A stretch of 63,457 nt of DNA from assembly GCA_003167255.1 (NCBI GenBank), contig PMTR01000080.1, positions 51,132-114,588 on the forward strand, written 5' to 3'. How positions within the stretch are numbered: position 1 is the stretch's first letter; every line of letters starts with the position of its first letter. Shown here one piece after another: positions 1 through 63,457 of this stretch. Made by a program: the position numbers and the translations under genes. The DNA comes from Bryobacterales bacterium. GTDB lineage: Bacteria > Acidobacteriota > Terriglobia > Bryobacterales > Bryobacteraceae. Below the pieces are notes generated by a model. It did not search any database. It was given only the letters and a program-made list of their open reading frames with translations, and was not told the origin of the DNA.

Positions 1-64
1 GGAGCAACGAAATCTTCGCAGCGGGAGAAGAATTCAAAGGGGTGTAATACAGGACGTGCGCCAC
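1..64 (-). CDS. Partial CDS, next gene of the polysaccharide operon
   Basis: The reading frame is open from a GTG at 62-64 to the window edge and begins VAHVLYYTP. It would start 2 nt after the stop of the upstream aminotransferase gene, like the other tightly packed genes of this operon. Only about 21 codons are visible, so no family can be assigned. The competing ATG at 67-69, which overlaps the aminotransferase stop, ends after 11 codons and is unlikely to be used. Confidence 0.35.
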   Translation of the reverse strand, partial: MAHVLYYTPLNSSPAAKISLL

Positions 65-65
65 T

Positions 66-1175
66 TCATGGGCAGCGCCGGTAGAAGTCGCGGATGCGGG
101 CGGCTACCTGGTCCACGGCGGATTCCGGCATGTAGGGCCAGAGGGGCAGCGACAGAATCTCGCGGCAGGCGCGTTCGGCGATGGGCAGATCGCCGCGCTT
201 CGCTCCGCAATGGCTGAACGCCGGCTGCAGGTGGAGCGGCACGGGATAGTGAACGCCGGTCGCGATGCCGTGTTGCGCCAGGTATTGGCGGAGGCGATCG
301 CGGCGCGGCGCGCGGACGACGTATAAATGGCAAACGGAATCCGGGGTGCGCGCGACGGGACGGAGCGAGCCACACCCGGCGAGGGCCTGGTCGTAGAGTG
401 CGGCGAGGCGGGCGCGCCGGGCATTCCACTCGGCGAGTTTGGGCAGGAAGGCGCGCAGGTAGCAGGCTTGTATTTCATCGAGGCGCGTGTTGAGCGCGCG
501 GATGCGGCTGGTCTGATGGTTGCGGCGGCCGCCGTCGCGCAGGAGGCGGAGTTTCTCTGCGACGGAACGCGAATCCGTGAGCACGGCGCCACCATCTCCC
601 AGGCACGGCAGATTCTTGGTGGGATAGAAACTGTACGCCACCGCGCGGGAGAAGCGCGTGAAGGGGCGGCCGCCCAACTGCGCTCCGTGAGACTGGCAGG
701 CATCCTGCAACAGAGCGATGCCGCTGCGGCGCGCCAGTTTCGAGAGTTCGGCGAGCGAGGCAGGCTGTCCGTACAGATGGACGGCGAGGAGCGCGGCGGT
801 GCGCTTGCGAATGCGCGATTCCGCGTCTTGAGGATCGAGCAGCAGGGAATCGGGCAGGACGTCGGCGAAGCGCGGCTGGCATCCGGCGGCGAGCACGGCT
901 TGCGCGGTAAAGGGCGAAGTGAGCGCGGGAACAATGATCTCCGCTCCGCTTTCGCCGAGGCCGGCGGCACGCAGCGAAAGCTCGATAGCGGCCGTGCCGG
1001 AGCCAACCGCCACCGCGTAACCGGCGCTAAAAGATTCAGCTATCTCCCGCTCGAAAGCGGCGACCTGTTCGCCCAACACAAACTGCATGCGCTCGAACAG
1101 AGCTTCGAGGTTGGCGCGCCAGGCCGGTTCCGTGGCCGCGAGGAGCGGCCGCAAATCCACCATCGGGATGTTCAT
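66..1175 (-). CDS. DegT/DnrJ/EryC1/StrS family sugar aminotransferase
   Basis: This 369-aa PLP enzyme belongs to the family that transaminates nucleotide-linked keto-sugars for surface polysaccharide or antibiotic sugars. Visible family features are the N-terminal IPMVDLRPLL, the VGSGTAAIELSLRAAGL substrate/PLP region near residue 55, and the PLP lysine in SFYPTKNLPCLGDGG near residue 185. The ATG at 1175 overlaps the upstream glycosyltransferase stop as ATGA. The frame is open further upstream, but that part overlaps the preceding gene. The exact sugar substrate cannot be read from sequence. The neighbours (epimerase, methyltransferase, glycosyltransferase) indicate a glycan pathway. Confidence 0.9.
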   Translation of the reverse strand: MNIPMVDLRPLLAATEPAWRANLEALFERMQFVLGEQVAAFEREIAESFSAGYAVAVGSGTAAIELSLRAAGLGESGAEIIVPALTSPFTAQAVLAAGCQPRFADVLPDSLLLDPQDAESRIRKRTAALLAVHLYGQPASLAELSKLARRSGIALLQDACQSHGAQLGGRPFTRFSRAVAYSFYPTKNLPCLGDGGAVLTDSRSVAEKLRLLRDGGRRNHQTSRIRALNTRLDEIQACYLRAFLPKLAEWNARRARLAALYDQALAGCGSLRPVARTPDSVCHLYVVRAPRRDRLRQYLAQHGIATGVHYPVPLHLQPAFSHCGAKRGDLPIAERACREILSLPLWPYMPESAVDQVAARIRDFYRRCP

Positions 1176-1888
1176 TGCAGGATCACCAGCTTTATCCACA
1201 ACCGCAGGAGTTGCGTGAACGTGACCGCCAGCGAGCGAACGCGGAAAAACTGCGATCTTCCATGCAGCCTGGGATAGTGGTGCACTCCGATCTCCGACAC
1301 CAGACAGCCGCTCAACTCCAATTTGCGGATCAGCTCGACGCAAATAGTTCCGCTGGTGCAAGTGAGGTGAATCTTCTCCAGCAGATCGCGACGAATCAGA
1401 CGGTAGTCGCAGTCGATGTCGCGGATCCGAATGCGGAAGAGCAGGCGCGCGCAGAAATTATAGATGTTGCCGATCCAGATGCGGTGGGCCGGGTCGTGGC
1501 GCTCCAGCTTGTAACCGTTGACGAGCCCGGTTTGCGGTGTTACCAGCGCGAGCAGGCCAGGCAGCTCGCCGATGTCATACTGGCCGTCGCCATCCGTATA
1601 GAAAACAAATTCCCGGGTGGCAGTGTTGAAACCCGTGCGCAGCGCGCCGCCATACCCCCGATTTTTCGGATGGGTCTCGACGCGCATGCGGGGCGCGAAC
1701 TGGCGGCTCAATTGTTCGAGCACGGCGCCGGTATCGTCGTAGCTTCCATCGTCGACCACGACCACTTCGTAATCGTCCACGTGCCGCTCCAGCACCTCGA
1801 AAGTCCTGTGGATCAGCGCCGGCAGCGACGGGGCGTCGTTGTACGCCGGGAAAAATACGCTCAATGATGGAAACTTGGGCGCTTCCAC
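1172..1888 (-). CDS. Glycosyltransferase family 2 (DPM/DPG-synthase-like)
   Basis: A 238-aa GT-A type glycosyltransferase. It has the opening SVFFPAYNDAPSL, the VVVVDDGSYDDT motif at about residues 42-52, NRGYGGALRTGF near 80, and the metal-binding YTDGDGQYD motif near 100. The size and motifs match polyprenyl-phosphate sugar transferases of the dolichol-phosphate mannosyltransferase type. There is only one modest hydrophobic stretch at the C-terminus (LLRLWIKLVIL), so it is probably peripheral to the membrane. It starts with GTG immediately after the TAA of the methyltransferase and overlaps the aminotransferase by ATGA, so the genes should be translated together. Confidence 0.88.
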   Translation of the reverse strand: MEAPKFPSLSVFFPAYNDAPSLPALIHRTFEVLERHVDDYEVVVVDDGSYDDTGAVLEQLSRQFAPRMRVETHPKNRGYGGALRTGFNTATREFVFYTDGDGQYDIGELPGLLALVTPQTGLVNGYKLERHDPAHRIWIGNIYNFCARLLFRIRIRDIDCDYRLIRRDLLEKIHLTCTSGTICVELIRKLELSGCLVSEIGVHHYPRLHGRSQFFRVRSLAVTFTQLLRLWIKLVILQ

Positions 1889-2650
1889 TTAAATTATCTT
1901 CTCACCGATCAAGAGTAGAGATTGACCCGCGGCGAAGCCGCGGCCGGCGCCGATCCAGGCTGATTCCAGGGCCAGTGGCGCGTGCAGCAAGCGGTCCAGC
2001 CACGGCGCCACCGGGGCCACTCCGGTCGAGGGCGTTTGGCGCAGCAGGGGCTCCCAGATGCGGAACTTGGCGAACGCCACGGGCGCCAGCAGCGAGTTGG
2101 CGTAGGTGCAGCGGCGGATGCGCAGGCCCGCGCCCTCAAAGATTTCGACCAAGCGCCGCCGGGTGAAACGCTGGTGCTCCGCAATGAACTCGGAATGGCG
2201 GCTGCGCAAGATGTCGAGAGCAGCGGTTCGCAAGGCCAGCGTCCCGCCGGGGGCGAGGACGCGTGTCAGTTCGGCGGCGGCGCGCGCTTCTTCTCCGCGC
2301 GGTAGGTGGGACAGGACGTCGATCGAAAGCACCAGGTCGAAAATTCCATCGGGGAAGGGGAGACTGGTGGTATCGCCCTGTACCGCGTGTTGGACGCCCA
2401 TTTCGCGGGCGTAGCGGAGGCCGTCCCAACTGATGTCCATGGGCACTACCGGCCAATGGCGCTGGTTCTGCATGAGTGAGGAAAGGTATCCGGTGCCACA
2501 GCCGGCTTCAAGCGCGCGGCGGATCTTGCGGCCGGCCAGGTGGCGGTCCAGGAAGCGGAAGAAGATCTCGCGCATTCCGCGATACCACCAGAAGTCGCGC
2601 TCGGCGTTTCGAATGTTGGCGAATTCCGCCGGGTTCATGTAGCCGCTCAT
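1889..2650 (-). CDS. Class I SAM-dependent methyltransferase
   Basis: A 253-aa methyltransferase with motif I EAGCGTGYLSSLM near residue 50, an acidic motif II region (VPMDISWDGL) and the post-motif region FDLVLSIDVLSHL near 105. The N-terminal NAERDFWWYRGMREI is typical of Methyltransf_11-type enzymes in polysaccharide clusters. The ATG at 2650 forms an ATGA overlap with the upstream epimerase, which favours this start over longer in-frame starts inside that gene. The substrate, probably a lipid-linked or nucleotide-linked sugar, is inferred only from context. Confidence 0.85.
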   Translation of the reverse strand: MSGYMNPAEFANIRNAERDFWWYRGMREIFFRFLDRHLAGRKIRRALEAGCGTGYLSSLMQNQRHWPVVPMDISWDGLRYAREMGVQHAVQGDTTSLPFPDGIFDLVLSIDVLSHLPRGEEARAAAELTRVLAPGGTLALRTAALDILRSRHSEFIAEHQRFTRRRLVEIFEGAGLRIRRCTYANSLLAPVAFAKFRIWEPLLRQTPSTGVAPVAPWLDRLLHAPLALESAWIGAGRGFAAGQSLLLIGEKII

Positions 2651-3726
2651 GCGGCTGGCACGGATCGACCGAGGACCGGAACCTCTTGCAGGGCGCATTC
2701 GGGCTTCCAATCTTCGTCCCGCAGGTAGTGAAGGCGCTCACGCTGGAAATACTCCAGCGTCTGGCGAATTCCCTGCTCGAAGGCCACGGCCGGCTGCCAG
2801 CCAAGTTCGGTGCGGATGAGAGTGGAATCGCTCGAGTAGCTGCCGATATCGATGCCTCTTTGCTCCTCGGGAAACGGCCGGAAGACCGGATCGGCAATGC
2901 CCACCGCGGCGCTGATGATGGAGGCGATCTGCGCCAGGCGAAGCGTGCCCCCGCCGCCGACGTTCCAGAGGCGCGATTGCGCAGCCTGCGAAGCGCCGGC
3001 CAGCAGAAAGGCGTCGACGGCGTCATCGACATACACGGGGTCGCGCAACTGGCGGCCATCGCCGAACACTTCGATCGGCTGGCGCAACAGGGCGCGGCGC
3101 ACAAAATTGCCGAGGAAGCCTTGGCATGTGAGATGGAGCGCCATGCGCGGGCCGTACACATTCGTGAGACAGAGCACGCGGCCATCGATGCGGCCCATGG
3201 AACTCCACAGCAGATGATAGGCGGTGGCGGCATACTTGTGGATGCCGTTGAAATCGACGGGCTGAATCGGATGGCGTTCGTCCACCGGCAGATACTTCGG
3301 TGCGCCGTAAATCTGGCGCGTGCTGGCGTAGACCACGCGCACGCCGGGCGCCTGCCGGACGCATTCCTCCAGAAAACGGAGCTGGGCGGTCGCGTTCAGC
3401 GCGGCGTCGCGGCAGGGGCGGCGCATGCTGTGGATGTGGCTGACCTCGCCGGCAAGGTTGAAGATGACGGAGCAGCCGCGGATTTCGGCGGCGAAGGAAG
3501 CGGCGGCGGCAATGTCGGCTATGATGATGCGCACATCACCGCCGGCGGCCGCGATGTTATGCTCATTCGCCCCGCAGCCCGGCACGGCAGAGTCCACCAC
3601 GGTGACGCGGGCGCCAGCCCGTGCCAGCCGCAGAGCCAGGTTACTTCCAATGAAACCCAACCCTCCGGTGACCAGAACCTTGGAATTCCTGTAGGCGGAG
3701 ATGACACTCTCCGCTGGTAAACCCAA
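2647..3726 (-). CDS. NAD-dependent epimerase/dehydratase (extended SDR)
   Basis: A 359-aa extended SDR of the nucleotide-sugar epimerase/dehydratase type, the first gene of the polysaccharide operon. The Rossmann motif VTGGLGFIGSNLA lies near residue 20, NLAGEVSH near 90, VYASTRQIYG near 132 and NVYGPRM near 190. At the usual YxxxK catalytic position the sequence reads NGIHK (about residue 160), so Asn replaces the catalytic Tyr while Lys is kept. The apparent start is TTG at 3726, because no ATG or GTG precedes the Rossmann motif. The 3' end overlaps the methyltransferase start by ATGA. Confidence 0.85.
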   Translation of the reverse strand: MGLPAESVISAYRNSKVLVTGGLGFIGSNLALRLARAGARVTVVDSAVPGCGANEHNIAAAGGDVRIIIADIAAAASFAAEIRGCSVIFNLAGEVSHIHSMRRPCRDAALNATAQLRFLEECVRQAPGVRVVYASTRQIYGAPKYLPVDERHPIQPVDFNGIHKYAATAYHLLWSSMGRIDGRVLCLTNVYGPRMALHLTCQGFLGNFVRRALLRQPIEVFGDGRQLRDPVYVDDAVDAFLLAGASQAAQSRLWNVGGGGTLRLAQIASIISAAVGIADPVFRPFPEEQRGIDIGSYSSDSTLIRTELGWQPAVAFEQGIRQTLEYFQRERLHYLRDEDWKPECALQEVPVLGRSVPAA

Positions 3727-3779
3727 CCGTTCGATGAGCTATTTGTAACGCATCGCACATCGTTGCGCAACTCCGAAAC

Positions 3780-3822
3780 GGGCCGCCTAAAGGCGGCTGC
3801 GGCCAGGATTGGCCGCCCCACA
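3780..3822. repeat. Palindromic intergenic repeat (GTGGGGC family)
   Basis: Two adjacent perfect hairpins lie between rnc and the epimerase: GCCGCCT-AA-AGGCGGC (3782-3797) and GCGGCCA-GGAT-TGGCCGC (3799-3816), followed by CCCCAC. The same ordered pair recurs at about 23669-23706 and, inverted or diverged, at 45912-46031. It may also serve as the rnc terminator-side or epimerase leader hairpin, but no U-tract is visible. Confidence 0.7.
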
Positions 3823-3840
3823 GAGCGGCGGAGCCGCATT

Positions 3841-4602
3841 CTATGAGTTGGGCGGTGCAGCGGCTTCCGGGGTGAGCGGCGCGTCCTGCGTCATACGTTC
3901 GAAGACTCCGCGCGCGGCTCGTTGGGCGGCTACCTTCTTGGTCCGGCCCTCGGCCTGGCCGGTCCAGTCTTTGCCGACCCGCACTTCGACGGTAAAGGTC
4001 TTGGAGTGATCGGGGCCGCGCTCGCGGACGACAGTATAGTGCGGCGCTGGAAGTTGGCGGGCCTCAGCCAACTCCTGAAGTGCGGTCTTGAAGTTGGTGA
4101 TGGCGGGCTGGATGTCGGTGTCCGCATCCTCATCGCCGGAGAATGGCGCATCGAACACGTGAGCGGCGACGAAACCGCGGGCGGCTTCGATGCCGCCGTC
4201 CAGGTAGATGGCTGCGATAAGGGCTTCCAGAGCATCGCCCAGCAGCGTTTTCCTGGCGCGGCCGCCGCTCATTTCCTCGCCGCGGCTCAACTCCAGATAG
4301 CTGCCGAGGTCGAGCCTTCGGGCTACGCCATGCAGGTGGGCGGCGCTTACCAGGTGGGCTTTGAGCTGGGAGAGCGCGCCTTCGCGGGACTCGGGGAAGC
4401 GGAGGACGAGAGCTTCGGAAATGAGAAACCCGAGGATCGAATCGCCCAGGAATTCCAACTGTTCGTTATCGTCTTGCGGAGAGCCCGTGCCCCCGTGCGC
4501 TTCGTTGGCGGCGGAGCTGTGAGTGAGCGCGCGGCGGAGCAATTCCGGATCTGAGAACCGGTAGTTGATCCTGGATTCCAGCGATTCGAGCTCCGCGCGC
4601 AT
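3841..4602 (-). CDS. rnc: Ribonuclease III
   Basis: A 253-aa double-strand-specific endoribonuclease that processes rRNA precursors and other structured RNAs. The signature NEQLEFLGDSILGFLISE is at about residues 46-63, and the second acidic motif LLGDALEALIAAIYLDGG is near 120-137. The C-terminal half holds the dsRNA-binding domain (ITNFKTALQELAEA through KKVAAQRAARGVFE). The Pro/Ala-rich tail after residue 240 is a small extension. It sits 14 nt downstream of the TPR gene stop and is probably in the same transcript. Confidence 0.97.
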   Translation of the reverse strand: MRAELESLESRINYRFSDPELLRRALTHSSAANEAHGGTGSPQDDNEQLEFLGDSILGFLISEALVLRFPESREGALSQLKAHLVSAAHLHGVARRLDLGSYLELSRGEEMSGGRARKTLLGDALEALIAAIYLDGGIEAARGFVAAHVFDAPFSGDEDADTDIQPAITNFKTALQELAEARQLPAPHYTVVRERGPDHSKTFTVEVRVGKDWTGQAEGRTKKVAAQRAARGVFERMTQDAPLTPEAAAPPNS

Positions 4603-4616
4603 GAAAGGGAGCGGTG

Positions 4617-5399
4617 CTACTTCTTGCTCTTGGCCGCGACGGCGGCGTTCTTAATGCCGTTGACCACATTCTTGATCGTCGGATGCAGAGACGGATTGGC
4701 CAGCAGCTTGTCGCAGATGGCGATCGCCTCGTCATTCTTACCGGCCGACTGGTAAACCGAGGCCAGGCGGGTGTTGTAGGCGTCTTGCGGGTCGCCATCC
4801 ACGGCGGCTTTGAATTCGACGATTCCGGCGTCCCAGTCCTTGCGCACGATGGCGAGCAGGCCGAGGCCGTTGTGAGCCTCGGCGATCGTGTATTTCCTGT
4901 ACTCGGCCCACTGATCGTCGGCGAGTTGGGGATTCGGCTTGGGGGCGGTTTTCACGATCTCGATGGCGTCGTTGAGATACTTGGCGGCACTCGTGAGCTT
5001 GTCCTGGCGATCGAGGTCGTGGTCGCCGATGTGGAGAGCGATGACTTCACCCAACAGCAACATCATCGCGTAGGACTTGGGATTCACCTGGAGCGCCTGC
5101 TGGCCGTAGACCTGGGCGTGTTCGCTGTCGCCCTTCATCTGATAGGCCTTGGCTTCCATGCTGAGGGCCCATTCCTTGTAATCGGTATCGGTGAATTTCG
5201 TGAGCAGATCGTCGGCGGCTTTGATCATCGCATCGGGGCTGTTGCTTTGCCCGGCCGACTGCAATGCCATGACCGCCTGGCCTTCCGCCGGCGACTTCGG
5301 TGAGGGCACCTTCGGTTGGGCCGGTGCTGCCTGGGGAGCAGCCAGGGCCGCGAAACCGGTCGCCAAAGCCAGGATACCGGTGAGAATTATACGTTTCAT
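4617..5399 (-). CDS. Secreted TPR-repeat protein
   Basis: A 260-aa protein with a signal peptide (MKRIILTGILALATGFAALA, cleavage near APQA) followed by a Pro/Ala linker and at least three TPR-like helical pairs (ALSMEAKAYQMKGD, EAHNGLGLLAIVRKDWDAG, TRLASVYQSAGKNDEA). It is probably a periplasmic scaffold or assembly factor; no enzyme motif is visible. A good Shine-Dalgarno sequence (GAAGGAG) precedes the ATG at 5399. It lies 25 nt after another secreted TPR gene and just before rnc, so the three probably form one operon. Confidence 0.85.
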   Translation of the reverse strand: MKRIILTGILALATGFAALAAPQAAPAQPKVPSPKSPAEGQAVMALQSAGQSNSPDAMIKAADDLLTKFTDTDYKEWALSMEAKAYQMKGDSEHAQVYGQQALQVNPKSYAMMLLLGEVIALHIGDHDLDRQDKLTSAAKYLNDAIEIVKTAPKPNPQLADDQWAEYRKYTIAEAHNGLGLLAIVRKDWDAGIVEFKAAVDGDPQDAYNTRLASVYQSAGKNDEAIAICDKLLANPSLHPTIKNVVNGIKNAAVAAKSKK

Positions 5400-5424
5400 T
5401 GCAAAACTCCTTCAAGTTTCCTAA

Positions 5425-6885
5425 TTACTTCGAAATCTGTTGCAAGCCTTTTTGCGCCTCGGTGCGCGCCAGGTCGGTGGCGCCTTCCACTTTCAAAGCA
5501 TCCTGGAAGCAGATAGCCGCTTTTTCGCGCTCGCCTACTTCCAATTTCAGTTTTCCCAGGTAAACCAAAGCCCAGGCGTGGATGGACGCCTCGGGTTCCA
5601 GTTCCAGCGTCTGTTCCAGGAGTGTTTCGGCGTCGTCGGGATTGTCCTGCGCCAGCGCGATGCGCGCCAGTCCGTAATATCCGGCGGCCTGCTCCGGTTT
5701 TCTGACGGCCTGTTGCAGGGCAAGCTGGAAGAGCTTCTCGGCTTTTTCCAGTTCCTTGTCTTTGAGCAATTGCTCCGCGCTCTTGAGTGTTTCGAATACC
5801 GGCGGCGTGGCGGGTGGAGGCGGCGTGGCCGGCGTGGCGGGCGGGGCCGCTTCGGGCTTGTTGAATTGCACCGAGGTCAGGCGCGTGTCCTCTTTATAGA
5901 GGTCGATGGCCTGCACCATACTGGTGTAGTAGAGCGCCATGGTCAGCTCCTGCTTTTCGTAAGCTGGCAGGGCCTCGAAGAAGTAGGGAGCCAGGATATA
6001 GCCTTCACGCAACGCGTCCTGGACGGCCTGCGGCTTGTGGTCCATGCGGGCTTGGACGGCGCGCACCAGCGATCCCGTGGTGAGCAGCAGGAAATCCTGT
6101 TTGTACGCGTCGCCAAGCATGCGGGCGCGCTGCGCGTGTTCCGCCAGGGGCTTCTTGCGGTTCAAGATCTCCTCATTACGCGTTGCCAGCGGATCGAGCA
6201 GGTAGTACAGGTAGGCCTGGCGGACTTCGGCGAGGCGCGGCTCGGCCGATGGGGTCACCACGATGGTGTATTCGTTGCCATAGCTGCGCGAATGAACCTG
6301 ATTGGGCGCGGCCAGCGGCTCCACGAAGATCTGAAAGTGGCGGCCGCGGAAACCGGAAGTCGGCTGGCGCAGGTAGGCGTTGATTTGTAAAACGGCTTCG
6401 CTCGCGGGCGCGTGATAGGGGGCGATCATCTGATCGATGGCCGGCTGCGCGCCGGCCCACAGTCCTTCGATGCCGGCTTCCTTGTAAAAATTCGCCAGCA
6501 GCGGTGAGAGCGCGAGCAGCGGAGTGACATCGGGCGGGATGTCCACTTCGCGTATTTTGACGGCGAAATCCGGCGGCCCGCCGGCGGTAAGCGCGAAGGA
6601 GATGTATTGGCTGAGTTCGGCCGTATCGTTTGTCCGATGGTGCTGCTCAAAAAAGACTTTCAGGGCGGCCAGAGAGGGAATATTGCGTTTGGCGAGCTCC
6701 GCGCGAATGGCGGCGCGAAGCGGGTTGTTATTGGGGGAAGCCAGACCAGCGTCGTACCCGGCGGCGTTGATGGCGGCCATCACCGTGAAAAGCGTCTGGC
6801 TGGCGTCGAGTTGTCCCTGTTCGGCGGGGGTGGCACGAGCCGGCAGGACGATCGCCAGAATGGCTGGAAGCACTAACCGATGCAA
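5425..6885 (-). CDS. Secreted protein with C-terminal TPR domain
   Basis: A 486-aa exported protein. An N-terminal signal (LPAILAIVLPARA) is followed by an uncharacterised domain of about 320 residues with the conserved-looking block YGNEYTIVVTPS and VRQAYLYYLLDPL. A Pro/Ala linker (PPATPATPPPPATPP) near residue 355 leads to TPRs from about 370 (AEKLFQLALQQA, YYGLARIALAQDNPDDAETLL, WALVYLGKLKLEVGERE). No HExxH or other catalytic motif is seen. The start is a TTG at 6885 with GAAGGCGG upstream; GTG at 6873 is an alternative. It heads an operon with the next TPR gene and rnc. Confidence 0.75.
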   Translation of the reverse strand: MHRLVLPAILAIVLPARATPAEQGQLDASQTLFTVMAAINAAGYDAGLASPNNNPLRAAIRAELAKRNIPSLAALKVFFEQHHRTNDTAELSQYISFALTAGGPPDFAVKIREVDIPPDVTPLLALSPLLANFYKEAGIEGLWAGAQPAIDQMIAPYHAPASEAVLQINAYLRQPTSGFRGRHFQIFVEPLAAPNQVHSRSYGNEYTIVVTPSAEPRLAEVRQAYLYYLLDPLATRNEEILNRKKPLAEHAQRARMLGDAYKQDFLLLTTGSLVRAVQARMDHKPQAVQDALREGYILAPYFFEALPAYEKQELTMALYYTSMVQAIDLYKEDTRLTSVQFNKPEAAPPATPATPPPPATPPVFETLKSAEQLLKDKELEKAEKLFQLALQQAVRKPEQAAGYYGLARIALAQDNPDDAETLLEQTLELEPEASIHAWALVYLGKLKLEVGEREKAAICFQDALKVEGATDLARTEAQKGLQQISK

Positions 6886-6967
6886 ACGAATTCCGCCTTC
6901 GAAAATCCCAGTTTAGCGTACTTGCGCGGATCAATGGCCGCGGTGAGGACGATATCATGGTGAGTGC

Positions 6968-7228
6968 ATGAATTGGAACGATGCTGCCGAAGATTTACTC
7001 AACCAGGTGCTGGCGCAAACTCCCCGGCCGGTGCGCGAGTCAACCGAAGCGCAACTGCGCGGGACGGCCGAGGCCCTGGCGGAAGAAGATGGAAAGAACC
7101 GCGTCGGCGTGGAGACGGTGATCGCGGCCTGGGTCCGCAACACGCCGGAGACGGTGCGGCCAGATCTGCCGCGCCAAATGGAGCAGTTTGGCCTCGATCC
7201 GGACGAGTACCGGCACCTGCTCGAGTAG
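6968..7228 (+). CDS. Small PCP_red-like domain protein
   Basis: This 86-aa protein resembles the PCP_red domain (the C-terminal small domain of light-independent protochlorophyllide reductase subunit B, also found alone in non-phototrophs). The match rests on the start MNWNDAAEDLLNQV, the pattern PRPVRESTEAQLRGTAEALA, and a second helical stretch VGVETVIAAWVRN. No chlorophyll-biosynthesis gene is nearby, so a stand-alone role is unknown. It is divergent from the secreted TPR operon. A weak GGTGAG ribosome binding site precedes the ATG. Family assignment is from memory of the domain pattern and is moderate. Confidence 0.6.
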   Translation: MNWNDAAEDLLNQVLAQTPRPVRESTEAQLRGTAEALAEEDGKNRVGVETVIAAWVRNTPETVRPDLPRQMEQFGLDPDEYRHLLE

Positions 7229-7578
7229 CGGGGGCATCCCCGAATACGCGTCAGCCATACGCCGCGGCAGCGGGTGGCCCTGGAGTGACCCCCATGATTT
7301 GAGACGCCGCGCCCTCGTGCCCTTCGCCCAGCCAGGCTATCACATTGAAAACGCAGACGTGCAACGTTGCGTGCCTGTTGCCGCTTGCCCGCTAGCGGTA
7401 CACCCGCCATAATCTCGGTGATCTTGGTGTTCTGAGGGCATCCAAAGAAGGCCTCATGAAGCTCAGCAAAGTCATGCCGATTGCCGTGCTGCTGGCGATT
7501 CAGAAAAGGCCAACGCCGAGATCAAATAGAACAATCAGTCCCCATGGCTTGTGGCGTAATAGCCGGAGGTGAGTGGAT
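7229..7578 (+). other. Intergenic stretch with a possible truncated signal-peptide ORF
   Basis: About 350 bp without a convincing gene. An ATG at 7456 opens a 38-codon frame beginning MKLSKVMPIAVLLAI, which looks like the start of a signal peptide but continues as an unrelated basic tail. In the neighbouring frame DSEKANAEIK ends at a stop, so this may be the scar of a deleted small secreted protein. A good Shine-Dalgarno (GGAGGT, 7565-7570) at the end belongs to the next gene. Confidence 0.35.
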
Positions 7579-8344
7579 ATGCCCGTACCTAAGATCATCC
7601 TTCTTCCTGTGCTTTCGATCGGGCTGATGGTGACAGCCCGCGAGGCAAGAGCCGGTATAGTCGACCTCGGGGTCGTCAGCGGGTCAATACAGGTCAATGG
7701 GACCATAACCGGTGTGCCAGGTGGGTTCGTCGACACCTTCAGCGTGGACGCTTTGGTATTTGGCGGCCCGAATTTGAACCTAGTGATTAACGGCCAGACG
7801 GTGTCAGAGATCCTCAGCGAGGATCTCGGCGCCCAAAACAACGGAACATTGGGTTTCAACTTCCCGGATCTTGGCTTGGCTGGAACGTTCGTCGCCAACG
7901 GCAACCTCTTGGACCCGAATAATCTCTCCCTGGTGCCCACCGCCGCCCCCAGGGGCCTTCACCGATATTGCCCCGCTGTCGGAATCGCTCACGACGACGT
8001 TAAACCTGGGTACTATGGCTGGCACCACTTACTACGCCGAGGCGGCCAATACTAACTGGCAGGCCGGGGCCAACTTCATCCCCGACACGGTGCCGGAACC
8101 TGCCTCGTGGTCCCTAATCGCTCTCGGCGTGGCTGCGATGGCCTGGTTCAGGCGGAGGTTGTGGGGCCGGCCCGGGACTACGCGGGCAGCGGGGCTTGGA
8201 ACCATCAACACCTCTACCGGGCTCGCTACGTTTGTAGGAAACATGGGAAACACAGGCGCGCAGACGAGTGTACTATGGCGCTGTTTTCGAAGCCAAAAAG
8301 GAAATTCTGGTAAATTCGCTCTGGTAAGGGGATGCCCATGGTGA
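7579..8344 (+). pseudogene. Frameshifted PEP-CTERM secreted protein gene
   Basis: The ATG at 7579 follows GGAGGT by 8 nt and begins MPVPKIILLPVLSIGLMVTA, a signal peptide. The frame then reads a beta-rich secreted domain (GGFVDTFSVDALVFGG, NGTLGFNFPDLGLAGTF). At the C/G homopolymer run near 7938-7953 the coding frame shifts. The continuation GAFTDIAPLSESLTT to the PEP-CTERM tail TVPEPASWSLIALGVAAMAW plus RRR lies in a different frame (about 7950-8170). Without the shift the protein would be about 200 aa with an intact exosortase sorting signal. After the arginine cluster the frame runs on through LGTINTSTGLATFVGN to a stop at 8344. The shift could be a true mutation or a sequencing/assembly error. 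Confidence 0.7.
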
Positions 8345-10398
8345 AACAAAGACATCGATCCGCCTCCCTGATTCTCGTGTTAACTGGCACCTTTGCCGTT
8401 GCAAGCTCAACTCCACTGTGGGCAAGAAAGCAAGCCGCCGCGAAGGGTTCCCCTGCGGCACAGGCGCCTGCGTCCCACCAAAAGCTTCTGACCATCGCGG
8501 ACGTCGAGGGCGTGACCGGGGGCAAAGGGTTTGAGCTGGTGCCTGGCGAAGGTGACCTAAACTTTGCTAAGGCGGACGGATCGCTCCTGCTCATGGTGCA
8601 ATTCGGTCCCCGTAACCTCTACGATAATTGGAAAGCGCGGAACGGGATCGTCAACTCCGCCGTTAACGGCATCGGCGATGAGGCGTTCAACGGTCCGTCC
8701 GGTTCTGCGCCTTTCATCCTCTTCTTTCGCAAGGGCGACCACTCCGTCTCGCTCCACAGCTACTTGAATACCGATGATATGGAGCCATTTGTGTCCCAGG
8801 ACCAATTGCGCTCACTCGCGAAGATCATTCTCTCGCGGCTCTACAACCAATCCGTGGCGCCTCAGCCTGCGGCCTCGCCTCGCCCGAGCGCTGACCAGTC
8901 GAGGACGGCTGATTCGGTTCAGACGTTGATAAAGGCGGTCATCGCGCAGGGATCAGAGACCACCATTAAGCCCGCCACCGCGGCACTCTATGGGTTTGGC
9001 CAGCGGCCCATGCCGGTGAAGAAGATAACGATCCTCCACAGGTCGTTGTTCGCAACCAGCCTGGACAACTACAGTTCCTTGCTGATGTTCGACTCATTCA
9101 TCAGCGGCACAGAGGCTAATCCGTCCGCCCAGCATGTGTACTTCATTCGTATTTCCGGTTCTGGGAAAGTCCTTAGCGCCTTGCACAGCGTGGATAACAA
9201 AATCGTGAGCGACTCTGAACTTGAGCGGGACGCCCAGATTGGCATAGAAACCGCCCACTGGTTGGAAGAAGTCGCTGGCATGAACGGCGGAAAGCAGGTC
9301 AGCCCGGCGCAGCCGGCTCCGATTGCGCCGGCCAACGGGTTTACTCCGTCTGTGCTGGCCACCATTTCCAAGATGCCGGAAATGGTGGTTTGGCAAGATC
9401 CCGCCGAACGCGCCTTCACCGTCAATGTGCCAAAGGGGTGGAAGCTCAGCGGAGGCACTCACCGCAACTCTAAGATGGACGCGAGGAATTATATTGACGC
9501 ACAGAGTCCCGACGGCAAGATTCGTGTGTGGATGAACGACCCGGATGTCTTACCGCGCCAGGAGCCTCACCCGATGTATTACAAGTTGGGGTGGTACGAG
9601 GGCCGCACGGTGAAGGGCCCGGCGGGGCCGATAGCCATTGAGCGCTTCCGAACGGGAGAACAGTTCGCCCAGGAATTCACCAAACAAAAGCTGTGCCCGA
9701 ATCTTCAGCCTCTCTCCGCGTTCGACCTGCGCAATGAATCGCAGCAGATGAATGCCTCGATCGCTCGTGCGGCCGCAAGTGCGCATGTGCAAGTGCAGGC
9801 TTCGGCGGGTGAAATGGTCTACAGGTGCGGAGATCGGTCGGGTTACACCTACTCCGTGACGATCCTGGCTTACACCACTCCTCAAGGACCTCACACCTGG
9901 AGCGCGGAGAAACTGGCTGGTTACCTGGCCGACAAACCGGATGTCGACCTGGCCCGCTACGTCATGAATGCCATGATCTCCTCGTTCAAGGTCGATCCGA
10001 ATTGGCAGGCGCGATATGAACGCGATATCCAGGACACCACCGGAGCACTGATGCAAATCAGCAACCAGGTTACCCAGCAATCCATGCAGCTCGCGCAACA
10101 GTCTTTGCGGCAGAACATGCGCCAGGTGCAGCAACGCCAGCAGCAAATTGATCAAATAAGCCAAATGAGAGAGGATAGCTTCAAGAAGCAAATGAACAGT
10201 CAGGACAGCATCCGGCAGCGCTGGTCAGATATTACTTTGGGGCAAATCCATGGATGCGACGATAACGGAAAATGCAGTACTCAACCAAATGACTTTCAGA
10301 ATCACTGGGTTGCTCCTGATGGCAGCGTGGTCGGCGGACCGAGCGACGGCAGCCCGCCTGGACCTAGCTATCATCCCTGGACCCCCGATTACAAATGA
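8338..10398 (+). CDS. Large secreted protein of unknown function
   Basis: A 686-aa protein starting at ATG 8338 (TAAGGGG lies 6 nt upstream; the ATG at 8332 is too close to it). It has a basic n-region and hydrophobic signal core (ASLILVLTGTFAVASS). A first alpha/beta domain (to about residue 175) contains DVEGVTGGKGFELV and GIGDEAFNGPSGSAPFILFF. The central region resembles exported chaperone-like folds. From about residue 345 comes a second domain with FTVNVPKGWKLSGG, typical of DUF1795/PsbP-like proteins. Near residues 570-620 there is a Gln/Met-rich coiled coil (QQSMQLAQQSLRQNMRQVQQ), then a Cys-containing Gly/Pro-rich tail. No catalytic motif is recognised. Base composition is lower in GC than most neighbours. 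Confidence 0.75.
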   Translation: MVKQRHRSASLILVLTGTFAVASSTPLWARKQAAAKGSPAAQAPASHQKLLTIADVEGVTGGKGFELVPGEGDLNFAKADGSLLLMVQFGPRNLYDNWKARNGIVNSAVNGIGDEAFNGPSGSAPFILFFRKGDHSVSLHSYLNTDDMEPFVSQDQLRSLAKIILSRLYNQSVAPQPAASPRPSADQSRTADSVQTLIKAVIAQGSETTIKPATAALYGFGQRPMPVKKITILHRSLFATSLDNYSSLLMFDSFISGTEANPSAQHVYFIRISGSGKVLSALHSVDNKIVSDSELERDAQIGIETAHWLEEVAGMNGGKQVSPAQPAPIAPANGFTPSVLATISKMPEMVVWQDPAERAFTVNVPKGWKLSGGTHRNSKMDARNYIDAQSPDGKIRVWMNDPDVLPRQEPHPMYYKLGWYEGRTVKGPAGPIAIERFRTGEQFAQEFTKQKLCPNLQPLSAFDLRNESQQMNASIARAAASAHVQVQASAGEMVYRCGDRSGYTYSVTILAYTTPQGPHTWSAEKLAGYLADKPDVDLARYVMNAMISSFKVDPNWQARYERDIQDTTGALMQISNQVTQQSMQLAQQSLRQNMRQVQQRQQQIDQISQMREDSFKKQMNSQDSIRQRWSDITLGQIHGCDDNGKCSTQPNDFQNHWVAPDGSVVGGPSDGSPPGPSYHPWTPDYK

Positions 10399-10751
10399 GC
10401 AAAGAAACCTTGTGTGCGTTCAGGCGCTGTGTTGAGGGGTGCTCAACTTTCGTTTTCGACAAGCAGTAGAAAAGATGCGTGGGGCATTTCCATGTGCCGA
10501 GATGCCCCACACGATACGATTCGCCCCACCGGCACATCGGATGCCTTACCCGCATAGTGCAGGCGCCCGTTGCCATCGTTTAGGGGAAGCTCCCCTTTAC
10601 ACGGGTCCGTCTTGCTGTCTGGGGCCTCGCTCATTCAAGCACAATCAGCGGAAGAGCCGCATGCTTGGGTACCACGGCGAATCCTCCTGTTCCAACGTTG
10701 CACGTCCGCTCTTTCAATGTGCTAGCCTGACTGAACGGGCGGCACGAACGC
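10399..10751. other. Gene-free intergenic stretch with one hairpin
   Basis: About 350 bp with no supported gene. It contains the perfect inverted repeat GTGGGGCAT (10479-10487) / ATGCCCCAC (10502-10510), which has the same GTGGGGC edge as the dispersed palindromic repeats. The rest shows no recognisable RNA or coding signal on either strand. Confidence 0.5.
10479..10510. repeat. Short palindrome GTGGGGCAT...ATGCCCCAC
   Basis: A 9-bp perfect stem with a 14-nt loop lies 80 bp after the large secreted gene. No T-tract follows, so it is not a classical terminator. Its GTGGGGC boundary matches the repeat family seen at 32391, 45912 and 59732. Confidence 0.55.
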
Positions 10752-12626
10752 ATGGAGCACCCCAGGAAGGAACAGGATCCGCCGGCTCTCGATGCGCGCG
10801 GCGCCGAGATCCATGTCTACCTGGATCATGTTCTGCAGGCGCCGGCCTTCGCCGCCGCGCCGCGCCGCGGCCGGTTGCTGCGCTACCTCCTGGAACAAAC
10901 CCTGGCCGGGGACGGTGACAAGATCACCGAGTACGGCATCGGCCTCGATGTGTTCGAGAAACCGTCGTCTTTCGACCCGCGTATCGAATCCAGTATCCGG
11001 GCGGAAATGAGCCGCCTGCGGCGGACCCTGGCGGATTATTATGCCGGCGCCGGCAGCGCCGACCCGTGGCGCATCGAGTTTCCCAACCGCGGCTACCTGC
11101 CGGTGATTGCGCCGCTCGCCGTCCAGGAGGCGCCTGCCGTTTCCTTGGCGACGCCCGAATCGCTTTCCTCCCAGGTTCGTGCGGGCCGGAGGTCCCGGTT
11201 CTGGTTCGCCGCGGCGTGTGCCGCCGCTTTGTGCGCGGTAGCGCTCTGGTTCATCCAGCCGTGGAGCGGGCCCATCCGCGCGGTGGTCGTCCTGCCGTTC
11301 GAAAACCTGACGGGCGATCCCCAAAAAGAGTACCTGGCCGACGGCGTCACCGAGCAGTTGACAGACGCCCTGGCGCACATTCCCTCCTTGCGCGTGGTGG
11401 CCCGCACATCGGCTTTCCAGTACAAGGCCAAAGGCATCGACGTGCGCAAGATTGGGCGCCAGTTGGATGTCGATGCGGTGGTGGAGGGAAGCGTCCAAGC
11501 CATTAACGGCGGGTTGCGCGTCACCGTGCAGGTGGACCGGTCGTCAAACGGATACCACATCCTTTCTCAGTCCTTCGACGGCGGATTGCAGGAGCTCGCG
11601 CGTCTGGAGGACCTCCTGGTGGCGCCCGTTGCCGGGGCGCTCAGTCCCAGCGCTGCCGTTCCCAAGCGGCACATCCCGAATCCCCAGGCCTACGATGCTT
11701 TTCTCAAGTCGCGCTCCTACCGGGGCCAGGGCACCATCAACGCGTTTCAGGATGGCATCCGCTATTTAAACCTGGCCATCGAAAAAGATCCGAATTATAC
11801 GGATGCCTATGCCGCGCTGGCCGGAGTATACGCATCCGGCGCGGCGAATTTTGCCACCACACCGCTGGAGTTCGTACCTCATGCCAAGGCCGCCGCGGCC
11901 AAGGCGCTGGAGCTCGATCCGCAATGCGCTGGCGCGTTTGCCGCCGAGGGCTACCTCGACGCCATGATTCTGCTGGATTGGAAAGGCGGCGAATCCAAGC
12001 TCCGCACCGCCATCCGGCTGATGCCCAACGACTGGGTTTATTACAACTGGCTCGGCAACGTGCTTCTGGCACAGGGCCGCTTCTCCGAAGCGCTGGCCGA
12101 ACTGCGCACCGCCGACCAGTCCGACCCTCTCGCCGGCGGACCCGGCGTTACCGTGGGAAACGCCCTCTACATGGCGCGCCGGTACGACGACGCGTTGCGG
12201 CAGTTTCTTAAAGTGCAGACCCTGCACCCAGACCTGATCGCCGTGCACGCCTTCACCGGCACGGCGTGGGAAGCCAAGGGCGATTTTGCCGAGGCCGTGT
12301 CCGAGTACAACCTGGTGCTGCCTAAAGCCCCCTACCTGGTTCGGGAGAGAATCGTGCATCTGCTGGCGATCACCGGCAAAAGGGAAGAGGCCCGCCGCAT
12401 GCTGCAGGAACTCGAGCATCCCAAGCCCGATCAACAGGCGCCCGACGCCTTCTCGATGGCCATTCTCCATACCGCGCTGGGCGAACGGGACGAAGCCTTT
12501 GATTGGCTCAACCGCGCGCTGGATCAGAGAAAAGTGGCTTTTATTAAGGTCCACCCCATGCTCGATCCGCTGCGCAACGATCCCCGGTTTCCGGTTCTGC
12601 TGGCCAAGGCGGGACTGGCGAACTAA
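10752..12626 (+). CDS. Membrane protein: DNA-binding-like domain, TolB-like domain and TPRs
   Basis: A 624-aa protein of an architecture common in Acidobacteria. Residues about 20-115 form a conserved cytoplasmic domain (RRGRLLRYLLEQTLAG, EYGIGLDVFEKPSSFDPR, SSIRAEMSRLRRTLADYY) that precedes TolB/TPR modules and is often annotated with adenylate cyclase or winged-helix labels. A membrane segment follows (about 145-165, FWFAAACAAALCAVALWFI). Then comes a TolB-N/FlgO-like region (VVVLPFENLTGDPQKEYLADG) and five or more TPRs from about 300 to the end. No cyclase catalytic residues are visible. It is probably a signalling or regulatory scaffold with a periplasmic TPR array. It is a single-gene unit; no clear ribosome binding site is present. 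Confidence 0.8.
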   Translation: MEHPRKEQDPPALDARGAEIHVYLDHVLQAPAFAAAPRRGRLLRYLLEQTLAGDGDKITEYGIGLDVFEKPSSFDPRIESSIRAEMSRLRRTLADYYAGAGSADPWRIEFPNRGYLPVIAPLAVQEAPAVSLATPESLSSQVRAGRRSRFWFAAACAAALCAVALWFIQPWSGPIRAVVVLPFENLTGDPQKEYLADGVTEQLTDALAHIPSLRVVARTSAFQYKAKGIDVRKIGRQLDVDAVVEGSVQAINGGLRVTVQVDRSSNGYHILSQSFDGGLQELARLEDLLVAPVAGALSPSAAVPKRHIPNPQAYDAFLKSRSYRGQGTINAFQDGIRYLNLAIEKDPNYTDAYAALAGVYASGAANFATTPLEFVPHAKAAAAKALELDPQCAGAFAAEGYLDAMILLDWKGGESKLRTAIRLMPNDWVYYNWLGNVLLAQGRFSEALAELRTADQSDPLAGGPGVTVGNALYMARRYDDALRQFLKVQTLHPDLIAVHAFTGTAWEAKGDFAEAVSEYNLVLPKAPYLVRERIVHLLAITGKREEARRMLQELEHPKPDQQAPDAFSMAILHTALGERDEAFDWLNRALDQRKVAFIKVHPMLDPLRNDPRFPVLLAKAGLAN

Positions 12627-12638
12627 GGCACGCCCGGG

Positions 12639-13427
12639 TCATAACACGTGGTAGTAGCCCGCGCGCAGCAGCACCTCGACGGGGAGCCCGAAGACGGCTG
12701 ACAGCGTAGCGGCGTCGAGCACCTGCTCCTTCGGCCCATCGCGATAGATACGGCCGTCGCGGATTGCGATCACGCGCCCAATCTCCGGAATGATGTCAGG
12801 CAGGTGATGCGTCACCATCAGCAGGCTGATTCCGGCGCGCGCCAGTTTGCGCAGAACCTCGCGCAGTTCATGGGTGGCGTGGAGGTCCAGGCTGGAAGTC
12901 GGCTCGTCAAAGATCAGGGCCTGGGGGTCGTGGACCAGCGCGCGGCCAATAAGGATGCGGCGCGCTTCGCCGCTCGACATCTCATTGGTGTTGCGCGCGG
13001 CAAGGTGGGAGACCTCGAGCAGATCCAGGATGGCATGAGCCTTCTGTTCCATCCGCGGCGTCACCTCGTGGTTGGGCCAGATGCCGACGCTGCCGAAAAA
13101 TCCCGAGAGCACGATCTCATAGCCGGAGTAGTCGCGCGTGCACATCTGCACCCAGTCGTTGGAAACGATTCCCAGATGATGGCGGAGGTCGAAGATGTGC
13201 CAGCGGTCGCGGTCCAGGATGCGCAGTCGCCACGGGTCGGGCTTGATGGAGGGGTAGAGCTCGCGCGTAATCAGTTTAATGAAAGTGGATTTGCCGGAGC
13301 CGTTGGGACCGAGAATGGCGGCGTGCTCGCCCTGCGCGATGGTGAGCGTGACGCCGTCGAGCGCCACGCGCCCGCCGCGCCGCACGGTGACGTTTTGGAA
13401 ATCGATGAGAGGGATGGAGAGAGTCAA
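12639..13427 (-). CDS. ABC transporter ATP-binding protein (orphan, ModF/YlmA-like)
   Basis: A single 262-aa ABC ATPase. Walker A GPNGSGKSTF lies near residue 39, the signature region is degenerate (MSSGEARRILIGRAL near 150), Walker B ALIFDEPTSSLD near 173, and the H-loop VTHH near 207. The insert WHIFDLRHHLGIVSNDW is typical of the ModF/YlmA group rather than classical importers. No permease or binding protein is adjacent, so its partner is unknown; such orphan ATPases may not transport at all. It is convergent with the TolB/TPR gene, with only 12 nt between stops. Confidence 0.85.
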   Translation of the reverse strand: MTLSIPLIDFQNVTVRRGGRVALDGVTLTIAQGEHAAILGPNGSGKSTFIKLITRELYPSIKPDPWRLRILDRDRWHIFDLRHHLGIVSNDWVQMCTRDYSGYEIVLSGFFGSVGIWPNHEVTPRMEQKAHAILDLLEVSHLAARNTNEMSSGEARRILIGRALVHDPQALIFDEPTSSLDLHATHELREVLRKLARAGISLLMVTHHLPDIIPEIGRVIAIRDGRIYRDGPKEQVLDAATLSAVFGLPVEVLLRAGYYHVL

Positions 13428-13616
13428 CTCTCTATCTTATCCGGCGACCCGCCATCCGGGTGCGGCTCGCGTGGAGTGACGAGGCCGGGCGGGCGCATGT
13501 GACCGGCAAGTTTCCGGGCTGAAGAAAGCCCGTCTCTGGCCGGCACACGCTACTAGACATTGTATCACTTTTGGTACATACTGGATTTGTTGAGACGAGA
13601 TCAACAAAGTCCGGAG

Positions 13617-13946
13617 ATGCCGGTCCGGTTTTACCGCACGGAAGCGGACAGGGCACCGGTGCTCGATTGGCTGCGCGCCCTCGACAAGGACGACCGGCGC
13701 GCTATCGGGCTCGACCTCATGCGGGTGCAGTTCGGCTGGCCGATTGGGAGGCCACTGGTGGGAAGCCTCAAAGATGGTCTTTGGGAAGTGCGCTCGTCGC
13801 TTCCGAGCCAGCGGATAGCCCGGCTCATCCTATGCGTTCACGACCAGATGCTCGTCGTACTGCACGGGTTCATCAAGAAAACGCAGAAAACGCCTGCGGA
13901 TGACATGGCCCTGGCGAAACGGAGAATGAAGGAGGTAACGAAATGA
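13617..13946 (+). CDS. RelE/HigB-type toxin (Gp49-like, PF05973)
   Basis: A 109-aa toxin of the phage-derived Gp49-like branch of the RelE superfamily; such proteins are ribosome-dependent mRNA interferases. Diagnostic blocks are the N-terminal VRFYRTEADRAPVLDWLRAL, VQFGWPIGRPLVGSLKDGLWEVRSSLP, and the C-terminal LLHG-like VVLHGFIKKTQKTPADD. The ATG at 13617 is chosen because it begins the conserved domain, although the CCGGAG before it is too close for an ideal ribosome binding site. A TTG at 13560 would add 19 residues. The stop overlaps the antitoxin start by ATGA. Toxin-first order is typical of higBA loci. Confidence 0.9.
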   Translation: MPVRFYRTEADRAPVLDWLRALDKDDRRAIGLDLMRVQFGWPIGRPLVGSLKDGLWEVRSSLPSQRIARLILCVHDQMLVVLHGFIKKTQKTPADDMALAKRRMKEVTK

Positions 13947-14230
13947 AAAAGCGCAACAAGCATATCGGCTCGTCACTGGAGGACTTCCTGAAAGAGGAAG
14001 GCGTCCTCGAAGAGACCCGCGCGGTCGCGCTGAAAGAGACGCTGGCCTGGCAAGTTCAGCAAGCGATGGAGAAGGACAAAATCAGCAAGGTAGAGATGGC
14101 GCGGCGCATGAACACAAGCCGCGCTGCGCTTGATCGTCTTCTCGATCCTGGCAATGCCTCGGTGACGCTGCAAACCCTAACGCGCGCGGCACACGCTATC
14201 GGCCGTGATCTGCGCATCGAGCTGGTTTGA
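13943..14230 (+). CDS. HigA-type XRE-family antitoxin
   Basis: A 95-aa antitoxin and likely autorepressor. A basic N-terminus (MKKRNKHIGSSLEDFLKEEG) is followed by the helix-turn-helix DKISKVEMARRMNTSRAALDRLLDP at about residues 47-70 and an ending VTLQTLTRAAHAIGRDLRIEL. It is translationally coupled to the toxin by ATGA, spacing that favours co-translation and complex formation. The half-palindrome TGTATC/GGTACA near 13560-13580, upstream of the toxin, is a plausible but weak operator. Confidence 0.9.
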   Translation: MKKRNKHIGSSLEDFLKEEGVLEETRAVALKETLAWQVQQAMEKDKISKVEMARRMNTSRAALDRLLDPGNASVTLQTLTRAAHAIGRDLRIELV

Positions 14231-14300
14231 AAAAACTAACTTCGCCCAGAACGGGGGTAGGCGAGAGCGCCGGCTCGTCCGTTTGCTTGAAAACCGTGTA

Positions 14301-14316
14301 TCCCTTCATGAAGGGA
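14301..14316. promoter_or_regulatory. Perfect 16-nt palindrome TCCCTTCATGAAGGGA
   Basis: This perfect inverted repeat lies 61 nt upstream of the secreted-protein gene starting at 14377 and 70 nt after the antitoxin gene. Its length and position would suit a regulator-binding site or a small hairpin at the 5' end of the mRNA. No regulator can be named from the sequence. Confidence 0.4.
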
Positions 14317-14376
14317 ATCGCCCTTGCCAGGTGTTAAGATTCGATTCAGGGCTCTGCGGGAAGAGTTGCCATCGCT

Positions 14377-15522
14377 ATGTTACAGTTCGCCCGTCTGGTA
14401 ACTGCCGCCACACTCGCGCTCGGCGCGGTTGCGCCGCTTTCCGCGGCCGATTCCGACCGCGATTTTTCCGGAAGATGGAATCTTGACCGCAACGCGAGCG
14501 ACTTGCGCGCGCTCTCGCTCGAAACCTACGAATTCCTGGATGTGGAGCAGGATACGCAGATCCACTGCACCGCCATTGACGCCCGCGGCGCTTCCATTCA
14601 GTGGACTTACTTTTTGAACGGCGGCGAAAGCAAATACCAGATTGGCGCGGAATCCATGAACAGCGTGGCGAAGTGGGAAGGTGACGCGCTGCTCATCAAC
14701 ACCTTGGTATCGGGTCCGCAAAACTACGCCGTGATGGACCGCTGGACTCTCTCGCGCGACCGCCGGCAACTGACTATCCAGCGTCAGATCTCGCGCGGCG
14801 CCATCCAGGCGGAGGGTCGCCTCGTTTATGGACACCTCATAGTGGACACCGCCACGCCGCGGCCCGATCTTCCGGTCACGGGCGCCGCTCCCAAGCCGGC
14901 GCCCGCGGAGCAACCGGTGCTGGTCACGCGGCCCGCGCCTCCCCCGGCCCCACTGGATTTTACGATTCCCGCGGGCACCCATATTCTGCTCTCTCTCACC
15001 AGCAGCATCAGCACGAAGAATTCCAAGGAAGGCGATCGCGTCTATCTGCAAACCGCCATACCGGTTGCGCAGGACGGCCGCATCGTGATTCCTCGCGGCA
15101 GTTATGTGCAGGGTACCGTCACCAAGACCAAGCCGGCGGGCCGCCTGTCTAGCAAAGGCGAGTTGTACCTTCTCTTCGATTCGCTGACGCTGCCGAACGG
15201 CGTGACGCGCGATTTCCGCGCGCGGCTGACGGCGGCCGATGCGTCCAAGGGTAAAGTCGATTCCGACGAAGGCAAGATCAGCGGTGACACCGGCAAAGAT
15301 CCCCATAAGGTCGCCACCGGGGTCGGCATCGGATCGATGGGCGGCGTCATTGTGGGCGGCGCCGCGGGCCACCCTGTCACCGGACTGGGTGTCGGCGCCG
15401 CGGCCGGACTGGCCGCCGTGCTGCTCTCGAAGAACCAGGACGTCGTGCTGCAGCGCGGCACCTCGGTCGAGATGGTGCTGGATCGCGACCTTTACTATAC
15501 TGCCGCGGAACTGCGACACTGA
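14377..15522 (+). CDS. Secreted protein with C-terminal glycine-zipper-like segment
   Basis: A 381-aa exported protein with signal peptide (ARLVTAATLALGAVAPLSAA). Residues about 27-160 form a lipocalin-like beta domain (FSGRWNLDRNASDLRAL) common in acidobacterial secreted proteins. A Pro/Ala linker (PAPPPAPL) leads to a second beta domain (GTHILLSLTSSISTKNSKEGDRVYLQT, IPRGSYVQGTVTKTKPAGRL) reminiscent of TrbI/VirB10-like folds. Near 325-355 there is a glycine-rich hydrophobic stretch (GIGSMGGVIVGGAAGHP, GLGVGAAAGLAAVLL) that could insert in a membrane. The function is unknown. It lies 5 nt before the aminotransferase gene. Confidence 0.75.
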   Translation: MLQFARLVTAATLALGAVAPLSAADSDRDFSGRWNLDRNASDLRALSLETYEFLDVEQDTQIHCTAIDARGASIQWTYFLNGGESKYQIGAESMNSVAKWEGDALLINTLVSGPQNYAVMDRWTLSRDRRQLTIQRQISRGAIQAEGRLVYGHLIVDTATPRPDLPVTGAAPKPAPAEQPVLVTRPAPPPAPLDFTIPAGTHILLSLTSSISTKNSKEGDRVYLQTAIPVAQDGRIVIPRGSYVQGTVTKTKPAGRLSSKGELYLLFDSLTLPNGVTRDFRARLTAADASKGKVDSDEGKISGDTGKDPHKVATGVGIGSMGGVIVGGAAGHPVTGLGVGAAAGLAAVLLSKNQDVVLQRGTSVEMVLDRDLYYTAAELRH

Positions 15523-15527
15523 GCGGG

Positions 15528-16685
15528 ATGTTTTCTTCCCGCTTCCGTTGGGATCTTCAGCCCAACCGCCTCACCGGGCTCCTCGCCGCCAAGCGCCGCG
15601 CGGGCGCCCGCATTCTGGATCTGACGGAATCCAATCCCACGCGCGCCTCGGTGGCGTACCCGGCGGAAACTCTGAGCGCGTTGCAGGATCCCCGCGTGTT
15701 GATCTACGAGCCCGCGCCCGCCGGCGCCGCCCAGGCCCGGCAGGCGGTGGCATCCTATTACCGGGCGCGCGGACTCAGCCTGGACATCTCCCGAATCCTC
15801 CTCACGGCCAGCACCAGCGAGGCCTATGCCTACCTGTTCAAGCTGCTGGCGAATCCCGGCGACCAGGTGCTGGTGCCGCGCCCTTCGTATCCGCTGTTTG
15901 AATTCCTGGCCCACATGGAATCGGTGGAGACGCGCCAGTACCCGCTGGTCTACCACGGCGCCTGGAGCATCGACCTGGACGCGCTTCGCGGAGCGCTCAC
16001 GGATCGCACGCGCGCTCTGGTGCTGGTGAATCCCAACAATCCCACCGGCTCCTACGTGAAGCGCCATGAACTGGAAGCGCTGGTGCGGTTGTGCGCCGAA
16101 CGCAGCATTGCCCTGATTTCCGACGAAGTCTTCTCCGATTATGCGCTCGCCCCTGACGAGAGCCGCGTCGAGACGCTTGCCGGTGTCGAGGAGTGCCTGG
16201 CCTTTTCGATGAGCGGGCTTTCCAAGATCGCCGGGCTGCCGCAAATGAAGCTGGGTTGGATCGTGGCGAGCGGCCCGGAGGGCTTGAGGCGCGAAGCCTT
16301 CCAAAAGTTGGAGTGGATCGCCGACACGTACCTTTCGGTCAGCACGCCGGTGCAATGCGCCGCCGCGCGTCTGCTGCAAGTGGGGGATGACGTGCAAAGG
16401 CAGATCCGGGAGCGCTGCGCCGCGAATCTGGCCGCCGCCCGCGAGGCTCTTGCGGGGTCGGCGGGGAACATTCTGGCGGTGGAGGGCGGCTGGTCGATCA
16501 CCGTCCAGGTGCCGCAGATTCGAAGCGAAGAGGAATGGACTTTGGAATTGCTGGATCGCGAGGACGTCCTGGTCCACCCCGGCTTCTTCTACGATTTCGA
16601 AACGGAGGCGTTCCTGATAGTGAGTCTGCTTACCCCGCCGGCAATTTTCGGCGAAGGTCTGCATCGTCTGAGAGCTTTCCTGTAG
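15528..16685 (+). CDS. Class I/II PLP-dependent aminotransferase
   Basis: A 385-aa fold-type I aminotransferase. Key points are ILDLTESNPT near residue 30, TASTSEAYAYLFKLL near 86, VLVNPNNPTG near 165 (the Asn contacting PLP), ISDEVFSDY near 198 (the Asp pairing with the pyridine nitrogen) and the PLP lysine in FSMSGLSKIAGLPQMKLGW near 230. The sequence is of the aspartate/aromatic aminotransferase type, but the substrate cannot be fixed. It lies 5 nt after a secreted-protein gene. Confidence 0.9.
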   Translation: MFSSRFRWDLQPNRLTGLLAAKRRAGARILDLTESNPTRASVAYPAETLSALQDPRVLIYEPAPAGAAQARQAVASYYRARGLSLDISRILLTASTSEAYAYLFKLLANPGDQVLVPRPSYPLFEFLAHMESVETRQYPLVYHGAWSIDLDALRGALTDRTRALVLVNPNNPTGSYVKRHELEALVRLCAERSIALISDEVFSDYALAPDESRVETLAGVEECLAFSMSGLSKIAGLPQMKLGWIVASGPEGLRREAFQKLEWIADTYLSVSTPVQCAAARLLQVGDDVQRQIRERCAANLAAAREALAGSAGNILAVEGGWSITVQVPQIRSEEEWTLELLDREDVLVHPGFFYDFETEAFLIVSLLTPPAIFGEGLHRLRAFL

Positions 16686-16703
16686 TTGGAAAAAACAATT
16701 TGG

Positions 16704-16767
16704 GCCGCCGATGAACACCGATCAGAAGATTGTCTTCAATCCGCGTTCATCCGTGTTCATCGGCGGC
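16704..16767. terminator. 15-bp inverted repeat between convergent genes
   Basis: GCCGCCGATGAACAC (16704-16718) is perfectly complementary to GTGTTCATCGGCGGC (16753-16767), with TTCATCCGTGTTCATC inside the right arm. It sits between the converging aminotransferase and M28 peptidase genes and could terminate both. There is no T-tract after the arms, so it may primarily be a dispersed repeat. From memory, 'GAACACGGATGAA' phrases recur in intergenic DNA of environmental high-GC genomes. Confidence 0.55.
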
Positions 16768-16778
16768 CTCAAAGTGTT

Positions 16779-18491
16779 TTAGTTTCCGCCGCCGCCTCCA
16801 CGGCCCCCGCGTCCGCCCGCCGGTGGCGGGGCCGGCAGATCCTTGCGCGGCAGTTTCTCCGGCCGTGTCGCGGCGTTGTATACGAAAGCAGCTTCCACAA
16901 TCGCCATCTGCTGCATGTCGCCCTGTTGGATGCGTTCGTACACATCCATATTGGAATGGTGGGTGCGGGTATCGTAGTCCATCGGATCCTGGATGAACTG
17001 GAAGCCGGGCAGCCCCACTGCGTCAAACGACTGGTGGTCCGTGCCGCCGGTATTGCGAATGGTGATGGTGCCCGGCGTCACGTCCTTCAGGGCGGCAAAC
17101 CACTGTTCGAAGATCGGCCGCACCATCTCGTTGCCTTGCAGATAGATTCCGCGGACCCGGCCGGTGCCGTTATCGATGTTGAAGTAGCCGGCGAAGCCGT
17201 CATGCTCGGCCGTGGTCTTCATGGTTGTCCGGTCGGCGAAGTGATCCTTCACATAAGCCGCGGAGCCGAGCAGGCCTTCTTCTTCGCCGCCCCAGAGAGC
17301 CATGCGGACGGTGCGATCCATTTTGAGGTTGAGCGATTTCAAGATGCGCATCACTTCCATGGCCACGCCGCTGCCCGCGCCGTTATCGGTGGCGCCGGTG
17401 CCCATGTGCCAGGAATCGAAGTGGCCGCCCACCATCACCAGCTCGTTGGGCTTGGTTGTGCCGGGGATTTCTGCGATCACGTTGAACGCGTCGGTGATGC
17501 TGGTGTCGAACTGCACCTTGATGTCGAAGGAGAGCTTCACCGGAACTTCGTGCTGCAGCAACCGCGCGATGCGGTTGTAATTCTCCGCCGTAATGGCCAC
17601 CATCGGCAGGTTCTTGGTGGGGTCTCCGGTGCGTGGGGCGCCATTGCTGGCGAACACCACGCCACTTTCGCCGCGTGCGGAAGCCGTGATGGTCAGCAGC
17701 ACGCCTTCATCCTGGTAGTAGGTGCGCATACGTTCGGTAAAGGCCTGCTGTTGCTCCTGGGTCAAAACCGGGCCGTTGTTGCCGCCGCGTCCACCGCGGC
17801 CGGCGGCTGCGCCGCCGGTGGGGAACTGCTCGGGGATCAGTCCCAGGAGTTCTTCATCGGTATAACGATGCGCCAGGGCCGTGGTGGGGAAGGGCAGATC
17901 GAGCGGCCCAGCCCCCGTCAGCACGATCTTGCCTTTCAGCTTTCCGTGCCACGTGTCCAAATCGGCCGGTGTTTGAAGCTGAAGCCGGATGGCTTCGCCC
18001 GTGGCCGGCCCATCGGTCCCGCCGCTCCATGCCTGCGGATAGCCGATTATGGGCATGTAAGTGGGCTCCACCATCGCGCCGCTGTAGCCGGTAATTTGCC
18101 AACTGGGGATGGAGGAAGGACCGGCATTGCCGCGGCCACCGCCGCCCCGCCCGTCGGACTTCGTCGACCATTTTTCCAGATGGACGTTGCTCAGCCCCCA
18201 TTCCTTGAGCTGGCCCACAGCCCAATCGCCGGCCGCGCGGTACTGCGGTGAATTGGTGAGGCGCGGGCCGTACCGGTCGGTGAGGTTGTACATGGTCTCC
18301 ATGATTGGAGCGCCACGGCCGGCGCCGCCGCGGCCCCCGCCGCCTCCGCCGAACCCGCCCCCGCCGCCCAGCTCCGCGGTCTTGATTTTGTGCATCACGT
18401 TCAGGTCTACCCGCTCGACGGGCTGCTGCGAGACGAGCAGCAGGGGAACGAACAGGAGGAGTATTCCGATGAGAAGTGTTTTTCTAGACAT
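16779..18491 (-). CDS. Secreted M28-family zinc aminopeptidase
   Basis: A 570-aa exported metallopeptidase. A signal peptide (LLIGILLLFVPLLLVS) is followed by a low-complexity Gly/Arg segment (LGGGGGFGGGGGGRGGAG), a PA-like insert (residues about 130-330), and the catalytic domain from about 340. The zinc ligands are recognisable: GGHFDSWHMG, ATDNGAGSGV, GGEEEGLLGS, FNIDNGTG and THHSNMDVYE. The C-terminus is another Gly/Arg-rich tail (GGRGGRGGGGG). It should release N-terminal amino acids in the periplasm or outside. It is a single-gene unit facing the aminotransferase gene. Confidence 0.92.
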   Translation of the reverse strand: MSRKTLLIGILLLFVPLLLVSQQPVERVDLNVMHKIKTAELGGGGGFGGGGGGRGGAGRGAPIMETMYNLTDRYGPRLTNSPQYRAAGDWAVGQLKEWGLSNVHLEKWSTKSDGRGGGGRGNAGPSSIPSWQITGYSGAMVEPTYMPIIGYPQAWSGGTDGPATGEAIRLQLQTPADLDTWHGKLKGKIVLTGAGPLDLPFPTTALAHRYTDEELLGLIPEQFPTGGAAAGRGGRGGNNGPVLTQEQQQAFTERMRTYYQDEGVLLTITASARGESGVVFASNGAPRTGDPTKNLPMVAITAENYNRIARLLQHEVPVKLSFDIKVQFDTSITDAFNVIAEIPGTTKPNELVMVGGHFDSWHMGTGATDNGAGSGVAMEVMRILKSLNLKMDRTVRMALWGGEEEGLLGSAAYVKDHFADRTTMKTTAEHDGFAGYFNIDNGTGRVRGIYLQGNEMVRPIFEQWFAALKDVTPGTITIRNTGGTDHQSFDAVGLPGFQFIQDPMDYDTRTHHSNMDVYERIQQGDMQQMAIVEAAFVYNAATRPEKLPRKDLPAPPPAGGRGGRGGGGGN

Positions 18492-18590
18492 AGGCTTGAC
18501 TGCTAGAGCATATCAAACAACCCGCCCGTTTTCTTGGGCGCGCCGGATATTAGTCGTGCCAGCGGCCGCCCATCGCGCTAGAATAGAATC

Positions 18591-18845
18591 ATGGCCAGAG
18601 GTTGGGAAAGCAAGTCGGTCGAGGCGCAGATCGACATGGCCGAATCCCGCCGCACACCTGTACGACGAAAAGCGCCGAGTAGTCCTGAAACACTCGAAGT
18701 AATCCGCAAGAAGGAAACCATCCTTCTCTCCCGCACCAGAGTGGTGCGGGAATTGGGTGCCGCACAGAATCCGCGTTACCGGGCTGTTCTCACGAAAGCC
18801 CTGGCGGAGCTGGATGCACAACTTTCCACTTTCGCCGCGGTCTAG
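18591..18845 (+). CDS. Small conserved hypothetical protein
   Basis: An 84-aa charged, helical protein beginning MARGWESKSVEAQIDMAESR, a start I recognise as conserved in Acidobacteria, and ending in a predicted coiled helix (YRAVLTKALAELDAQL). There is no signal peptide or known domain. Two TAGAAT motifs (18579-18584, 18584-18589) lie directly before the ATG and could be a -10 box, in which case the transcript would be leaderless. Confidence 0.7.
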   Translation: MARGWESKSVEAQIDMAESRRTPVRRKAPSSPETLEVIRKKETILLSRTRVVRELGAAQNPRYRAVLTKALAELDAQLSTFAAV

Positions 18846-18911
18846 CGAAGCAACTGGCGCGTCCTGTCCGTCGCGTTTGCGCCGGACGGGACTGCGTCAT
18901 CCTCTGGTAGG

Positions 18912-19436
18912 TCAATAGAAAAGGTATTTCCGCCACTGCGCGTCGCTCTTGCCGAGCATGCGCATCAGGTGGCGGCTGGTGTGCAAGCTGAAAGGCCGGG
19001 GCTGGCGCGCGAGTTTCATGCCCGCCTCTTCCGGAGTGCGGCTGCCTTTCCTGTTGTTGCAAGGATGGCAGCAGGCCACCAGGTTCTCCCAGGCGGTTTC
19101 GCCGGCGCGCGATCGTGGCACCACGTGATCGAGGGTCAGTTCGCCGGAGGGCATCACGCGGTGGCAATACTGGCAGGTGTAACGATCGCGCATGAGGATG
19201 TTCTTGCGCGAAAGGGCTCGAGTCTGGTGCGGGATGCGGCGATATTCCAGCAGCCGGATCACCGATGGTAACCGCACCAGCGCGCGGGCCGAATGCACGG
19301 CGTTGCCCGATTCCTCCTCGGCGGACGCCACGCCCTTTAAGACCAGCACCAGGGCGCGCCGCGCGGCGCAGATGTTGATGGGCTCATAGCTGGCATTCAG
19401 CACCAGCACGGGCCGCTGCAATCGCTCACTCGACAT
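18912..19436 (-). CDS. HNH endonuclease
   Basis: A 174-aa HNH nuclease. The zinc/HNH core is [45 protein letters not shown] (residues about 82-126), with two CxxC pairs, the DH of the HNH motif and the Asn/His positions; it is described here by position and key residues C85, C88, D101, H102, C121 and C124 (approximate). The N-terminal [21 protein letters not shown] is typical of the stand-alone chromosomal HNH family found next to comF. The start overlaps the comF 3' end by 11 nt. Its biological role is unknown; it is not linked to an evident phage or intron. Confidence 0.85.
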
Positions 19437-20106
19437 CCCGATTCACCCCCTCCGTGGACGGTGCGGATGCGCCGCGCCACCCTTCCATACGCCGGTCGAC
19501 ACGCGCCACCGTCAGCAGCGCCACCTTGGCCGCCCCGGCGCGCTTCAAAACGCGCGCGCAGGCTGCCGCCGTAGAGCCCGTGGTCAGGACATCGTCGATC
19601 AGCAGGATTCGTTTCCCCGCCAGCGCACGTGCGCCGCGCCTGCATTCAAAAGCGGTGTCGACGTTCTGACGCCGCCTGGTATTGCTCAGGCCGGCTTGAG
19701 TCAGCGTGGCGCGCACGCGGCGCAGAGCTGGCACGACCGGAATTCCGCAGCGCGCCGCCATGGTGCGCGCCAGCAGTTCCGACTGGTTGAAGCCTCTCTG
19801 CCATTGGCGCCGCCAGTGAAGCGGCACAGGCGTTACCGCATCGAAGCGCTCCTCACGCGGCAAAGCCGCGGCCAGCAGGGCTCCCAGCGGCTTCGCCAGC
19901 GTCTGCACGCGCCCGTACTTGTACAGGTGGATCAACTCGCGCAGCGCGCCTTCGTAGGAACCGTAGCAATAGGCCGCGTCAAAACCGCGCAGGCCGCTGC
20001 GGCAGAGAGCGCAGCGGCCTTCGAAATCCAGCGGGAAACTGTTGAGAAACGGTGTCCGGCAGCTCACGCAGAAGAATTCCGCGCTGATGGGCTGCGGCTC
20101 CTTCAA
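19426..20106 (-). CDS. comF: ComF family phosphoribosyltransferase-like protein (start unresolved)
   Basis: The protein has the PRPP-binding motif [21 protein letters not shown] near residue 170 of the 226-aa version, [23 protein letters not shown] near 88, and a cysteine pair CALCRSG. ComF proteins are linked to DNA uptake and related processes. The TTG at 20106 is only the first legal start codon: the same frame runs upstream to 20265 without ATG, GTG or TTG and encodes the expected N-terminal zinc ribbon ([21 protein letters not shown]). A strong GGAGGTGA lies at 20268-20275 and a minus-strand TATAAT at 20285-20290. The true start therefore uses an unusual codon or has been lost to mutation or sequencing error. 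Confidence 0.75.
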
Positions 20107-20284
20107 ACATCTGGGGCAGACCGGAATGCGTGTGACTTCCGTCAGGGGCCGGGCGCAAACCCGGCAATCGTCGGGGAAAAAGAGGGAAAAAAGAGCGTGC
20201 GAAGCTGTTCGGACTACAGAAGGACCGAGGCTTGCGACTGCGGCTAGTCTGCTACTCGAGAAGACTCACCTCCGCCAAGCCTCG

Positions 20285-20290
20285 ATTATA
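20285..20290 (-). promoter_or_regulatory. Candidate -10 box (TATAAT) for comF
   Basis: A perfect minus-strand TATAAT lies 10-20 nt before the GGAGGTGA Shine-Dalgarno (20268-20275) of the comF frame. No clear -35 is visible. It supports the view that comF translation begins upstream of the first legal start codon. Confidence 0.45.
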
Positions 20291-20301
20291 TCCGATTTTC
20301 A

Positions 20302-20360
20302 GTGGGACAGGCCTCCGGCCTGTCGATCCGGCCTGTCGACCGCCAGGAGGCCGGTCCCAC
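20302..20360. repeat. Palindromic repeat (GTGGGACAGG family)
   Basis: GTGGGACAGGCCTCCGGCC at the left and GGAGGCCGGTCCCAC at the right form imperfect inverted ends, with an internal repeated CCGGCCTGTCGA unit. It lies between the divergent comF and VWFA genes. Confidence 0.6.
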
Positions 20361-20401
20361 TTGCCGTGGCATCGCTGTACAATACGACCAGAGAACTTCT
20401 C

Positions 20402-21367
20402 ATGGGCTCGAAGCGAATCCTGGGGATGGCGTTGCTTTTGGGTCTGGCGGCGCCGCTCGCGTTCCGTGCACAAGTCACCACCCAACCTCGCCCCAAGCCC
20501 GCTCCGCCGGCCCAGACCAAACCCAGGGCCAACCTGCGCGCCGATGCCAGTCTGGTGCTGGTCCCGGTGAGCGTGTGCGATCCCTTTAACCGTCCCGTCA
20601 CCGGCCTGGAGAAGGACCACTTCAAAATCTACGACGATAAGGTCGAACAGACTGTCACGCATTTTGCCATGGATGACGAACCGGTGGCCGTGGGCCTGGT
20701 TTTCGACATCAGCGGCAGCATGGGCCCGAAGTTGCGCATATCGCGCGAAGCCTCTGCGCAATTTTTCAAGACCGCCAATCCCGAAGACGAGTTCTTTCTG
20801 GTGGAGTTCAACGACACGCCCAGGCTGGTGGTGCCGCTGGGCCGCGAGGTTCCCGACATCCAGAACCAGCTCACGTTCGCGCAATCCAAGGGACGCACGG
20901 CGTTGCTCGACGCCGTCTTCCTGGCGCTGCACGAGCTGAAAAAATCGCAGAAGAACCGCAAGGCGCTGCTGATCATTTCCGATGGCGGCGATAACTGCAG
21001 CCGCTATACCGAAACCGAGGTTCGCAACCTGGTGCGCGAAAGCGACGTGCTGATTTACGCCATCGGAATCTACGAGCCGTTCGGAACGCGCAGCCGCAGC
21101 CCGGAGGAACTGGAAGGGCCGGGGCTGCTCAGCGACATCGCGGAACAGACCGGGGGGCGTCATTTTCCGGCGGACATCAGCGAACTTCCGGACATCGCGG
21201 CGAAGATCGGCGTCGAGCTGCGCAACCGCTACGTGCTGGGTTATTCCCCCACCGACAAAGTGCGCGATGGCCGCTACCATCCTGTCACCGTAAAGATTAT
21301 TCCGCCGCACGGCCTGCCGCCGCTGCACGCCTACTGGCGCCACGGCTACTACGCGCCGGCGGACTGA
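20402..21367 (+). CDS. VWFA-related 'Acidobacterial' domain secreted protein
   Basis: A 321-aa protein with signal peptide (ILGMALLLGLAAPLAFRA) and a von Willebrand factor A domain of the type called 'VWFA-related Acidobacterial domain'. The MIDAS start VGLVFDISGSMGPK (DxSxS) is near residue 97, the Thr in KGRTALLDAVFLAL near 160, and the Asp in LLIISDGGDNCSRY near 185. Before it, VSVCDPFNRPVTGLEKDHFKIYDD is the usual preceding beta-strand region. It probably binds a protein partner through a metal in the periplasm. TACAAT at 20378-20383 is a plausible -10 box. Confidence 0.92.
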   Translation: MGSKRILGMALLLGLAAPLAFRAQVTTQPRPKPAPPAQTKPRANLRADASLVLVPVSVCDPFNRPVTGLEKDHFKIYDDKVEQTVTHFAMDDEPVAVGLVFDISGSMGPKLRISREASAQFFKTANPEDEFFLVEFNDTPRLVVPLGREVPDIQNQLTFAQSKGRTALLDAVFLALHELKKSQKNRKALLIISDGGDNCSRYTETEVRNLVRESDVLIYAIGIYEPFGTRSRSPEELEGPGLLSDIAEQTGGRHFPADISELPDIAAKIGVELRNRYVLGYSPTDKVRDGRYHPVTVKIIPPHGLPPLHAYWRHGYYAPAD

Positions 21368-21419
21368 AGGTGAGGCAGGCTTCAGCCTGCCAACTTTGTA
21401 CTACGCGCCGGCGAACTGA
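21347..21419. repeat. Short palindrome flanked by 21-nt direct repeats
   Basis: The last 21 nt of the VWFA gene (21347-21367, TACTACGCGCCGGCGGACTG...) recur with one mismatch at 21399-21419. Between them lies a 31-nt element with the perfect hairpin GGCAGGCT-TC-AGCCTGCC (21374-21391). The right copy encodes the last residues of the convergent udk gene (QFAGA). The layout looks like insertion of a palindromic element with a target-site duplication. Confidence 0.75.
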
Positions 21420-22027
21420 GCGTTGCGCACCCGCCCCAGCGCTCTCACCACGGCAGCGGTCGATTGCGCGAGCGGTTCTTCTCCCGAAACCACCAGATCG
21501 GCGAACTTGCGGGTTGGGGTAACGAACCATTCGGCGCTCGGCCGCACGGTGCGTTCGTACTGCTCGCAGACCGATTGCGGGGTCCGCCCGCGCTCGGCCA
21601 CGTCGCGCGTCAGACGGCGGTTGAAGCAAACGTCCGGATCGGTTTCCACGTACACCTTGGTGTCCAGCATGTCGCGCAATTCCGGCCAGTAGAGGACGAA
21701 CAGGCCCTCCACGATCGCGTACTGGCCCGGCTCGATGCGGCGCGAGAGGCTGGTGCGGGCGTAATCGGCGAACGAATAGACGGGCTCGTCGAACGCCCCG
21801 CCGGCGGCCATGGCCTTCAGGTGTTCGTGCAACAGCGTCCAATCGAGCGCATCGGGGTGATCGAAGTTCACCTTCTTGCGCGCTTCGAGCGGAATCTCTT
21901 CCATGCCGCGATAGTAGGAGTCCAGAGAAACGATAGCGGTCCCGGGCAGTTGCTGCACCAGGTGGCGCGCCAGCTCGCTTTTCCCCGAGCTGGACGGACC
22001 GGCAATGCCGATAATGTGAGGTCTCAT
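21401..22027 (-). CDS. udk: Uridine kinase-like P-loop nucleoside kinase
   Basis: A 208-aa kinase of the uridine kinase/phosphoribulokinase family. Walker A is GIAGPSSSGKSELARHL near residue 8, SLDSYYRGMEEIP near 35 is the typical uridine-kinase nucleotide/substrate region, and NFDHPDALDWTLL near 55 is strongly family-like. IVEGLFVLYWPEL is near 105. It would phosphorylate uridine/cytidine in pyrimidine salvage. It is coupled to the cobA/hemD gene by ATGA and so is the last gene of the heme operon. Its C-terminus lies in a duplicated stretch of the convergent gene. Confidence 0.88.
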   Translation of the reverse strand: MRPHIIGIAGPSSSGKSELARHLVQQLPGTAIVSLDSYYRGMEEIPLEARKKVNFDHPDALDWTLLHEHLKAMAAGGAFDEPVYSFADYARTSLSRRIEPGQYAIVEGLFVLYWPELRDMLDTKVYVETDPDVCFNRRLTRDVAERGRTPQSVCEQYERTVRPSAEWFVTPTRKFADLVVSGEEPLAQSTAAVVRALGRVRNAQFAGA

Positions 22028-23532
22028 TCGCTTGACGGGGGAGTCATTTCAGTGTACAACCCGACTATCGCTTCGACAAGCCCGTCGACCGAAAAAACCG
22101 TGGCCTCCGCCGTGACTTCGATGCCCAGGTCCCGTGCGGTGCGCGTGGTGATGGGGCCGATGGAAGCGACAGCCACGCCTTCGAGAGCCGCCGCGCCCGC
22201 CGCCGCCGCGAAATTCTGCACCGTGGAGGAACTGGTGAAGGTGATGCAGTCGGGCTTGCGCGCGCCGCCGAATATCCCGGCGGCCTGCCGGACGGCTTGC
22301 TCCGGAGCCACCGTGCGGTAGGCTTCCACCATGTCGACCAGCGCGCCGCGGCGCGCCAGTTCCGCCGGCACCAGGTCGCGCGCCACGGCCGCGCGGGGCA
22401 GCAGCACCCGCTTACCCGCCAGGTCGTGCGTGGCAAAGGCGTCCAATAGCCCTTCGGCAACGTACTCCCTGCCCATCAGGTCCACTTTCAGGTGCACTGC
22501 TTCCACGGCCGCGCGTGTGGCCGGACCGATGGCGCAGATGCGTGCGCCGAGAGAGCGAAGATCGGTGGACGAAGCGTCCAGCCGCTCCAGGAAATAGCGC
22601 ACTCCGTTGGCGCTGGTGAAGATCAGCCAGTCGTAGGAGTGGAGGTTCGAGATGGCGCGGTCGAGCGGCGTGTAGTCGGGAGCCGGTTGAATTTCGATGG
22701 TGGGCAGCTCGATGACACCGGCTCCCAGCGCGCGCAGGCGGGCCGAGAGCGCGTCGGCCTGCCCTTTGGCGCGCGTCACCACAATCTGCTTGCCGAACAG
22801 CGGCAATTGCTCGTACCAGTTCAGCTTCTCGCGCAGCCGCACTACTTCACCCACGATGATGGTGGCGGGCGGCTTCATGCCGCTCTGCACGATCAGCGCG
22901 GGCAGCGTGGCCAGCGTGCCGGTCAGCGTTTCCTGATCGGGCCGGGTCGCCCAGCGGACCGCCATGGCGGGAGTCTCCGCAGAGCGGCCATGCTTCACCA
23001 GCTCGCGCGCAATCTCCGCAAACGCCGTGAGGCCCATGAAGATGACCAGCGTTTCGGCCTGCCCCACTTTGCTCCAATCGGCCGCATCCACCTCATGGCC
23101 GGTCACGAACGTCACTGCCGACGACTGCCCGCGGTGCGTGAGCGGCACCCCCGAGTAGGCCGCGATGCCAGACGCCGACGTGACGCCTGGAACGATCTCG
23201 AAGGCAATGCCGGCTTCAGCCAGGGCCTCGGCTTCTTCTCCGCCGCGCCCGAACAGGAAGGGGTCGCCGCCCTTCAGCCGTACCACCGTGAGCCCGCGGC
23301 GCACGCGCTCGATGAGCATCCGCACGACCTCCTCCTGCGAGAAGGCATGCACCGATTTCTTCTTGCCGACGTACAGGCGTTCGGCGTGGGTGGGAGCCAA
23401 TTCCAGCAAGGCGGCCGGCGCCAGGTGATCGTAGAGAATCGAATCGGCCTCTTCGAGAATGCGCCGCCCCTTGCAAGTGATCAGTTCGGGATCGCCCGGC
23501 CCAGCCCCGATCAGGTAGATCTTACCGGGCAT
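22024..23532 (-). CDS. cobA-hemD: Fused uroporphyrinogen-III C-methyltransferase / uroporphyrinogen-III synthase
   Basis: A 502-aa bifunctional tetrapyrrole enzyme. Residues 1-245 are the SAM uroporphyrin-III C-methyltransferase (IYLIGAGPGDPELITCKG, VVRLKGGDPFLFGRGGEEAE, VPGVTSASGIAAYSGVPLTHR), leading to precorrin-2/siroheme. Residues about 250-502 are the HemD synthase (GKQIVVTRAKGQADALSARL, WLIFTSANGVRYFLERL, CITFTSSSTVQNFAAA), which closes the ring from hydroxymethylbilane. This fusion is known in several phyla. Siroheme made by this branch would serve sulfite or nitrite reductase, which fits the cys genes elsewhere in the window. It is separated from hemC by a 284-bp repeat-filled gap. 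Confidence 0.95.
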   Translation of the reverse strand: MPGKIYLIGAGPGDPELITCKGRRILEEADSILYDHLAPAALLELAPTHAERLYVGKKKSVHAFSQEEVVRMLIERVRRGLTVVRLKGGDPFLFGRGGEEAEALAEAGIAFEIVPGVTSASGIAAYSGVPLTHRGQSSAVTFVTGHEVDAADWSKVGQAETLVIFMGLTAFAEIARELVKHGRSAETPAMAVRWATRPDQETLTGTLATLPALIVQSGMKPPATIIVGEVVRLREKLNWYEQLPLFGKQIVVTRAKGQADALSARLRALGAGVIELPTIEIQPAPDYTPLDRAISNLHSYDWLIFTSANGVRYFLERLDASSTDLRSLGARICAIGPATRAAVEAVHLKVDLMGREYVAEGLLDAFATHDLAGKRVLLPRAAVARDLVPAELARRGALVDMVEAYRTVAPEQAVRQAAGIFGGARKPDCITFTSSSTVQNFAAAAGAAALEGVAVASIGPITTRTARDLGIEVTAEATVFSVDGLVEAIVGLYTEMTPPSSE

Positions 23533-23552
23533 GACTCACCAGCAGTGGAGCA

Positions 23553-23776
23553 GTGGGACAGACGATCGGTTTGTGTCGTCTGTTGCAGAGGGCCTGCGGC
23601 CCGCAAAAGTTCATGAAAAAGTGTGAGGAAGCTCGATGCTTGCGGACCCGCTTTCCAGCGGGTCGCGCCGCCTGAAAGGCGGCGGCAGCCAGGATTGGCT
23701 GCCCCACTTTTTCGACCCTGTCAAGCGGTCGTGGCTTGAGGCATGACAGACCACGAAATGCGATGGTCTGTCCCAC
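23553..23776. repeat. Nested palindromic repeats inside the hem operon
   Basis: The outer element has ends GTGGGACAGACGATCG (from 23553) and GATGGTCTGTCCCAC (to 23776) and matches the 90-bp copies at 37766-37855 and 40681-40765. Here it is split by about 125 bp that contain a second repeat: GACCCGC/GCGGGTC hairpin, GCCGCC..GGCGGC hairpin and GCAGCCA-GGAT-TGGCTGC, ending CCCCAC. The inner unit matches the element at 3780-3822. A repeat has apparently inserted into a repeat. Confidence 0.75.
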
Positions 23777-23816
23777 TTGTTCATGAGAGGCCTGCCAAAC
23801 ACTAGCCATATCCAAA

Positions 23817-24716
23817 TTATGCGTTGTAGACGCCTTCCAAAATCCTTCGTGCGCCGCGCTCCAGCAGACTGGCCCCCAGCTTGCGTCCCAAACTCTCCGC
23901 ATCGCTCACCGGCCCATCGCTCTCGCCCCGAATAATCTCAGCGCCGTCCGGGGAAGCCACCAGTCCCAACAGCCGCAGCCGATCCCCGACAACCGTCGCA
24001 TGCGCGCCGATGGGCACCTGGCACCCGCCGCCGAGCGCTCCCAGCAGACCGCGTTCCGCCAGCACCGCCGCGTGTGTGTCCGCGTGATCCAGCAATCGGG
24101 CCGCCTCGAAACCGGGCCCCGAAGCCAGCGTCTCAATCGCCAGCGCGCCTTGCCCCACCGCCGGGCACATCATTTCCACCGGCAGAATTTCGGCGATCCG
24201 CGCGCCCCAACCCAACCGTTTCAAACCGGCGGCAGCCAGCAGGATGGCGTCGTACTGTCCTTCATCCAGCTTGCGCAGCCGCGTGTCCAGGTTGCCGCGC
24301 ACCGATTCCACCACCAGGAGAGGCCGCAGCTTGCGAAGTTGAGCCGCGCGGCGCAACGAGCTGGTTCCCACTTTGGCGCCGGCCGCGAGATCGTTCAGAC
24401 GCTTGCCCACCACGGCGTCGCGCGCGTCTTCGCGCTCCGCCACCGCCGCCAGCACCAGGCCTTCGGGCAACTCCGTCGGCAGATCCTTCAAGCTGTGCAC
24501 CGCCAGGTCGGCGCGCCCGTCCAACAGGGCTTCTTCGATTTCCTTGGTGAACAGCCCCTTGGTTCCCACTTTGGCCAAGGGCACGTCGGTAATCTTGTCC
24601 CCGGTCGTCTTGATGATTTCCAGGCGGCATTCGTGGCCGCGCGCGGCGAATTCGCCGGCCACCCATCGAGCCTGCCACAATGCCAACTGCGAGCCGCGCG
24701 AAGCAATAACCAGCAT
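23817..24716 (-). CDS. hemC: Hydroxymethylbilane synthase (porphobilinogen deaminase)
   Basis: A 299-aa enzyme that polymerises four porphobilinogens to hydroxymethylbilane. It shows IASRGSQLALWQARWVA at the N-terminus, KTTGDKITDVPLAKVGTKGLFTKEIEEALL, the catalytic Asp in GRADLAVHSLKDLPTELP near residue 80, VGTSSLRRAAQLR near 125, and the dipyrromethane-cofactor cysteine in LGGGCQVPIGAHA near 235. It starts at the ATG directly abutting the hemA stop, so the pair is co-translated. Confidence 0.97.
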   Translation of the reverse strand: MLVIASRGSQLALWQARWVAGEFAARGHECRLEIIKTTGDKITDVPLAKVGTKGLFTKEIEEALLDGRADLAVHSLKDLPTELPEGLVLAAVAEREDARDAVVGKRLNDLAAGAKVGTSSLRRAAQLRKLRPLLVVESVRGNLDTRLRKLDEGQYDAILLAAAGLKRLGWGARIAEILPVEMMCPAVGQGALAIETLASGPGFEAARLLDHADTHAAVLAERGLLGALGGGCQVPIGAHATVVGDRLRLLGLVASPDGAEIIRGESDGPVSDAESLGRKLGASLLERGARRILEGVYNA

Positions 24717-25985
24717 TTATTTGTCCGGGAGGTGAAACGCTTTTCGGATGGCCGCCACCACGTGCGCGCCTTCGGGCTGCCCGGCGTGGTTCCGCAGCTC
24801 GGAGATGGGGCCGTGCGCCACTTTATTCATCATGCCGTGGGTCATGGCTTCGATGGCCTGTTCCAGCTCCGGCGGCAGCGGCCCGTGGCGGCGCCGCAGC
24901 TTGTCGAGCTCCGCCGCGCGAATCTGCTCGAGCTGTTCCTGCAGGCCGACGATCGTGGGCGTCACCTCCGCCACTTTCAGCCGCGCCAGCATGCGGTCCA
25001 CTTCTTCCTTGACCAGCGCTTCGGCGTGCTCGGCCTCCTTCATGCGCTCGCGCAGGTTGCTGTTCACCACTTCCTGCAAATCGTCGATGTCGTACAGATA
25101 CACGTTGTCGACGTCGTTGACCGTGGGTTCGATGTTGCGCGGCACCGCGATATCGATCAGGAACATCGGCTTGTTGCGCCGCGCCGCGATCACCCGCTGC
25201 ATCTCGTCTTTGTGCAGGATGTAGTGCGGCGCGCCGGAGCTGGTGATGACGATGTCCACCTCCGGCAGCATGCTCACGAAACGCGTGTACTCCACCGGCG
25301 TCCCTTGGAAAAGTTGCGCCATCTCGACGGCGCGCTCGTGCGTTCGATTGGTGACGAAAACGTGCGACGCGCCCGAGCGCCGCAGGTGCCGTGCCGCCAG
25401 TTCCGACATCTTGCCCGCGCCCACAATCATGATGGTGCGGTTGTCGAGAGACCCGAAAATCTTCCGCGCCAGCTCCACCGCCGCGTAGCTCACCGATACC
25501 GCCATCTGTCCGATGCCCGTCTCCGAACGAACGCGCTTGGCCACGCTGAACGCGCGCGTCATCAGTCCTTCCAGCCATCCGCACAGCGCGCCGCAATCCT
25601 TGGCCGAAGCGTAAGCCGCTTTGAGTTGTCCCAGGATCTGCGGCTCTCCGATCACCATGGAATCCAGGCTGGAAGCCACACGGAAAAGATGATGGATGGC
25701 GTCGCTGCCTTCATGCCGGTAGAGGCACGGCGACACCGTCTCTCGCTCGATCGCTTTCTGATCGGCCAGGAACGAATCGACAATGGCCTGCGGATCGGCG
25801 CCGTCGTCGGTCGTGACGGTGATCTCGACTCGGTTGCACGTCGAAAGGATCACAGCTTCGTTCACGCCCTCGCGCGCCCTCAGGTCGGCCAGCGCGGCCG
25901 GCAGGGACTCTTCGCGGAAAGCCAGGCGTTCGCGCACCTCGACCGGTGCGGTCTTGTGACTCACGCCAGTGATCAGCAGCTTCAT
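24717..25985 (-). CDS. hemA: Glutamyl-tRNA reductase
   Basis: A 422-aa enzyme of the C5 pathway to 5-aminolevulinate. The catalytic cysteine lies in VILSTCNRVEITV near residue 48, SLDSMVIGEPQILGQLKAAY near 107, the NADP-binding motif IMIVGAGKMSELAARHL near 185, and the dimerisation helix is at the C-terminus. It overlaps the upstream hemX by ATGA and abuts hemC. This is the usual hemX-hemA-hemC order of many bacteria. Confidence 0.97.
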   Translation of the reverse strand: MKLLITGVSHKTAPVEVRERLAFREESLPAALADLRAREGVNEAVILSTCNRVEITVTTDDGADPQAIVDSFLADQKAIERETVSPCLYRHEGSDAIHHLFRVASSLDSMVIGEPQILGQLKAAYASAKDCGALCGWLEGLMTRAFSVAKRVRSETGIGQMAVSVSYAAVELARKIFGSLDNRTIMIVGAGKMSELAARHLRRSGASHVFVTNRTHERAVEMAQLFQGTPVEYTRFVSMLPEVDIVITSSGAPHYILHKDEMQRVIAARRNKPMFLIDIAVPRNIEPTVNDVDNVYLYDIDDLQEVVNSNLRERMKEAEHAEALVKEEVDRMLARLKVAEVTPTIVGLQEQLEQIRAAELDKLRRRHGPLPPELEQAIEAMTHGMMNKVAHGPISELRNHAGQPEGAHVVAAIRKAFHLPDK

Positions 25986-26803
25986 TGTTTAAAAAACGCC
26001 TGGCCCAGGCGCGCGTGCGCCGCCCAGGTCACCACAGCAAAACCCACCACCGTGATGGTCATGATGGCGGCTTTCCGGCCGCGCCATCCCGCGATGGTTC
26101 GCAGAAACACCATCGCCATGTAAATGCCCCACGTAAGAAAGGAAATCGCGATCTTCGGCTGGCTGATCCAGGCCGTCTTCAATTCGATGAAGCCCCACGT
26201 GCTGCCCGCCACCACCGCCAGCGTGATCAGCACGAACCCGATGGCCATGGATTTGGAAATCAGATCGTCCAGCGTGCCCAGCGCCGGCAGCCGGTAATAA
26301 AAGCCGTGTGGCTTCTTGTTCTTCAGCTCACGCTCCTGCACCAGGTAAAGCAATGACGCCACCGCCGTCAGCAGCAACGCCGCATAGCCCAGCAGCACCA
26401 GCACAATATGTACCGTGAGCCAGGTATTGCGGACCACCGGGCTCGACCAGGCGCTCACCGGGTTGCCCATGGTGGCCACCAGCACCATCACGAAAACCAG
26501 CGGGAAGATAAACACGCTGAGGCTTTCCAGCTTGTACCGCCAATGCGCCACCAGGTATATCGCCACGATGAGGAACGCGCACATGGACAGCGTCTCGTAG
26601 AAATTGGTGATGGGGCACCGGTTATTGACGATCCCCTCCTCGATAATCGAAACGAAATGAAAAACCGACCCCAGCCCGAACGCCCCCAGCGCCACGCGAA
26701 ACAGGTGTTCGCGCCGCCGCACCAGCGTAAGAATGGCATGTAGCAACCCCAGCGAGTACAAGGCAGCCGCCACGCGCAGCCAGATGACGCTCATTTCAGC
26801 CAT
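25982..26803 (-). CDS. hemX: HemX/CcsA-family integral membrane protein
   Basis: A 273-aa polytopic protein with about eight membrane helices (ALYSLGLLHAILTLV, FIFPLVFVMVLVATMG, WLTVHIVLVLLGYAALLLTAVASLLYLV, IGFVLITLAVVAGSTWGF and others). It belongs to the cytochrome c assembly protein family (CcsA/HemX). The heme-binding WWD motif of true CcsA is absent: the corresponding region reads STWGFIELKTAWISQPKIAI, so HemX (modulator of glutamyl-tRNA reductase) is the better name. It is the first gene of the heme operon, coupled to hemA by ATGA. Confidence 0.85.
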   Translation of the reverse strand: MAEMSVIWLRVAAALYSLGLLHAILTLVRRREHLFRVALGAFGLGSVFHFVSIIEEGIVNNRCPITNFYETLSMCAFLIVAIYLVAHWRYKLESLSVFIFPLVFVMVLVATMGNPVSAWSSPVVRNTWLTVHIVLVLLGYAALLLTAVASLLYLVQERELKNKKPHGFYYRLPALGTLDDLISKSMAIGFVLITLAVVAGSTWGFIELKTAWISQPKIAISFLTWGIYMAMVFLRTIAGWRGRKAAIMTITVVGFAVVTWAAHARLGQAFFKQ

Positions 26804-27075
26804 TGGGAATCCCCAGACGTCTCAGTCCTGAAACACCAGTATATCTTGCGGGGTATGGGGGACGAGGCCGGCAAGATGGGGGAACAAGATCGACCGCGGC
26901 GCACCCGGCAAGGCGGCCTTGCGAGCCGGCCAAGCTCATTTCCCGGGCTTTGGACCGGCCCTATTTGTCGCATCCCCAACGCTTGGCGTCTTGGGGGCCG
27001 ACGCGTTGTCGGTCTTCATGCGGTCGTGCAGCTTCTTAGGACGCCGGCTAGTTACGTTTGGCGAAAGTTGAACTG

Positions 27076-27108
27076 TTGACAACGGGTTCGCAATTTGCGA
27101 AGTTATGG
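27076..27108 (+). promoter_or_regulatory. Promoter and operator of HigBA module 2
   Basis: A perfect -35 (TTGACA, 27076-27081) is followed by the perfect palindrome TTCGCAA-T-TTGCGAA (27087-27101) and a weak -10 (TTATGG or GTTATG, about 27102-27108). The palindrome sits between the two boxes, the classical position for autorepression by an XRE antitoxin. The remaining 270 bp upstream (26804-27075), between hemX and this promoter, shows no gene or clear signal. Confidence 0.7.
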
Positions 27109-27120
27109 AGTGTCGGTCTA

Positions 27121-27420
27121 ATGCACATCATCAGCCGCAGGAAGTTGCTGGAAGCCGACAGAGAACACAGCGGACTCGGTGTGCCGCTCGACGCCTGGTA
27201 TCGAACAGCGAAATCAGCCGGATGGCAGAGCCTGGAAGAGGTGAGGCGGACTTATTCCCACGCCGACGGCATTCCAGTGGGAGAAAGGGTCTATACGGTG
27301 TTCAATATCTCGGGCAACCGCTACCGTCTGGTCACCGAGATTTTTTACGAGGACCAGACGATTCTCGTCAGGCACGTCCTGACGCATGCCGAATACGAAA
27401 GGGGAGATTGGAAGAAATGA
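27121..27420 (+). CDS. higB: HigB-type mRNA interferase toxin (PF09907-like)
   Basis: A 99-aa toxin. The start MHIISRRKLLEADREHSG, the block PLDAWYRTAKSAGWQSLEEVRRTY and the conserved NRYRLVTEIFYEDQTILVRHVLTHAEYERGDW region (residues about 63-95) match the HigB_toxin family, a RelE-fold ribosome-dependent RNase. The ATG at 27121 is preferred over the in-frame GTG/TTG codons further up because it opens the conserved domain and sits downstream of the promoter. It overlaps the antitoxin gene by ATGA. It is a different toxin family from that at 13617-13946. Confidence 0.93.
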   Translation: MHIISRRKLLEADREHSGLGVPLDAWYRTAKSAGWQSLEEVRRTYSHADGIPVGERVYTVFNISGNRYRLVTEIFYEDQTILVRHVLTHAEYERGDWKK

Positions 27421-27827
27421 GGGCTGCCGCTGAAATCACTAACCGCGGGGAATACGCTCACTTGCTGGGAGACGCGTTGCCCCACGTGATCCACACTGAG
27501 GCTGAAAACGACCGGTCGACGGCAGTGTTGGAAGGCCTCCTCCGAAAGAAGCGCCGCACTGCGGAGGAGAAGCGGCTAACCGAGTTGCTCACGCTGTTGA
27601 TTGAAGACTACGAACGGCGGCAATACGCCCTACCGCGACAGGCAGGCCCAGTCGATCTGCTTCGGCACCTGATGGACTCCAATGGGCTCCGCCAGGTGGA
27701 CCTACTGGATGTCTTTGGCACCGCCAGCGTCGTTTCTGAAGTCCTGAGCGACAAACGGGAGCTATCGAAGGCGCACATCGCCAAGCTGAGCGAACGTTTC
27801 CACCTCTCTCCAGCGCTGTTCTTCTGA
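27417..27827 (+). CDS. higA: HigA-type antitoxin
   Basis: A 136-aa antitoxin. The N-terminal half (AAEITNRGEYAHLLGDALPHVIHTEAEND, then KKRRTAEEKRLTELLTLLIEDYERRQY) is the long toxin-binding region typical of this HigA group. The C-terminal half is an XRE helix-turn-helix (VDLLRHLMDSNGLRQVDLLD, VSEVLSDKRELSKAHIAKLSERF) ending in LSPALFF. It is translationally coupled to higB and is expected to repress its own promoter through the palindrome at 27087-27101. The stop is only about 10 nt from the decayed MazF fragment on the other strand. Confidence 0.93.
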   Translation: MRAAAEITNRGEYAHLLGDALPHVIHTEAENDRSTAVLEGLLRKKRRTAEEKRLTELLTLLIEDYERRQYALPRQAGPVDLLRHLMDSNGLRQVDLLDVFGTASVVSEVLSDKRELSKAHIAKLSERFHLSPALFF

Positions 27828-27837
27828 GTGTGCCGCG

Positions 27838-27892
27838 GCCTCTCTACCATCCCAAGATCAGAAAGCCACACGTCACCCCGGACCGGTGTCAT
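27838..27892 (-). pseudogene. MazF/PemK toxin fragment (5' end only)
   Basis: The first ~18 codons read MTPVRGDVWLSDLGM, the typical opening of a MazF/PemK endoribonuclease, and start with an ATGA overlap after the upstream antitoxin-like frame. The similarity stops at the 3' end of higA; the rest of the ~110-aa toxin is gone. The continuation is only the antisense of higA. This is a relic of a second toxin-antitoxin module truncated by whatever brought higBA here. Confidence 0.6.
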
Positions 27893-28059
27893 TCGAGGCT
27901 GCCCAGCAACTGGTCGGCGGCGTCAGCGGTCTCCGAATCGTCCAAAGCGCCCGACTCGCGCGGCACCGCCCGGCGCAAAAACTCCACCGTAAAGACTCGC
28001 TTTTCGTCCTCTGGCAAGGCCTCGAAGGCCTCCAGAAGCTGGGCTGTTTGGCTGCTTAT
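27889..28059 (-). pseudogene. Decayed MazF-partner antitoxin-like gene
   Basis: The frame reads SSQTAQLLEAFEALPEDEKR, VFTVEFLRRAVPRESGALDD, SETADAADQLLGSLE and ends TGA overlapping the MazF-fragment ATG. This is the pattern of the small acidic proteins encoded directly upstream of mazF in several phyla. Where ATG is expected (28057-28059) the codon is ATA, with a TAG three codons upstream, so no legal start remains. It is interpreted as a pseudogene; an ATA start cannot be formally excluded. Confidence 0.55.
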
Positions 28060-28091
28060 ATTTTTAGGCTATCCATATTCCGGGCGAAAAC

Positions 28092-28814
28092 TCAGGCAGG
28101 CCAGCCCCGGCGTTTTCGCAGTGCGCCTAACAAAACCATTCCGCCAGCAAACAGCACCAGCGATGCCGGCTCCGGCGCAGTTTGTTCGTCGATCTGGAAC
28201 CCGGACCAGGAAGCCTGACCGGACAAACAACATTGCATTTCCCCGCTGATCGTGCCCGTCGGACTAGCCAGAATGGGCGCCGCGTACACTCCGTTCACCG
28301 CGTCCACGGTGAAGTTCCCGTCCAGGGAGCCGTTGCCATCCGTGTCGAGCGCCATATTGAAGACCCGGTAGCTTTGGGCCCCGCTTCCGTAGTTGTAGAA
28401 ATACATATAGTTCACCGAGTTGGGCGTGAGGCCGGTGATCGTCCAGTCCAGGGCTCCCCCGTTGAGGTAGATGAAATCGCACATGAGCGTGTTCGGGCAA
28501 CTTCCATCCGTGCCCGTATACGTATCAACTACGCCGGTAAACTGAAACCCGACACTTGTGACATTTCCCTGGCTGTCCAACAGATTCGAAAATGAGGGAT
28601 TGGTTTCCGGTGAGAGATACCCCAGGAGCGCGTCGTTCCAGACGTTGGCTGCTCCAAAAACGGGGTTGGCGGCCGCCGCCAAGGATTCTACGCCGCTGTA
28701 CAGGCCGTGCACGCCGGTGCCGACGAGGTTTTTCCAGTCCACGCTCACCAGGAGGTCAGCGTGCGCGGCCATGGGAGCGAGAACCAACCATATCACTAGA
28801 TTGCGTGTTTTCAT
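28092..28814 (-). CDS. PEP-CTERM sorting-signal protein
   Basis: A 240-aa secreted protein. The signal peptide is NLVIWLVLAPMAAHA. The middle is a beta-sandwich-like domain with WTITGLTPNSVNYMYFYNYG and two cysteine pairs (CPNTLMC, MQCCLSG). The C-terminus is a full PEP-CTERM signal: APEPASLVLFAGGMVLLGAL followed by RKRRGWPA. An exosortase elsewhere in the genome would be needed to process it. It is divergent from the ToxR-LamG regulator gene with 65 bp between starts, suggesting shared control. Confidence 0.9.
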   Translation of the reverse strand: MKTRNLVIWLVLAPMAAHADLLVSVDWKNLVGTGVHGLYSGVESLAAAANPVFGAANVWNDALLGYLSPETNPSFSNLLDSQGNVTSVGFQFTGVVDTYTGTDGSCPNTLMCDFIYLNGGALDWTITGLTPNSVNYMYFYNYGSGAQSYRVFNMALDTDGNGSLDGNFTVDAVNGVYAAPILASPTGTISGEMQCCLSGQASWSGFQIDEQTAPEPASLVLFAGGMVLLGALRKRRGWPA

Positions 28815-28879
28815 CTTCCCCCCGCGTGGCGCCCGATGCTTCCATCTGAAGGAGGCGCTATACTCACTGAGGTCCGATT

Positions 28880-30715
28880 ATGGCTGGCGGCACGCGAAAA
28901 ATACTGAAAGAAAGAGGCAATAATGGTGCAATTCCGGTGCAAGGCGTGCTTTATCGCGTCGCGGGCATTGAAATTGACCCGACTAACGCCAGCGTCACCC
29001 ACGCCGGCCAGCCAATCAGCCTCCGCCACAAGACCTATCGAGTTCTGCTCTTTCTGCTCGAACGTCCCAACCGCCTGGTCTCTAAAGAGGAACTTATAGA
29101 AGGTGTTTGGGCAGACACGGCCGTGTCGGATGATGTCCTGACGCACTGCATCGCCGAACTGCGCAAGGCTTTCGGGGACGATGCCAAAGACCCGCGGGTA
29201 ATCCGGACCTATCCCAAGGCGGGCTATGGCTTGACCGCTCCCGTCGAAGTGCAAGAGGTCGAGGCGGCAGAGATAGCTCCGTTCCCGCCGCCGGCCCACG
29301 GTCGGCCGCCACGGAAATTCCCGCCTTGGATCGCGGCCGTGGCCGGCGCGATTCTGCTGCTTGCAGCCGTCGACGCGGCCCGGCTTCGTGGGATGAAACC
29401 AGCGCCGGAAGAGAATCTTCGGGAAGCGGCATGGTGGAAACTGGACGAAGCTAAAGGGCTTTCGGCCCTGGATTCCAGCGGCAACGGCCTACGCGGGCAG
29501 CTTACCGGCGGTGCTGCATGGGTTCCGGGCAAACGCTCCGCGGGAGTGGCATTCAGCGGACTCGAAGACGCCATCACCGGAAAGGCAGCGCGGCCCCTTC
29601 CCGGCGGAAGTGCGCCGAGAACCATTACCGCATGGTTCAAGACCGCCGCTGCGCCCGTGGAGGATACCGCGATCTTCGAGTATGGGTCTGATTTCCGCGG
29701 CCCCACGGCGGAACGGTTCACCCTGACCATGGGCCCCGACGGCCACATCAGTTTCGGCGCCTGCATCCAAGGGGCCTTCAGCACCAGCGCAGGACAATGG
29801 GCCGATAATACCTGGCACATGGCGGCTGTGACTTACGAAGGTCCGCTCACCAACAGGGCCAGCATTTTCGTGGATGGCAGGTTGGACCAGGCCGGGAAGT
29901 GGATCGCGGCCGCAGCCACCAACAACCGCCTGTCCTGGAGAATCGGCCGGTCTCTGTTGGGAAATTCTCCCTTCCTGGGGGCGATTGACGACGTCCGCGT
30001 TTACAGCGCCGCGCTCGACGCTTCGAAGATCGACGCGCTATACCGCTGCTCCACGCAGTCCCACGATTTGGGCGGCTACTATTATCTGCCGGTTTTTTAC
30101 CCCGGGCTAGCGATCGAGGATCGCCGCGCTGGAGATTCGTCCGCGCCGCTTAGGCAGGCTGGCATCGGTCTCACGGGAATGCAACTTGCCGTTCCACACG
30201 GCGACTGTGGCATTTCGAGTCTGCGTGGCGCGGACGCCGGCCAGGACCTGCGAATCGCCGCGGACATTCTGGTTCCCATCGATGCGGAAGGAAGGACCAC
30301 GGAAGCCGGCCCCTACTTCCGCAGCCGCGCTGCGATGGCGGGAGACGGCATCATCGGCGGCGAGTCGGCGGGCTATTGGCTGCAGCTTCAATCCACTGGC
30401 ATAATCTTGGTTAAGCGCCTCAATCCCCAGGCGGTCGTGGCTTTTTCGAACCCCGATCCGGCGTTCGATTCCGCCGTCTTTCATCACTTGGAAATGGAAG
30501 CGCGCGGCGAGAAGTTGACGGCATGGCTCGACGGAAAGCCCGTCGAATTCCTCCAGGGCGGGGCCGGAGTTTCGATCCAGCCGGTGTGGGATGGCCCTCC
30601 GCGCCTCGGGCAAAATCAGGGAGCGGCCGGTATTGGATTCAGTTCCGACCAGAGTCGCGGCAGAGCCGGCGGACAGCGCGTCAAGAACCTTCAAGTGTCG
30701 CGCCTGAAGCCATAG
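28880..30715 (+). CDS. Membrane-bound ToxR/CadC-type regulator with periplasmic LamG sensor
   Basis: A 611-aa one-component regulator. Residues about 20-112 form an OmpR-type winged helix (ISLRHKTYRVLLFLLERPNRLVSKEELIEGVWAD and DDVLTHCIAELRKAFGDDA, RTYPKAGYGL, described by position and key residues). A Pro-rich linker precedes one membrane helix (about 155-172, WIAAVAGAILLLAAVDAA). Outside there is a LamG/concanavalin-like domain (about 185-390: WWKLDEAKGLSALDSSGNGL, ITAWFKTAAAPVEDTAIFEYG, FLGAIDDVRVYSAAL) and a second beta-rich domain to the end. GAGG lies 8 nt before the ATG. The likely role is sensing an extracellular carbohydrate or ligand and directly regulating transcription, perhaps of the divergent PEP-CTERM gene. 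Confidence 0.85.
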   Translation: MAGGTRKILKERGNNGAIPVQGVLYRVAGIEIDPTNASVTHAGQPISLRHKTYRVLLFLLERPNRLVSKEELIEGVWADTAVSDDVLTHCIAELRKAFGDDAKDPRVIRTYPKAGYGLTAPVEVQEVEAAEIAPFPPPAHGRPPRKFPPWIAAVAGAILLLAAVDAARLRGMKPAPEENLREAAWWKLDEAKGLSALDSSGNGLRGQLTGGAAWVPGKRSAGVAFSGLEDAITGKAARPLPGGSAPRTITAWFKTAAAPVEDTAIFEYGSDFRGPTAERFTLTMGPDGHISFGACIQGAFSTSAGQWADNTWHMAAVTYEGPLTNRASIFVDGRLDQAGKWIAAAATNNRLSWRIGRSLLGNSPFLGAIDDVRVYSAALDASKIDALYRCSTQSHDLGGYYYLPVFYPGLAIEDRRAGDSSAPLRQAGIGLTGMQLAVPHGDCGISSLRGADAGQDLRIAADILVPIDAEGRTTEAGPYFRSRAAMAGDGIIGGESAGYWLQLQSTGIILVKRLNPQAVVAFSNPDPAFDSAVFHHLEMEARGEKLTAWLDGKPVEFLQGGAGVSIQPVWDGPPRLGQNQGAAGIGFSSDQSRGRAGGQRVKNLQVSRLKP

Positions 30716-30809
30716 CCGAAAGAGGGGACGTCCCTGTCTTTTCTGCGAAAAGGGGACAAGCGAAAAGGGGCGAAGAGAGGAAGCATTTCGCGTTCTGCCG
30801 GGCCGCCGC

Positions 30810-31676
30810 CTACTTGCGCTTGAGCTCGGCGTCGATGATCGGCCGGATAACATCCAGATCCAGCCCGCCGTTGTACTTCTGGCCATCGATGAACACCGTG
30901 GGGGTGGCTTCCACACCGGCCTTTTCGCCTTCCATTTGTTCGCGGGCAACCGCTTGCTTGACGGCGGGGGAATCCCAGTCCTGCTCGAAGCGCTTGGTGT
31001 CGAGGCCGATCGAGCCGGCCATGGCGAGGATCGTCTGGCGGGAGAGGTGCGTGCGGTCGGCGAACATGGCGTCGTGGAGCGGCCAGAATCTCCCTTGGCG
31101 ATGCGCGGCCACGGAGGCGGCAGCGGCGAGCGCGGCCTGGGAGTGCATGTCGAGCGGGAATTGTTTGAAGACCAGCTTGACCTGGTTGGGATAGGCTTTG
31201 AGGATAGCGTTCAACTTGACGACGGCTTGGGCACAATAAGGGCACTGGAAGTCGGAGAACTCGACGAGAGTGACGCGAGCGTCCTTGGGTCCGGCGAAGG
31301 GCGCGCCGTCGATGGGGATGACGACGGGGCTCTCGAGCAATTTGGGTGCGGCGCGGTGCATGAGCGGAGAGGCGTCGACCGCGGCCAGGACGGCGCCTTC
31401 TTTGGCGCCTTTCTTGACGGAGTCGACTACGATGGCGGCGAGGGCTTTGCTGTAGGAGCAGTTGGGATCCTTGGTGCGGCATTCGGCCATCTTCATGCCG
31501 CAGCCGCACGGGCAGCCGTTGCTGCGCAGCACCTTGAGGGCGAGGGCCTTTTGCGCGGGAGTGAGGCCGGTGAAGTCGACCGCGGGAAGGTTCTGCGACG
31601 TTTGCCAGTCCTGGGCGATGAGGAGAGTAGCGGTCAGGACGCACAGCAAGGCTCCCCTCGCGGATGAAAACGGCAT
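30810..31676 (-). CDS. Fusion of a CcmH-like domain with a DsbA-family thioredoxin
   Basis: A 288-aa exported redox protein. After a signal peptide (GALLCVLTATLLIAQ), residues about 45-90 hold LRSNGCPCGCGMKMAECR and CSYSKALAAIVVDSVKKG, which resemble the CcmH/CycL heme-lyase-associated domain with its CxC/CxxC cysteines. From about residue 120 comes a DsbA-like domain: VTLVEFSDFQCPYCAQAVVK with the CPYC active site, FKQFPLDMHSQA, and the cis-Pro loop GVEATPTVFIDGQKY. It may couple thiol chemistry to cytochrome c or to periplasmic disulfide formation. It is convergent with the ToxR-LamG gene; 94 bp of A/G-rich DNA without hairpin separates them. Confidence 0.85.
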   Translation of the reverse strand: MPFSSARGALLCVLTATLLIAQDWQTSQNLPAVDFTGLTPAQKALALKVLRSNGCPCGCGMKMAECRTKDPNCSYSKALAAIVVDSVKKGAKEGAVLAAVDASPLMHRAAPKLLESPVVIPIDGAPFAGPKDARVTLVEFSDFQCPYCAQAVVKLNAILKAYPNQVKLVFKQFPLDMHSQAALAAAASVAAHRQGRFWPLHDAMFADRTHLSRQTILAMAGSIGLDTKRFEQDWDSPAVKQAVAREQMEGEKAGVEATPTVFIDGQKYNGGLDLDVIRPIIDAELKRK

Positions 31677-31747
31677 GCCTTCATTGTAGCGGGGTGTGTC
31701 GGAACTTTTGTCCGGCTGCGATAGAATGGCGGTGTACGGGGGGGCGA

Positions 31748-32464
31748 ATGACGCGGCGGGATTTCATCTGCATAGCGGCGGCTGCGCCAAGCCCCTCCAG
31801 CGCACAAGCGCGGCTAGTCGTGCCCGTTCATCGAATCGTGGATGCTCGGGCGCAGCGCCCGGCGGAGCAGCTTCACCACTTCTGGACCAGCATTTGGCCC
31901 GAAGCATTCCGGGACTTCAGCCGAGGCGGCATCGACCTCCAGACCAGCGACGGTCCAGGCGAAGTTCGGCATTCCCCAGGGGATAACCCCATCTTCATCG
32001 GACTGCGCCGCGGTGTGATCAACCTCGTCTTGACCGATCACATTCCCATGTACTGGGACAACGGCCGCGCGCTGGCAGGCGTGACTACCCTTTATGACGG
32101 TTATCACTTGTGCATGCTCGCACTCCGCTACGCGCATGGCAATCAGGTACCATTCTTATCGGTCAACACCTGTGTGCATGAGCTTTTGCACGCGCTGTTT
32201 CAGGACATCTTCGTAAGTCGCCCGAAGTGGTATCAGCCCGCCGGGCGCGAGTTCCGAAACGATTGGCACGCAACCTGCCTGTGGCTATTCCACGATGGGG
32301 CTGCCATCCGGCAAACGGGTCAGGTCTATCTCAACCGCTTGCGATCAGCCACCGCTGCCCCCGGAGGAAATCGGTGTCTTCATTTTTTCGGTGGGGCAGG
32401 CGGTGCCTCCTGCCAACCCCCAGTTGCCGCAACGCCTCATTATTCCGGCTTCCTCGACTTCTGA
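31748..32464 (+). CDS. Tat-exported candidate zinc metalloprotease (HExxH)
   Basis: A 238-aa protein starting MTRRDFICIAAAAPS, a twin-arginine signal. The middle holds NPIFIGLRRGVINLVLTDH, and near residues 138-150 the motif CVHELLHALFQDIF, an HExxH zincin signature, followed by DWHATCLWLFHDGA that could supply the third ligand. I do not recognise the family beyond this motif. TAGAAT at 31722-31727 is a plausible -10 and GGGGGGCGA a ribosome binding site. The last ~25 residues are encoded by an intergenic palindromic repeat (32391-32414), so the original C-terminus was probably different. Confidence 0.65.
   Translation: MTRRDFICIAAAAPSPSSAQARLVVPVHRIVDARAQRPAEQLHHFWTSIWPEAFRDFSRGGIDLQTSDGPGEVRHSPGDNPIFIGLRRGVINLVLTDHIPMYWDNGRALAGVTTLYDGYHLCMLALRYAHGNQVPFLSVNTCVHELLHALFQDIFVSRPKWYQPAGREFRNDWHATCLWLFHDGAAIRQTGQVYLNRLRSATAAPGGNRCLHFFGGAGGASCQPPVAATPHYSGFLDF
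32391..32414. repeat. Palindromic repeat GTGGGGCAGG...CCTGCC
   Basis: GGCAGG (32395-32400) pairs with CCTGCC (32409-32414), preceded by the family edge GTGGGG. It lies within the 3' end of the zincin reading frame and so contributes residues GAGGASCQ. A further hairpin GAGGGC-GAA-GCCCTC lies at 32489-32503. Confidence 0.55.
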
Positions 32465-32515
32465 CTTCCCATATCCCGCAGGGATATCGAGGGCGAAGCC
32501 CTCGCGCCACCCAGC

Positions 32516-32521
32516 TATAAT
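32516..32521 (+). promoter_or_regulatory. Consensus -10 box (TATAAT) of mtaB
   Basis: A perfect TATAAT lies 10 nt before the proposed GTG start at 32532. Transcription would begin near 32528, leaving a very short leader. It overlaps the upstream in-frame ATG (32520), which therefore is unlikely to be the start. No good -35 is seen. Confidence 0.5.
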
Positions 32522-32531
32522 GGAGAGCACG

Positions 32532-33854
32532 GTGGGGAAATACTTCGTCCAAAATTTCGGATGCCGTGCCACGCAGGCCGACGGTGCGGCGCTCGAATCG
32601 CTGCTCGCCGCCAAGGGGCTGGAGGTAGCCGGGGCTCGTAGCGGCGCCGATCTGGTGGTGTTGAACACCTGCACCGTTACTTCGGCGGCCGACGATGACG
32701 TGCGGCAGACCATCCGCCGCGTGCATCGCGAAAACCCCGCGGCGCGCATCCTGGTTACTGGTTGCTATGCGCAAAGAGCGCCCCAGGAGCTGGCGTCTCT
32801 GCCGGGCGTCGAATGGGTGGTGGGTAACTCGCATAAGAACCAGATCGCCGACTTAGTAACTCTGGCGAGCCATCACACTCCCTATCACGGCAACATACAC
32901 GTGGGCGATATCTTCGCGCAGCGCGATTTTCTTTCGGCGCCCGTGGAAGATGCCGCCGGCGACCGCACGCGGCCCAACCTCAAAATTCAGGACGGCTGCA
33001 ACAACCGCTGCTCCTTCTGCATCATTCCCTTTGTGCGCGGCCGCAGCCGCAGCGCTCCCGCCGAACAGGTCGTTGCTCAAGTGCGCACGCTTTCCCAGCG
33101 GTATCGCGAAATCGTTCTGAGCGGCATCAACCTGGGACGTTGGGGCAGGGAACCGGGCAGCCGCATGAGGCTGGCCGACTTATTGCGGCGACTGCTGGCG
33201 GAGACGGAAGTGGAACGGCTGCGGCTCAGTTCCGTGGAGCCGATGGATTTTTCCGATGACCTGCTCGGAATGATGGCCGAATCGCCGCGCTTCGCTCCCC
33301 ACGTGCACGCCCCCTTGCAGTCCGGCTGCGACCGCACCTTGCGGCGCATGCACCGTAAGTACCGGCCGCGGCATTATGCCGACCGGATTCTCAAGGCCCG
33401 CGCTCTCATGCCGCTGGCCGCCATCGGCGCGGATGTGATGGTGGGATTTCCGGGCGAGACCGGCGCCGACTTCGAAGAGAGCCGCGCCTTCATCGATTGC
33501 CTGCCATTTACTTACTTACACGTATTTACTTACTCCGAGCGCCCCGGCACACCGGCAGCCGAAGATGCGGCGCAAGTGCCCATTCCGGTCCGCAAGGAGC
33601 GCAACCGCGTGCTGCGCGAGTTGGCGGCGGCCAAGAATCTGGCGTTTCGAAAGAGCATGGTCGGCCGGACTCTTTCAGCCGTTACCCTGAACGAGACCGG
33701 CATTGCACTCAGCGGAAACTATCTGAAGGTGGAGCTGGCTGCACCGAGAGAGGCCAATCAAATTGTCGAGCTGCCAATTTCAGACGTCACCGCAGCCGGC
33801 CTCCGCGAGTCTCAGCTGATTGTCCCTCTCCGCGTCTCCGCGTCTCTGCGGTGA
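32532..33854 (+). CDS. mtaB: tRNA N6-threonylcarbamoyladenosine methylthiotransferase
   Basis: A 440-aa radical-SAM enzyme that makes ms2t6A37 in tRNAs decoding ANN codons. The UPF0004 domain has the three cluster cysteines (FGCRATQADG, VLNTCTVTSAADDD, VTGCYAQRAPQEL). The radical SAM motif QDGCNNRCSFCIIPFVRGRSRS is near residue 155, and VGFPGETGADFEESRAFI near 310. The C-terminal TRAM-like domain is short. The GTG at 32532 is chosen because GGAG lies 6 nt before it. The last residues (PLRVSASLR) are encoded by the dispersed CTCCGCGTCTCTGCGGTG repeat. Confidence 0.93.
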   Translation: MGKYFVQNFGCRATQADGAALESLLAAKGLEVAGARSGADLVVLNTCTVTSAADDDVRQTIRRVHRENPAARILVTGCYAQRAPQELASLPGVEWVVGNSHKNQIADLVTLASHHTPYHGNIHVGDIFAQRDFLSAPVEDAAGDRTRPNLKIQDGCNNRCSFCIIPFVRGRSRSAPAEQVVAQVRTLSQRYREIVLSGINLGRWGREPGSRMRLADLLRRLLAETEVERLRLSSVEPMDFSDDLLGMMAESPRFAPHVHAPLQSGCDRTLRRMHRKYRPRHYADRILKARALMPLAAIGADVMVGFPGETGADFEESRAFIDCLPFTYLHVFTYSERPGTPAAEDAAQVPIPVRKERNRVLRELAAAKNLAFRKSMVGRTLSAVTLNETGIALSGNYLKVELAAPREANQIVELPISDVTAAGLRESQLIVPLRVSASLR

Positions 33855-33860
33855 ATGAAG

Positions 33861-34460
33861 TTACATCTCGCGGCGGCCTTCCATGGCTTTGGACATGGTG
33901 ACTTCGTCGGCGAATTCCAGGTCGCTTCCCACCGGGACGCCCATGGCGATGCGCGTCACCTTGACTCCCAGGGGTTTCAGCAGGCGCGACAGGTAGACGG
34001 CCGTGGCCTCGCCTTCCACCGTGGGATTAGTTGCTACCACGATTTCCGTGATCTCTCCCTGACCGACGCGCTCCACCAGCCCCTTGATCTTCAGAGATTC
34101 CGGGCCGATGCCGCGCAGCGGGGATAGCGAGCCGTGCAGCACGTGGTAGCGGCCCTCGAACTGCCGCGTGGTTTCGATGCTCACGATGTTGTGCGCTTCC
34201 TCCACCACGCAGACCACGTGTGGATCGCGGCCGGTGTCACGGCAGAACTGGCACAGATCGCTGTCGCTGATGTTGTTGCAGACGGTGCAGAGTCCCAGTT
34301 TGTCTTTGACGTCGAGAATCGCCTGCGCCAGTTGTTTGGCATCTTCGCGGCCGGCGCGCAGCACGTGAAAAGCGATTCGTTGCGCAGACTTCTGCCCGAT
34401 GCCGGGCAAGCGCTTGAATTCGTTGATGAGCCGCGCGAGCGGTTCGGCGAAATCCGGCAT
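33861..34460 (-). CDS. recR: Recombination mediator RecR
   Basis: A 199-aa protein of the RecFOR pathway that helps load RecA at gaps. The helix-hairpin-helix is [18 protein letters not shown] near residue 16, the zinc-finger [16 protein letters not shown] near 57, the Toprim motif [12 protein letters not shown] near 83, and [17 protein letters not shown] near 140. It follows ybaB by 2 nt, in the conserved dnaX-ybaB-recR order, and converges on mtaB. Confidence 0.98.
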
Positions 34461-34462
34461 GG

Positions 34463-34780
34463 TTAAAACAGGCCCGGAGGAAGACCCATGCCGCCGAGCA
34501 TCCCGCCCATCTTGGCCTTGGATTCCTGGTCGACCTTCTTCACGGCTTCGTTGCAGGCGGCCACGATCATGTCTTGCAGCATCTCGATATCACCGGCCAC
34601 TTCGGCCTCGATCTTGACGGCCAGCAGATTCTTCTGTCCGTCCATCTTGACCGTGACCATGCCGCCGCCCGCCGAGGCTTCCACCTTGATCAGGGCGATT
34701 TCCTGCGCGAGTTTCTCCTGCATTTGTTGCGCCTGGCGCATCATCTGCTGCATGTTGCCCATGTTGCCTGGTAGTTTCAC
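34463..34780 (-). CDS. ybaB: YbaB/EbfC family nucleoid-associated protein
   Basis: A 105-aa DNA-binding protein. [20 protein letters not shown] at the N-terminus and [18 protein letters not shown] then [20 protein letters not shown] are the family hallmarks. It lies 1 nt after the dnaX stop and 2 nt before recR, so expression is coupled. Confidence 0.97.
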
Positions 34781-34781
34781 G

Positions 34782-36476
34782 TTACGGCTCCTTCAGGTTT
34801 CGAACTTTACGGATTTCGCCCGCGGGGAAGACTTCGCGGAAGCGTTGCACTTCGGGATGGGAAAGCGCGCGGCTGGTGGCCTGGTCCTCCGTGACGGCCG
34901 GCGGGGCGGACGCGGGCGCCGCTGTGGAAGCCGGCGCGGCGTCGCCAATCTCGAATCGGACGCGCAGCGGCCTGCCGAAACATTCGCGCACGGCCTCTTC
35001 GAAGCCGCGGTCGCGAAAGTAGAGCGCGTAGGATTTGGCGGACACCACTTGCAGGTCGGAGCCGGTCACCGTAATGCGGGCGTTCTCCACGGCATCGGCC
35101 AGGTGCGTCAGGCCTTTTTCGTGTAAGTAGCCGTGCAGGCGCTCGCGAGGGTCGCCCGCGGTCATAGGCGCGGACGCCGGTTCCGGGGCCAGCGCGTTGG
35201 CGCCGGAAGATTGCGGCTCGGGCGGGCGCGAGGTGGCCTTCTTGGCACGGTCGAGATCGAAGGGCGAGGGCCCTGTGCGCTGCGGCGGGGCCGAACTTGC
35301 CGCAGGGGCGGCCGCCGGCTGCGCCGGGCGCGGTTCCGTGGCAGGTCGCACGCCACCGAGTTGCGCCAGGGCCTGCTCGATCGGAAGCAAGCGGCCGGCC
35401 TGCACCAGGCGCACCAGGCCGATCTCGAGGTGGAAGCGCGGCTGTAGAGAGAATTGCAGGTCGCGGAACAGATCGAGCGAGAGTTGCAGATAGCGCGTGA
35501 GATCTTCTTCCGAGAATCCGGCGGCGATTTCGGCCAGCTTCTCGCGCTGCTGCGCGGAGGCCGCCACCAGGCGCGAAGCCGCGCCGGAGATGCGGATCAC
35601 CAGCAGGTTCCGGAAGTAGCGCGCCAGCTCCCGGCTGAAGTGCTGCAGGTTGTGGCCATTGCGCTCCAGCTCGTCGACCACCTCGAGCATCCGGCGTGAG
35701 TCGCTCTCCACCAGCGCTTGCGTGACCTTCTCCAGCGATTCCAGCGAAAAGGCGCCCAGCAAGGCGCGCACTTCGGCGGCGTCGAGTTTCGAACCGCAGC
35801 AGGCAATCGCCTGGTCCAGCGCCGAAAGCGAATCGCGCACACTGCCTTCGCCCGCGGCAGCCAGCACGGCCAGGGCTTCGGCGTCGGCTTCGATGCCTTC
35901 CTGGGTACAGATCCAGGCCATGCGGGCCACCAGGTCTTCGAAATCCACCGAGCGGAAACTGAAATGCTGGCAGCGCGACGCGATGGTGGCGGGAATCTTG
36001 TGCGCTTCCGTGGTGCACAGCACGAAAACCACCCATTCCGGCGGCTCTTCGATGGTCTTCAGCAAAGCATTAAAGGCCTCGCTGGTAATCTGGTGCGCCT
36101 CGTCGATGATGAAAACCTTATAGCGGTCGCGGGCCGGCTGGTAGCGCACATTCTCGCGCAGCTCCCGCATTTCGTTGATGCCGCGGTTGGAAGCCGCGTC
36201 GATTTCGATGACATCCACGGTGCCGCCGGAAGTGATTTCCTTACAACTCGCGCATTCGCCGCACGGCGTCGAGGTGGGACCCTGGATGCAGTTCAGACAG
36301 CGCGCCAGGATGCGCGCGACGGTGGTCTTGCCGGTGCCGCGCTGGCCCGAAAAAATGTAACCGTGGGCGATACGTTTCTGCGCAATGGCGTTTTCCAATG
36401 TGGTCTTGACGTGTTCCTGGTTGACCACATCCTTGAACGACTGAGGCCGGTATTTACGCGCGATTACCTGGTACAT
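34782..36476 (-). CDS. dnaX: DNA polymerase III subunit gamma/tau
   Basis: A 564-aa clamp-loader ATPase. The start MYQVIARKYRPQSFKDVVNQ is canonical. Walker A YIFSGQRGTGKTTVARIL is near residue 42, the zinc module is CLNCIQGPTSTPCGECASC, Walker B KVFIIDEAHQ near 125, and the sensor region FVLCTTEAHKIPATIASRCQHF near 155. A Pro/Ala-rich linker from about 385 precedes a short tau-like C-terminal domain. A longer in-frame start at 36536 would run into the SRP RNA gene and is rejected. No obvious slippery A-run for gamma production was noticed. Confidence 0.97.
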   Translation of the reverse strand: MYQVIARKYRPQSFKDVVNQEHVKTTLENAIAQKRIAHGYIFSGQRGTGKTTVARILARCLNCIQGPTSTPCGECASCKEITSGGTVDVIEIDAASNRGINEMRELRENVRYQPARDRYKVFIIDEAHQITSEAFNALLKTIEEPPEWVVFVLCTTEAHKIPATIASRCQHFSFRSVDFEDLVARMAWICTQEGIEADAEALAVLAAAGEGSVRDSLSALDQAIACCGSKLDAAEVRALLGAFSLESLEKVTQALVESDSRRMLEVVDELERNGHNLQHFSRELARYFRNLLVIRISGAASRLVAASAQQREKLAEIAAGFSEEDLTRYLQLSLDLFRDLQFSLQPRFHLEIGLVRLVQAGRLLPIEQALAQLGGVRPATEPRPAQPAAAPAASSAPPQRTGPSPFDLDRAKKATSRPPEPQSSGANALAPEPASAPMTAGDPRERLHGYLHEKGLTHLADAVENARITVTGSDLQVVSAKSYALYFRDRGFEEAVRECFGRPLRVRFEIGDAAPASTAAPASAPPAVTEDQATSRALSHPEVQRFREVFPAGEIRKVRNLKEP

Positions 36477-36511
36477 GGGGTGGGTATCCGGATCAAGCAC
36501 GGACCAATATG

Positions 36512-36610
36512 CCAGGCCCCGGGTAATCCGCGGCACACGAACCGCACCGCTACCGTTGCTTCCTTCCGGACCTGGCGGGGTTTGCGGCCGTCCATTGCAC
36601 GGAGCCCGAG
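36512..36610 (-). ncRNA. ffs: Signal recognition particle RNA (4.5S, small bacterial type)
   Basis: The minus strand contains CAGGTCCGGAAGGAAGCAAC (about 36555-36574), the invariant helix 8 region with the GGAA tetraloop and the Ffh-binding symmetric loop. The ends pair: the 5' GGCTCCG (36600-36606) with the 3' CGGGGCC (36515-36521), allowing one G-U. The inner helix includes GTGTGCCGCGG. It is about 100 nt long. It lies immediately upstream of dnaX, as in many bacteria. The exact ends are estimated. Confidence 0.93.
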
Positions 36611-36612
36611 AC

Positions 36613-36824
36613 CTGACAAGTATTTATCGTAGCACGCGTGCCCGCGACAACCGGGTTACCCAGCCCCCGCAAGTTATGCGCTGGTACCCGTGACAGCATC
36701 CTCCAGTGGTAAAGTACAGATCTGATGGATGGTACGGGAGCCGGTGGCCGGCTACAAAAAGCCACTTGTATCTGAGCCACTTCTCTCTTGATTCTTGCGA
36801 CCTGCTAATGGAGAACATCACCAC
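36613..36824. other. Intergenic region between ffs and a small membrane protein gene
   Basis: No gene, repeat or RNA is recognised here. It should contain the divergent promoters for ffs and the gene at 36825, but no consensus boxes stand out. Confidence 0.4.
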
Positions 36825-37412
36825 ATGAAAATCGTTAACCAGTCGGCAGACGAACTCGTGCTCAAAGAAGGCAGCACAACGGGCATCGCGATCGGTGTTG
36901 TTTTTGTCATCGCGGGCGCGCTCGGCGGGTATTTCCTCCATCATTCCAGTCCGATCGCTATTTGGATTGCGCTGGGGGTGGTCCTCATCGGAGCCGCTGC
37001 CATCCTTTTCAGCACTTCCATCACCGTGGATGCCAATAAAGCGAGCGGCCAAATTTCCTATCAAAAGAAGCGGTTGATCGGCGGGCAAAACTCGATGTAT
37101 GCGATTGCCGACGTTCTTCGGATCGAGACGCGGAAACAATGGCGCGTGCAAAACAGTCCTCCCGCCGGGGATCAGAACGTTTCCATCCCGCAACCGGTGC
37201 TGGTGTGGCAGTCGGTGATTGTCTTCAAAGACGGGCGGGAGTTGCCGCTCGATCACCAAAAAACTTCTTCCACCACGACGATTGGGCCGGCGGTTCTTAT
37301 GGGAGGGCAAGGCGCGGAAGTTGCCATCGCGGCGCAAGTGGCAAAATTTCTGGACGTTCCTTTCCAGGAAATCGCGCCGCCCAATATCGGCATGGGAATC
37401 ATTCAGATGTAA
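36825..37412 (+). CDS. Small membrane protein, possible PH-like domain
   Basis: A 195-aa protein with two adjacent membrane helices near the N-terminus (GIAIGVVFVIAGALGGYF and IAIWIALGVVLIGAAAILF), followed by a beta-rich soluble part (SITVDANKASGQISYQKKRL, VWQSVIVFKDGRELPLD) that resembles bacterial PH-like membrane domains. The ATG at 36825 follows GGAGAAC by 8 nt. The function is unknown. It is a stand-alone gene next to the accessory island. Confidence 0.75.
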   Translation: MKIVNQSADELVLKEGSTTGIAIGVVFVIAGALGGYFLHHSSPIAIWIALGVVLIGAAAILFSTSITVDANKASGQISYQKKRLIGGQNSMYAIADVLRIETRKQWRVQNSPPAGDQNVSIPQPVLVWQSVIVFKDGRELPLDHQKTSSTTTIGPAVLMGGQGAEVAIAAQVAKFLDVPFQEIAPPNIGMGIIQM

Positions 37413-37442
37413 GCTTCAGAAAATTGGACACTGACGAAGCCG

Positions 37443-37706
37443 TCAGGGGTTCAGCCGGTAGTCCCGTCCCAGCGGGCCGGCGCCGGCCAGATAGCGGGGC
37501 AATTCCTCGGCGAGAAAGCGGTCCAGGCGCACGCGATAGCAGTGGCCTTCGCAATGCGAGAGATGCGCCAGCACCTCGGCGACGGAAAAGCGATCGGGCG
37601 CCGGTTTCCACCGGGCGTCATCTTCGGAAAGCTCGCTCATCAGGTCGCGCAGCATCGCCGGCGTCGATTCGAGCAGATCGAGGCAGTCCAGGGAGTCTGT
37701 AGGCAT
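37443..37706 (-). pseudogene. Truncated DinB-family gene
   Basis: The 87-aa frame (PTDSLDCLDLLESTPAMLRD, WKPAPDRFSVAEVLAHLSHCE, YRVRLDRFLAEELPRYLAG) matches the N-terminal half of DinB/DUF664-type four-helix proteins, which are normally about 150-170 aa. It has the first metal-ligand His (LAHLSHCE) but lacks the C-terminal helices and their histidines. A stop follows at once after GRDYRLNP. It borders the repeat at 37766-37855. It is called a pseudogene because of its length; a short functional form is possible. Confidence 0.5.
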
Positions 37707-37765
37707 CACCAAACAATCATACAAGGTCGGCGCAGTGGGGCCGCAACCAAACTGCCTGAATGAGA

Positions 37766-37855
37766 GTGGGACAGACGATCGATTCTTGTCGTCTGTCGGG
37801 CTACCGCGCTTTCCGGGGCATAAGACAGGCCACAAAAGACGATGGCCTGTCCCAC
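37766..37855. repeat. 90-bp palindromic repeat, left copy of the island boundary
   Basis: Intact copy: GTGGGACAGACGATCG at the left and GATGGCCTGTCCCAC at the right, with internal TTGTCGTCTGTCGGG and CACAAAAGACGATGG. It matches 40681-40765 and the split copy at 23553-23776. Similarity to the second copy continues past its right end through 37856-37935. Confidence 0.8.
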
Positions 37856-37893
37856 GAAGGGCCGATTGAGCGGGTGTAATCCAATGCAAGAGG

Positions 37894-37935
37894 TCATCCT
37901 ACGATGCTTTCGCCGCCGTCCACCTGTAGCGTGGC
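37894..37935 (-). pseudogene. Duplicated 3' end of the fabI-like gene
   Basis: The frame ATLQVDGGESIVG followed by TGA corresponds to the last residues (TLRVDGGESVVG) of the enoyl-reductase gene at 40805-41593, and the downstream DNA (GTGTAATCCAATGCA) matches too. The copy is truncated at its 5' side. It marks one end of the island described in the findings. Confidence 0.7.
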
Positions 37936-38206
37936 CAATCGGGTCCACAGCCTCACCCAGCTCTACGACCGGCGCTCCGGCGAGATGCTCCACCAGCTCC
38001 TCCGCGGCGCCCCAGTCGAGCACGGCGCCCACATGGCCGAACTGGAGGAACTCTATAAAGGTTCCGTCCGCACCACCAGCCTTGTGATCCGTTAGCCGCG
38101 CCGTATTATGGGACAACAAAACGGGACAGCGCAAGCGCTGTCTTTACAGGGGTTCGACTGTCGTCCCGAAACATACCCATTTTGAGACGTTTCCGCGCGG
38201 GGTAGA
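37936..38206. other. Unassigned DNA with frames open on both strands
   Basis: Short frames are open on both strands: plus, GEMLHQLLRGAPVEHGAHMA through ELYKGSVRTTSLVIR; minus, FIEFLQFGHVGAVLDWGAAEE. Either could be a gene remnant. Neither has a convincing start or a family I recognise. TAGAAT (38203-38208) with TTGAGA 15 bp upstream is a candidate promoter for the next gene. Confidence 0.35.
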
Positions 38207-38620
38207 ATGATAAGTTGGGTGTCCACCTTCAAGGATGTTGGCATTCCGCTTATTTCGGGGGCGATCAGCTCGGCTCTGACGTTCTTTTGGCCGAAGGTGT
38301 GGCGCTTATACGAAGCGCGTTACGTCGATCCTAAAACCGCACTCCAGGAATCGCTGGCAGAACAAGCCAGATGGTACCAAGACCGCGCATCAAAGTTGGC
38401 GGTATTCAGTTTTGAACTCGGCCAAGATCCTGACGATTTCAAGCTCCAAATATTGATTTCGAAGCTCGACCGGCAGGATAGAGAATGGGCCATGAAAGAA
38501 AAGGACATTGCAACCCTGAGACGCTGCGCCGATGCCAAGGCCGAGGAGTGCCGCATGAACTCAGAGGAAGCCGCACGGTGGGCTGAACACGTCGGGGATC
38601 GTACTTTCTTTCCTCTTTAG
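38207..38620 (+). CDS. Hypothetical membrane-anchored protein
   Basis: A 137-aa protein of unknown function. The N-terminal 30 residues (WVSTFKDVGIPLISGAISSA, LTFFWPKVW) are amphipathic to hydrophobic and could anchor in the membrane. The rest is charged and helical (WAMKEKDIATLRRCADAKAEE). The ATG at 38207 overlaps a TAGAAT -10-like box; the in-frame GTG at 38219 would suit that promoter better. GC is visibly lower than in flanking housekeeping genes, consistent with transfer. Confidence 0.6.
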   Translation: MISWVSTFKDVGIPLISGAISSALTFFWPKVWRLYEARYVDPKTALQESLAEQARWYQDRASKLAVFSFELGQDPDDFKLQILISKLDRQDREWAMKEKDIATLRRCADAKAEECRMNSEEAARWAEHVGDRTFFPL

Positions 38621-38732
38621 AGTGTGGCCCCAGAAGCTCCGAGTACACTGAACCTTCACGCTTTCTCCATTGTGAAATCTGTTATGATCGTGCCACGTTT
38701 CTAATACACGGGAAACGCGAAGGAGCGGCCAA

Positions 38733-39326
38733 ATGGCTCTATTTCGGAGTGTCCCTGCACTTGTTTTTCTGATCACCAGTTTGGCGGCTGTGGCTAAAGC
38801 GCAAACTGAAAAGACTTTTCCAACTGACGCCGAAATCAACCTCGTGCTCACTCAGGCCGAACGGGCGATACAACAATACAAGCCACTGATAGACCAAGAA
38901 GAGGTTCAGATGGGCAAGAGCGTAGCAACCGCCGTAGCGAACGACCGCGAAGTTTTGATCTCACTAGAGACAGCCGTGAAAGCGTTCATGCGCAAGCCCC
39001 AAGGGTTCAATGGACCGCTGGGTTTCGCTTTCTTCGAGTGGCTGGATGACGCAGACCGAAACGCTGTGCTATGCGGAAGTGGCGCATCAGCACAAGCCAC
39101 GTTGCAGATGACAGCCGGAAATAAAGATAAGGCGGAAACGCTGCTTCATCTGGCCCACAGTTGTACTGACGTGTCCACGTTGCTTTACACCGTAAGTGAG
39201 AACGCAGGTTCCTTGTACCAGAGATACGCCGAAGCCGAGCAGCAATTGGCGGTTCAGGCTACCGAAGCGGCGGAAACATGTGCGGCTATTCTAAAGAAGA
39301 ACACTGTCGCGCCGCCTAAAAAGTAG
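38733..39326 (+). CDS. Hypothetical secreted protein
   Basis: A 197-aa protein with signal peptide (VPALVFLITSLAAVAKA) and a mostly helical mature part (AEINLVLTQAERAIQQYKPL, GNKDKAETLLHLAHSC, AEQQLAVQATEAAETCAAIL) with three cysteines. No known domain is recognised. GAAGGAG lies 7 nt before the ATG. It overlaps the convergent DUF4238-like gene by 11 nt. Codon use is less GC-rich than its neighbours outside the island. Confidence 0.7.
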   Translation: MALFRSVPALVFLITSLAAVAKAQTEKTFPTDAEINLVLTQAERAIQQYKPLIDQEEVQMGKSVATAVANDREVLISLETAVKAFMRKPQGFNGPLGFAFFEWLDDADRNAVLCGSGASAQATLQMTAGNKDKAETLLHLAHSCTDVSTLLYTVSENAGSLYQRYAEAEQQLAVQATEAAETCAAILKKNTVAPPKK

Positions 39327-40188
39327 AACGTGCCTCTAGACGCTGCGGTGAGTGCGCAAACCGACCCCCGGCCTCATTGAGGTATAGCGGGTAAAGGTCT
39401 GATAGCGCCGTTGGTTGGAAGGCGTCAGTCTCGTCAATTTTGTGGCGACGTCCGATTAGGCAGGCCTGCCAGCAAATAGGAAAAATGAAGAGAGTGTCTT
39501 GATCCCTCATCGCTTCTTCGCGTGAAGAATGGCCAAAACCGACTAACGCAACCGCATTGTCACCTGTGATCACGGGCTTAGTAACATCCTCGGTAAAACG
39601 CAGCCCCCAATTCCACCCAGCAAACTCCCCGGCCCCCTTCCCGATCTCCATTCGCATCTTCGTGATGCTCAGGTTTTTAAAAAACACGGCGCGGTTAGCA
39701 TTGCTCTGCATCTCGGCGGCTGAAAATTTGATTTGACATTCAGTCTGCCCCGGCTTATTCGGGTCCGACCTCGTTTGTAGCACTTCTTCGACCTTCAGAA
39801 AGGTTGCGTGGTCTGCTTCTTTCAGTACCTCTTGGCGGAATAGATCTGATCTCGCACGAAGCATCTGCGAATACCGGACAAGAAGCTCGCGGTGTTTTGT
39901 CCAGCCGGAAAAGTTGCTGGCAACCAGTTCTTGTCTTAGCGGAGGAAAGTTGGTTTCGAATTCCTTAAACGCCTGATCGGCTGTTGCGTCCGGCTCGCTG
40001 CCTTCCGAGTAATCATAGTAGGCGCGTTCGGCGGCCACGCTGCGCGGGTTGCTCTCAAACCATTTCCTCCGCTCGATGTCAAACACCCACAGCGGCCCCT
40101 CTCTTGAAGGGCTGGTGAAGCCCTCCAAATACCCCTGAGGAAGGATATGGTCTAGCCTGTTACGATCTGGAGCCTTCTGCGACGCCAC
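39316..40188 (-). CDS. DUF4238-family protein
   Basis: A 290-aa cytoplasmic protein. The N-terminal RLDHILPQGYLEGFTSP, LWVFDIERRKWFESNPRSVAAERAYYDY and the later PVITGDNAVALVGFG match the DUF4238 pattern (HYxPxxYLxxF...). The biochemical function of the family is unknown to me; members are patchily distributed, often next to mobile or accessory genes. It lies in a low-GC island bounded by duplicated sequence and overlaps the secreted-protein gene tail-to-tail. Confidence 0.75.
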   Translation of the reverse strand: MASQKAPDRNRLDHILPQGYLEGFTSPSREGPLWVFDIERRKWFESNPRSVAAERAYYDYSEGSEPDATADQAFKEFETNFPPLRQELVASNFSGWTKHRELLVRYSQMLRARSDLFRQEVLKEADHATFLKVEEVLQTRSDPNKPGQTECQIKFSAAEMQSNANRAVFFKNLSITKMRMEIGKGAGEFAGWNWGLRFTEDVTKPVITGDNAVALVGFGHSSREEAMRDQDTLFIFPICWQACLIGRRHKIDETDAFQPTALSDLYPLYLNEAGGRFAHSPQRLEARSTF

Positions 40189-40222
40189 AACATCTATTTT
40201 CTCACGCGTCCAGGCACAAGCG

Positions 40223-40570
40223 TTAATCTGGAAAGTCCCGATAGAGTTTTAAACACGTTGGGATTGCGCTTACAGAATTGAAGGCGCTCGGATCGAATGT
40301 TACGCACAGCTGTCCTGTCTTCGTGTCAAGCGCATACGTTCCCTGCCACGCATCGCCCTTTAGGCTTTCGGGCTGATGCGATAGGGGAGCGAACCGCTGG
40401 TAATGGGCCGTAGGTTTTCCGCACCCGCACAAGATTACAGCGGCGCAGGTGAGGGTTAAACACTTCGTTACGAATGCTGGTCCCAGTTCGAGCCACCTTT
40501 CGACTTTATTTGCTGTGCGCGAGCTTTTCGAGCACGTCTTCTTCTGCGCGTATGAACCGTAACGTGGCAT
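40223..40570 (-). CDS. Putative small lipoprotein
   Basis: A 115-aa frame with a lipoprotein-like segment TLTCAAVILCGCGKP (lipobox LCGC near residue 48) preceded by basic residues, and a mature part GDAWQGTYALDTKTGQLCVTFDPS. The ATG at 40570 gives an unusually long 30-residue leader before the hydrophobic core, so the real start may be internal and non-ATG. A second frame ending at 40506 (RFIRAEEDVLEKLAHSK) overlaps the 5' end, and I cannot decide whether it is used. It belongs to the island. Confidence 0.5.
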   Translation of the reverse strand: MPRYGSYAQKKTCSKSSRTANKVERWLELGPAFVTKCLTLTCAAVILCGCGKPTAHYQRFAPLSHQPESLKGDAWQGTYALDTKTGQLCVTFDPSAFNSVSAIPTCLKLYRDFPD

Positions 40571-40680
40571 GCATAATCAGTTCGCTGATGTCATTACATT
40601 CATTTTTTATGTCATCAGCGGAACTATAAAGGCTAGGCTGCTGGCCGCCGTTTCCCCGGGTTGAATCCGCAAGAGCAACA

Positions 40681-40765
40681 ACAGACGATCGGTTTTTGTC
40701 CCCTGTCGGGCTGCCGCGCTTTCCCAGGCATGAGACAGGCCACAAAAGGCGATGGCCTGTCCCAC
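40681..40765. repeat. Palindromic repeat, right copy of the island boundary
   Basis: Matches 37766-37855 from ACAGACGATCGG to GATGGCCTGTCCCAC, lacking the first GTGGG. The following DNA to about 40848, including the fabI 3' end, corresponds to 37856-37935. Confidence 0.8.
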
Positions 40766-40804
40766 GAAGGGCCGATTGCGCAGGTGTAATCCAATGCACT
40801 TAGG

Positions 40805-41593
40805 TTATCCTACGACGCTTTCGCCGCCGTCCACCCGCAGGGTGTTGCCGGTGAGCCAGTAGGTGGCGGGATGGCACAGCGCGGCGATAGCGCGGGCCAC
40901 GTCTTCCGGCTGAGTGAGGCGGTGGTGCGGATTGCGCAGGCGGGCGATCTCCATGATCTTCTCGTAGCCCGGAATCTGGCGCAGCGCATTGGAATCGGTC
41001 ACGCCCGCGAGGATGGCGTTGGCGGTGATGCCGGCGGGGGCGAGCTCCACCGCCAGTTGGCGGATGTGCGATTCCAGAATGGCCTTGGCCGCGCTCACCG
41101 GACCGTACTGCGGAATCACGCGCGTCGAGCCCACGCTGGTCATGGCGAAGATGCGCGCGCCGCGGTCGAACAGGCCGGCCGTGAGCGAGTCCTGCACCCA
41201 GTAAACCAGCGAGTGGCCCATCACGTCGGCGGTGAGTTCGAGCTGGTGGCGGGAGGCTACTTCCTCGGCGCCCGCCAGGTGTTTGAGCGCCCCGAAGGCC
41301 AGCGAGTGCAGCAGCACGCGCAGCGTACCGCCGGGCGCGTCGGCCAGGCGTTTCGCGATCTTCTCCATGACCTCCCGGCGTTTATCGTCGAGCGCCGCAT
41401 TGATATTGAAGAACTCGGATTCGCGGCCGAATTCGTGGATCTTCTGCTGGAGTTCGACGATGCGAAAGAGCTTGTCCCGGCGGTCCAGGTGGACGCCGAA
41501 AATGTTCATACCGGCGCGGGCCAGTTCGAGCGCCGTAGCCTCGCCGAATCCGCTGCTGGCGCCCAGAATGAGGGCCCAAGGTTGTTTGATCAT
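40805..41593 (-). CDS. FabI/FabL-like enoyl-ACP reductase (SDR)
   Basis: A 262-aa short-chain reductase. ALILGASSGFGEATALELARAG is the nucleotide-binding start. VLLHSLAFGALKHLAG near residue 95 resembles the enoyl reductase SLAF motif. The catalytic YGPVSAAK near 160 has the Tyr-x6-Lys spacing of FabI/FabL rather than the Tyr-x3-Lys of ordinary SDRs. TLRVDGGESVVG ends the protein. It should catalyse the last reduction of fatty acid elongation. The ATG at 41593 overlaps tsaE by ATGA. An upstream in-frame extension overlaps tsaE and is rejected. Its last codons are duplicated at 37894. Confidence 0.82.
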   Translation of the reverse strand: MIKQPWALILGASSGFGEATALELARAGMNIFGVHLDRRDKLFRIVELQQKIHEFGRESEFFNINAALDDKRREVMEKIAKRLADAPGGTLRVLLHSLAFGALKHLAGAEEVASRHQLELTADVMGHSLVYWVQDSLTAGLFDRGARIFAMTSVGSTRVIPQYGPVSAAKAILESHIRQLAVELAPAGITANAILAGVTDSNALRQIPGYEKIMEIARLRNPHHRLTQPEDVARAIAALCHPATYWLTGNTLRVDGGESVVG

Positions 41594-42012
41594 GTGAGGT
41601 GCTCGATTTGGATTTCTCGTTCGTCCGCGCCGTCCGAGCGGATGCGGATCTCGGTGCGCCGCTCGGGCAGCAGGGCGGGGAAGCGCTCGCCCCACTCGAT
41701 GAGAACCGGCGCGCCGCTGTCGAACAGCTCGTCGAGCCCCAGCGTCGCGAGCTCCGCGGGCGCGTCCAGGCGGTAGAGATCTACGTGGTAAGCGCGGCCC
41801 TCGCCGTATTCGTGGATCAAGGTGAAAGTCGGGCTGGAAACTTCGTCGGCCGCCGCCGCGCCCAGGCCGCTGACGATGCCCTTGGCGAGAGTAGTCTTGC
41901 CGGCTCCCAGATTGCCGATCAGCAGCACCACGCCGCCCACCGGCAGTTCGCGCGCCAGCCGCTGGCCAAGCGCGATGGTTTCCGCCTCAGAGCGAGTGCG
42001 ATAGGTCGCCAC
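41590..42012 (-). CDS. tsaE: tRNA threonylcarbamoyladenosine biosynthesis ATPase TsaE
   Basis: A 140-aa P-loop protein needed for t6A37 formation with TsaB/TsaD. Walker A LLIGNLGAGKTTLAKGI is near residue 30, VSSPTFTLIHEYGEGRAYHVDLYRL near 58, and VLIEWGERFPALLPE near 103. It overlaps nnrE/nnrD by 26 nt and the fabI-like gene by 4 nt. mtaB, which acts on t6A, is elsewhere in the window. Confidence 0.95.
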   Translation of the reverse strand: MATYRTRSEAETIALGQRLARELPVGGVVLLIGNLGAGKTTLAKGIVSGLGAAAADEVSSPTFTLIHEYGEGRAYHVDLYRLDAPAELATLGLDELFDSGAPVLIEWGERFPALLPERRTEIRIRSDGADEREIQIEHLT

Positions 42013-43555
42013 ACGCCTCCACGGGTCCGGCTATCGCGGCCGCCAGGCTGACCGCGTCGGGCAGATACTTCAGCAGATCCGTCGCGATGAGAGACTTCTC
42101 GCCCAGCGCGCGGGCGCCCACTTCACCCGCCAGGCCATGCAGGTAGACGGCGGCGGCCACGGCTTCCTTGGGGCGATCGGGGAATTGCGCCAGGAAGCCT
42201 GAGATCATGCCGGTGAGGATGTCGCCCGAGCCGCCGGTGCCCATCGCCGGCGTGCCAGTGGGGTTGATCCAAACGTTGCCATCCGGGAATGCGATGATGG
42301 TGCGCTCGCCTTTGAGCACCAGCGTGACGGCGCGCGCGGTGGCCAATGCCCGCGCTGCGCCGACCCGGTCCTTCTGAATCGCCGCGATGGAAACGCCGGT
42401 GAGCCGGGCCATTTCGCCGGGATGGGGAGTGAACACGCGCACGCGGCTCTCGCGGTCTCGCCCGCCGGAGCTGATCTGGCTGGTCAGGGCATCCGCGTCG
42501 AGCACCATGGGTTGCGGGAAGCGTTCGGTCGCGGAGGCCACCAGCATGTCGATGTCCGGGTGGCGGCCCAGGCCCGGTCCCATCGCAATCACCGTTTTTC
42601 CTTCGGCCAGCGGCTCCAGGCGCGCGTTGAGAGCGATGGAGCCCATGGAGGTTTCGGCGAGCGGCTCGGTCATCAATTCGGGCGCGTGGGAAGAGATTTC
42701 GGCGATGGCGCTCGCGGCCGATGCCACCGTGACCAGCCCGGCGCCGGCGCGCAGCGCGCCCAGGCCGGTCATGGCGGCGGCGCCCGTTTTGCCGCGCGAG
42801 CCGGCTACCACCAGCACGTGGCCGAAAGTTCCCTTGTGGCCGCTGCGCGGGCGCGGAGCCAGCAGGTCGCGAAACATCGAGGGTTCCACCAGCGCCAGCC
42901 AGACGTCCTCATAGAACGATGGCGGGCTGCCGATCGCGCCCACCCGCAGCTCGCCCACGCGGTCGCAGTTCGGTGGCAGCACGTGCGCTATTTTGGGCGC
43001 GGTGAACGTCACGGTGGCATCCGCGCGCGCGCATTCGCCCGAGGCCTCGCCGGAATCGGCGGCCATGCCGGAGGGGATATCCACCGCCACAACCTTCGCC
43101 AACGGGAAGGAGCTATTGATTTCGCGGATGGCCTCCAGCATGCGGCCGGCGGCCGGCCCCGCGATGCCCGTGCCCAGCAATGCGTCCACTACCAGCGTGG
43201 CGTTGCGCGCTTCCCCGGAAACCTCACGCTCGAGCGGGCAGCCGCAGGCTTCCAGCATCCGGAAATTGGCGGCGGCGTCTCCCTTCAATTCCTCGGGCGC
43301 GGCCAGCAGCACAACGTGCAGAGCCCGCGGATGGAAACGCGTGAAGATCTGGCGGGCGATCGCCAGGCCGTCGCCGCCGTTGTTGCGTTTGCCGCACAGA
43401 ATCGCCATGCGCTGCGCGGATAGCGGCGCGAAACGCTCGGCCAGGAACTCCACCACGCGGTGGGCGGCGTTTTCCATCAGCACCATGCCGGGAATGCCGG
43501 CCTCCACGGTGCGGCGGTCCACTTCGCGCATCTCGGCGGCAGTGAGAACTTTCAT
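41987..43555 (-). CDS. nnrE-nnrD: Bifunctional NAD(P)H-hydrate epimerase / ADP-dependent dehydratase
   Basis: A 522-aa repair enzyme for hydrated NAD(P)H. The N-terminal YjeF epimerase domain has GIPGMVLMENAAHRVVEFL and AILCGKRNNGGDGLAIARQ. The C-terminal kinase-fold dehydratase (from about 225) has GHVLVVAGSRGKTGAAAMTG, VIAMGPGLGRHPD, TPHPGEMARLTG and the phosphate-binding MGTGGSGDILTGMISGF. The ATG at 43555 gives the canonical MKVLTAAEMREVD start and an ATGA overlap with the phosphatase gene. An 18-codon upstream extension is rejected for this reason. Confidence 0.95.
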   Translation of the reverse strand: MKVLTAAEMREVDRRTVEAGIPGMVLMENAAHRVVEFLAERFAPLSAQRMAILCGKRNNGGDGLAIARQIFTRFHPRALHVVLLAAPEELKGDAAANFRMLEACGCPLEREVSGEARNATLVVDALLGTGIAGPAAGRMLEAIREINSSFPLAKVVAVDIPSGMAADSGEASGECARADATVTFTAPKIAHVLPPNCDRVGELRVGAIGSPPSFYEDVWLALVEPSMFRDLLAPRPRSGHKGTFGHVLVVAGSRGKTGAAAMTGLGALRAGAGLVTVASAASAIAEISSHAPELMTEPLAETSMGSIALNARLEPLAEGKTVIAMGPGLGRHPDIDMLVASATERFPQPMVLDADALTSQISSGGRDRESRVRVFTPHPGEMARLTGVSIAAIQKDRVGAARALATARAVTLVLKGERTIIAFPDGNVWINPTGTPAMGTGGSGDILTGMISGFLAQFPDRPKEAVAAAVYLHGLAGEVGARALGEKSLIATDLLKYLPDAVSLAAAIAGPVEACGDLSHSL

Positions 43556-45486
43556 ATGCGGCGCGCCACCACCATCGTCATATCGTCCTGCAATTCTCCC
43601 TCGCCAGTCCACTGGACCACGGCTTCCATGGCGCGCGCGATGATTTCCGACGAATCGGTCCGCGCATATTTGGTGAGCAGTTCCTGCAGACGCTCCTCGC
43701 CGAACATCTCTCCGTAGGCGTTTTCGGGCTCCACGATGCCGTCGGTGTAAGCCACCAGCATGTCGCCATGCTCCAGGCTGATGGTCTTCTCTTCATACGT
43801 CGCGGAGGCGAAAGCCCCCACCACCGTGCCGGTGGGTTCCAGCAGGCTCAGGTTGCCGTTGCGCAACAGCATCGGAGAGAGGTGGCCGGCGTTAGTGTAG
43901 GTCAGAGTATGCTGCGCATCGTCGTACATCGCGAAGTAGAACGTGGCATATTTTTCGGGCGCGGTGGTGGCGAAGAGCAGGCGGTTGAGATTGGCCACCA
44001 TGTAGGCCGTGGAATGGTGCTGCCAGGTGCCGTTCGAGCCGGAGAGCTGAGTGCGCATGGTGGATTGAATGGTGGCCATCAGCAGGGCGGCCGAAATTCC
44101 CTTGCCGGCCACGTCGCCGATGGCGAACGCCAGCGAATCGTTGGGCAGCGCCATGAAGTCGTAGTAATCGCCGGAAACCATGCGCGCGGGATGGCAGACG
44201 CCTTTCAGCTCCAGCGATTTGACGAAAGGGACATCCTTGGGGAAGAGCTGGTTCTGCACTTCGCGGGCGATGGCCAGCTCCGATTCCAGGCGCTCCTTTT
44301 CCTTGGCCACGATGATGAGGCGCCCCAGGTTTGCCGTCATCGTATTGAAGGAGTTGCCGAGCTCGGCGAGTTGGTCTTTGCCCTTGACCGGGATGCGATA
44401 CGAGAAATCGCCGTCCTTGACGTGCTGGGTGCCCTCGTAAATCTCGTGCACCGCTCCGGTAATCGAGCGGGTCAGTTGCACTCCCGCCTTCAGAGAAACC
44501 ATTTCCACGATGAAGAAAAGAACTCCCACCCCGAGGAAGAAGAACAACGCGGTCTCCGCCCAGTCGAGCTTCTGGAAGACCGTGCCGAGGACCGCCGAAA
44601 TGCGCGTGCTGACCGTCAGCACGAGTTGCCGCTTGGCATTCGGCGAATCCCAGGTGGGGATCTCAATTGGGTAGAAGCCGGTGAGCGGAAAATCCAGGCT
44701 GTTGCGCGCCGCGGGGATGTGCGATTTGTGCGTTTGCCCCGGCACCACCACCAGGGCGGATTCGTGGAGCGGGACATAATTGACGTCCCCCAGTCCGCTC
44801 ACCAGGCTGCTGAGCAGGTCCTGGGTGATGGGCGCCATCACCGTCACCTCCTCGACACTCGGCGGGACATGCTCGGTGTTGGTTGGGACATGGGCCCAGG
44901 CGTACAGTCGTAGGCTCTTACCTTCCTGCCTGAGGATCAAACCGGATGCCTGTTTCCAATCGGAAGACGGGTGGTTCAGGGTCGACTCGGGCGGAACTCG
45001 TAACTCGTGCTCGCCCGTGACCAACATCTCGAAGTTAGGGAAGGCCCGGCGCGTCAGGAAGGCCATGCGGCTCGTCGAAGTGGACGGATCTCTGGAGGGT
45101 AGCATGGCCTGAGCCTCCGCCTGGTTCAACAGGGCCCGCTCGCGATGCGTCAGTTCCGTGTTGACCAGGTAAACCGCCATCTGCCCGATCACCGCCCAGC
45201 CCGCGAACCCCACCAGCGTCAGGATCAGGACGATGGGAACCACCGCGATGAACAGGTAGGCCGCGATGAGCCGGTTGCGGAGCCGCCAGATGGCCTTGCG
45301 CATGCCGCGCCGCGCCATCCGAAACAATGCCACCAGGCCCAGGAAGAAGGCTGCCAGTCCCACCAGAAATTGCGCCACGGATGAGATGCCGGAAAAGTAC
45401 AGCGCCAGCCAGACTGCCAGCACAATAAGGAAGGCTTTCGCGATTAGCCCGAGTCGCCGCCAAGCGCTGCCGAAGCCTTTCCACAT
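43552..45486 (-). CDS. Membrane HAMP-PP2C (SpoIIE/RsbU-type) serine phosphatase
   Basis: A 644-aa sensor phosphatase. Several N-terminal membrane helices (AFLIVLAVWLALYFSG, VAQFLVGLAAFFLGLVALF, LIAAYLFIAVVPIVLILTLVGFAGWAV by position) are followed by a periplasmic region (about 120-320), another helix (LFFFLGVGVLFFIVEMVSL), a HAMP domain (about 355-400) and a PP2C/SpoIIE catalytic domain (about 415-640). The metal ligands are VSGDYYDFMAL, FAIGDVAGKGISAALLMA, YTDGIVEPEN and DDMTMVV. It probably dephosphorylates an anti-sigma antagonist in partner switching. It heads the operon with nnrE/nnrD, tsaE and the fabI-like gene. Confidence 0.92.
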   Translation of the reverse strand: MWKGFGSAWRRLGLIAKAFLIVLAVWLALYFSGISSVAQFLVGLAAFFLGLVALFRMARRGMRKAIWRLRNRLIAAYLFIAVVPIVLILTLVGFAGWAVIGQMAVYLVNTELTHRERALLNQAEAQAMLPSRDPSTSTSRMAFLTRRAFPNFEMLVTGEHELRVPPESTLNHPSSDWKQASGLILRQEGKSLRLYAWAHVPTNTEHVPPSVEEVTVMAPITQDLLSSLVSGLGDVNYVPLHESALVVVPGQTHKSHIPAARNSLDFPLTGFYPIEIPTWDSPNAKRQLVLTVSTRISAVLGTVFQKLDWAETALFFFLGVGVLFFIVEMVSLKAGVQLTRSITGAVHEIYEGTQHVKDGDFSYRIPVKGKDQLAELGNSFNTMTANLGRLIIVAKEKERLESELAIAREVQNQLFPKDVPFVKSLELKGVCHPARMVSGDYYDFMALPNDSLAFAIGDVAGKGISAALLMATIQSTMRTQLSGSNGTWQHHSTAYMVANLNRLLFATTAPEKYATFYFAMYDDAQHTLTYTNAGHLSPMLLRNGNLSLLEPTGTVVGAFASATYEEKTISLEHGDMLVAYTDGIVEPENAYGEMFGEERLQELLTKYARTDSSEIIARAMEAVVQWTGEGELQDDMTMVVARRI

Positions 45487-45531
45487 AACTCCAGACTAGC
45501 GTACCAGGATGGCGAAGGGTACAATCAATCC

Positions 45532-45909
45532 ATGCAAAGACGCACTCTCCTGACTTGCGCCATTCTCCTGGTTCTTACGGGGATCGCCGCCTGGGCGGCC
45601 GATGTCACGGGTGTCTGGACGGGCACCATTTCCGGGGGCGACGGCGAGTATGCGCTCACCTACACATTTAAGCAGGACGGTCAGAAGCTGACCGGAACCA
45701 TCAGCGGACCCACCGACCCCCTCCCGATCCAGGACGGCAAAGTGGAAGGCGACAAAATCTCCTTCTGGGTGCAGGTGGACATGGGCGGCAACGTGGTGAA
45801 GTTCACCAGCGCGGGAACCATCAAAGGCGACGAGATTACAATCACCACCACCAACGACGCCGGCATGGACCTGGGCGGCGCGATGACCCTGAAGAGACAG
45901 AAGCAGTAG
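45532..45909 (+). CDS. Small secreted lipocalin-like protein
   Basis: A 125-aa exported beta-protein. The signal peptide TCAILLVLTGIAAWA is followed by DVTGVWTGTISGGDGEYALT and repeated beta strands (DGQKLTGTISGPT, IKGDEITITTTNDAG). The family is abundant in Acidobacteria; its ligand is unknown. TACAAT at 45519-45524 lies only 7 nt before the ATG, suggesting a leaderless or very short-leader transcript. It is divergent from the phosphatase operon. Confidence 0.8.
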   Translation: MQRRTLLTCAILLVLTGIAAWAADVTGVWTGTISGGDGEYALTYTFKQDGQKLTGTISGPTDPLPIQDGKVEGDKISFWVQVDMGGNVVKFTSAGTIKGDEITITTTNDAGMDLGGAMTLKRQKQ

Positions 45910-45911
45910 TT

Positions 45912-46031
45912 GTGGGGCGGGCAATCCTGCCCGCAGCCGCCTTCAGGCGGCTGTCTGGGCCCGGCGAGAATCCTCGCGCGCGCCCGGACGCCGGCTGAAA
46001 GCCGGCGGCAGCCATGATTGGCTGGCCCACA
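45912..46031. repeat. Long palindromic repeat between convergent genes
   Basis: Begins GTGGGGCGGGCAATCCTGCC and ends GGCAGCCATGATTGGCTGG plus CCCAC, with internal hairpins GCCGCCT-TC-AGGCGGC and GCCGGCT-GA-AAGCCGGC and a second GAGAATCCTCGCGCGCG unit. It contains both the head and tail modules seen in other copies and is the longest member in the window. It lies between two converging genes and may act as a terminator. Confidence 0.7.
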
Positions 46032-46043
46032 GAGCAGCAGAAT

Positions 46044-46553
46044 CTACCGGAAGTCGATGCCGGCAATCACCATCTGCGGCATCATCTGGTTCCAACTGTC
46101 GGGAACGCTGTCGAAGGCCAGCCGGAACGGCCTGAACTCGCGTGGCGCCACTCCGCCCATTTTCCTGGTGATTACCGGAACGCGTTCCCGCAGAATCACC
46201 TGTCCGTAGGGATCGTAAAAAATGCAGTTGATCTCGACCGAGTTGAGCACGCGGTCGCCCGCGTTCAGGAGGTTGCCCGTAATCTCCACCACCGATTGTT
46301 TCAGGTAGCTTTCGTGGGCCTTCATCACGGGGGCTTCGGCCGTCTGCCCGTCGGCGGCTACGAACTTGAGAAACTTGACGTATTCTCTGGCCGGCCCGGT
46401 GAGCGGCGGCGGTCCCGGGGGCGGCTGCCGGGATGCGCGATCCAGATACCAGAAGCCCGCCAGCCCAACCACGGCTACTAAAACGATGACAAACATCATC
46501 GGTGGTATGGCCAGCGGCTTCCTTGTTTGATTGGCTGCTTTACTTTCCACCAA
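46044..46553 (-). CDS. Membrane-anchored protein of unknown function
   Basis: A 169-aa protein with one N-terminal membrane helix (MMFVIVLVAVVGLAGFWYL), a Pro-rich linker (RQPPPGPPPLTGP) and a periplasmic beta-sandwich (VVEITGNLLNAGDRVLNSVE, FYDPYGQVILRERVPVI, PREFRPFRLAFDSVPDSW) reminiscent of FxLYD/DUF3426-type domains. It starts with TTG (46553) or GTG (46550) inside the 3' end of tldE, so it is co-transcribed with it. Confidence 0.75.
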   Translation of the reverse strand: MVESKAANQTRKPLAIPPMMFVIVLVAVVGLAGFWYLDRASRQPPPGPPPLTGPAREYVKFLKFVAADGQTAEAPVMKAHESYLKQSVVEITGNLLNAGDRVLNSVEINCIFYDPYGQVILRERVPVITRKMGGVAPREFRPFRLAFDSVPDSWNQMMPQMVIAGIDFR

Positions 46554-47892
46554 CGGTCATTTCTCCCATCTTGATTGTAGGCGCGGCGATGGAGCCGCGA
46601 AACTCCAGGTCGGAGCCAATCGCTTCGATGCCTAGCAGCATGTCCCGCAGGTTGCCGGCAATGGTGACTTCCGAAACGGCGTAGGCCAGTTCGCCGTTGT
46701 GGATCCAGAGTCCGGCCGCGCCGCGCGAATAGTCGCCGGTGACGATGTTGACGCCGAAACCAATCAGCTCGGTCACGTAAAACCCGTTGGCAATTCCCGC
46801 GATCATCTGCTCCGGGGTTTGGACGCCTTTTTCGGCGAAAAAGTTGCCGTGCCCGATGCCGGCGTTTCCGGCCAGGCCGCGCGATGCGTTGCCGGTGGTC
46901 TTCATCCCCAGCTTGCGCGCGGCGTAGGTGTTCAGCAGGTAACTCTTGAGCACACCGCGCTCGATCACCATGGTGCGGCGCGAGGGCACTCCTTCGTCGT
47001 CAAAAGGCGAGCTGCCGAACAGGCCCGGCATGGTGGCGTCGTCCACGATGGTCAGGCTTTCGCTCGCCACCTTCTCCCCCAGTTTCCCGGCGAGGAACGA
47101 TTCGTGGCGGTAAATCGCCATGCCGTGGACGGCGTCGCAGATGTGGTCGAGCAGGCTGCGGGCGGCCCGCGGTTCAAACACCACGGGCACCTTTTGGGTA
47201 TCCACCTTGCGCGCGTTGAGCCGCCGTAGTGCGCGCGCGGCGGCTATGCGTCCCACTTCTTCGGGCGCCTCGAGCGAACCGAAGCGGCGCGAGCTGGTGT
47301 CCCAGGAATCGCGCTCCATGCTCTCGCCGTCGCGGGCCACCGGGGCCGTCGCGATGGAACAATAGCTGCTGCGGTATTCGCCCGCGAAGCCGCGCGAGTT
47401 CGCGAAAATATGGCGGCTGAGGTAGGAGTCGAAGGAAGCCCCTTCGGAATTGGTGATGCGCGGGTCGTAGGAAAGCGCGGCCTCTTCGGCGCGCCGGGCC
47501 AACTCCACTTTGCGCGCCGTCTCGAGGCCTTCGACGTCCTCGGAATAGAGTTCCAGGTCGCCCGCGTGGCTGCCGAGTTCTTCCGGCTGCGGCAAACCGG
47601 CGTGCGGGTCTTCCGTGGTGACGGCGGCCAGCTCGATGGCCGAGCGGACCAGCAATTCGACGCCTTCGGGCGTCAGATCCGACGTGTAAGACGACCCGGT
47701 TTTCCTGCCGATCAGGATGCGCAATCCAGCGGCCGAGGATCCAGCCTCCTTCAGGTTTTCGAGTTCGCGCATGCGCACGCTGGCGGTGAACTCTTCGCCC
47801 TCGCCGATGGTGCATTCGGCGTCGGACGCGCCCGCAGCTCGCGCGCGCTTGACGATGTCGTTCGCCAGACTCAGCAGATGATTGACGCTCAA
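46540..47892 (-). CDS. pmbA: TldE/PmbA family metallopeptidase subunit
   Basis: A 450-aa partner of TldD in the heterodimeric peptidase that degrades or matures small peptides (for example microcin B17 and CcdA in E. coli). It has the family features GLRILIGRKTGSSYTSDLTP, VPVVFEPRAARSLLDHICDA, GLFGSSPFDDEGVPSRRTMV and GFGVNIVTGDYSRGAAGLWI, and lacks the HExxxH of TldD as expected. A phd-vapC module separates it from tldD upstream. Confidence 0.93.
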   Translation of the reverse strand: MSVNHLLSLANDIVKRARAAGASDAECTIGEGEEFTASVRMRELENLKEAGSSAAGLRILIGRKTGSSYTSDLTPEGVELLVRSAIELAAVTTEDPHAGLPQPEELGSHAGDLELYSEDVEGLETARKVELARRAEEAALSYDPRITNSEGASFDSYLSRHIFANSRGFAGEYRSSYCSIATAPVARDGESMERDSWDTSSRRFGSLEAPEEVGRIAAARALRRLNARKVDTQKVPVVFEPRAARSLLDHICDAVHGMAIYRHESFLAGKLGEKVASESLTIVDDATMPGLFGSSPFDDEGVPSRRTMVIERGVLKSYLLNTYAARKLGMKTTGNASRGLAGNAGIGHGNFFAEKGVQTPEQMIAGIANGFYVTELIGFGVNIVTGDYSRGAAGLWIHNGELAYAVSEVTIAGNLRDMLLGIEAIGSDLEFRGSIAAPTIKMGEMTVGGK

Positions 47893-47966
47893 ACGGGAGC
47901 TCCGGAGGACTTACTCATGTTTTCAGGCTACCATTACGGCCGCACATCGACGCCCGCGTCTGCGGA

Positions 47967-48422
47967 TCACTCGCCGCGCTCCGTGAGTAATGCCGCTAAC
48001 AGAGGGTGAAACGTCGGCGCAAACGGGTTGGTTACTGTGACGCCCCGCCACGTAAACCCTTCCTGGAGATCCTCCGACAGAAGCAAGCGACACTCGGCTT
48101 CCGCCGACGCGGCCAGCACGACCGAGTCCCAGATCGTAAGACCGTGATCGGACGCCAGATCCGTTGCGTTAACCATTACGGTGGCGGAGGTCTCAACCAT
48201 GGGATATGCGTCGCGCCAACTCAGCACGGCCGCTCGCGCGCGTACTGGCCGCCGCTTGGCTTTTCGGACGAGCACGTTGAACAACTCACCCAACGTCTGA
48301 ACTGGAAGCACGACAGTCCCTACGGGCAATCGCTGAATCAGCTCCAGCGCCTTGTCTCGCATGGCCGCTCCGTTGGTGCCCTCGGCGTAGGCCAGGACGT
48401 TGGTGTCCAATGCGACCTTCAT
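47967..48422 (-). CDS. vapC: PIN-domain toxin, VapC-like
   Basis: A 151-aa PIN ribonuclease. The catalytic acidic residues are recognisable: Asp in MKVALDTNVLAYAEG, Glu in VQTLGELFNVLVRKAK, Asp in ATDLASDHGLTIWDSVVLAAS, with a final LLSEDLQEGFTWRGVTVTNPF typical of PIN proteins. It overlaps the antitoxin gene by ATGA. VapC-type toxins cleave tRNA or rRNA; the target is unknown here. The module sits between tldD and tldE. Confidence 0.93.
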   Translation of the reverse strand: MKVALDTNVLAYAEGTNGAAMRDKALELIQRLPVGTVVLPVQTLGELFNVLVRKAKRRPVRARAAVLSWRDAYPMVETSATVMVNATDLASDHGLTIWDSVVLAASAEAECRLLLSEDLQEGFTWRGVTVTNPFAPTFHPLLAALLTERGE

Positions 48423-48664
48423 GGGACGTCGTCGTACAGCTCGTCACGCGTCCAGCGGCCGGCATTCACAGCTCGTCCTGTTCGGAGCCGGGCGAAAAGG
48501 GCGGAGCGGGCCCCCTTCGCGGCCCGCTCGTCCTCGTCGACGGGAGTGATCTTGGCCACGGGCTTGCCATGACTCGTCACAACGACGCTTCGGCCCTGCT
48601 TCACGGTTCGCAGTAGTTCCGAGAATCGGCGATTAGCGTCCGCGGCCGAAACTACTTTGTCCAT
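48419..48664 (-). CDS. Phd/YefM-family antitoxin
   Basis: An 81-aa antitoxin. MDKVVSAADANRRFSELLRT, VKQGRSVVVTSHGKPVAKIT is the Phd/YefM DNA-binding fold, and the acidic C-terminus (WTRDELYDDVP) should bind the toxin. The ATG at 48664 follows GAGGAGAACAG well; longer in-frame starts overlap the operator. It is predicted to repress its own promoter through the palindrome at 48680-48696. Confidence 0.93.
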   Translation of the reverse strand: MDKVVSAADANRRFSELLRTVKQGRSVVVTSHGKPVAKITPVDEDERAAKGARSALFARLRTGRAVNAGRWTRDELYDDVP

Positions 48665-48679
48665 GCTGTTCTCCTCACT

Positions 48680-48696
48680 GTAGTGATATTCACTAC
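48680..48696. promoter_or_regulatory. Phd-VapC operator, perfect palindrome GTAGTGA-TAT-TCACTAC
   Basis: Seven-base arms flank a 3-bp centre, 16 nt upstream of the antitoxin start. A minus-strand TATAGT (48695-48700) overlaps one arm and can serve as the -10 box, so binding would block transcription. This is the standard autoregulation geometry for Phd/YefM systems. Confidence 0.75.
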
Positions 48697-48751
48697 TATA
48701 CCGCAAACGGGCATCGGGATTGGCGGAGAAGGATGTTCCAGATCTGAGCGT

Positions 48752-50182
48752 TTAAGCCGTGCCTCCCACGGTCATCTTGTCAATCTTGATGGTTGGGATG
48801 CCGACGCCCACGGGCACGCTCTGGCCTTCCTTGCCGCAGACGCCGATGCCTTCGTCCAGCTTCAGATCGTTGCCCACCATGCTGACGTATTTGAGCGCCT
48901 CGGGACCATTGCCGATCAGCGTGGCGTTGCGCACCGGCCGCGTCAGCTTGCCGTCTTCGATCAGATAGCTTTCCGATGCCGAAAAGACGAAGTTGCCGCT
49001 GGTGATATCCACCTGGCCGCCGCCGAAATTGGCGCAATAGAGGCCGCGCGGCACGGAGCGGATGATGTCGGCCGGATCGCTTTGGCCGGCCAGCATGAAA
49101 GTGTTGGTCATGCGCGGCATGGGGATATGCGCGTAGCTTTCGCGGCGGCCGCTGCCGGTGGATTCGGTGCGCAGCAAAGTGCTGGAGAGCTTGTCCTGCA
49201 GATAGCCGCGCAGCACTCCGTTTTCGATCAACACATTGCGCTGCGTGGGATGGCCTTCGTCGTCGACGTTCAGCGAGCCGCGGCGGCTGGTCATGGTGCC
49301 GTCGTCGATCACGGTGCAGAGTTCGCTGGCCACTTTTTGCCCCATCCGTCCGCTGAAGGCCGATACGCCTTTGCGGTTGAAGTCGGCTTCCAGGCCATGG
49401 CCTACGGCTTCGTGCAACAGGATGCCGGGCCAGCCGGGACCGAGCACCACCGTCATTTCGCCGGCCGGCGCTTCCACCGCGGCCAGCATGGCGATGGCTT
49501 CGCGCGCCGCTTCCCCCGCGAAGTGCTCGGGGGTCTTCTCTTTCAGAAAGTAATCCAACTCTACGCGTCCGCCGCCGCCAGCATGGCCCCGCTGCGGTGT
49601 GCCGCCGTTCTCCCGCGCCAGCGCGGAAACGCTCAGGCGCGACATCGGCTGGCGGTCGAGCGTCAGCACTCCTTCACTGGTGGCCACCATCACCTGGCGC
49701 AGATTGTCGGCGTAGGCGGCCTGCACCTGAAAGATGCGCGGGTCGTACGCGCGGGCCGCGCGGTCGGCGCGCTTCACCAGTTCCACCCGCTCCGCGAACG
49801 CCGTCTCCGTGGGCGCCACCAGCACCGGGTAGAGATTGTGCCCGGGCCCCTCGCGGAGGTCGACTTGATCTGTTTTGCTGGGCCCGGAAGCGATGCAGGC
49901 CGCCACCTTGGCCGCTTTCTTGACGCGTTCCGGCGTGAGGTTGTCGCTGTACGCGTAGCCCGTGCGCTCGCCCGAAATCACGCGGATGCCGACGCCCATG
50001 GATACTCCCTGGGAGGCGCTTTTCACCATGGATTCGTCGAGGCCGATGGAGCTGGTGAGGAGATATTCGAAGTAGAGGTCTGCGTAGTCGCCTCCCTGGG
50101 AAAGCGCCTCGGCCAGGTATTTCTCAAGATCCTGGCGGGTGATCTGGAAACGCGAGGCGAAAATGGAGTCAGAAAAACGCAT
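48752..50182 (-). CDS. tldD: TldD family metallopeptidase
   Basis: A 476-aa catalytic subunit of the TldD/TldE peptidase. The HExxxH zinc motif is in PGILLHEAVGHGLEADFNRK near residue 256, followed by GTMTSRRGSLNVDDEGHPTQRNVLIE, RMTNTFMLAGQSDPADII and a downstream Cys in GGGQVDITSGNFVF/VCGKEG. The C-terminus TIKIDKMTVGG mirrors that of TldE (TIKMGEMTVGG), reflecting their shared ancestry. It would form an operon with pmbA if the TA module were absent. Confidence 0.95.
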   Translation of the reverse strand: MRFSDSIFASRFQITRQDLEKYLAEALSQGGDYADLYFEYLLTSSIGLDESMVKSASQGVSMGVGIRVISGERTGYAYSDNLTPERVKKAAKVAACIASGPSKTDQVDLREGPGHNLYPVLVAPTETAFAERVELVKRADRAARAYDPRIFQVQAAYADNLRQVMVATSEGVLTLDRQPMSRLSVSALARENGGTPQRGHAGGGGRVELDYFLKEKTPEHFAGEAAREAIAMLAAVEAPAGEMTVVLGPGWPGILLHEAVGHGLEADFNRKGVSAFSGRMGQKVASELCTVIDDGTMTSRRGSLNVDDEGHPTQRNVLIENGVLRGYLQDKLSSTLLRTESTGSGRRESYAHIPMPRMTNTFMLAGQSDPADIIRSVPRGLYCANFGGGQVDITSGNFVFSASESYLIEDGKLTRPVRNATLIGNGPEALKYVSMVGNDLKLDEGIGVCGKEGQSVPVGVGIPTIKIDKMTVGGTA

Positions 50183-50234
50183 AGTTCCATTCTAGTGGTT
50201 GCGGAGAGAGACGGAATACGAGGCTGAGTATTCA

Positions 50235-50379
50235 CCGCGGAGACGCTGAGACGCTGAGAAGACTGAAGGATTCGGGAGTTTCGCCAAAGTCCCCATTCCA
50301 CCAGTGCGTGACAAAGGCAATCCAAACCCCAAATCCTTGCTTCTCAGCATTTCTTCTCCGCGTCTCAGCGTCTCCGCGG
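50235..50379. repeat. Long inverted repeat upstream of argS
   Basis: CCGCGGAGACGCTGAGACG (50235-50253) is the exact complement of CGTCTCAGCGTCTCCGCGG (50361-50379), spaced by about 107 bp. The same phrase in the form CTCCGCGTCTCTGCGGTG occurs at 33827-33854. No gene lies in the 289-bp gap between tldD and argS; TATACT at 50455-50460 is the likely argS -10 box. Confidence 0.75.
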
Positions 50380-50471
50380 TGGACTCATTTCCTCAGCGCG
50401 GAGATGAGCCGCTGAGGAAAGGCAGGCCGGCCGCGCGTGCGCTCCTCCCCACGCTATACTCAAGGTTTCCC

Positions 50472-52400
50472 GTGTTCCATTTCATCCAAAAGCAAGTTTC
50501 CAGCGCGTTCCACGCGCATATCCAGATCCGCTACGGCATCGACTTGGCCGTCGCCATCGAGCAGCCGCGCCAGAGCGATTTGGGCGATATGGCCGTGCCC
50601 GCGGCCTTCCAGCTCGCCAAACAATTGCGCCAGGCGCCGCGCAAAATTGCCGCGGAGCTGGTGGAGGAAATCGGCTCGATTCCCGGCGTCGCCGCCATGG
50701 AAGTGGCGGGCAACGGCTATATCAATATCCGTCTTCGCCGCGCTGCGTACGCGGCGGCGCTGCTCTCCGGCAAACTGGACGCGCCGCCCGGCGCCGGCGA
50801 AAAAATCATCGTCGAGCACACCAACATCAATCCCAACAAGGCGGCGCACATCGGCCATCTGCGCAACGCCACACTGGGCGATACCTTCGTCCGCATGCTG
50901 CGCGCGCGCGGCCATCGCGTCGAAGTGCAGAACTATATCGATAATACCGGCGTGCAGGTGGCCGATGTCGTGGTGGGCTTTCACTACCTGCGGCACAAGA
51001 CGCCGGCCGACGTGCGCGCCATGCTCGCCGACCCGGCGGTGCGCTTCGACTACTATTGCTGGGACCTCTACGCGTACACCTCCAGCTATTACAAGGATCA
51101 CCCCGAAGCCATGGAGTGGCGCAAGGCCACCTTGCACGCGATCGAAGCCGGCTCGGGCGAGCTGGCCGAGCTGGCTCACCTGGTGGCCGATGCCATTGTC
51201 CAGGCGCACCTCGCCACCATGCTGCGCCTCGACGTGGAGTACGACGTGCTGCCGCGCGAAAGTGAAATCCTCCACCTGGATTTCTGGGCCGCCGCCTTCG
51301 AGCTGCTCAAGCAGCGCAAAGCCATCTATTTCGAAAACGAAGGCAAGCACGCCGGCTGTTGGGTGATGCCCGGCCTTTCCGAAGACGGCAAGGTCATCGT
51401 GCGTTCCGACGGCACGGTGGTCTACACCGGCAAGGACATCGCGTACCAGCTCTGGAAGTTCGGCCTGCTGGGCAAGGATTTCTACTACAAGCCATTTCAC
51501 ACTTACGCGGATGGCCGCGTGCTATGGGTCACTACCGATGAGCCGGTAGAATCCGGCCAGCAGTTCGGACACGGCGCGCGCGTCTACAATGTCATCGACA
51601 CCCGCCAGTCCTATTTGCAGGACGTCGTCGTCGCCGGACTGCGCGGTCTGGGTTACGACCAACAGGCCGATCGTTCCGTGCACTTCAATTACGAGATGGT
51701 GGCGCTTTCGCCGCGCTGCTGCGCCGATCTGAAGATTCCCCTTTCCGAGGAAGACAAAAAGCGCCCCTACGTGGAAGTCTCGGGCCGCAAGGGACTCGGC
51801 GTGAAGGCCGACGACCTGATCGACGAACTCATCGAAAAGGCCCTCGGCGAAGTGGTTTCGCGCCACGCCGAAAACAGCGCGGAAAACAACCGCCGCGTGG
51901 CCACGCAGATTGCCATCGCCGCGCTGCGCTATTTCCTGCTGAAGTTCACCCGCAACACCGTCATCGCCTTCGACCTCCAAGAGGCCCTCAGTTTCGAAGG
52001 CGAGACCGGCCCCTACGTGCAGTATTCGGCCGTGCGCGCGCGCGGCATCCTGCGCAAGTTGGAAGAGCGCGGCGAAGCGATCCCGAATTTCCAGGCGGAA
52101 CTCAGCGCCGAAGCTCTGGGCCGACAGCTTCAATTGGAGGATTTCTGGCAAGTGCTGCTGGCCGCGTCGAAGGCCGACGCCGCCGTGGAGAATGCCGTCG
52201 AGGCCGGCGAGCCGGCGCACGTGGCGCGCTACGCCTTCCAGTTGGCGCAAGCGTTCAGCAACTTCTATCAGAAGTACACCATCATCCACGAAGAAAACCG
52301 CGAGAAGAAAGTCTTTCTGCTCTGGATGACGGATTTCTTCCGCCGCCAACTGGAGCGGACGGCGGGTCTGTTGGGGATTGAGATTCCGGCGTATATGTAA
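50472..52400 (+). CDS. argS: Arginyl-tRNA synthetase
   Basis: A 642-aa class I aminoacyl-tRNA synthetase. The N-terminal Add-1 domain is followed by VEHTNINPNKAAHIGHLRNA with the HIGH motif near residue 118. The KMSKS-equivalent region reads VEVSGRKGLGVKADDL near 430, as usual for ArgRS, and the DALR anticodon-binding domain is at the end (YVQYSAVRARGILRKL, YQKYTIIHEE, LLGIEIPAYM). The GTG at 50472 fits homologues; an in-frame extension back to 50304 encodes only repeat DNA. TATACT 12-17 nt upstream implies a very short leader. Confidence 0.96.
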   Translation: MFHFIQKQVSSAFHAHIQIRYGIDLAVAIEQPRQSDLGDMAVPAAFQLAKQLRQAPRKIAAELVEEIGSIPGVAAMEVAGNGYINIRLRRAAYAAALLSGKLDAPPGAGEKIIVEHTNINPNKAAHIGHLRNATLGDTFVRMLRARGHRVEVQNYIDNTGVQVADVVVGFHYLRHKTPADVRAMLADPAVRFDYYCWDLYAYTSSYYKDHPEAMEWRKATLHAIEAGSGELAELAHLVADAIVQAHLATMLRLDVEYDVLPRESEILHLDFWAAAFELLKQRKAIYFENEGKHAGCWVMPGLSEDGKVIVRSDGTVVYTGKDIAYQLWKFGLLGKDFYYKPFHTYADGRVLWVTTDEPVESGQQFGHGARVYNVIDTRQSYLQDVVVAGLRGLGYDQQADRSVHFNYEMVALSPRCCADLKIPLSEEDKKRPYVEVSGRKGLGVKADDLIDELIEKALGEVVSRHAENSAENNRRVATQIAIAALRYFLLKFTRNTVIAFDLQEALSFEGETGPYVQYSAVRARGILRKLEERGEAIPNFQAELSAEALGRQLQLEDFWQVLLAASKADAAVENAVEAGEPAHVARYAFQLAQAFSNFYQKYTIIHEENREKKVFLLWMTDFFRRQLERTAGLLGIEIPAYM

Positions 52401-52463
52401 GGCCGGCCGGGCTGGGCCCGGCTGGACCGATTGACAATCGGTCCGCAGGTTGCCAACCTGCCC
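52401..52463. terminator. Three tandem hairpins between convergent argS and tauE
   Basis: GCCGGGC-TG-GGCCCGGC (about 52405-52422), GGACCGATT-GAC-AATCGGTCC (52424-52444) and GCAGGTT-GCC-AACCTGC (52445-52461) follow the argS stop directly and end in CCCCACC. They carry the repeat-family edge and are well placed to terminate transcription from both sides, though no T-tract is present. Confidence 0.65.
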
Positions 52464-52476
52464 CACCGAAGTCTTC

Positions 52477-53226
52477 TCAAGCGAAGATGGCGCGCCAGCA
52501 GAGTTGGCCGCCCATGGACACCAGCCATAGCGACAGGGCGACGCGCAGCGGGCGTGGCGGCAACACCGAGAGCAGTTGCGCGCCCACCAACGCTCCAACC
52601 ACGCCGCCGGCGGCGAGCTTCAGCGCCAGCACGCCATGATAATTGCCCATACCGAGGCTGATGCCGCCTCCGCCGAGCGACAGGCCGAGGCCGAAAAGCA
52701 CGTCCGTGCCGACCACTTGCGCGATGGAGATCTGCGACAGGGTCATCAGAACCAAAGCACCGACGGCGCCCGCGCCGGCGGAAGAGAACCCAACCTCCGC
52801 GCCGATGGGAACGGCAATCCACGGCAACCACCGCGTGCGGTCCTGCGCCGATGCACTGGGACGCGGGGCGAACAGGCGGTAGAGATTGAGCATCGCCATT
52901 AGGATAATGGTTGCGCCCAGTACGGCGAACAATGGGCCGCGATGTTGCCCCGCTCTCAACCGCGCGAGCAGGTAAGAGCCGGCCAGGACTCCCGGCATGC
53001 CTCCGGCCAGCATCAGCCAGAGAATCCGAAAATTCACCTGCTTGCGCGCGATGTAAACAGGAGCGGCCACCAGTTTCACGATGGCGGTGAAAAGCAGCGC
53101 CGTGCCGACGCTTTCCGCCGGCCCAACGCCCAAAAACAGGACGAGGGCCGGCGCGGTTACGGAGCCTCCGCCGACACCGGTGAGCCCAATCAGCACGGCG
53201 ATCACGAATCCCAGAAGAAATTCCAT
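52477..53226 (-). CDS. TauE/SafE family sulfite/anion exporter
   Basis: A 249-aa polytopic membrane protein with about seven or eight helices. The internal repeat signature GFVIAVLIGLTGVGGGSVTAPALV at the N-terminus and PIGAEVGFSSAGAGAVGALVLM halfway are characteristic of the TauE/SafE family, whose members export sulfite, sulfoacetate or related organosulfur anions. It lies 6 nt after cysH in the sulfate assimilation operon, so a sulfite or sulfate transport role is a reasonable inference. Confidence 0.9.
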   Translation of the reverse strand: MEFLLGFVIAVLIGLTGVGGGSVTAPALVLFLGVGPAESVGTALLFTAIVKLVAAPVYIARKQVNFRILWLMLAGGMPGVLAGSYLLARLRAGQHRGPLFAVLGATIILMAMLNLYRLFAPRPSASAQDRTRWLPWIAVPIGAEVGFSSAGAGAVGALVLMTLSQISIAQVVGTDVLFGLGLSLGGGGISLGMGNYHGVLALKLAAGGVVGALVGAQLLSVLPPRPLRVALSLWLVSMGGQLCWRAIFA

Positions 53227-53232
53227 AACGGT

Positions 53233-53901
53233 TCAGCCTTGGATGTGAATGCCGCACTCGAGCTTTTTGCCCGACCAGCGGCCGGAGCGCGGATCGTCGG
53301 CATCCAGCGGCAGAGAGGTACAGGGCCGGCATCCGATGCTGGTATAGCCTTGGTCGTAGAGCGGCAGCCTCGGGATGCCGCGCTGCTTCAGGTACTGCCA
53401 GACATCGCGCGTGGACCAGCCGGCCAGCGGGCTGATTTTGCGCAAGAGTTTGCCCGAGGGCAGTCTGAAATCGGCGGCAGGCTCGAGATTGGCGCGCGAT
53501 TTCGATTGTTCGCGCCGCAGACCGGTGAACCAGGTGTTGTAACCTTCGAGCGCCCGGAACAGCGGCTCCACTTTGCGCATGCCGCAGCAGCGGTCGGGCG
53601 CACTCCGGTAAAGGATGCCGAACTGCGACTCCTGTTGGGCGACGGTGAGCTGGGGCGCAAGGCTGACGAGGTTGAGATTCCAAAGCGCCGAGAGATGGTC
53701 GCGATAGGCGAGGGTTTCCGGGAAGTGATAGCCGGTGTCGAGGAACAGCACGGGGATGCGCGGGCGGCGCTCGACCAGGAGGTGCAGCAGGATGACGCAT
53801 TCCGATTGGAAGCTGGACGTGACGCATTCCGGCGCGGGGCCGGCCGCGAGAGCCTGGTCAATCCATTGGTGGGCTTCGGCGATGGCGAGGTCCATGTTCA
53901 A
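53233..53901 (-). CDS. cysH: APS/PAPS reductase
   Basis: A 222-aa thiol-dependent reductase of the sulfate assimilation pathway. The sequence has SFQSECVILLHLL in the PP-loop-like region, PVLFLDTGYHFPETL, the cysteine pair in PDRCCGMRKVEPL near residue 110, GCRPCTSLP near 190 and the catalytic ECGIH near 217. The CC...CxxC cysteines indicate a [4Fe-4S] enzyme using adenylyl sulfate (APS), consistent with the absence of a functional APS kinase in the operon. It overlaps cysN by ATGA. Confidence 0.93.
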   Translation of the reverse strand: MNMDLAIAEAHQWIDQALAAGPAPECVTSSFQSECVILLHLLVERRPRIPVLFLDTGYHFPETLAYRDHLSALWNLNLVSLAPQLTVAQQESQFGILYRSAPDRCCGMRKVEPLFRALEGYNTWFTGLRREQSKSRANLEPAADFRLPSGKLLRKISPLAGWSTRDVWQYLKQRGIPRLPLYDQGYTSIGCRPCTSLPLDADDPRSGRWSGKKLECGIHIQG

Positions 53902-55499
53902 ATGCCTCCTCCGGTGGAAACGGTGTCGCGCGAGACCAGCACACCTTGCTGCTGGAGCTGGCGCAGAGCGGCGGCGACGTCCCGCAGCGGCGCCGACGGC
54001 GTCACCAGAATCGCGAGTATTCCCGCACCTTTGAGAGCGGAGGCGGCGGACCGGCTGGCGGCCACCGCGACCGAGCAGCCGTGGTCGAACAGCGCCCGTT
54101 CAAGCGCCACGGCGAGCGACGCGGTTTCAATTTCGATCACCGCGCCGCGATGTCCCCAGCGGGCCATCCGTTCGGCCGCGGTCACCGGGCCAGAACCGGC
54201 TGGGGCGGCGACCGGTTGGAGGATCATCCCGGCGGCGAGGGTGGCGTTGGTCTCGGGATCGATCAGGATGAAGCTGCCGGTGATGCGATTGAGTCTGTAG
54301 GAATCGAAGAACAGCGCCTTGGTGGTAACCATCTCCACCACGCCGATGGCGTTCATTTCGAGGGCCGGCGCGGCCTCGGCATGCAGCGTGTGGATATCGA
54401 CGCGATGGCGGAGGGTGACCTCGGCCGCGACGGTTTGTGTAGTGTGCTTCAGCAGACAGCGGCGGCGAGCGTCCAGAGGGCGCGGGTCCATCCAAATCAG
54501 GTGCGCTTCGAAACGGCCGGCCATGTGCGGGTGGCCGGAGCCGGCAAAGAGCAGATCTCCGCGGCTGATGTCGAGGGGATCTTCAAGCTCGAGCGTGACC
54601 GGCATCGGCGCGAAGGCTTCGGCCAGGTCGCCATCGAAAGTCGCGATCCGCCTGACGTGCGACCGCCGGCCGGAGGGAAGCGCCGTGACCATGTCGCCCG
54701 GATGAATGGCGCCCGAAACCACCTGCCCGGCGTAGCCGCGAAAAGCGTGATCGGGCCGTGAGACGCATTGCACCGGCATGCGGAATCCCGTGCTGGCCTG
54801 CAAACCGCCGCTCTCGACGGTTTCCAGATGCTCCAACAGACTTGGGCCGTCGAACCACGGCATCCGGCGGCTGCGCGCGACCACGTTGTCGCCGGCCAGC
54901 GCGCTGATCGGCAGGAAGTACGCCTGGGGTGAGCCGAGCTTCGCCAGGAACCCGGCAAACTCATCGCGAACCCGCTCGAAGACCGCGCGATGGTAGCCGG
55001 CGGCATCCATCTTGTTAATGGCCACCACGAAGCGCGGAATCCCCAGTAGCGAGCAAATGAAGGCGTGACGGCGCGATTGTGGCAACACGCCTTGCCGCGC
55101 ATCGATCAGCAGAATAGCCAGATCCGCGGTGGAAGCGCCGGTGGCCATGTTGCGGGTGTACTGCTCATGGCCCGGCGTGTCGGCGATGATGAACTTGCGA
55201 CGGGCGGTGGCGAAATAGCGGTAGGCCACGTCGATGGTGATTCCCTGTTCGCGTTCCGCGCGCAGGCCGTCGGTGAGCAGCGAAAGATCCACTTCGCCGG
55301 CCGCGCGGTTGCGCGTGGCCTTTGCCGCGGCCTGCACCTGGTCTTCGAAGACGTTGCGGGAATCGAACAGAAGCCGGCCAATCAAGGTGCTCTTGCCGTC
55401 GTCCACGCTGCCGCAAGTGAGAAAACGCAGCAGGCCTTTTTCCCCATCGCGGGCGAGGTACTGTTCGAAGGCCGGTTCCAGCACGGCGCGCGTGGCCAT
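53898..55499 (-). CDS. cysN: Sulfate adenylyltransferase large subunit with degenerate CysC-like tail
   Basis: A 533-aa GTPase subunit of ATP sulfurylase. The G1 motif CGSVDDGKSTLIGRLLFDSR is near residue 28, G3 ADTPGHEQYTRNMATGAST near 105, and G4 VVAINKMDAAGY near 158, then EF-Tu-like beta domains. After about residue 440 the sequence continues with AVIEIETASLAVALERALFDHGCSVAVAA and ILAILVTPSAPLRDVAAALR (by position), which aligns in order with an APS kinase but has no GxxGxGKS P-loop. It overlaps the cysD stop by 1 nt and cysH by ATGA. The 758-aa frame further upstream is an overlap with cysD and not real. Confidence 0.93.
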   Translation of the reverse strand: MATRAVLEPAFEQYLARDGEKGLLRFLTCGSVDDGKSTLIGRLLFDSRNVFEDQVQAAAKATRNRAAGEVDLSLLTDGLRAEREQGITIDVAYRYFATARRKFIIADTPGHEQYTRNMATGASTADLAILLIDARQGVLPQSRRHAFICSLLGIPRFVVAINKMDAAGYHRAVFERVRDEFAGFLAKLGSPQAYFLPISALAGDNVVARSRRMPWFDGPSLLEHLETVESGGLQASTGFRMPVQCVSRPDHAFRGYAGQVVSGAIHPGDMVTALPSGRRSHVRRIATFDGDLAEAFAPMPVTLELEDPLDISRGDLLFAGSGHPHMAGRFEAHLIWMDPRPLDARRRCLLKHTTQTVAAEVTLRHRVDIHTLHAEAAPALEMNAIGVVEMVTTKALFFDSYRLNRITGSFILIDPETNATLAAGMILQPVAAPAGSGPVTAAERMARWGHRGAVIEIETASLAVALERALFDHGCSVAVAASRSAASALKGAGILAILVTPSAPLRDVAAALRQLQQQGVLVSRDTVSTGGGI

Positions 55500-56401
55500 C
55501 AGAAGTAACCTTCGCGTTTCTTGATTTCCATGGAGCCGTCCTGGTCGTGATCGATCACGCGGTTTTCGCGCTCCGACCGGCGCGCGGCGATCAACTCTTC
55601 GATGATCTTGGGCACCGTGTCGGCATCGGAACGGATGGCGCCGGTGCACGGGCTGCAACCCAGAGAGCGCATGCGGCACCGCACCAAGCGCGGCTTTTCT
55701 CCGGGCAGCACGGGGATGAACGGCTGCTCCACCGGAACCAGCGTCTCGCCGCGGACCAGCATGAGCCGTTCCTTGGCGAAGTAGAGCGGAACGATGGGGA
55801 TGTTGTCCCGGTGGATGTAGTGCCAGACATCCAGCTCGGTCCAGTTGGAAAGCGGAAAGACGCGAATGCTCTCGCCCGGCCCGATGCGGCCGTTGAAGAG
55901 ATTCCAAAGCTCGGGCCGTTGGTTCTTGGGGTCCCACTGCCCGTGCACATCGCGGAAAGAATAGATGCGCTCCTTGGCGCGCGAACGCTCCTCGTCGCGC
56001 CGCGCCCCGCCGATGGCCGCGTCGAAGCCGCCGGCTCTCAGCGCGTCGAGCAGCGCCTGCGTCTTCAGCAACCCGCAGCACCGCTGGGTGCCCAGACGGA
56101 ACGGCTGAGCGCCATCGTCCAAAGCCTGGCGATTGGTGTGAACGATCAGCCGGGCGCCCACTTGCCGCGTGCAAGCGTCGCGGAATTCGATCATCTCGCG
56201 AAACTTGTAGCTGGTGTCGACGTGCAGCAGCGGAAACGGAATCGGACCGGGATAAAAGGCTTTTTGGGCCAGCCGGAGCAGAACCGACGAGTCCTTTCCG
56301 ATGGAGTACAGCATCACCGGCCTCTGAAACTCGCTGACCACTTCACGGAGGATGTGGATGCTCTCCGCTTCCAGCGCTTTGAGGTGACTCAACGTCTGCA
56401 T
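55499..56401 (-). CDS. cysD: Sulfate adenylyltransferase small subunit
   Basis: A 300-aa PP-loop ATP sulfurylase subunit that makes APS from sulfate and ATP with Cys[20 protein letters not shown], the PP-loop [17 protein letters not shown] near residue 28, [16 protein letters not shown] near 63, [20 protein letters not shown] near 125 and [16 protein letters not shown] near 235 are typical. The ATG at 56401 fits homologues but has no Shine-Dalgarno; an ATG at 56428 with AGGA 3 nt upstream would add 9 residues. It is the first gene of cysD-cysN-cysH-tauE and is divergent from the Oar-like receptor. Confidence 0.95.
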
Positions 56402-56552
56402 GATGGTTGAGGTTTCAGTGTACACCATATTTCCTATAGACAATGGGGTAATTGTCGGCTATGCTTCCTAATATGCCGCTGTGCCGCGATTGTCGCTAGA
56501 ACCAATAAATCCTTATTTTTAAAAATCCTACAAGCAATTTATGGGGAACTGC

Positions 56553-59500
56553 ATGAAGAGCTGGCGCAATCTTATTTTATTGGCGGGTCTGGCGGGCGCG
56601 GCCTGGGGTCAAACCGATTCGGTCCTGTTTGGAACTGTAAAAGATCAAACCGGCGCCGGCCTGCCGGCGGCACTGGTCACAATTCAGAATGTGGAAACCG
56701 GCGCCCTCCGCAAGCTGTCGACCGACCCGGCGGGACGCTACGCGGCACCGTCGGTGGCGGTGGGCCACTACGAAGTGCGCGCCGAAAAACCCGGCTTCGC
56801 ACCGCAGACCAAGACTGGCATCCATCTGGTGGCCGGGCAGGAAGCTGCCGTCGATCTCACGCTGCAACTGGGCGAGTTGAGCCAGCAGGTCCAGGTGGTG
56901 GCAACGGAGCAGCCGGTAAACCTTTCCACATCCTCCACCGCCGGCCTGGTTGGCGAGCGCGAAGTGAAGGACCTGCCTCTGAACGGACGCAGCTACGACG
57001 CCCTGTTGAGCCTGAACCCGGGAATTGTGAACTACAGTTCGGAGCGATCGGGGGGAATCGGCACATCCAATTCGGCGGTGGGCAACATGTTCGCCGTCTC
57101 GGGACGGCGGCCGCAGGAAAACCTGTTCCTGCTAAACGGCATCGAGTACACCGGCGCGTCGGAGATCAACGTGACACCCGGGGGCGCCAGCGGGCAGTTG
57201 CTGGGGGTGGAGGCCGTTCGCGAGTTTAACGTGGTCAGCGAGAGTTACGGGGCGCAGTACGGCAAGCGGCCCGGCGCGCAGATCAGCATTGTCACAGCCT
57301 CCGGGGCCAACCAGCCGCACGGCAGCGTGTACGAATTTATGCGCAACAGCGCATTCGACGCGCGCAACTTCTTCGACTTCGGAAATATCCCGCGGTTTGA
57401 GCGCAATGAGTTCGGAGCGTCGGGGGGCGCGGCCATCGAACGCGATAAAACCTTCGTATTTGGGAACTATGAAGGCTTCCGCCAGCGCCTTGGCTTGAGC
57501 GATGTGACGCTGGCGCCGGACAACCATGCCCGCGCCGGATACTTGCCGAACTCGAACGGGGCTCTCAGTTATGTGGGAGTCGCCCCGGGCGCGCAGCCGC
57601 TGCTGGGGCTGTGGCCCGTGCAGAATGGGCCGAGTCTGGGAGGGGGTATCGGAGAAGCCTACAGCCATCCGCTGCAAACCATCCGCGAAGACTTCGGCAC
57701 CACCCGGCTGGACCGCAATTTCTCCGACAACGACACGCTGTTCGGCGTGTACACGGTGGACGATAGCCAGGACAACACCCCCACGGCGAATCCGCTGAGC
57801 CTGGTGTTTGAAACGTTGCGCGAGCAGGTGGCCAGCGTGCAGGAGACCCACGTCTTTTCCGCCAACGCGCTGAACTCGGCTCGCGTGGGCTATTCCCGGG
57901 CGTCATACTATTTCACGGGGCAGACGCCGGTCAACGTTCCGGGCTGGGTGCAGGGCGATCCCATCGGAGCGGTGGTCATCGGCGGCGGCACGGCCTCCAA
58001 CGGAGCTTCGCAAATCACGGGGGCGGGGACCAACGTCGGCAGCAATCTTTCGGCCGCCCGCAACCTCTTCACCTATGAGGATCACGTGAGCCTGACGCAT
58101 GGGATTCATCGCCTGGAAGCCGGCGTCTGGGTGCAACGCATTCAGAACAACGACAACCTGGCGCAGGACCAGTGCGGGCAGGCTTCCTTCAGCAGCCTCA
58201 CCAGTTTGCTGGCAGGCACGGTGGGCACGTTCACGGTGGTTCCGGCGTCGACGCGGTTGGGCTGGCGATCGCTGGAAGCCGCGGAATATGCGCTGGACTC
58301 GATCCGCGTGGGGAATCGGCTGGAAGTGTCGGCAGGATTCCGCGCGGAACACTCCAACGGAATGCAAGAAGCGCACGGCCGCGCTTCGAACTACGGATTT
58401 GACGCCAATGGCGCGATTCAAACGCAGCCGAGCGTCGGCGATTCGGTCTTCACGGTGAATCGTGGGAAGTTCCTGCCGGAGCCGCGGGCGGGGCTCGCCT
58501 GGGACCCGTTCGGCCGCGGCAAAACGGCGATCCACGCCGGGTTTGGCATCTATCATGCGCAGTTGGATTCGTTGAGCTACCGGCTCGACCAGAACGGGCC
58601 GTTCAACACCACGGTCTCGCTGAAGAACGTTTCGCTGAACGGCCTGAGCATCGTGCCGGGCGCGGCGCCGCCTTCGGGCAGCCTGGTCTCGCCGAGCGGC
58701 ATTCAGCCGGACGCCTGGATTCCCACGGTGGTGTCATACACCTTCAAGGTGGAACAGGCGCTGGCGCGAATGTGGAGCGTCAGCGCGGGGTACGCGGGCT
58801 CGCGCGGATACCATGAGATTCTCTCCATCGACGCGAATCTGCCGGCTACGGCGATCTGCCCCGCATCTCCGTGCCCGGCCGGCCTGGCGGCGGGCACGCT
58901 TTACATCGCGTCCGGCACACCGCTGGCGAATCCCAAGGTGGCCAATACCACCACCTGGTGGTCGAACGGGCAGAGCAGTTACAACGCCCTGCAGATTGAC
59001 GTGAACCACCACCTGGCGCGCGGCCTGCGGATCCGCGGCGCGTTCACGCTCTCGAAGAGCCTGGATGATGGCACTGCGTGGAACAGCAGCGTGGGCGCAA
59101 ACGCTCCGGGCTTCGTGATGTATGCCTCGAATCCACGGATCGATTGGGGACCGTCGACCTACGACGTGCGGCAAGCCCTGGTGATTCACGGCCTGTGGGA
59201 ACTGCCGCTGGGGCGGTTGCGCGGGGCAGCGAGCAAGTTCCTGGGAGGCTGGAGCCTGAGCGGCATTGCGACCGTGCAATCGGGCTTCCCGTTCACGCCG
59301 CAATTGGGCTATAACCCATCGAACGACGGCGACAGCCGCAACCCCGTGCGGCCGTCGTGGAATCCGGCCTTCCAGGGGCCGGTGATCGAAGGCAACCCCA
59401 ACCAGTATTTCAATCCGGCCGCGTTCCTGGCGCCGGCCAACGGCACATACGGCAATGTCGGGCGGGACCCGCTGGCCGGGCCGGGAACCCGCACGGTCGA

Positions 59501-59714
59501 CGTGTCGGCGGCAAAAATCACGCGGCTTACCGAGAGGCTCAAACTACAGTTCCGAGCCGAGGTTTTCAACGTGACGAATCACGTGAACCTGGCGACGCCC
59601 AACACCGTGGTTTTCTCGTCGGCGTCGACGGCGCCTTCGGTGACGGCGGGATTGATCACGGCGACGTCGACCGCATCGCGGCAGATTCAGTTTGGGTTGA
59701 AGGCCATCTGGTAA
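56553..59714 (+). CDS. Oar-like TonB-dependent receptor
   Basis: A 1053-aa outer membrane protein. The signal peptide (NLILLAGLAGAAWG) is followed by a carboxypeptidase-regulatory-like beta domain (VLFGTVKDQTGAGLPAALVT, GRYAAPSVAVGHYEVRAEKPGF; about 20-105), then a plug domain (VKDLPLNGRSYDALLSLNPG, FLLNGIEYTGASEIN; about 130-250) and a 22-strand-type barrel ending in FGLKAIW. GGGGAA lies 5 nt before the ATG at 56553; the ATG at 56541 overlaps this site. This TonB-receptor type is expanded in Acidobacteria. Its position head-to-head with cysD suggests a link to sulfur uptake, though this is inference. Confidence 0.92.
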   Translation: MKSWRNLILLAGLAGAAWGQTDSVLFGTVKDQTGAGLPAALVTIQNVETGALRKLSTDPAGRYAAPSVAVGHYEVRAEKPGFAPQTKTGIHLVAGQEAAVDLTLQLGELSQQVQVVATEQPVNLSTSSTAGLVGEREVKDLPLNGRSYDALLSLNPGIVNYSSERSGGIGTSNSAVGNMFAVSGRRPQENLFLLNGIEYTGASEINVTPGGASGQLLGVEAVREFNVVSESYGAQYGKRPGAQISIVTASGANQPHGSVYEFMRNSAFDARNFFDFGNIPRFERNEFGASGGAAIERDKTFVFGNYEGFRQRLGLSDVTLAPDNHARAGYLPNSNGALSYVGVAPGAQPLLGLWPVQNGPSLGGGIGEAYSHPLQTIREDFGTTRLDRNFSDNDTLFGVYTVDDSQDNTPTANPLSLVFETLREQVASVQETHVFSANALNSARVGYSRASYYFTGQTPVNVPGWVQGDPIGAVVIGGGTASNGASQITGAGTNVGSNLSAARNLFTYEDHVSLTHGIHRLEAGVWVQRIQNNDNLAQDQCGQASFSSLTSLLAGTVGTFTVVPASTRLGWRSLEAAEYALDSIRVGNRLEVSAGFRAEHSNGMQEAHGRASNYGFDANGAIQTQPSVGDSVFTVNRGKFLPEPRAGLAWDPFGRGKTAIHAGFGIYHAQLDSLSYRLDQNGPFNTTVSLKNVSLNGLSIVPGAAPPSGSLVSPSGIQPDAWIPTVVSYTFKVEQALARMWSVSAGYAGSRGYHEILSIDANLPATAICPASPCPAGLAAGTLYIASGTPLANPKVANTTTWWSNGQSSYNALQIDVNHHLARGLRIRGAFTLSKSLDDGTAWNSSVGANAPGFVMYASNPRIDWGPSTYDVRQALVIHGLWELPLGRLRGAASKFLGGWSLSGIATVQSGFPFTPQLGYNPSNDGDSRNPVRPSWNPAFQGPVIEGNPNQYFNPAAFLAPANGTYGNVGRDPLAGPGTRTVDVSAAKITRLTERLKLQFRAEVFNVTNHVNLATPNTVVFSSASTAPSVTAGLITATSTASRQIQFGLKAIW

Positions 59715-59731
59715 GAGCGCCCGGCGGTTTT

Positions 59732-59820
59732 TGTGGGGCAGGATGGTATCCTGCGCGGCCGTTGGTACGCGCAAGCAGGCGAATTACCAACCCGTCGCAA
59801 GGCGCCGGCTTGTGGGGCAG
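59732..59820. repeat. Palindromic/direct repeat region before yebC
   Basis: TGTGGGGCAG occurs at 59732-59741 and again at 59811-59820, enclosing GGATGGTATCC, GTTGGTACGC...ACCAAC and GGCGCCGG. It is a diverged, possibly doubled, copy of the GTGGGGC family. Confidence 0.6.
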
Positions 59821-59942
59821 CTTGTCAACCAGCAGTCCCCCCTTGCCTTTACCCGATTTCCCGATTCTGCTATCCTCAATACGTTGAATTCATAACATTT
59901 TGCACTCCCCGGCGACGGGCCGGGCCTGCCTGCGAGGTTCAT

Positions 59943-60689
59943 ATGTCGGGCCACTCCAAATGGGCTACCATTAAACACAAAAAGGCGGCACTGGACGCCA
60001 AGCGCGGGAAATCGTTCACGCGCATCATTAAGGAAATCATGATCGCCGCCCGCAGTGGCGGGGACCCCGACGGGAACCCCCGGTTGCGCACGGCTATCCT
60101 GGCCGCCAAAGCCGCCAGCATGCCTTCCGACAACATCAAGAAAGCCGTCATGCGCGGCACCGGCGAACTGGAAGGCGGCCAGATCGAAGAGGTCATGTTC
60201 GAAGGCTATGGGCCCGGAGGCTCCGCGGTCCTGGTCAATGTCGCTACCGATAATCGCAATCGGACGGTGAGCGATATCCGCCATATCTTCTCCAAGAACG
60301 GCGGCAACATGGGCGCGGAAGGAAGTGTCGCCTGGATGTTCGATCGCAAGAGCCAGATCCTGGTCGCTTCCGACAAAGCCGACGAGGAAAAGCTGATGGG
60401 CATCGTTCTCGATGCCGGCGCCGACGATCTGCGCGATGACGGCGATCAGTGGGCCGTGCTTTCGCCCCCCGACAGGCACGACGCCGTACTCAAGGCGCTG
60501 ACCGCCGCGGGCATCGTCCCGGACGAGGCAGGCGTTGCCATGGTTCCCAGAAACCTGCTGCGCATCGAAGGTAAGAACGCCAGCTCCATGCTCCGGTTGA
60601 GCGAAGCCCTCGAAGAACACGACGACGTGCAGAGCGTGTTCTCCAACTTCGATATCGACGAGAAGGATCTATTGGCGATGGCAGAGTAA
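59943..60689 (+). CDS. yebC: YebC/PmpR family transcription/translation factor
   Basis: A 248-aa protein with the canonical start [57 protein letters not shown], and [27 protein letters not shown] (by position). Family members regulate transcription and help translate proline-rich stretches. It lies 1 nt upstream of ruvC, the conserved arrangement. CGAGGT precedes the ATG by 5 nt. Confidence 0.97.
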
Positions 60690-60690
60690 C

Positions 60691-61179
60691 GTGCGCGTCC
60701 TCGGCATCGATTGCGGGTCGCAGCGTACCGGTTACGGCGTAATCGAAAGCGATGGCCGGGATCATCGCATGGTAATCGCCGGGACGATTTGCACGAGTCC
60801 TAAATGGCCGTTTGAGCAGCGGCTGCTCGAAATCTCCACCGGGCTGCGCCGCATCATGGGCGAACATGCCCCCGAATTCGCGGCGGTGGAAGAGGTTTTT
60901 CATTCGGCGAACGCTAAAACGGCGCTGAAGCTGGCGCACGTCCGGGGCGTTGCCCTGCTGGCCATCGCGGAAGCGGGGCTGAAACTGGCGGAGTACTCTC
61001 CGTTGGAGGTTAAGGTGAGCGTGGTGGGCTACGGCCGCGCCGAAAAGTGCCAGGTGCAGATGATGGTGCAATCCTTGTTGCATCTGCCGGAACCGATCCG
61101 GTCGGAAGACGCCGCCGACGCCCTGGCGGTGGCCATCTGCCATGCCACCCACGAAGCTGCCAGCCGCTTGCTGGCTTGA
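60691..61179 (+). CDS. ruvC: Holliday junction resolvase RuvC
   Basis: A 162-aa endonuclease. The catalytic acidic residues lie in [18 protein letters not shown] (Asp7), [20 protein letters not shown] (Glu near 66), and [15 protein letters not shown] (Asp near 138 and 141). It starts with GTG 1 nt after the yebC stop. ruvA and ruvB, usually next, are not here. Confidence 0.95.
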
Positions 61180-61192
61180 AGCGAGTATCGAT

Positions 61193-61807
61193 ATGAAGTG
61201 GTCTCTGCTCTTGCTCCTCTCGGCCACCGTGGTGGCTACCGCCGCTCCCCGGCTGTTTTACTCGCGCGCTTTCCCGGGCAGCGTGCCCGCCTATCTGGAA
61301 GTGACCATCGAAGCCAATGGCGACGCCGCCTACCGCGAAGCCGTCGACGACGAGTTGCCCGTCAAGTTCCACCTGAATGAGGCCGACACCCGTGAGGTCT
61401 TCGGCCTGGCCGATAAGCTCGATCACTTCGCACACGCGCTGGAAGCGCCCGTGAAGGTAGCCTTCATGGGCACCAAAACCTTCCGCTGGGAGAACGGCGC
61501 CGAAAAGGGCGAGGTCAAATTTAATTATTCGGAAGACCTTTCGGCCCGCGCGTTGCAGGACTGGTTCGAGCGGATGGCCGAATCGGCCCAGCATCGCCTG
61601 GAGCTCGAACGCACCGCCAAGTACGATCGCCTCGGCCTGGTGAACGCGCTCAATCTGCTGGCGTCGGCCTATGAGCGGAAACGTCTGGTGGCGCTGGACC
61701 AGTTCCTGCCGATGCTCGACCGCGTCTCGAACAACGAAAACTACATGCACACGGCGCGCGCCACGGCCGCCGAGATCGCCGAAGCCATTCGCAAAGCGCA
61801 GCCATGA
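61193..61807 (+). CDS. Secreted protein of unknown function
   Basis: A 204-aa exported protein: signal peptide (WSLLLLLSATVVATAA), then PAYLEVTIEANGDAAYREAV, VAFMGTKTFRWENGAEKGEV and a long helical C-terminal half (RALQDWFERMAESAQHRLEL, YERKRLVALDQFLPML). No catalytic motif is seen. It follows ruvC by 13 nt and overlaps the TlpA-like gene by ATGA, so the four genes from yebC are probably one operon. Confidence 0.8.
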   Translation: MKWSLLLLLSATVVATAAPRLFYSRAFPGSVPAYLEVTIEANGDAAYREAVDDELPVKFHLNEADTREVFGLADKLDHFAHALEAPVKVAFMGTKTFRWENGAEKGEVKFNYSEDLSARALQDWFERMAESAQHRLELERTAKYDRLGLVNALNLLASAYERKRLVALDQFLPMLDRVSNNENYMHTARATAAEIAEAIRKAQP

Positions 61808-63090
61808 ATCGGATTGCGGTGATCCTTCTGGCCGCTTGTTGGTGCGGCGCCGCGCAGCCACCACCGCCGGCCAAGCCCGCGGAAGTCTCGCCTCAGGAAA
61901 AAGCCGACCTGGAACGCGCGCTGGGCGAAGCCGGCGCCAGCCCGCTCGAGTTCCTGCGGGCCCTCGAAAAGCACCTGGCGCAGTACCCCGATTCGCCGCG
62001 CCGGGTGGACCTGGAACGCAGCGCCGCGAACGCCGCCATCGCCGCCAACGACGATTCGCTCATCGTCACCTGGGGTGAACGCGTGCTGGCGCGCCAACCC
62101 GCCGATCTCCAGATCCTGGCCCGCGTCACGCATTCGCTGCTGGCCGTCGAATCCAAGGACAACGCCGAGCGCGCCATCCGCTACGCGCACCGCGCCGAAG
62201 AGTTGATTCCCCACATGACGCAGGAGGGCGGCGCCCGCTTCCCCATGAGCGCCGGCGAGTGGCAGGCTCAGCGCGACCGCGCCATGGGCCGCGCGCTCAC
62301 CGATGAAGCCCGTGCCGCGGGCTTTCTGGGGCGCGGCGAAGAGGCGCTGGCCCTTGCGAAGCGCGCCTTCACGACGTGGCCCAATGCCGAATCCGCCCGC
62401 GAAACGGCCCGCGCCTTCGACCGTCTCGGCAAGCCCGCCGAGGCCGCCGTGGCCATGGCCGACGCTTTTGCCGTCCCCGATCTCTTCAACACCGACGCCC
62501 AGCGCGCTCGCGACCGCGGCCGTTTGGGCGAGTTCTATCGCCGGGCCCATGGATCCGAAACAGGCCTCGGTGACCTGGTGCTGGCCGCCTATGATCGCAA
62601 CCTCGCGCTGGCGAAGGCGCGCGAGCTCGGTGTGCGCCAGAGCGATCCCAACGCCGCGCTCACAGACCCCATGGCCTTCACGCTCTCCGGAGTCGATGGC
62701 GCCAAACTCAGCATGGCGGACCTCAAAGGCAAGGTGCTGGTGCTCGACTTCTGGGCCACCTGGTGCGCCCCGTGCCGCGAACAACATCCGCTCTACGAAC
62801 AGGTGAAGCAGCGGTTTCGCGACAACCCAGACGTGGTCTTTCTTTCGATCGACGCCGACGCCGATCTCGAAGCCGTCAAGCCCTTCCTCCAGGAAGCCGG
62901 GTGGCAGGGTCCCGTGTATTTCGAGGATGGTCTCACGCGCGTGCTGGCCGTCGAGTCGCTGCCCACTACCATTCTGATCGACCGGCGCGGCCGGGTTTTC
63001 AGCCGCATGAACGGCTTCGTGAAGCAGCTTTTCGTGGACGCGCTGACCGACCGCATCCGCGGCGCGCTGGCCGCCGCGCCGCGCCCTTAA
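61804..63090 (+). CDS. TPR-like protein with C-terminal TlpA/ResA-type thioredoxin
   Basis: A 428-aa exported protein. A signal peptide (IAVILLAACWCGAAQ; the Cys makes a lipoprotein possible) leads to about 260 residues of TPR-like helices (ALEKHLAQYPDSPRRVD, ERVLARQPADLQILARV, ALAKRAFTTWPNAESA). The C-terminal AhpC/TSA-thioredoxin domain has MADLKGKVLVLDFWATWCAPCREQHPLY (WCAPC active site near residue 321) and cis-Pro VESLPTTILIDRRGRV. It probably reduces or isomerises periplasmic thiols. Translationally coupled to the upstream secreted protein. Confidence 0.9.
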   Translation: MNRIAVILLAACWCGAAQPPPPAKPAEVSPQEKADLERALGEAGASPLEFLRALEKHLAQYPDSPRRVDLERSAANAAIAANDDSLIVTWGERVLARQPADLQILARVTHSLLAVESKDNAERAIRYAHRAEELIPHMTQEGGARFPMSAGEWQAQRDRAMGRALTDEARAAGFLGRGEEALALAKRAFTTWPNAESARETARAFDRLGKPAEAAVAMADAFAVPDLFNTDAQRARDRGRLGEFYRRAHGSETGLGDLVLAAYDRNLALAKARELGVRQSDPNAALTDPMAFTLSGVDGAKLSMADLKGKVLVLDFWATWCAPCREQHPLYEQVKQRFRDNPDVVFLSIDADADLEAVKPFLQEAGWQGPVYFEDGLTRVLAVESLPTTILIDRRGRVFSRMNGFVKQLFVDALTDRIRGALAAAPRP

Positions 63091-63157
63091 GCCTTTTTGC
63101 TATACAATATTTTGGCGGGCGCAGGAAATTCAAAGGGAGCTGAGACACTCACTGGGT

Positions 63158-63385
63158 ATGTCTGATCGCGGACTGTTGTTCCTCTTCAGTATTTTCATGA
63201 TTGTGGTTTCGCTGGGCGCGGCGGCCTATTTGGTCTCGACCGGTCAGGCCCTGACCATCGACGGTCTTTTCACGGTTCTGGTCGCGCTGTTGACCGCCTT
63301 GGTCTTCGCGCTCTACATCATGTTCGTGATTCACCGGGCCATGGAGCCGGCCAAGCCGCCGTCGAAGCCTGCCGCGCAGGGATAA
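63158..63385 (+). CDS. Small membrane protein with two helices
   Basis: A 75-aa protein with two hydrophobic helices (FLFSIFMIVVSLGAAAYLV and GLFTVLVALLTALVFALYIM) and a basic Pro-rich tail (AKPPSKPAAQG). No family is recognised. TACAAT at about 63104-63109 could be the -10 box; GGGAG lies 18 nt before the ATG, farther than usual. Confidence 0.7.
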   Translation: MSDRGLLFLFSIFMIVVSLGAAAYLVSTGQALTIDGLFTVLVALLTALVFALYIMFVIHRAMEPAKPPSKPAAQG

Positions 63386-63434
63386 GAAGCGGTCACGCGC
63401 GGTCGCAAGCCGTGAAGAAATCGAGATCGCCAGG

Positions 63435-63457
63435 TTGACAGGGTCGAAAAAGCGCCG
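63435..63457. repeat. Edge of a further dispersed repeat copy
   Basis: TTGACAGGGTCGAAAAAG (63435-63452) is the exact complement of 23707-23724, the right edge of the inner element nested in the hem operon. The window ends inside this copy. Confidence 0.6.

What the first reader, a model, noticed from the sequence alone, without database searches (positions are those of the whole stretch)
37766..40848. Low-GC island of unknown genes between two copies of the fabI 3' end and a palindromic repeat
Positions 37766-37935 and 40681-40848 match each other: a 90-bp palindrome, then GTGTAATCCAATGCA, then the last codons of the fabI-like gene. Between them are a membrane-anchored hypothetical, a secreted hypothetical, a DUF4238-type protein and a putative lipoprotein, all less GC-rich than the flanks. 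The arrangement resembles integration next to the fabI 3' end with duplication of the end, or recombination between repeats that captured a cargo. No integrase or transposase is in the interval. The DUF4238 cluster is the best candidate here for an undescribed accessory or defence-type system; that function is speculative.
Basis: partly seen in the sequence, partly recalled or inferred. Interest (0 to 1): 0.75.

Follow-up and report, generated by a model that had tools for sequence, protein, structure and literature searches.

The report
DUF4238 gene insertion behind fabI
A small block of foreign genes, one of them from a family with a tested anti-phage member, was inserted behind a fatty-acid synthesis gene of a probable acidobacterium and doubled that gene's last bases; it is a good example of a known kind of event, not a new defence system.

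Summary
Window 37771-37933 and 40681-40844 are a direct repeat (145 of 164 positions). Two relatives (G001 same genus, G002 same family) show the empty site: fabI stop, 4 nt, DinB start, no repeat, no cargo; the window has 3,098 bp there. The palindrome is a dispersed REP element (45 matches in this genome); a tandem pair of REP-flanked RAYT genes lies elsewhere. Most of the REP was doubled together with 43 bp of fabI. The low-GC cargo carries an intact DUF4238 gene, a lipoprotein gene and two orphan genes; no conserved four-gene system was found. DUF4238 is a described single-protein anti-phage family (PMC9122126, passages). The insertion is old: its two flanks differ about as much as fabI fourfold sites do between G000 and G001. 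How the flank was doubled is unresolved; I favour a decayed integrative mini-island over illegitimate capture. One oddity: the lipoprotein gene was found in only 2 of 237 family genomes, both times between two copies of a neighbour gene's 3' end.

The parts
37443..37706 (-). DinB-superfamily gene, the old downstream neighbour of fabI; internally deleted (87 aa against 171 aa in G001)
37732..37890 (+). extended REP element (palindrome 37766-37855 plus tail with GTGTAAT), copy beside DinB
37771..37933 (+). left copy of the direct repeat; its last 43 bp are a displaced fabI 3' end (TGA stop)
37934..38095 (+). 53-codon open frame running in from the left junction (GC3 45 of 54, stop included), perhaps the tail of a gene whose 5' part is missing; one minus-strand frame is open too; no relative found
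38207..38620 (+). gene A, 137 aa, putative membrane-anchored protein, orphan
38733..39326 (+). gene B, 197 aa, putative secreted protein, orphan
39316..40188 (-). gene C, DUF4238 (PF14022), 290 aa, intact
40223..40570 (-). gene D, putative lipoprotein, 115 aa; relative in G050 (76% identity); N-terminus not conserved
40506..40680 (-). open frame running in from the right junction without a start codon in the cargo before an internal ATG; perhaps another cut gene tail
40681..40844 (+). right copy of the direct repeat, REP lacking its first 5 bases, joined to the working fabI 3' end (TAA stop)
40805..41593 (-). fabI-like enoyl-ACP reductase gene, intact, 262 aa

Best explanation
In the window's lineage a REP element came to lie between fabI and DinB, and about 2.75 kb of foreign, lower-GC DNA entered at the fabI 3' end. 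The entry left a 163-bp duplication (most of the REP plus 43 bp of fabI), so fabI kept a working end and a displaced copy stayed beside DinB. I think it most likely that the cargo is the remnant of an integrative mini-island that used the gene end as its attachment site and has since lost its recombinase. It is old and probably no longer mobile. DinB, cut off from its gene pair, has lost 84 codons. The part most likely still at work is the DUF4238 gene, which by family should act alone as an anti-phage protein. Shown: the insertion relative to two relatives, the duplication, the open DUF4238 frame with its family motifs. Inferred: the order of REP and cargo, the attachment-site mechanism, the loss of a recombinase, the link between insertion and DinB decay, the anti-phage role.
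For: Empty site: G001 and G002 have 4 nt between fabI stop and DinB start and one fabI end. The two copies share six positions against the REP family majority (two of them seen in none of 28 other copies) and share their tail and fabI end, which no third place among the scored matches has, so they are copies of one another. They differ at 19 of 164 positions, fabI fourfold sites at 23 of 149 between G000 and G001 (Fisher p 0.33): an old event. Cargo GC 53.8%. Cargo genes rare in relatives: A and B 1 of 101 genomes (own only), C 3 of 101, D 2 of 237. DUF4238 is patchy in the phylum (38 of 396 genomes). Of 150 neighbouring ORFs of other DUF4238 genes, 5 are phage integrases, the commonest Pfam family; type I and II methyltransferases, a restriction enzyme, DarG and three mad2 also occur (no control set). 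One DUF4238 copy (interrupted, G173) lies between 48-bp identical copies of a tRNA-Arg end with an integrase fragment. Family positions H14, E78, R113, D210, P237 are all present.
Against: No integrase in the cargo. No third copy of the doubled fabI end was seen in the genome (40 of 197 candidates scored), so no sister element with the same site. Open frames run in from both junctions without a start, as if cut; a precise element would not need that. In two other DUF4238 loci, G456 (closest in sequence) and G386 (same host family), the gene sits among what look like ordinary chromosomal genes with no bracketing repeat, and 34 of 38 other loci have no bracketing repeat. The PADLOC model matches residues 11-116 only.
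Confidence: 0.5

Rival explanations
1. Illegitimate capture. A broken or stalled fork at the REP hairpin took up a random foreign fragment by end joining or template switching; staggered ends, or a return to a point 163 bp back, doubled the flank.
For: No recombinase in the cargo. Frames open to both junctions look like gene tails without their 5' parts; the left one has core-like codon use (GC3 45 of 54) unlike the other cargo genes. The right copy starts inside a REP arm, a hairpin that might stall forks.
Against: The duplication keeps fabI intact, as attachment-site integration does. The same lipoprotein gene sits behind a gene with a doubled end in G050 as well. The supposed tails have no known relatives, so they may not be real gene parts; one minus-strand frame of the left one is open too.
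Confidence: 0.33
2. Homologous recombination between REP copies brought the cargo in from another locus.
For: The REP is abundant (45 matches) and REP-flanked RAYT genes are present.
Against: The duplication includes 43 bp of fabI and a version of the tail that no other scored or aligned REP copy carries, so the flank was doubled at this locus.
Confidence: 0.08
3. Assembly artefact of the draft genome.
For: The genome is a 200-contig draft and no reads were available to me.
Against: The copies differ at 19 of 164 positions and their longest identical run is about 29 bases; contamination is estimated at 0.37%; the contig has 185,593 bases; the fabI side is collinear with G001 and DinB lies on the other side.
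Confidence: 0.04

Closest known systems
DUF4238 anti-phage protein from a P2-like phage hotspot (PMC9122126, passages read)
   Same: Single DUF4238 protein with the family motifs, carried by accessory DNA
   Different: No phage genes in the cargo; only the N-terminal part matches PADLOC's DUF4238-Pers model; not compared directly with the tested protein; activity untested
Genomic islands with attachment sites in gene 3' ends (for example e14 in icd; recalled)
   Same: Gene end doubled, host gene kept working, empty site in relatives, foreign composition
   Different: No integrase found; only 2.75 kb; the copies have drifted by 11.6%
REP/RAYT elements, reported for Acidobacteria in PMC6006769 (passages read)
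   Same: Dispersed extragenic palindrome; REP-flanked Y1 transposase genes in the same genome
   Different: The cargo is not a REP product; most of the REP was merely doubled with the fabI end; membership in that paper's classes was not tested

Membership tests
DUF4238 (PF14022) | Score above the curated cut-off over most of the domain | tested here: met
   57.8 bits against 27, residues 14-255, profile 3-246 of 281
DUF4238 (PF14022) | Family-conserved positions present | tested here: met
   H14, E78, R113, D210, P237 in an alignment of 14 proteins
DUF4238 anti-phage system | Match to the PADLOC model DUF4238-Pers over its length | tested here: inconclusive
   E 2.6e-8 but residues 11-116 only, model 5-110 of 309
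DUF4238 anti-phage system | Protects a host against phage | not testable with these tools
   needs an assay
Integrative genomic island | Direct repeats at both ends, one of them completing the target gene | tested here: met
Integrative genomic island | Empty site with a single copy in relatives | tested here: met
   G001 and G002
Integrative genomic island | Encodes an integrase or other recombinase | tested here: not met
   no such domain in the cargo ORFs scanned; so it is not filed as a complete island
Integrative genomic island | Excises or circularises | not testable with these tools
   needs PCR or reads
REP element with RAYT | Many dispersed copies in the genome | tested here: met
   45 matches in G000, some on both strands of one place; 40 of 197 candidates scored
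REP element with RAYT | A Y1 transposase gene flanked by the same REP | tested here: met
   tandem pair in L110; the other 14 of 15 loci had no REP hit
REP element with RAYT | Class-specific tetranucleotide foot (GTAG, CGTC, CnGA) | not tested
   known from passages of PMC3733652 and PMC6006769
Conserved four-gene defence system | The genes occur together in other genomes | tested here: not met
   no genome but the window's own was seen to match two of the four; A, B and D were not searched in the 396 genomes

The most novel reading that the evidence does not exclude
The lipoprotein gene D marks an undescribed small cassette that inserts behind protein-coding genes and doubles the gene's 3' end, moved by a recombinase supplied in trans. 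Both known carriers (fabI here, an FG-GAP/ASPIC-UnbV gene in G050) show it: D in the sense direction behind the gene, then a second copy of the gene's end. The working fabI end and both copies of the G050 gene end share the 9-mer GCGTCGTAG (the displaced fabI copy has one mismatch in it).
Probability: 0.1. Interest if true: 0.6.

Novelty: new member of a known kind. Interest (0 to 1): 0.3.

Why it matters
It gives a roughly dated insertion with a clear empty site that carries a member of a defence family whose molecular action is unknown (PMC9122126, passage). If the pattern around the lipoprotein gene recurs, it would point to a way in which tiny passenger genes spread without a recombinase of their own.

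Tried and rejected
Four-gene system: rejected for lack of co-occurrence. Cargo on plasmids or phages: no match for the whole region in plasmids; DUF4238 and the lipoprotein gave no match in plasmids or phages; genes B and A none in plasmids, not searched in phages. Genome contigs: the DUF4238 protein alone found nothing, a 3-row alignment found one locus. Viral contigs: no relative for DUF4238, B, the G456 protein or D; A was not searched there. One viral contig (L122), found with another DUF4238 protein, carries a remote family member. Structures of DUF4238 (3-row alignment) and gene B had mean pLDDT 35.0 and 48.6 and were not used; no fold search was run. PDB sequence search with DUF4238: none. 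Promoter and terminator scan at chance level. Empty site for the G050 insertion: only paralogs seen in the list, so not shown.

Direct repeats bracket 4 of 38 other DUF4238 genes against 15 of 574 control positions (p 0.025). The control positions overlap and can hit the same repeats, and by eye only one of the four (G173, tRNA-Arg) is a clear attachment site, so I do not lean on the number. The 9-mer shared between gene ends came up in 3.4% of 1,000 shuffles and was noticed after the fact. The age comparison gives p 0.33, so a duplication as old as the split cannot be told from a younger one.

Full report
What was checked. The repeat is real: 37771-37933 against 40681-40844, 145 of 164 positions, and at the thresholds used it is the only close direct repeat in the window. 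Each copy holds most of a palindrome, a tail with GTGTAATCCAATGCA and the last 43 bp or so of fabI. The cargo between them is the lowest-GC stretch of the window.

The empty site. In G001 (same genus) fabI ends in TGA, four bases follow, and the DinB gene starts. G002, another genus of the family, has the same layout with four bases. Of the 41 genomes, 13 had any match and these two were the ones with both genes side by side; G004, G025 and G027 matched at fabI only and G019 at DinB only. DinB is 171 aa in G001; the protein matches G002 over residues 1-171 and G019 over 6-171, but the window only over 1-72. The window's gene keeps the reading frame and a similar last stretch, with 87 aa in all, so it has lost about 84 codons inside. 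So 37707-40804 (3,098 bp) is a gain in the window's lineage, placed inside an old gene pair. Beyond DinB, G001 has what read by eye as cytochrome oxidase genes while the window has another ORF and the SRP RNA, so this side has been rearranged too.

What the palindrome is. It gave 45 matches in the genome, two of them here (40 of 197 candidates were scored, and a few places are counted on both strands). An alignment with 28 other copies shows conserved arms and, in several copies, a longer tail that ends in GTGTAATAC. The genome has 16 Y1 transposase hits. I fetched stretches round all 16, in 15 loci; only L110, a tandem pair of such genes, has REP arms, on both sides of each gene. A first look at five of the loci had found no hit. 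The repeat is thus a REP with a RAYT, a known kind. PMC6006769 (passages) reports class 3 Y1 proteins in Acidobacteria and about 600 associated structures in Solibacter usitatus. PMC3733652 (passages) describes REP families and transposases flanked by them or by inverted repeats. G153, of the same phylum as the window, has a contig of the same length and content as L105, titled uncultured Acidobacteria, so the phylum is a fair inference.

How the two copies relate. They share six positions against the REP family majority, two of them seen in none of 28 other copies, and they share the tail and the fabI end, so one was copied from the other at this locus. In the REP part, by the family majority, four changes are private to the left copy, four to the right, and one is unclear. 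In the fabI part the right copy equals G001 up to the stop codon (TAA against TGA), while the left has several further changes and keeps TGA. The left copy is the displaced one. Divergence of 19 of 164 is close to the 23 of 149 at fourfold sites of fabI between G000 and G001, so the event is old.

The genes. DUF4238 (C) is an open frame of 290 aa with the family's conserved positions. Its best relatives seen are 35% identical (G456, itself interrupted) and 26% identical (G153). In 396 genomes of the phylum 38 have a DUF4238 match. Among 150 of 170 neighbouring ORFs, five are integrases, and methyltransferases, a restriction enzyme, DarG and three mad2 appear, beside ordinary genes such as SRP54; no control set was run for these counts. 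An AbiJ N-terminal-domain protein lies beside DUF4238 in G386. In PMC9122126 (passages) a single DUF4238 protein gave strong resistance to T7, and its molecular function is called unknown. PMC10855318, PMC12629846 and PMC11291487 (passages) name DUF4238 among defence systems. So the family's defence role is already described. A and B matched nothing in 100 other genomes. D has one relative in 236 other family genomes.

The lipoprotein D. In G050, D (76% identical) lies behind an FG-GAP/ASPIC-UnbV gene, in the same direction, and a second 67-bp copy of that gene's end (91%) follows D. The end of the next tandem paralog is only 66% alike, so the second copy is unlikely to be a paralog remnant. 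DNA likeness between the two D insertions covers only the gene. With two cases, and no empty site shown for G050, this is an oddity to follow, not a finding.

Mechanism. I commit to a decayed integrative mini-island (0.5), because the gene end is kept working, the flank is doubled, the cargo is foreign, and one DUF4238 gene elsewhere lies between doubled tRNA ends with an integrase fragment. Illegitimate capture is close behind (0.33), because no recombinase is present and frames open to both junctions look like cut genes.

Literature. I searched for DUF4238, REP transposases with Acidobacteria, islands with fabI, REP and islands and end duplications; the listings showed no paper on this locus, and I opened none. 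The comparison with e14 in icd is recalled; one search gave only a listing.

Noticed in passing
L062:1379-1445 and 1840-1906 (G050): The only other relative found of the lipoprotein gene also lies between two copies of its neighbour gene's 3' end (67 bp, 91%).
   Followed up: partly
37443-37706: DinB gene with an in-frame internal loss of about 84 codons compared with G001.
   Followed up: yes
L110 (G000:C159:29000-34200): Tandem pair of RAYT genes, each flanked by arms of the same REP as at fabI.
   Followed up: partly
L155:3134-3181 and 7180-7227 (G173): Small element between 48-bp copies of a tRNA-Arg end with an integrase fragment and an interrupted DUF4238 gene.
   Followed up: partly
L122:2153-3178: DUF4238 gene in a viral contig next to genes that read by eye as portal and HNH genes.
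   Followed up: no
window 23553-23584 and 23745-23776: Further REP arms in opposite orientation in the same window.
   Followed up: no
L144:4016-4071 and 6060-6115 (G381): 56-bp direct repeat (98%) around a DUF4238 gene; nature unknown.
   Followed up: no
38125-38142: Second small palindrome (GACAGCGC/GCGCTGTC) inside the cargo; no second match of the surrounding stretch in this genome.
   Followed up: partly
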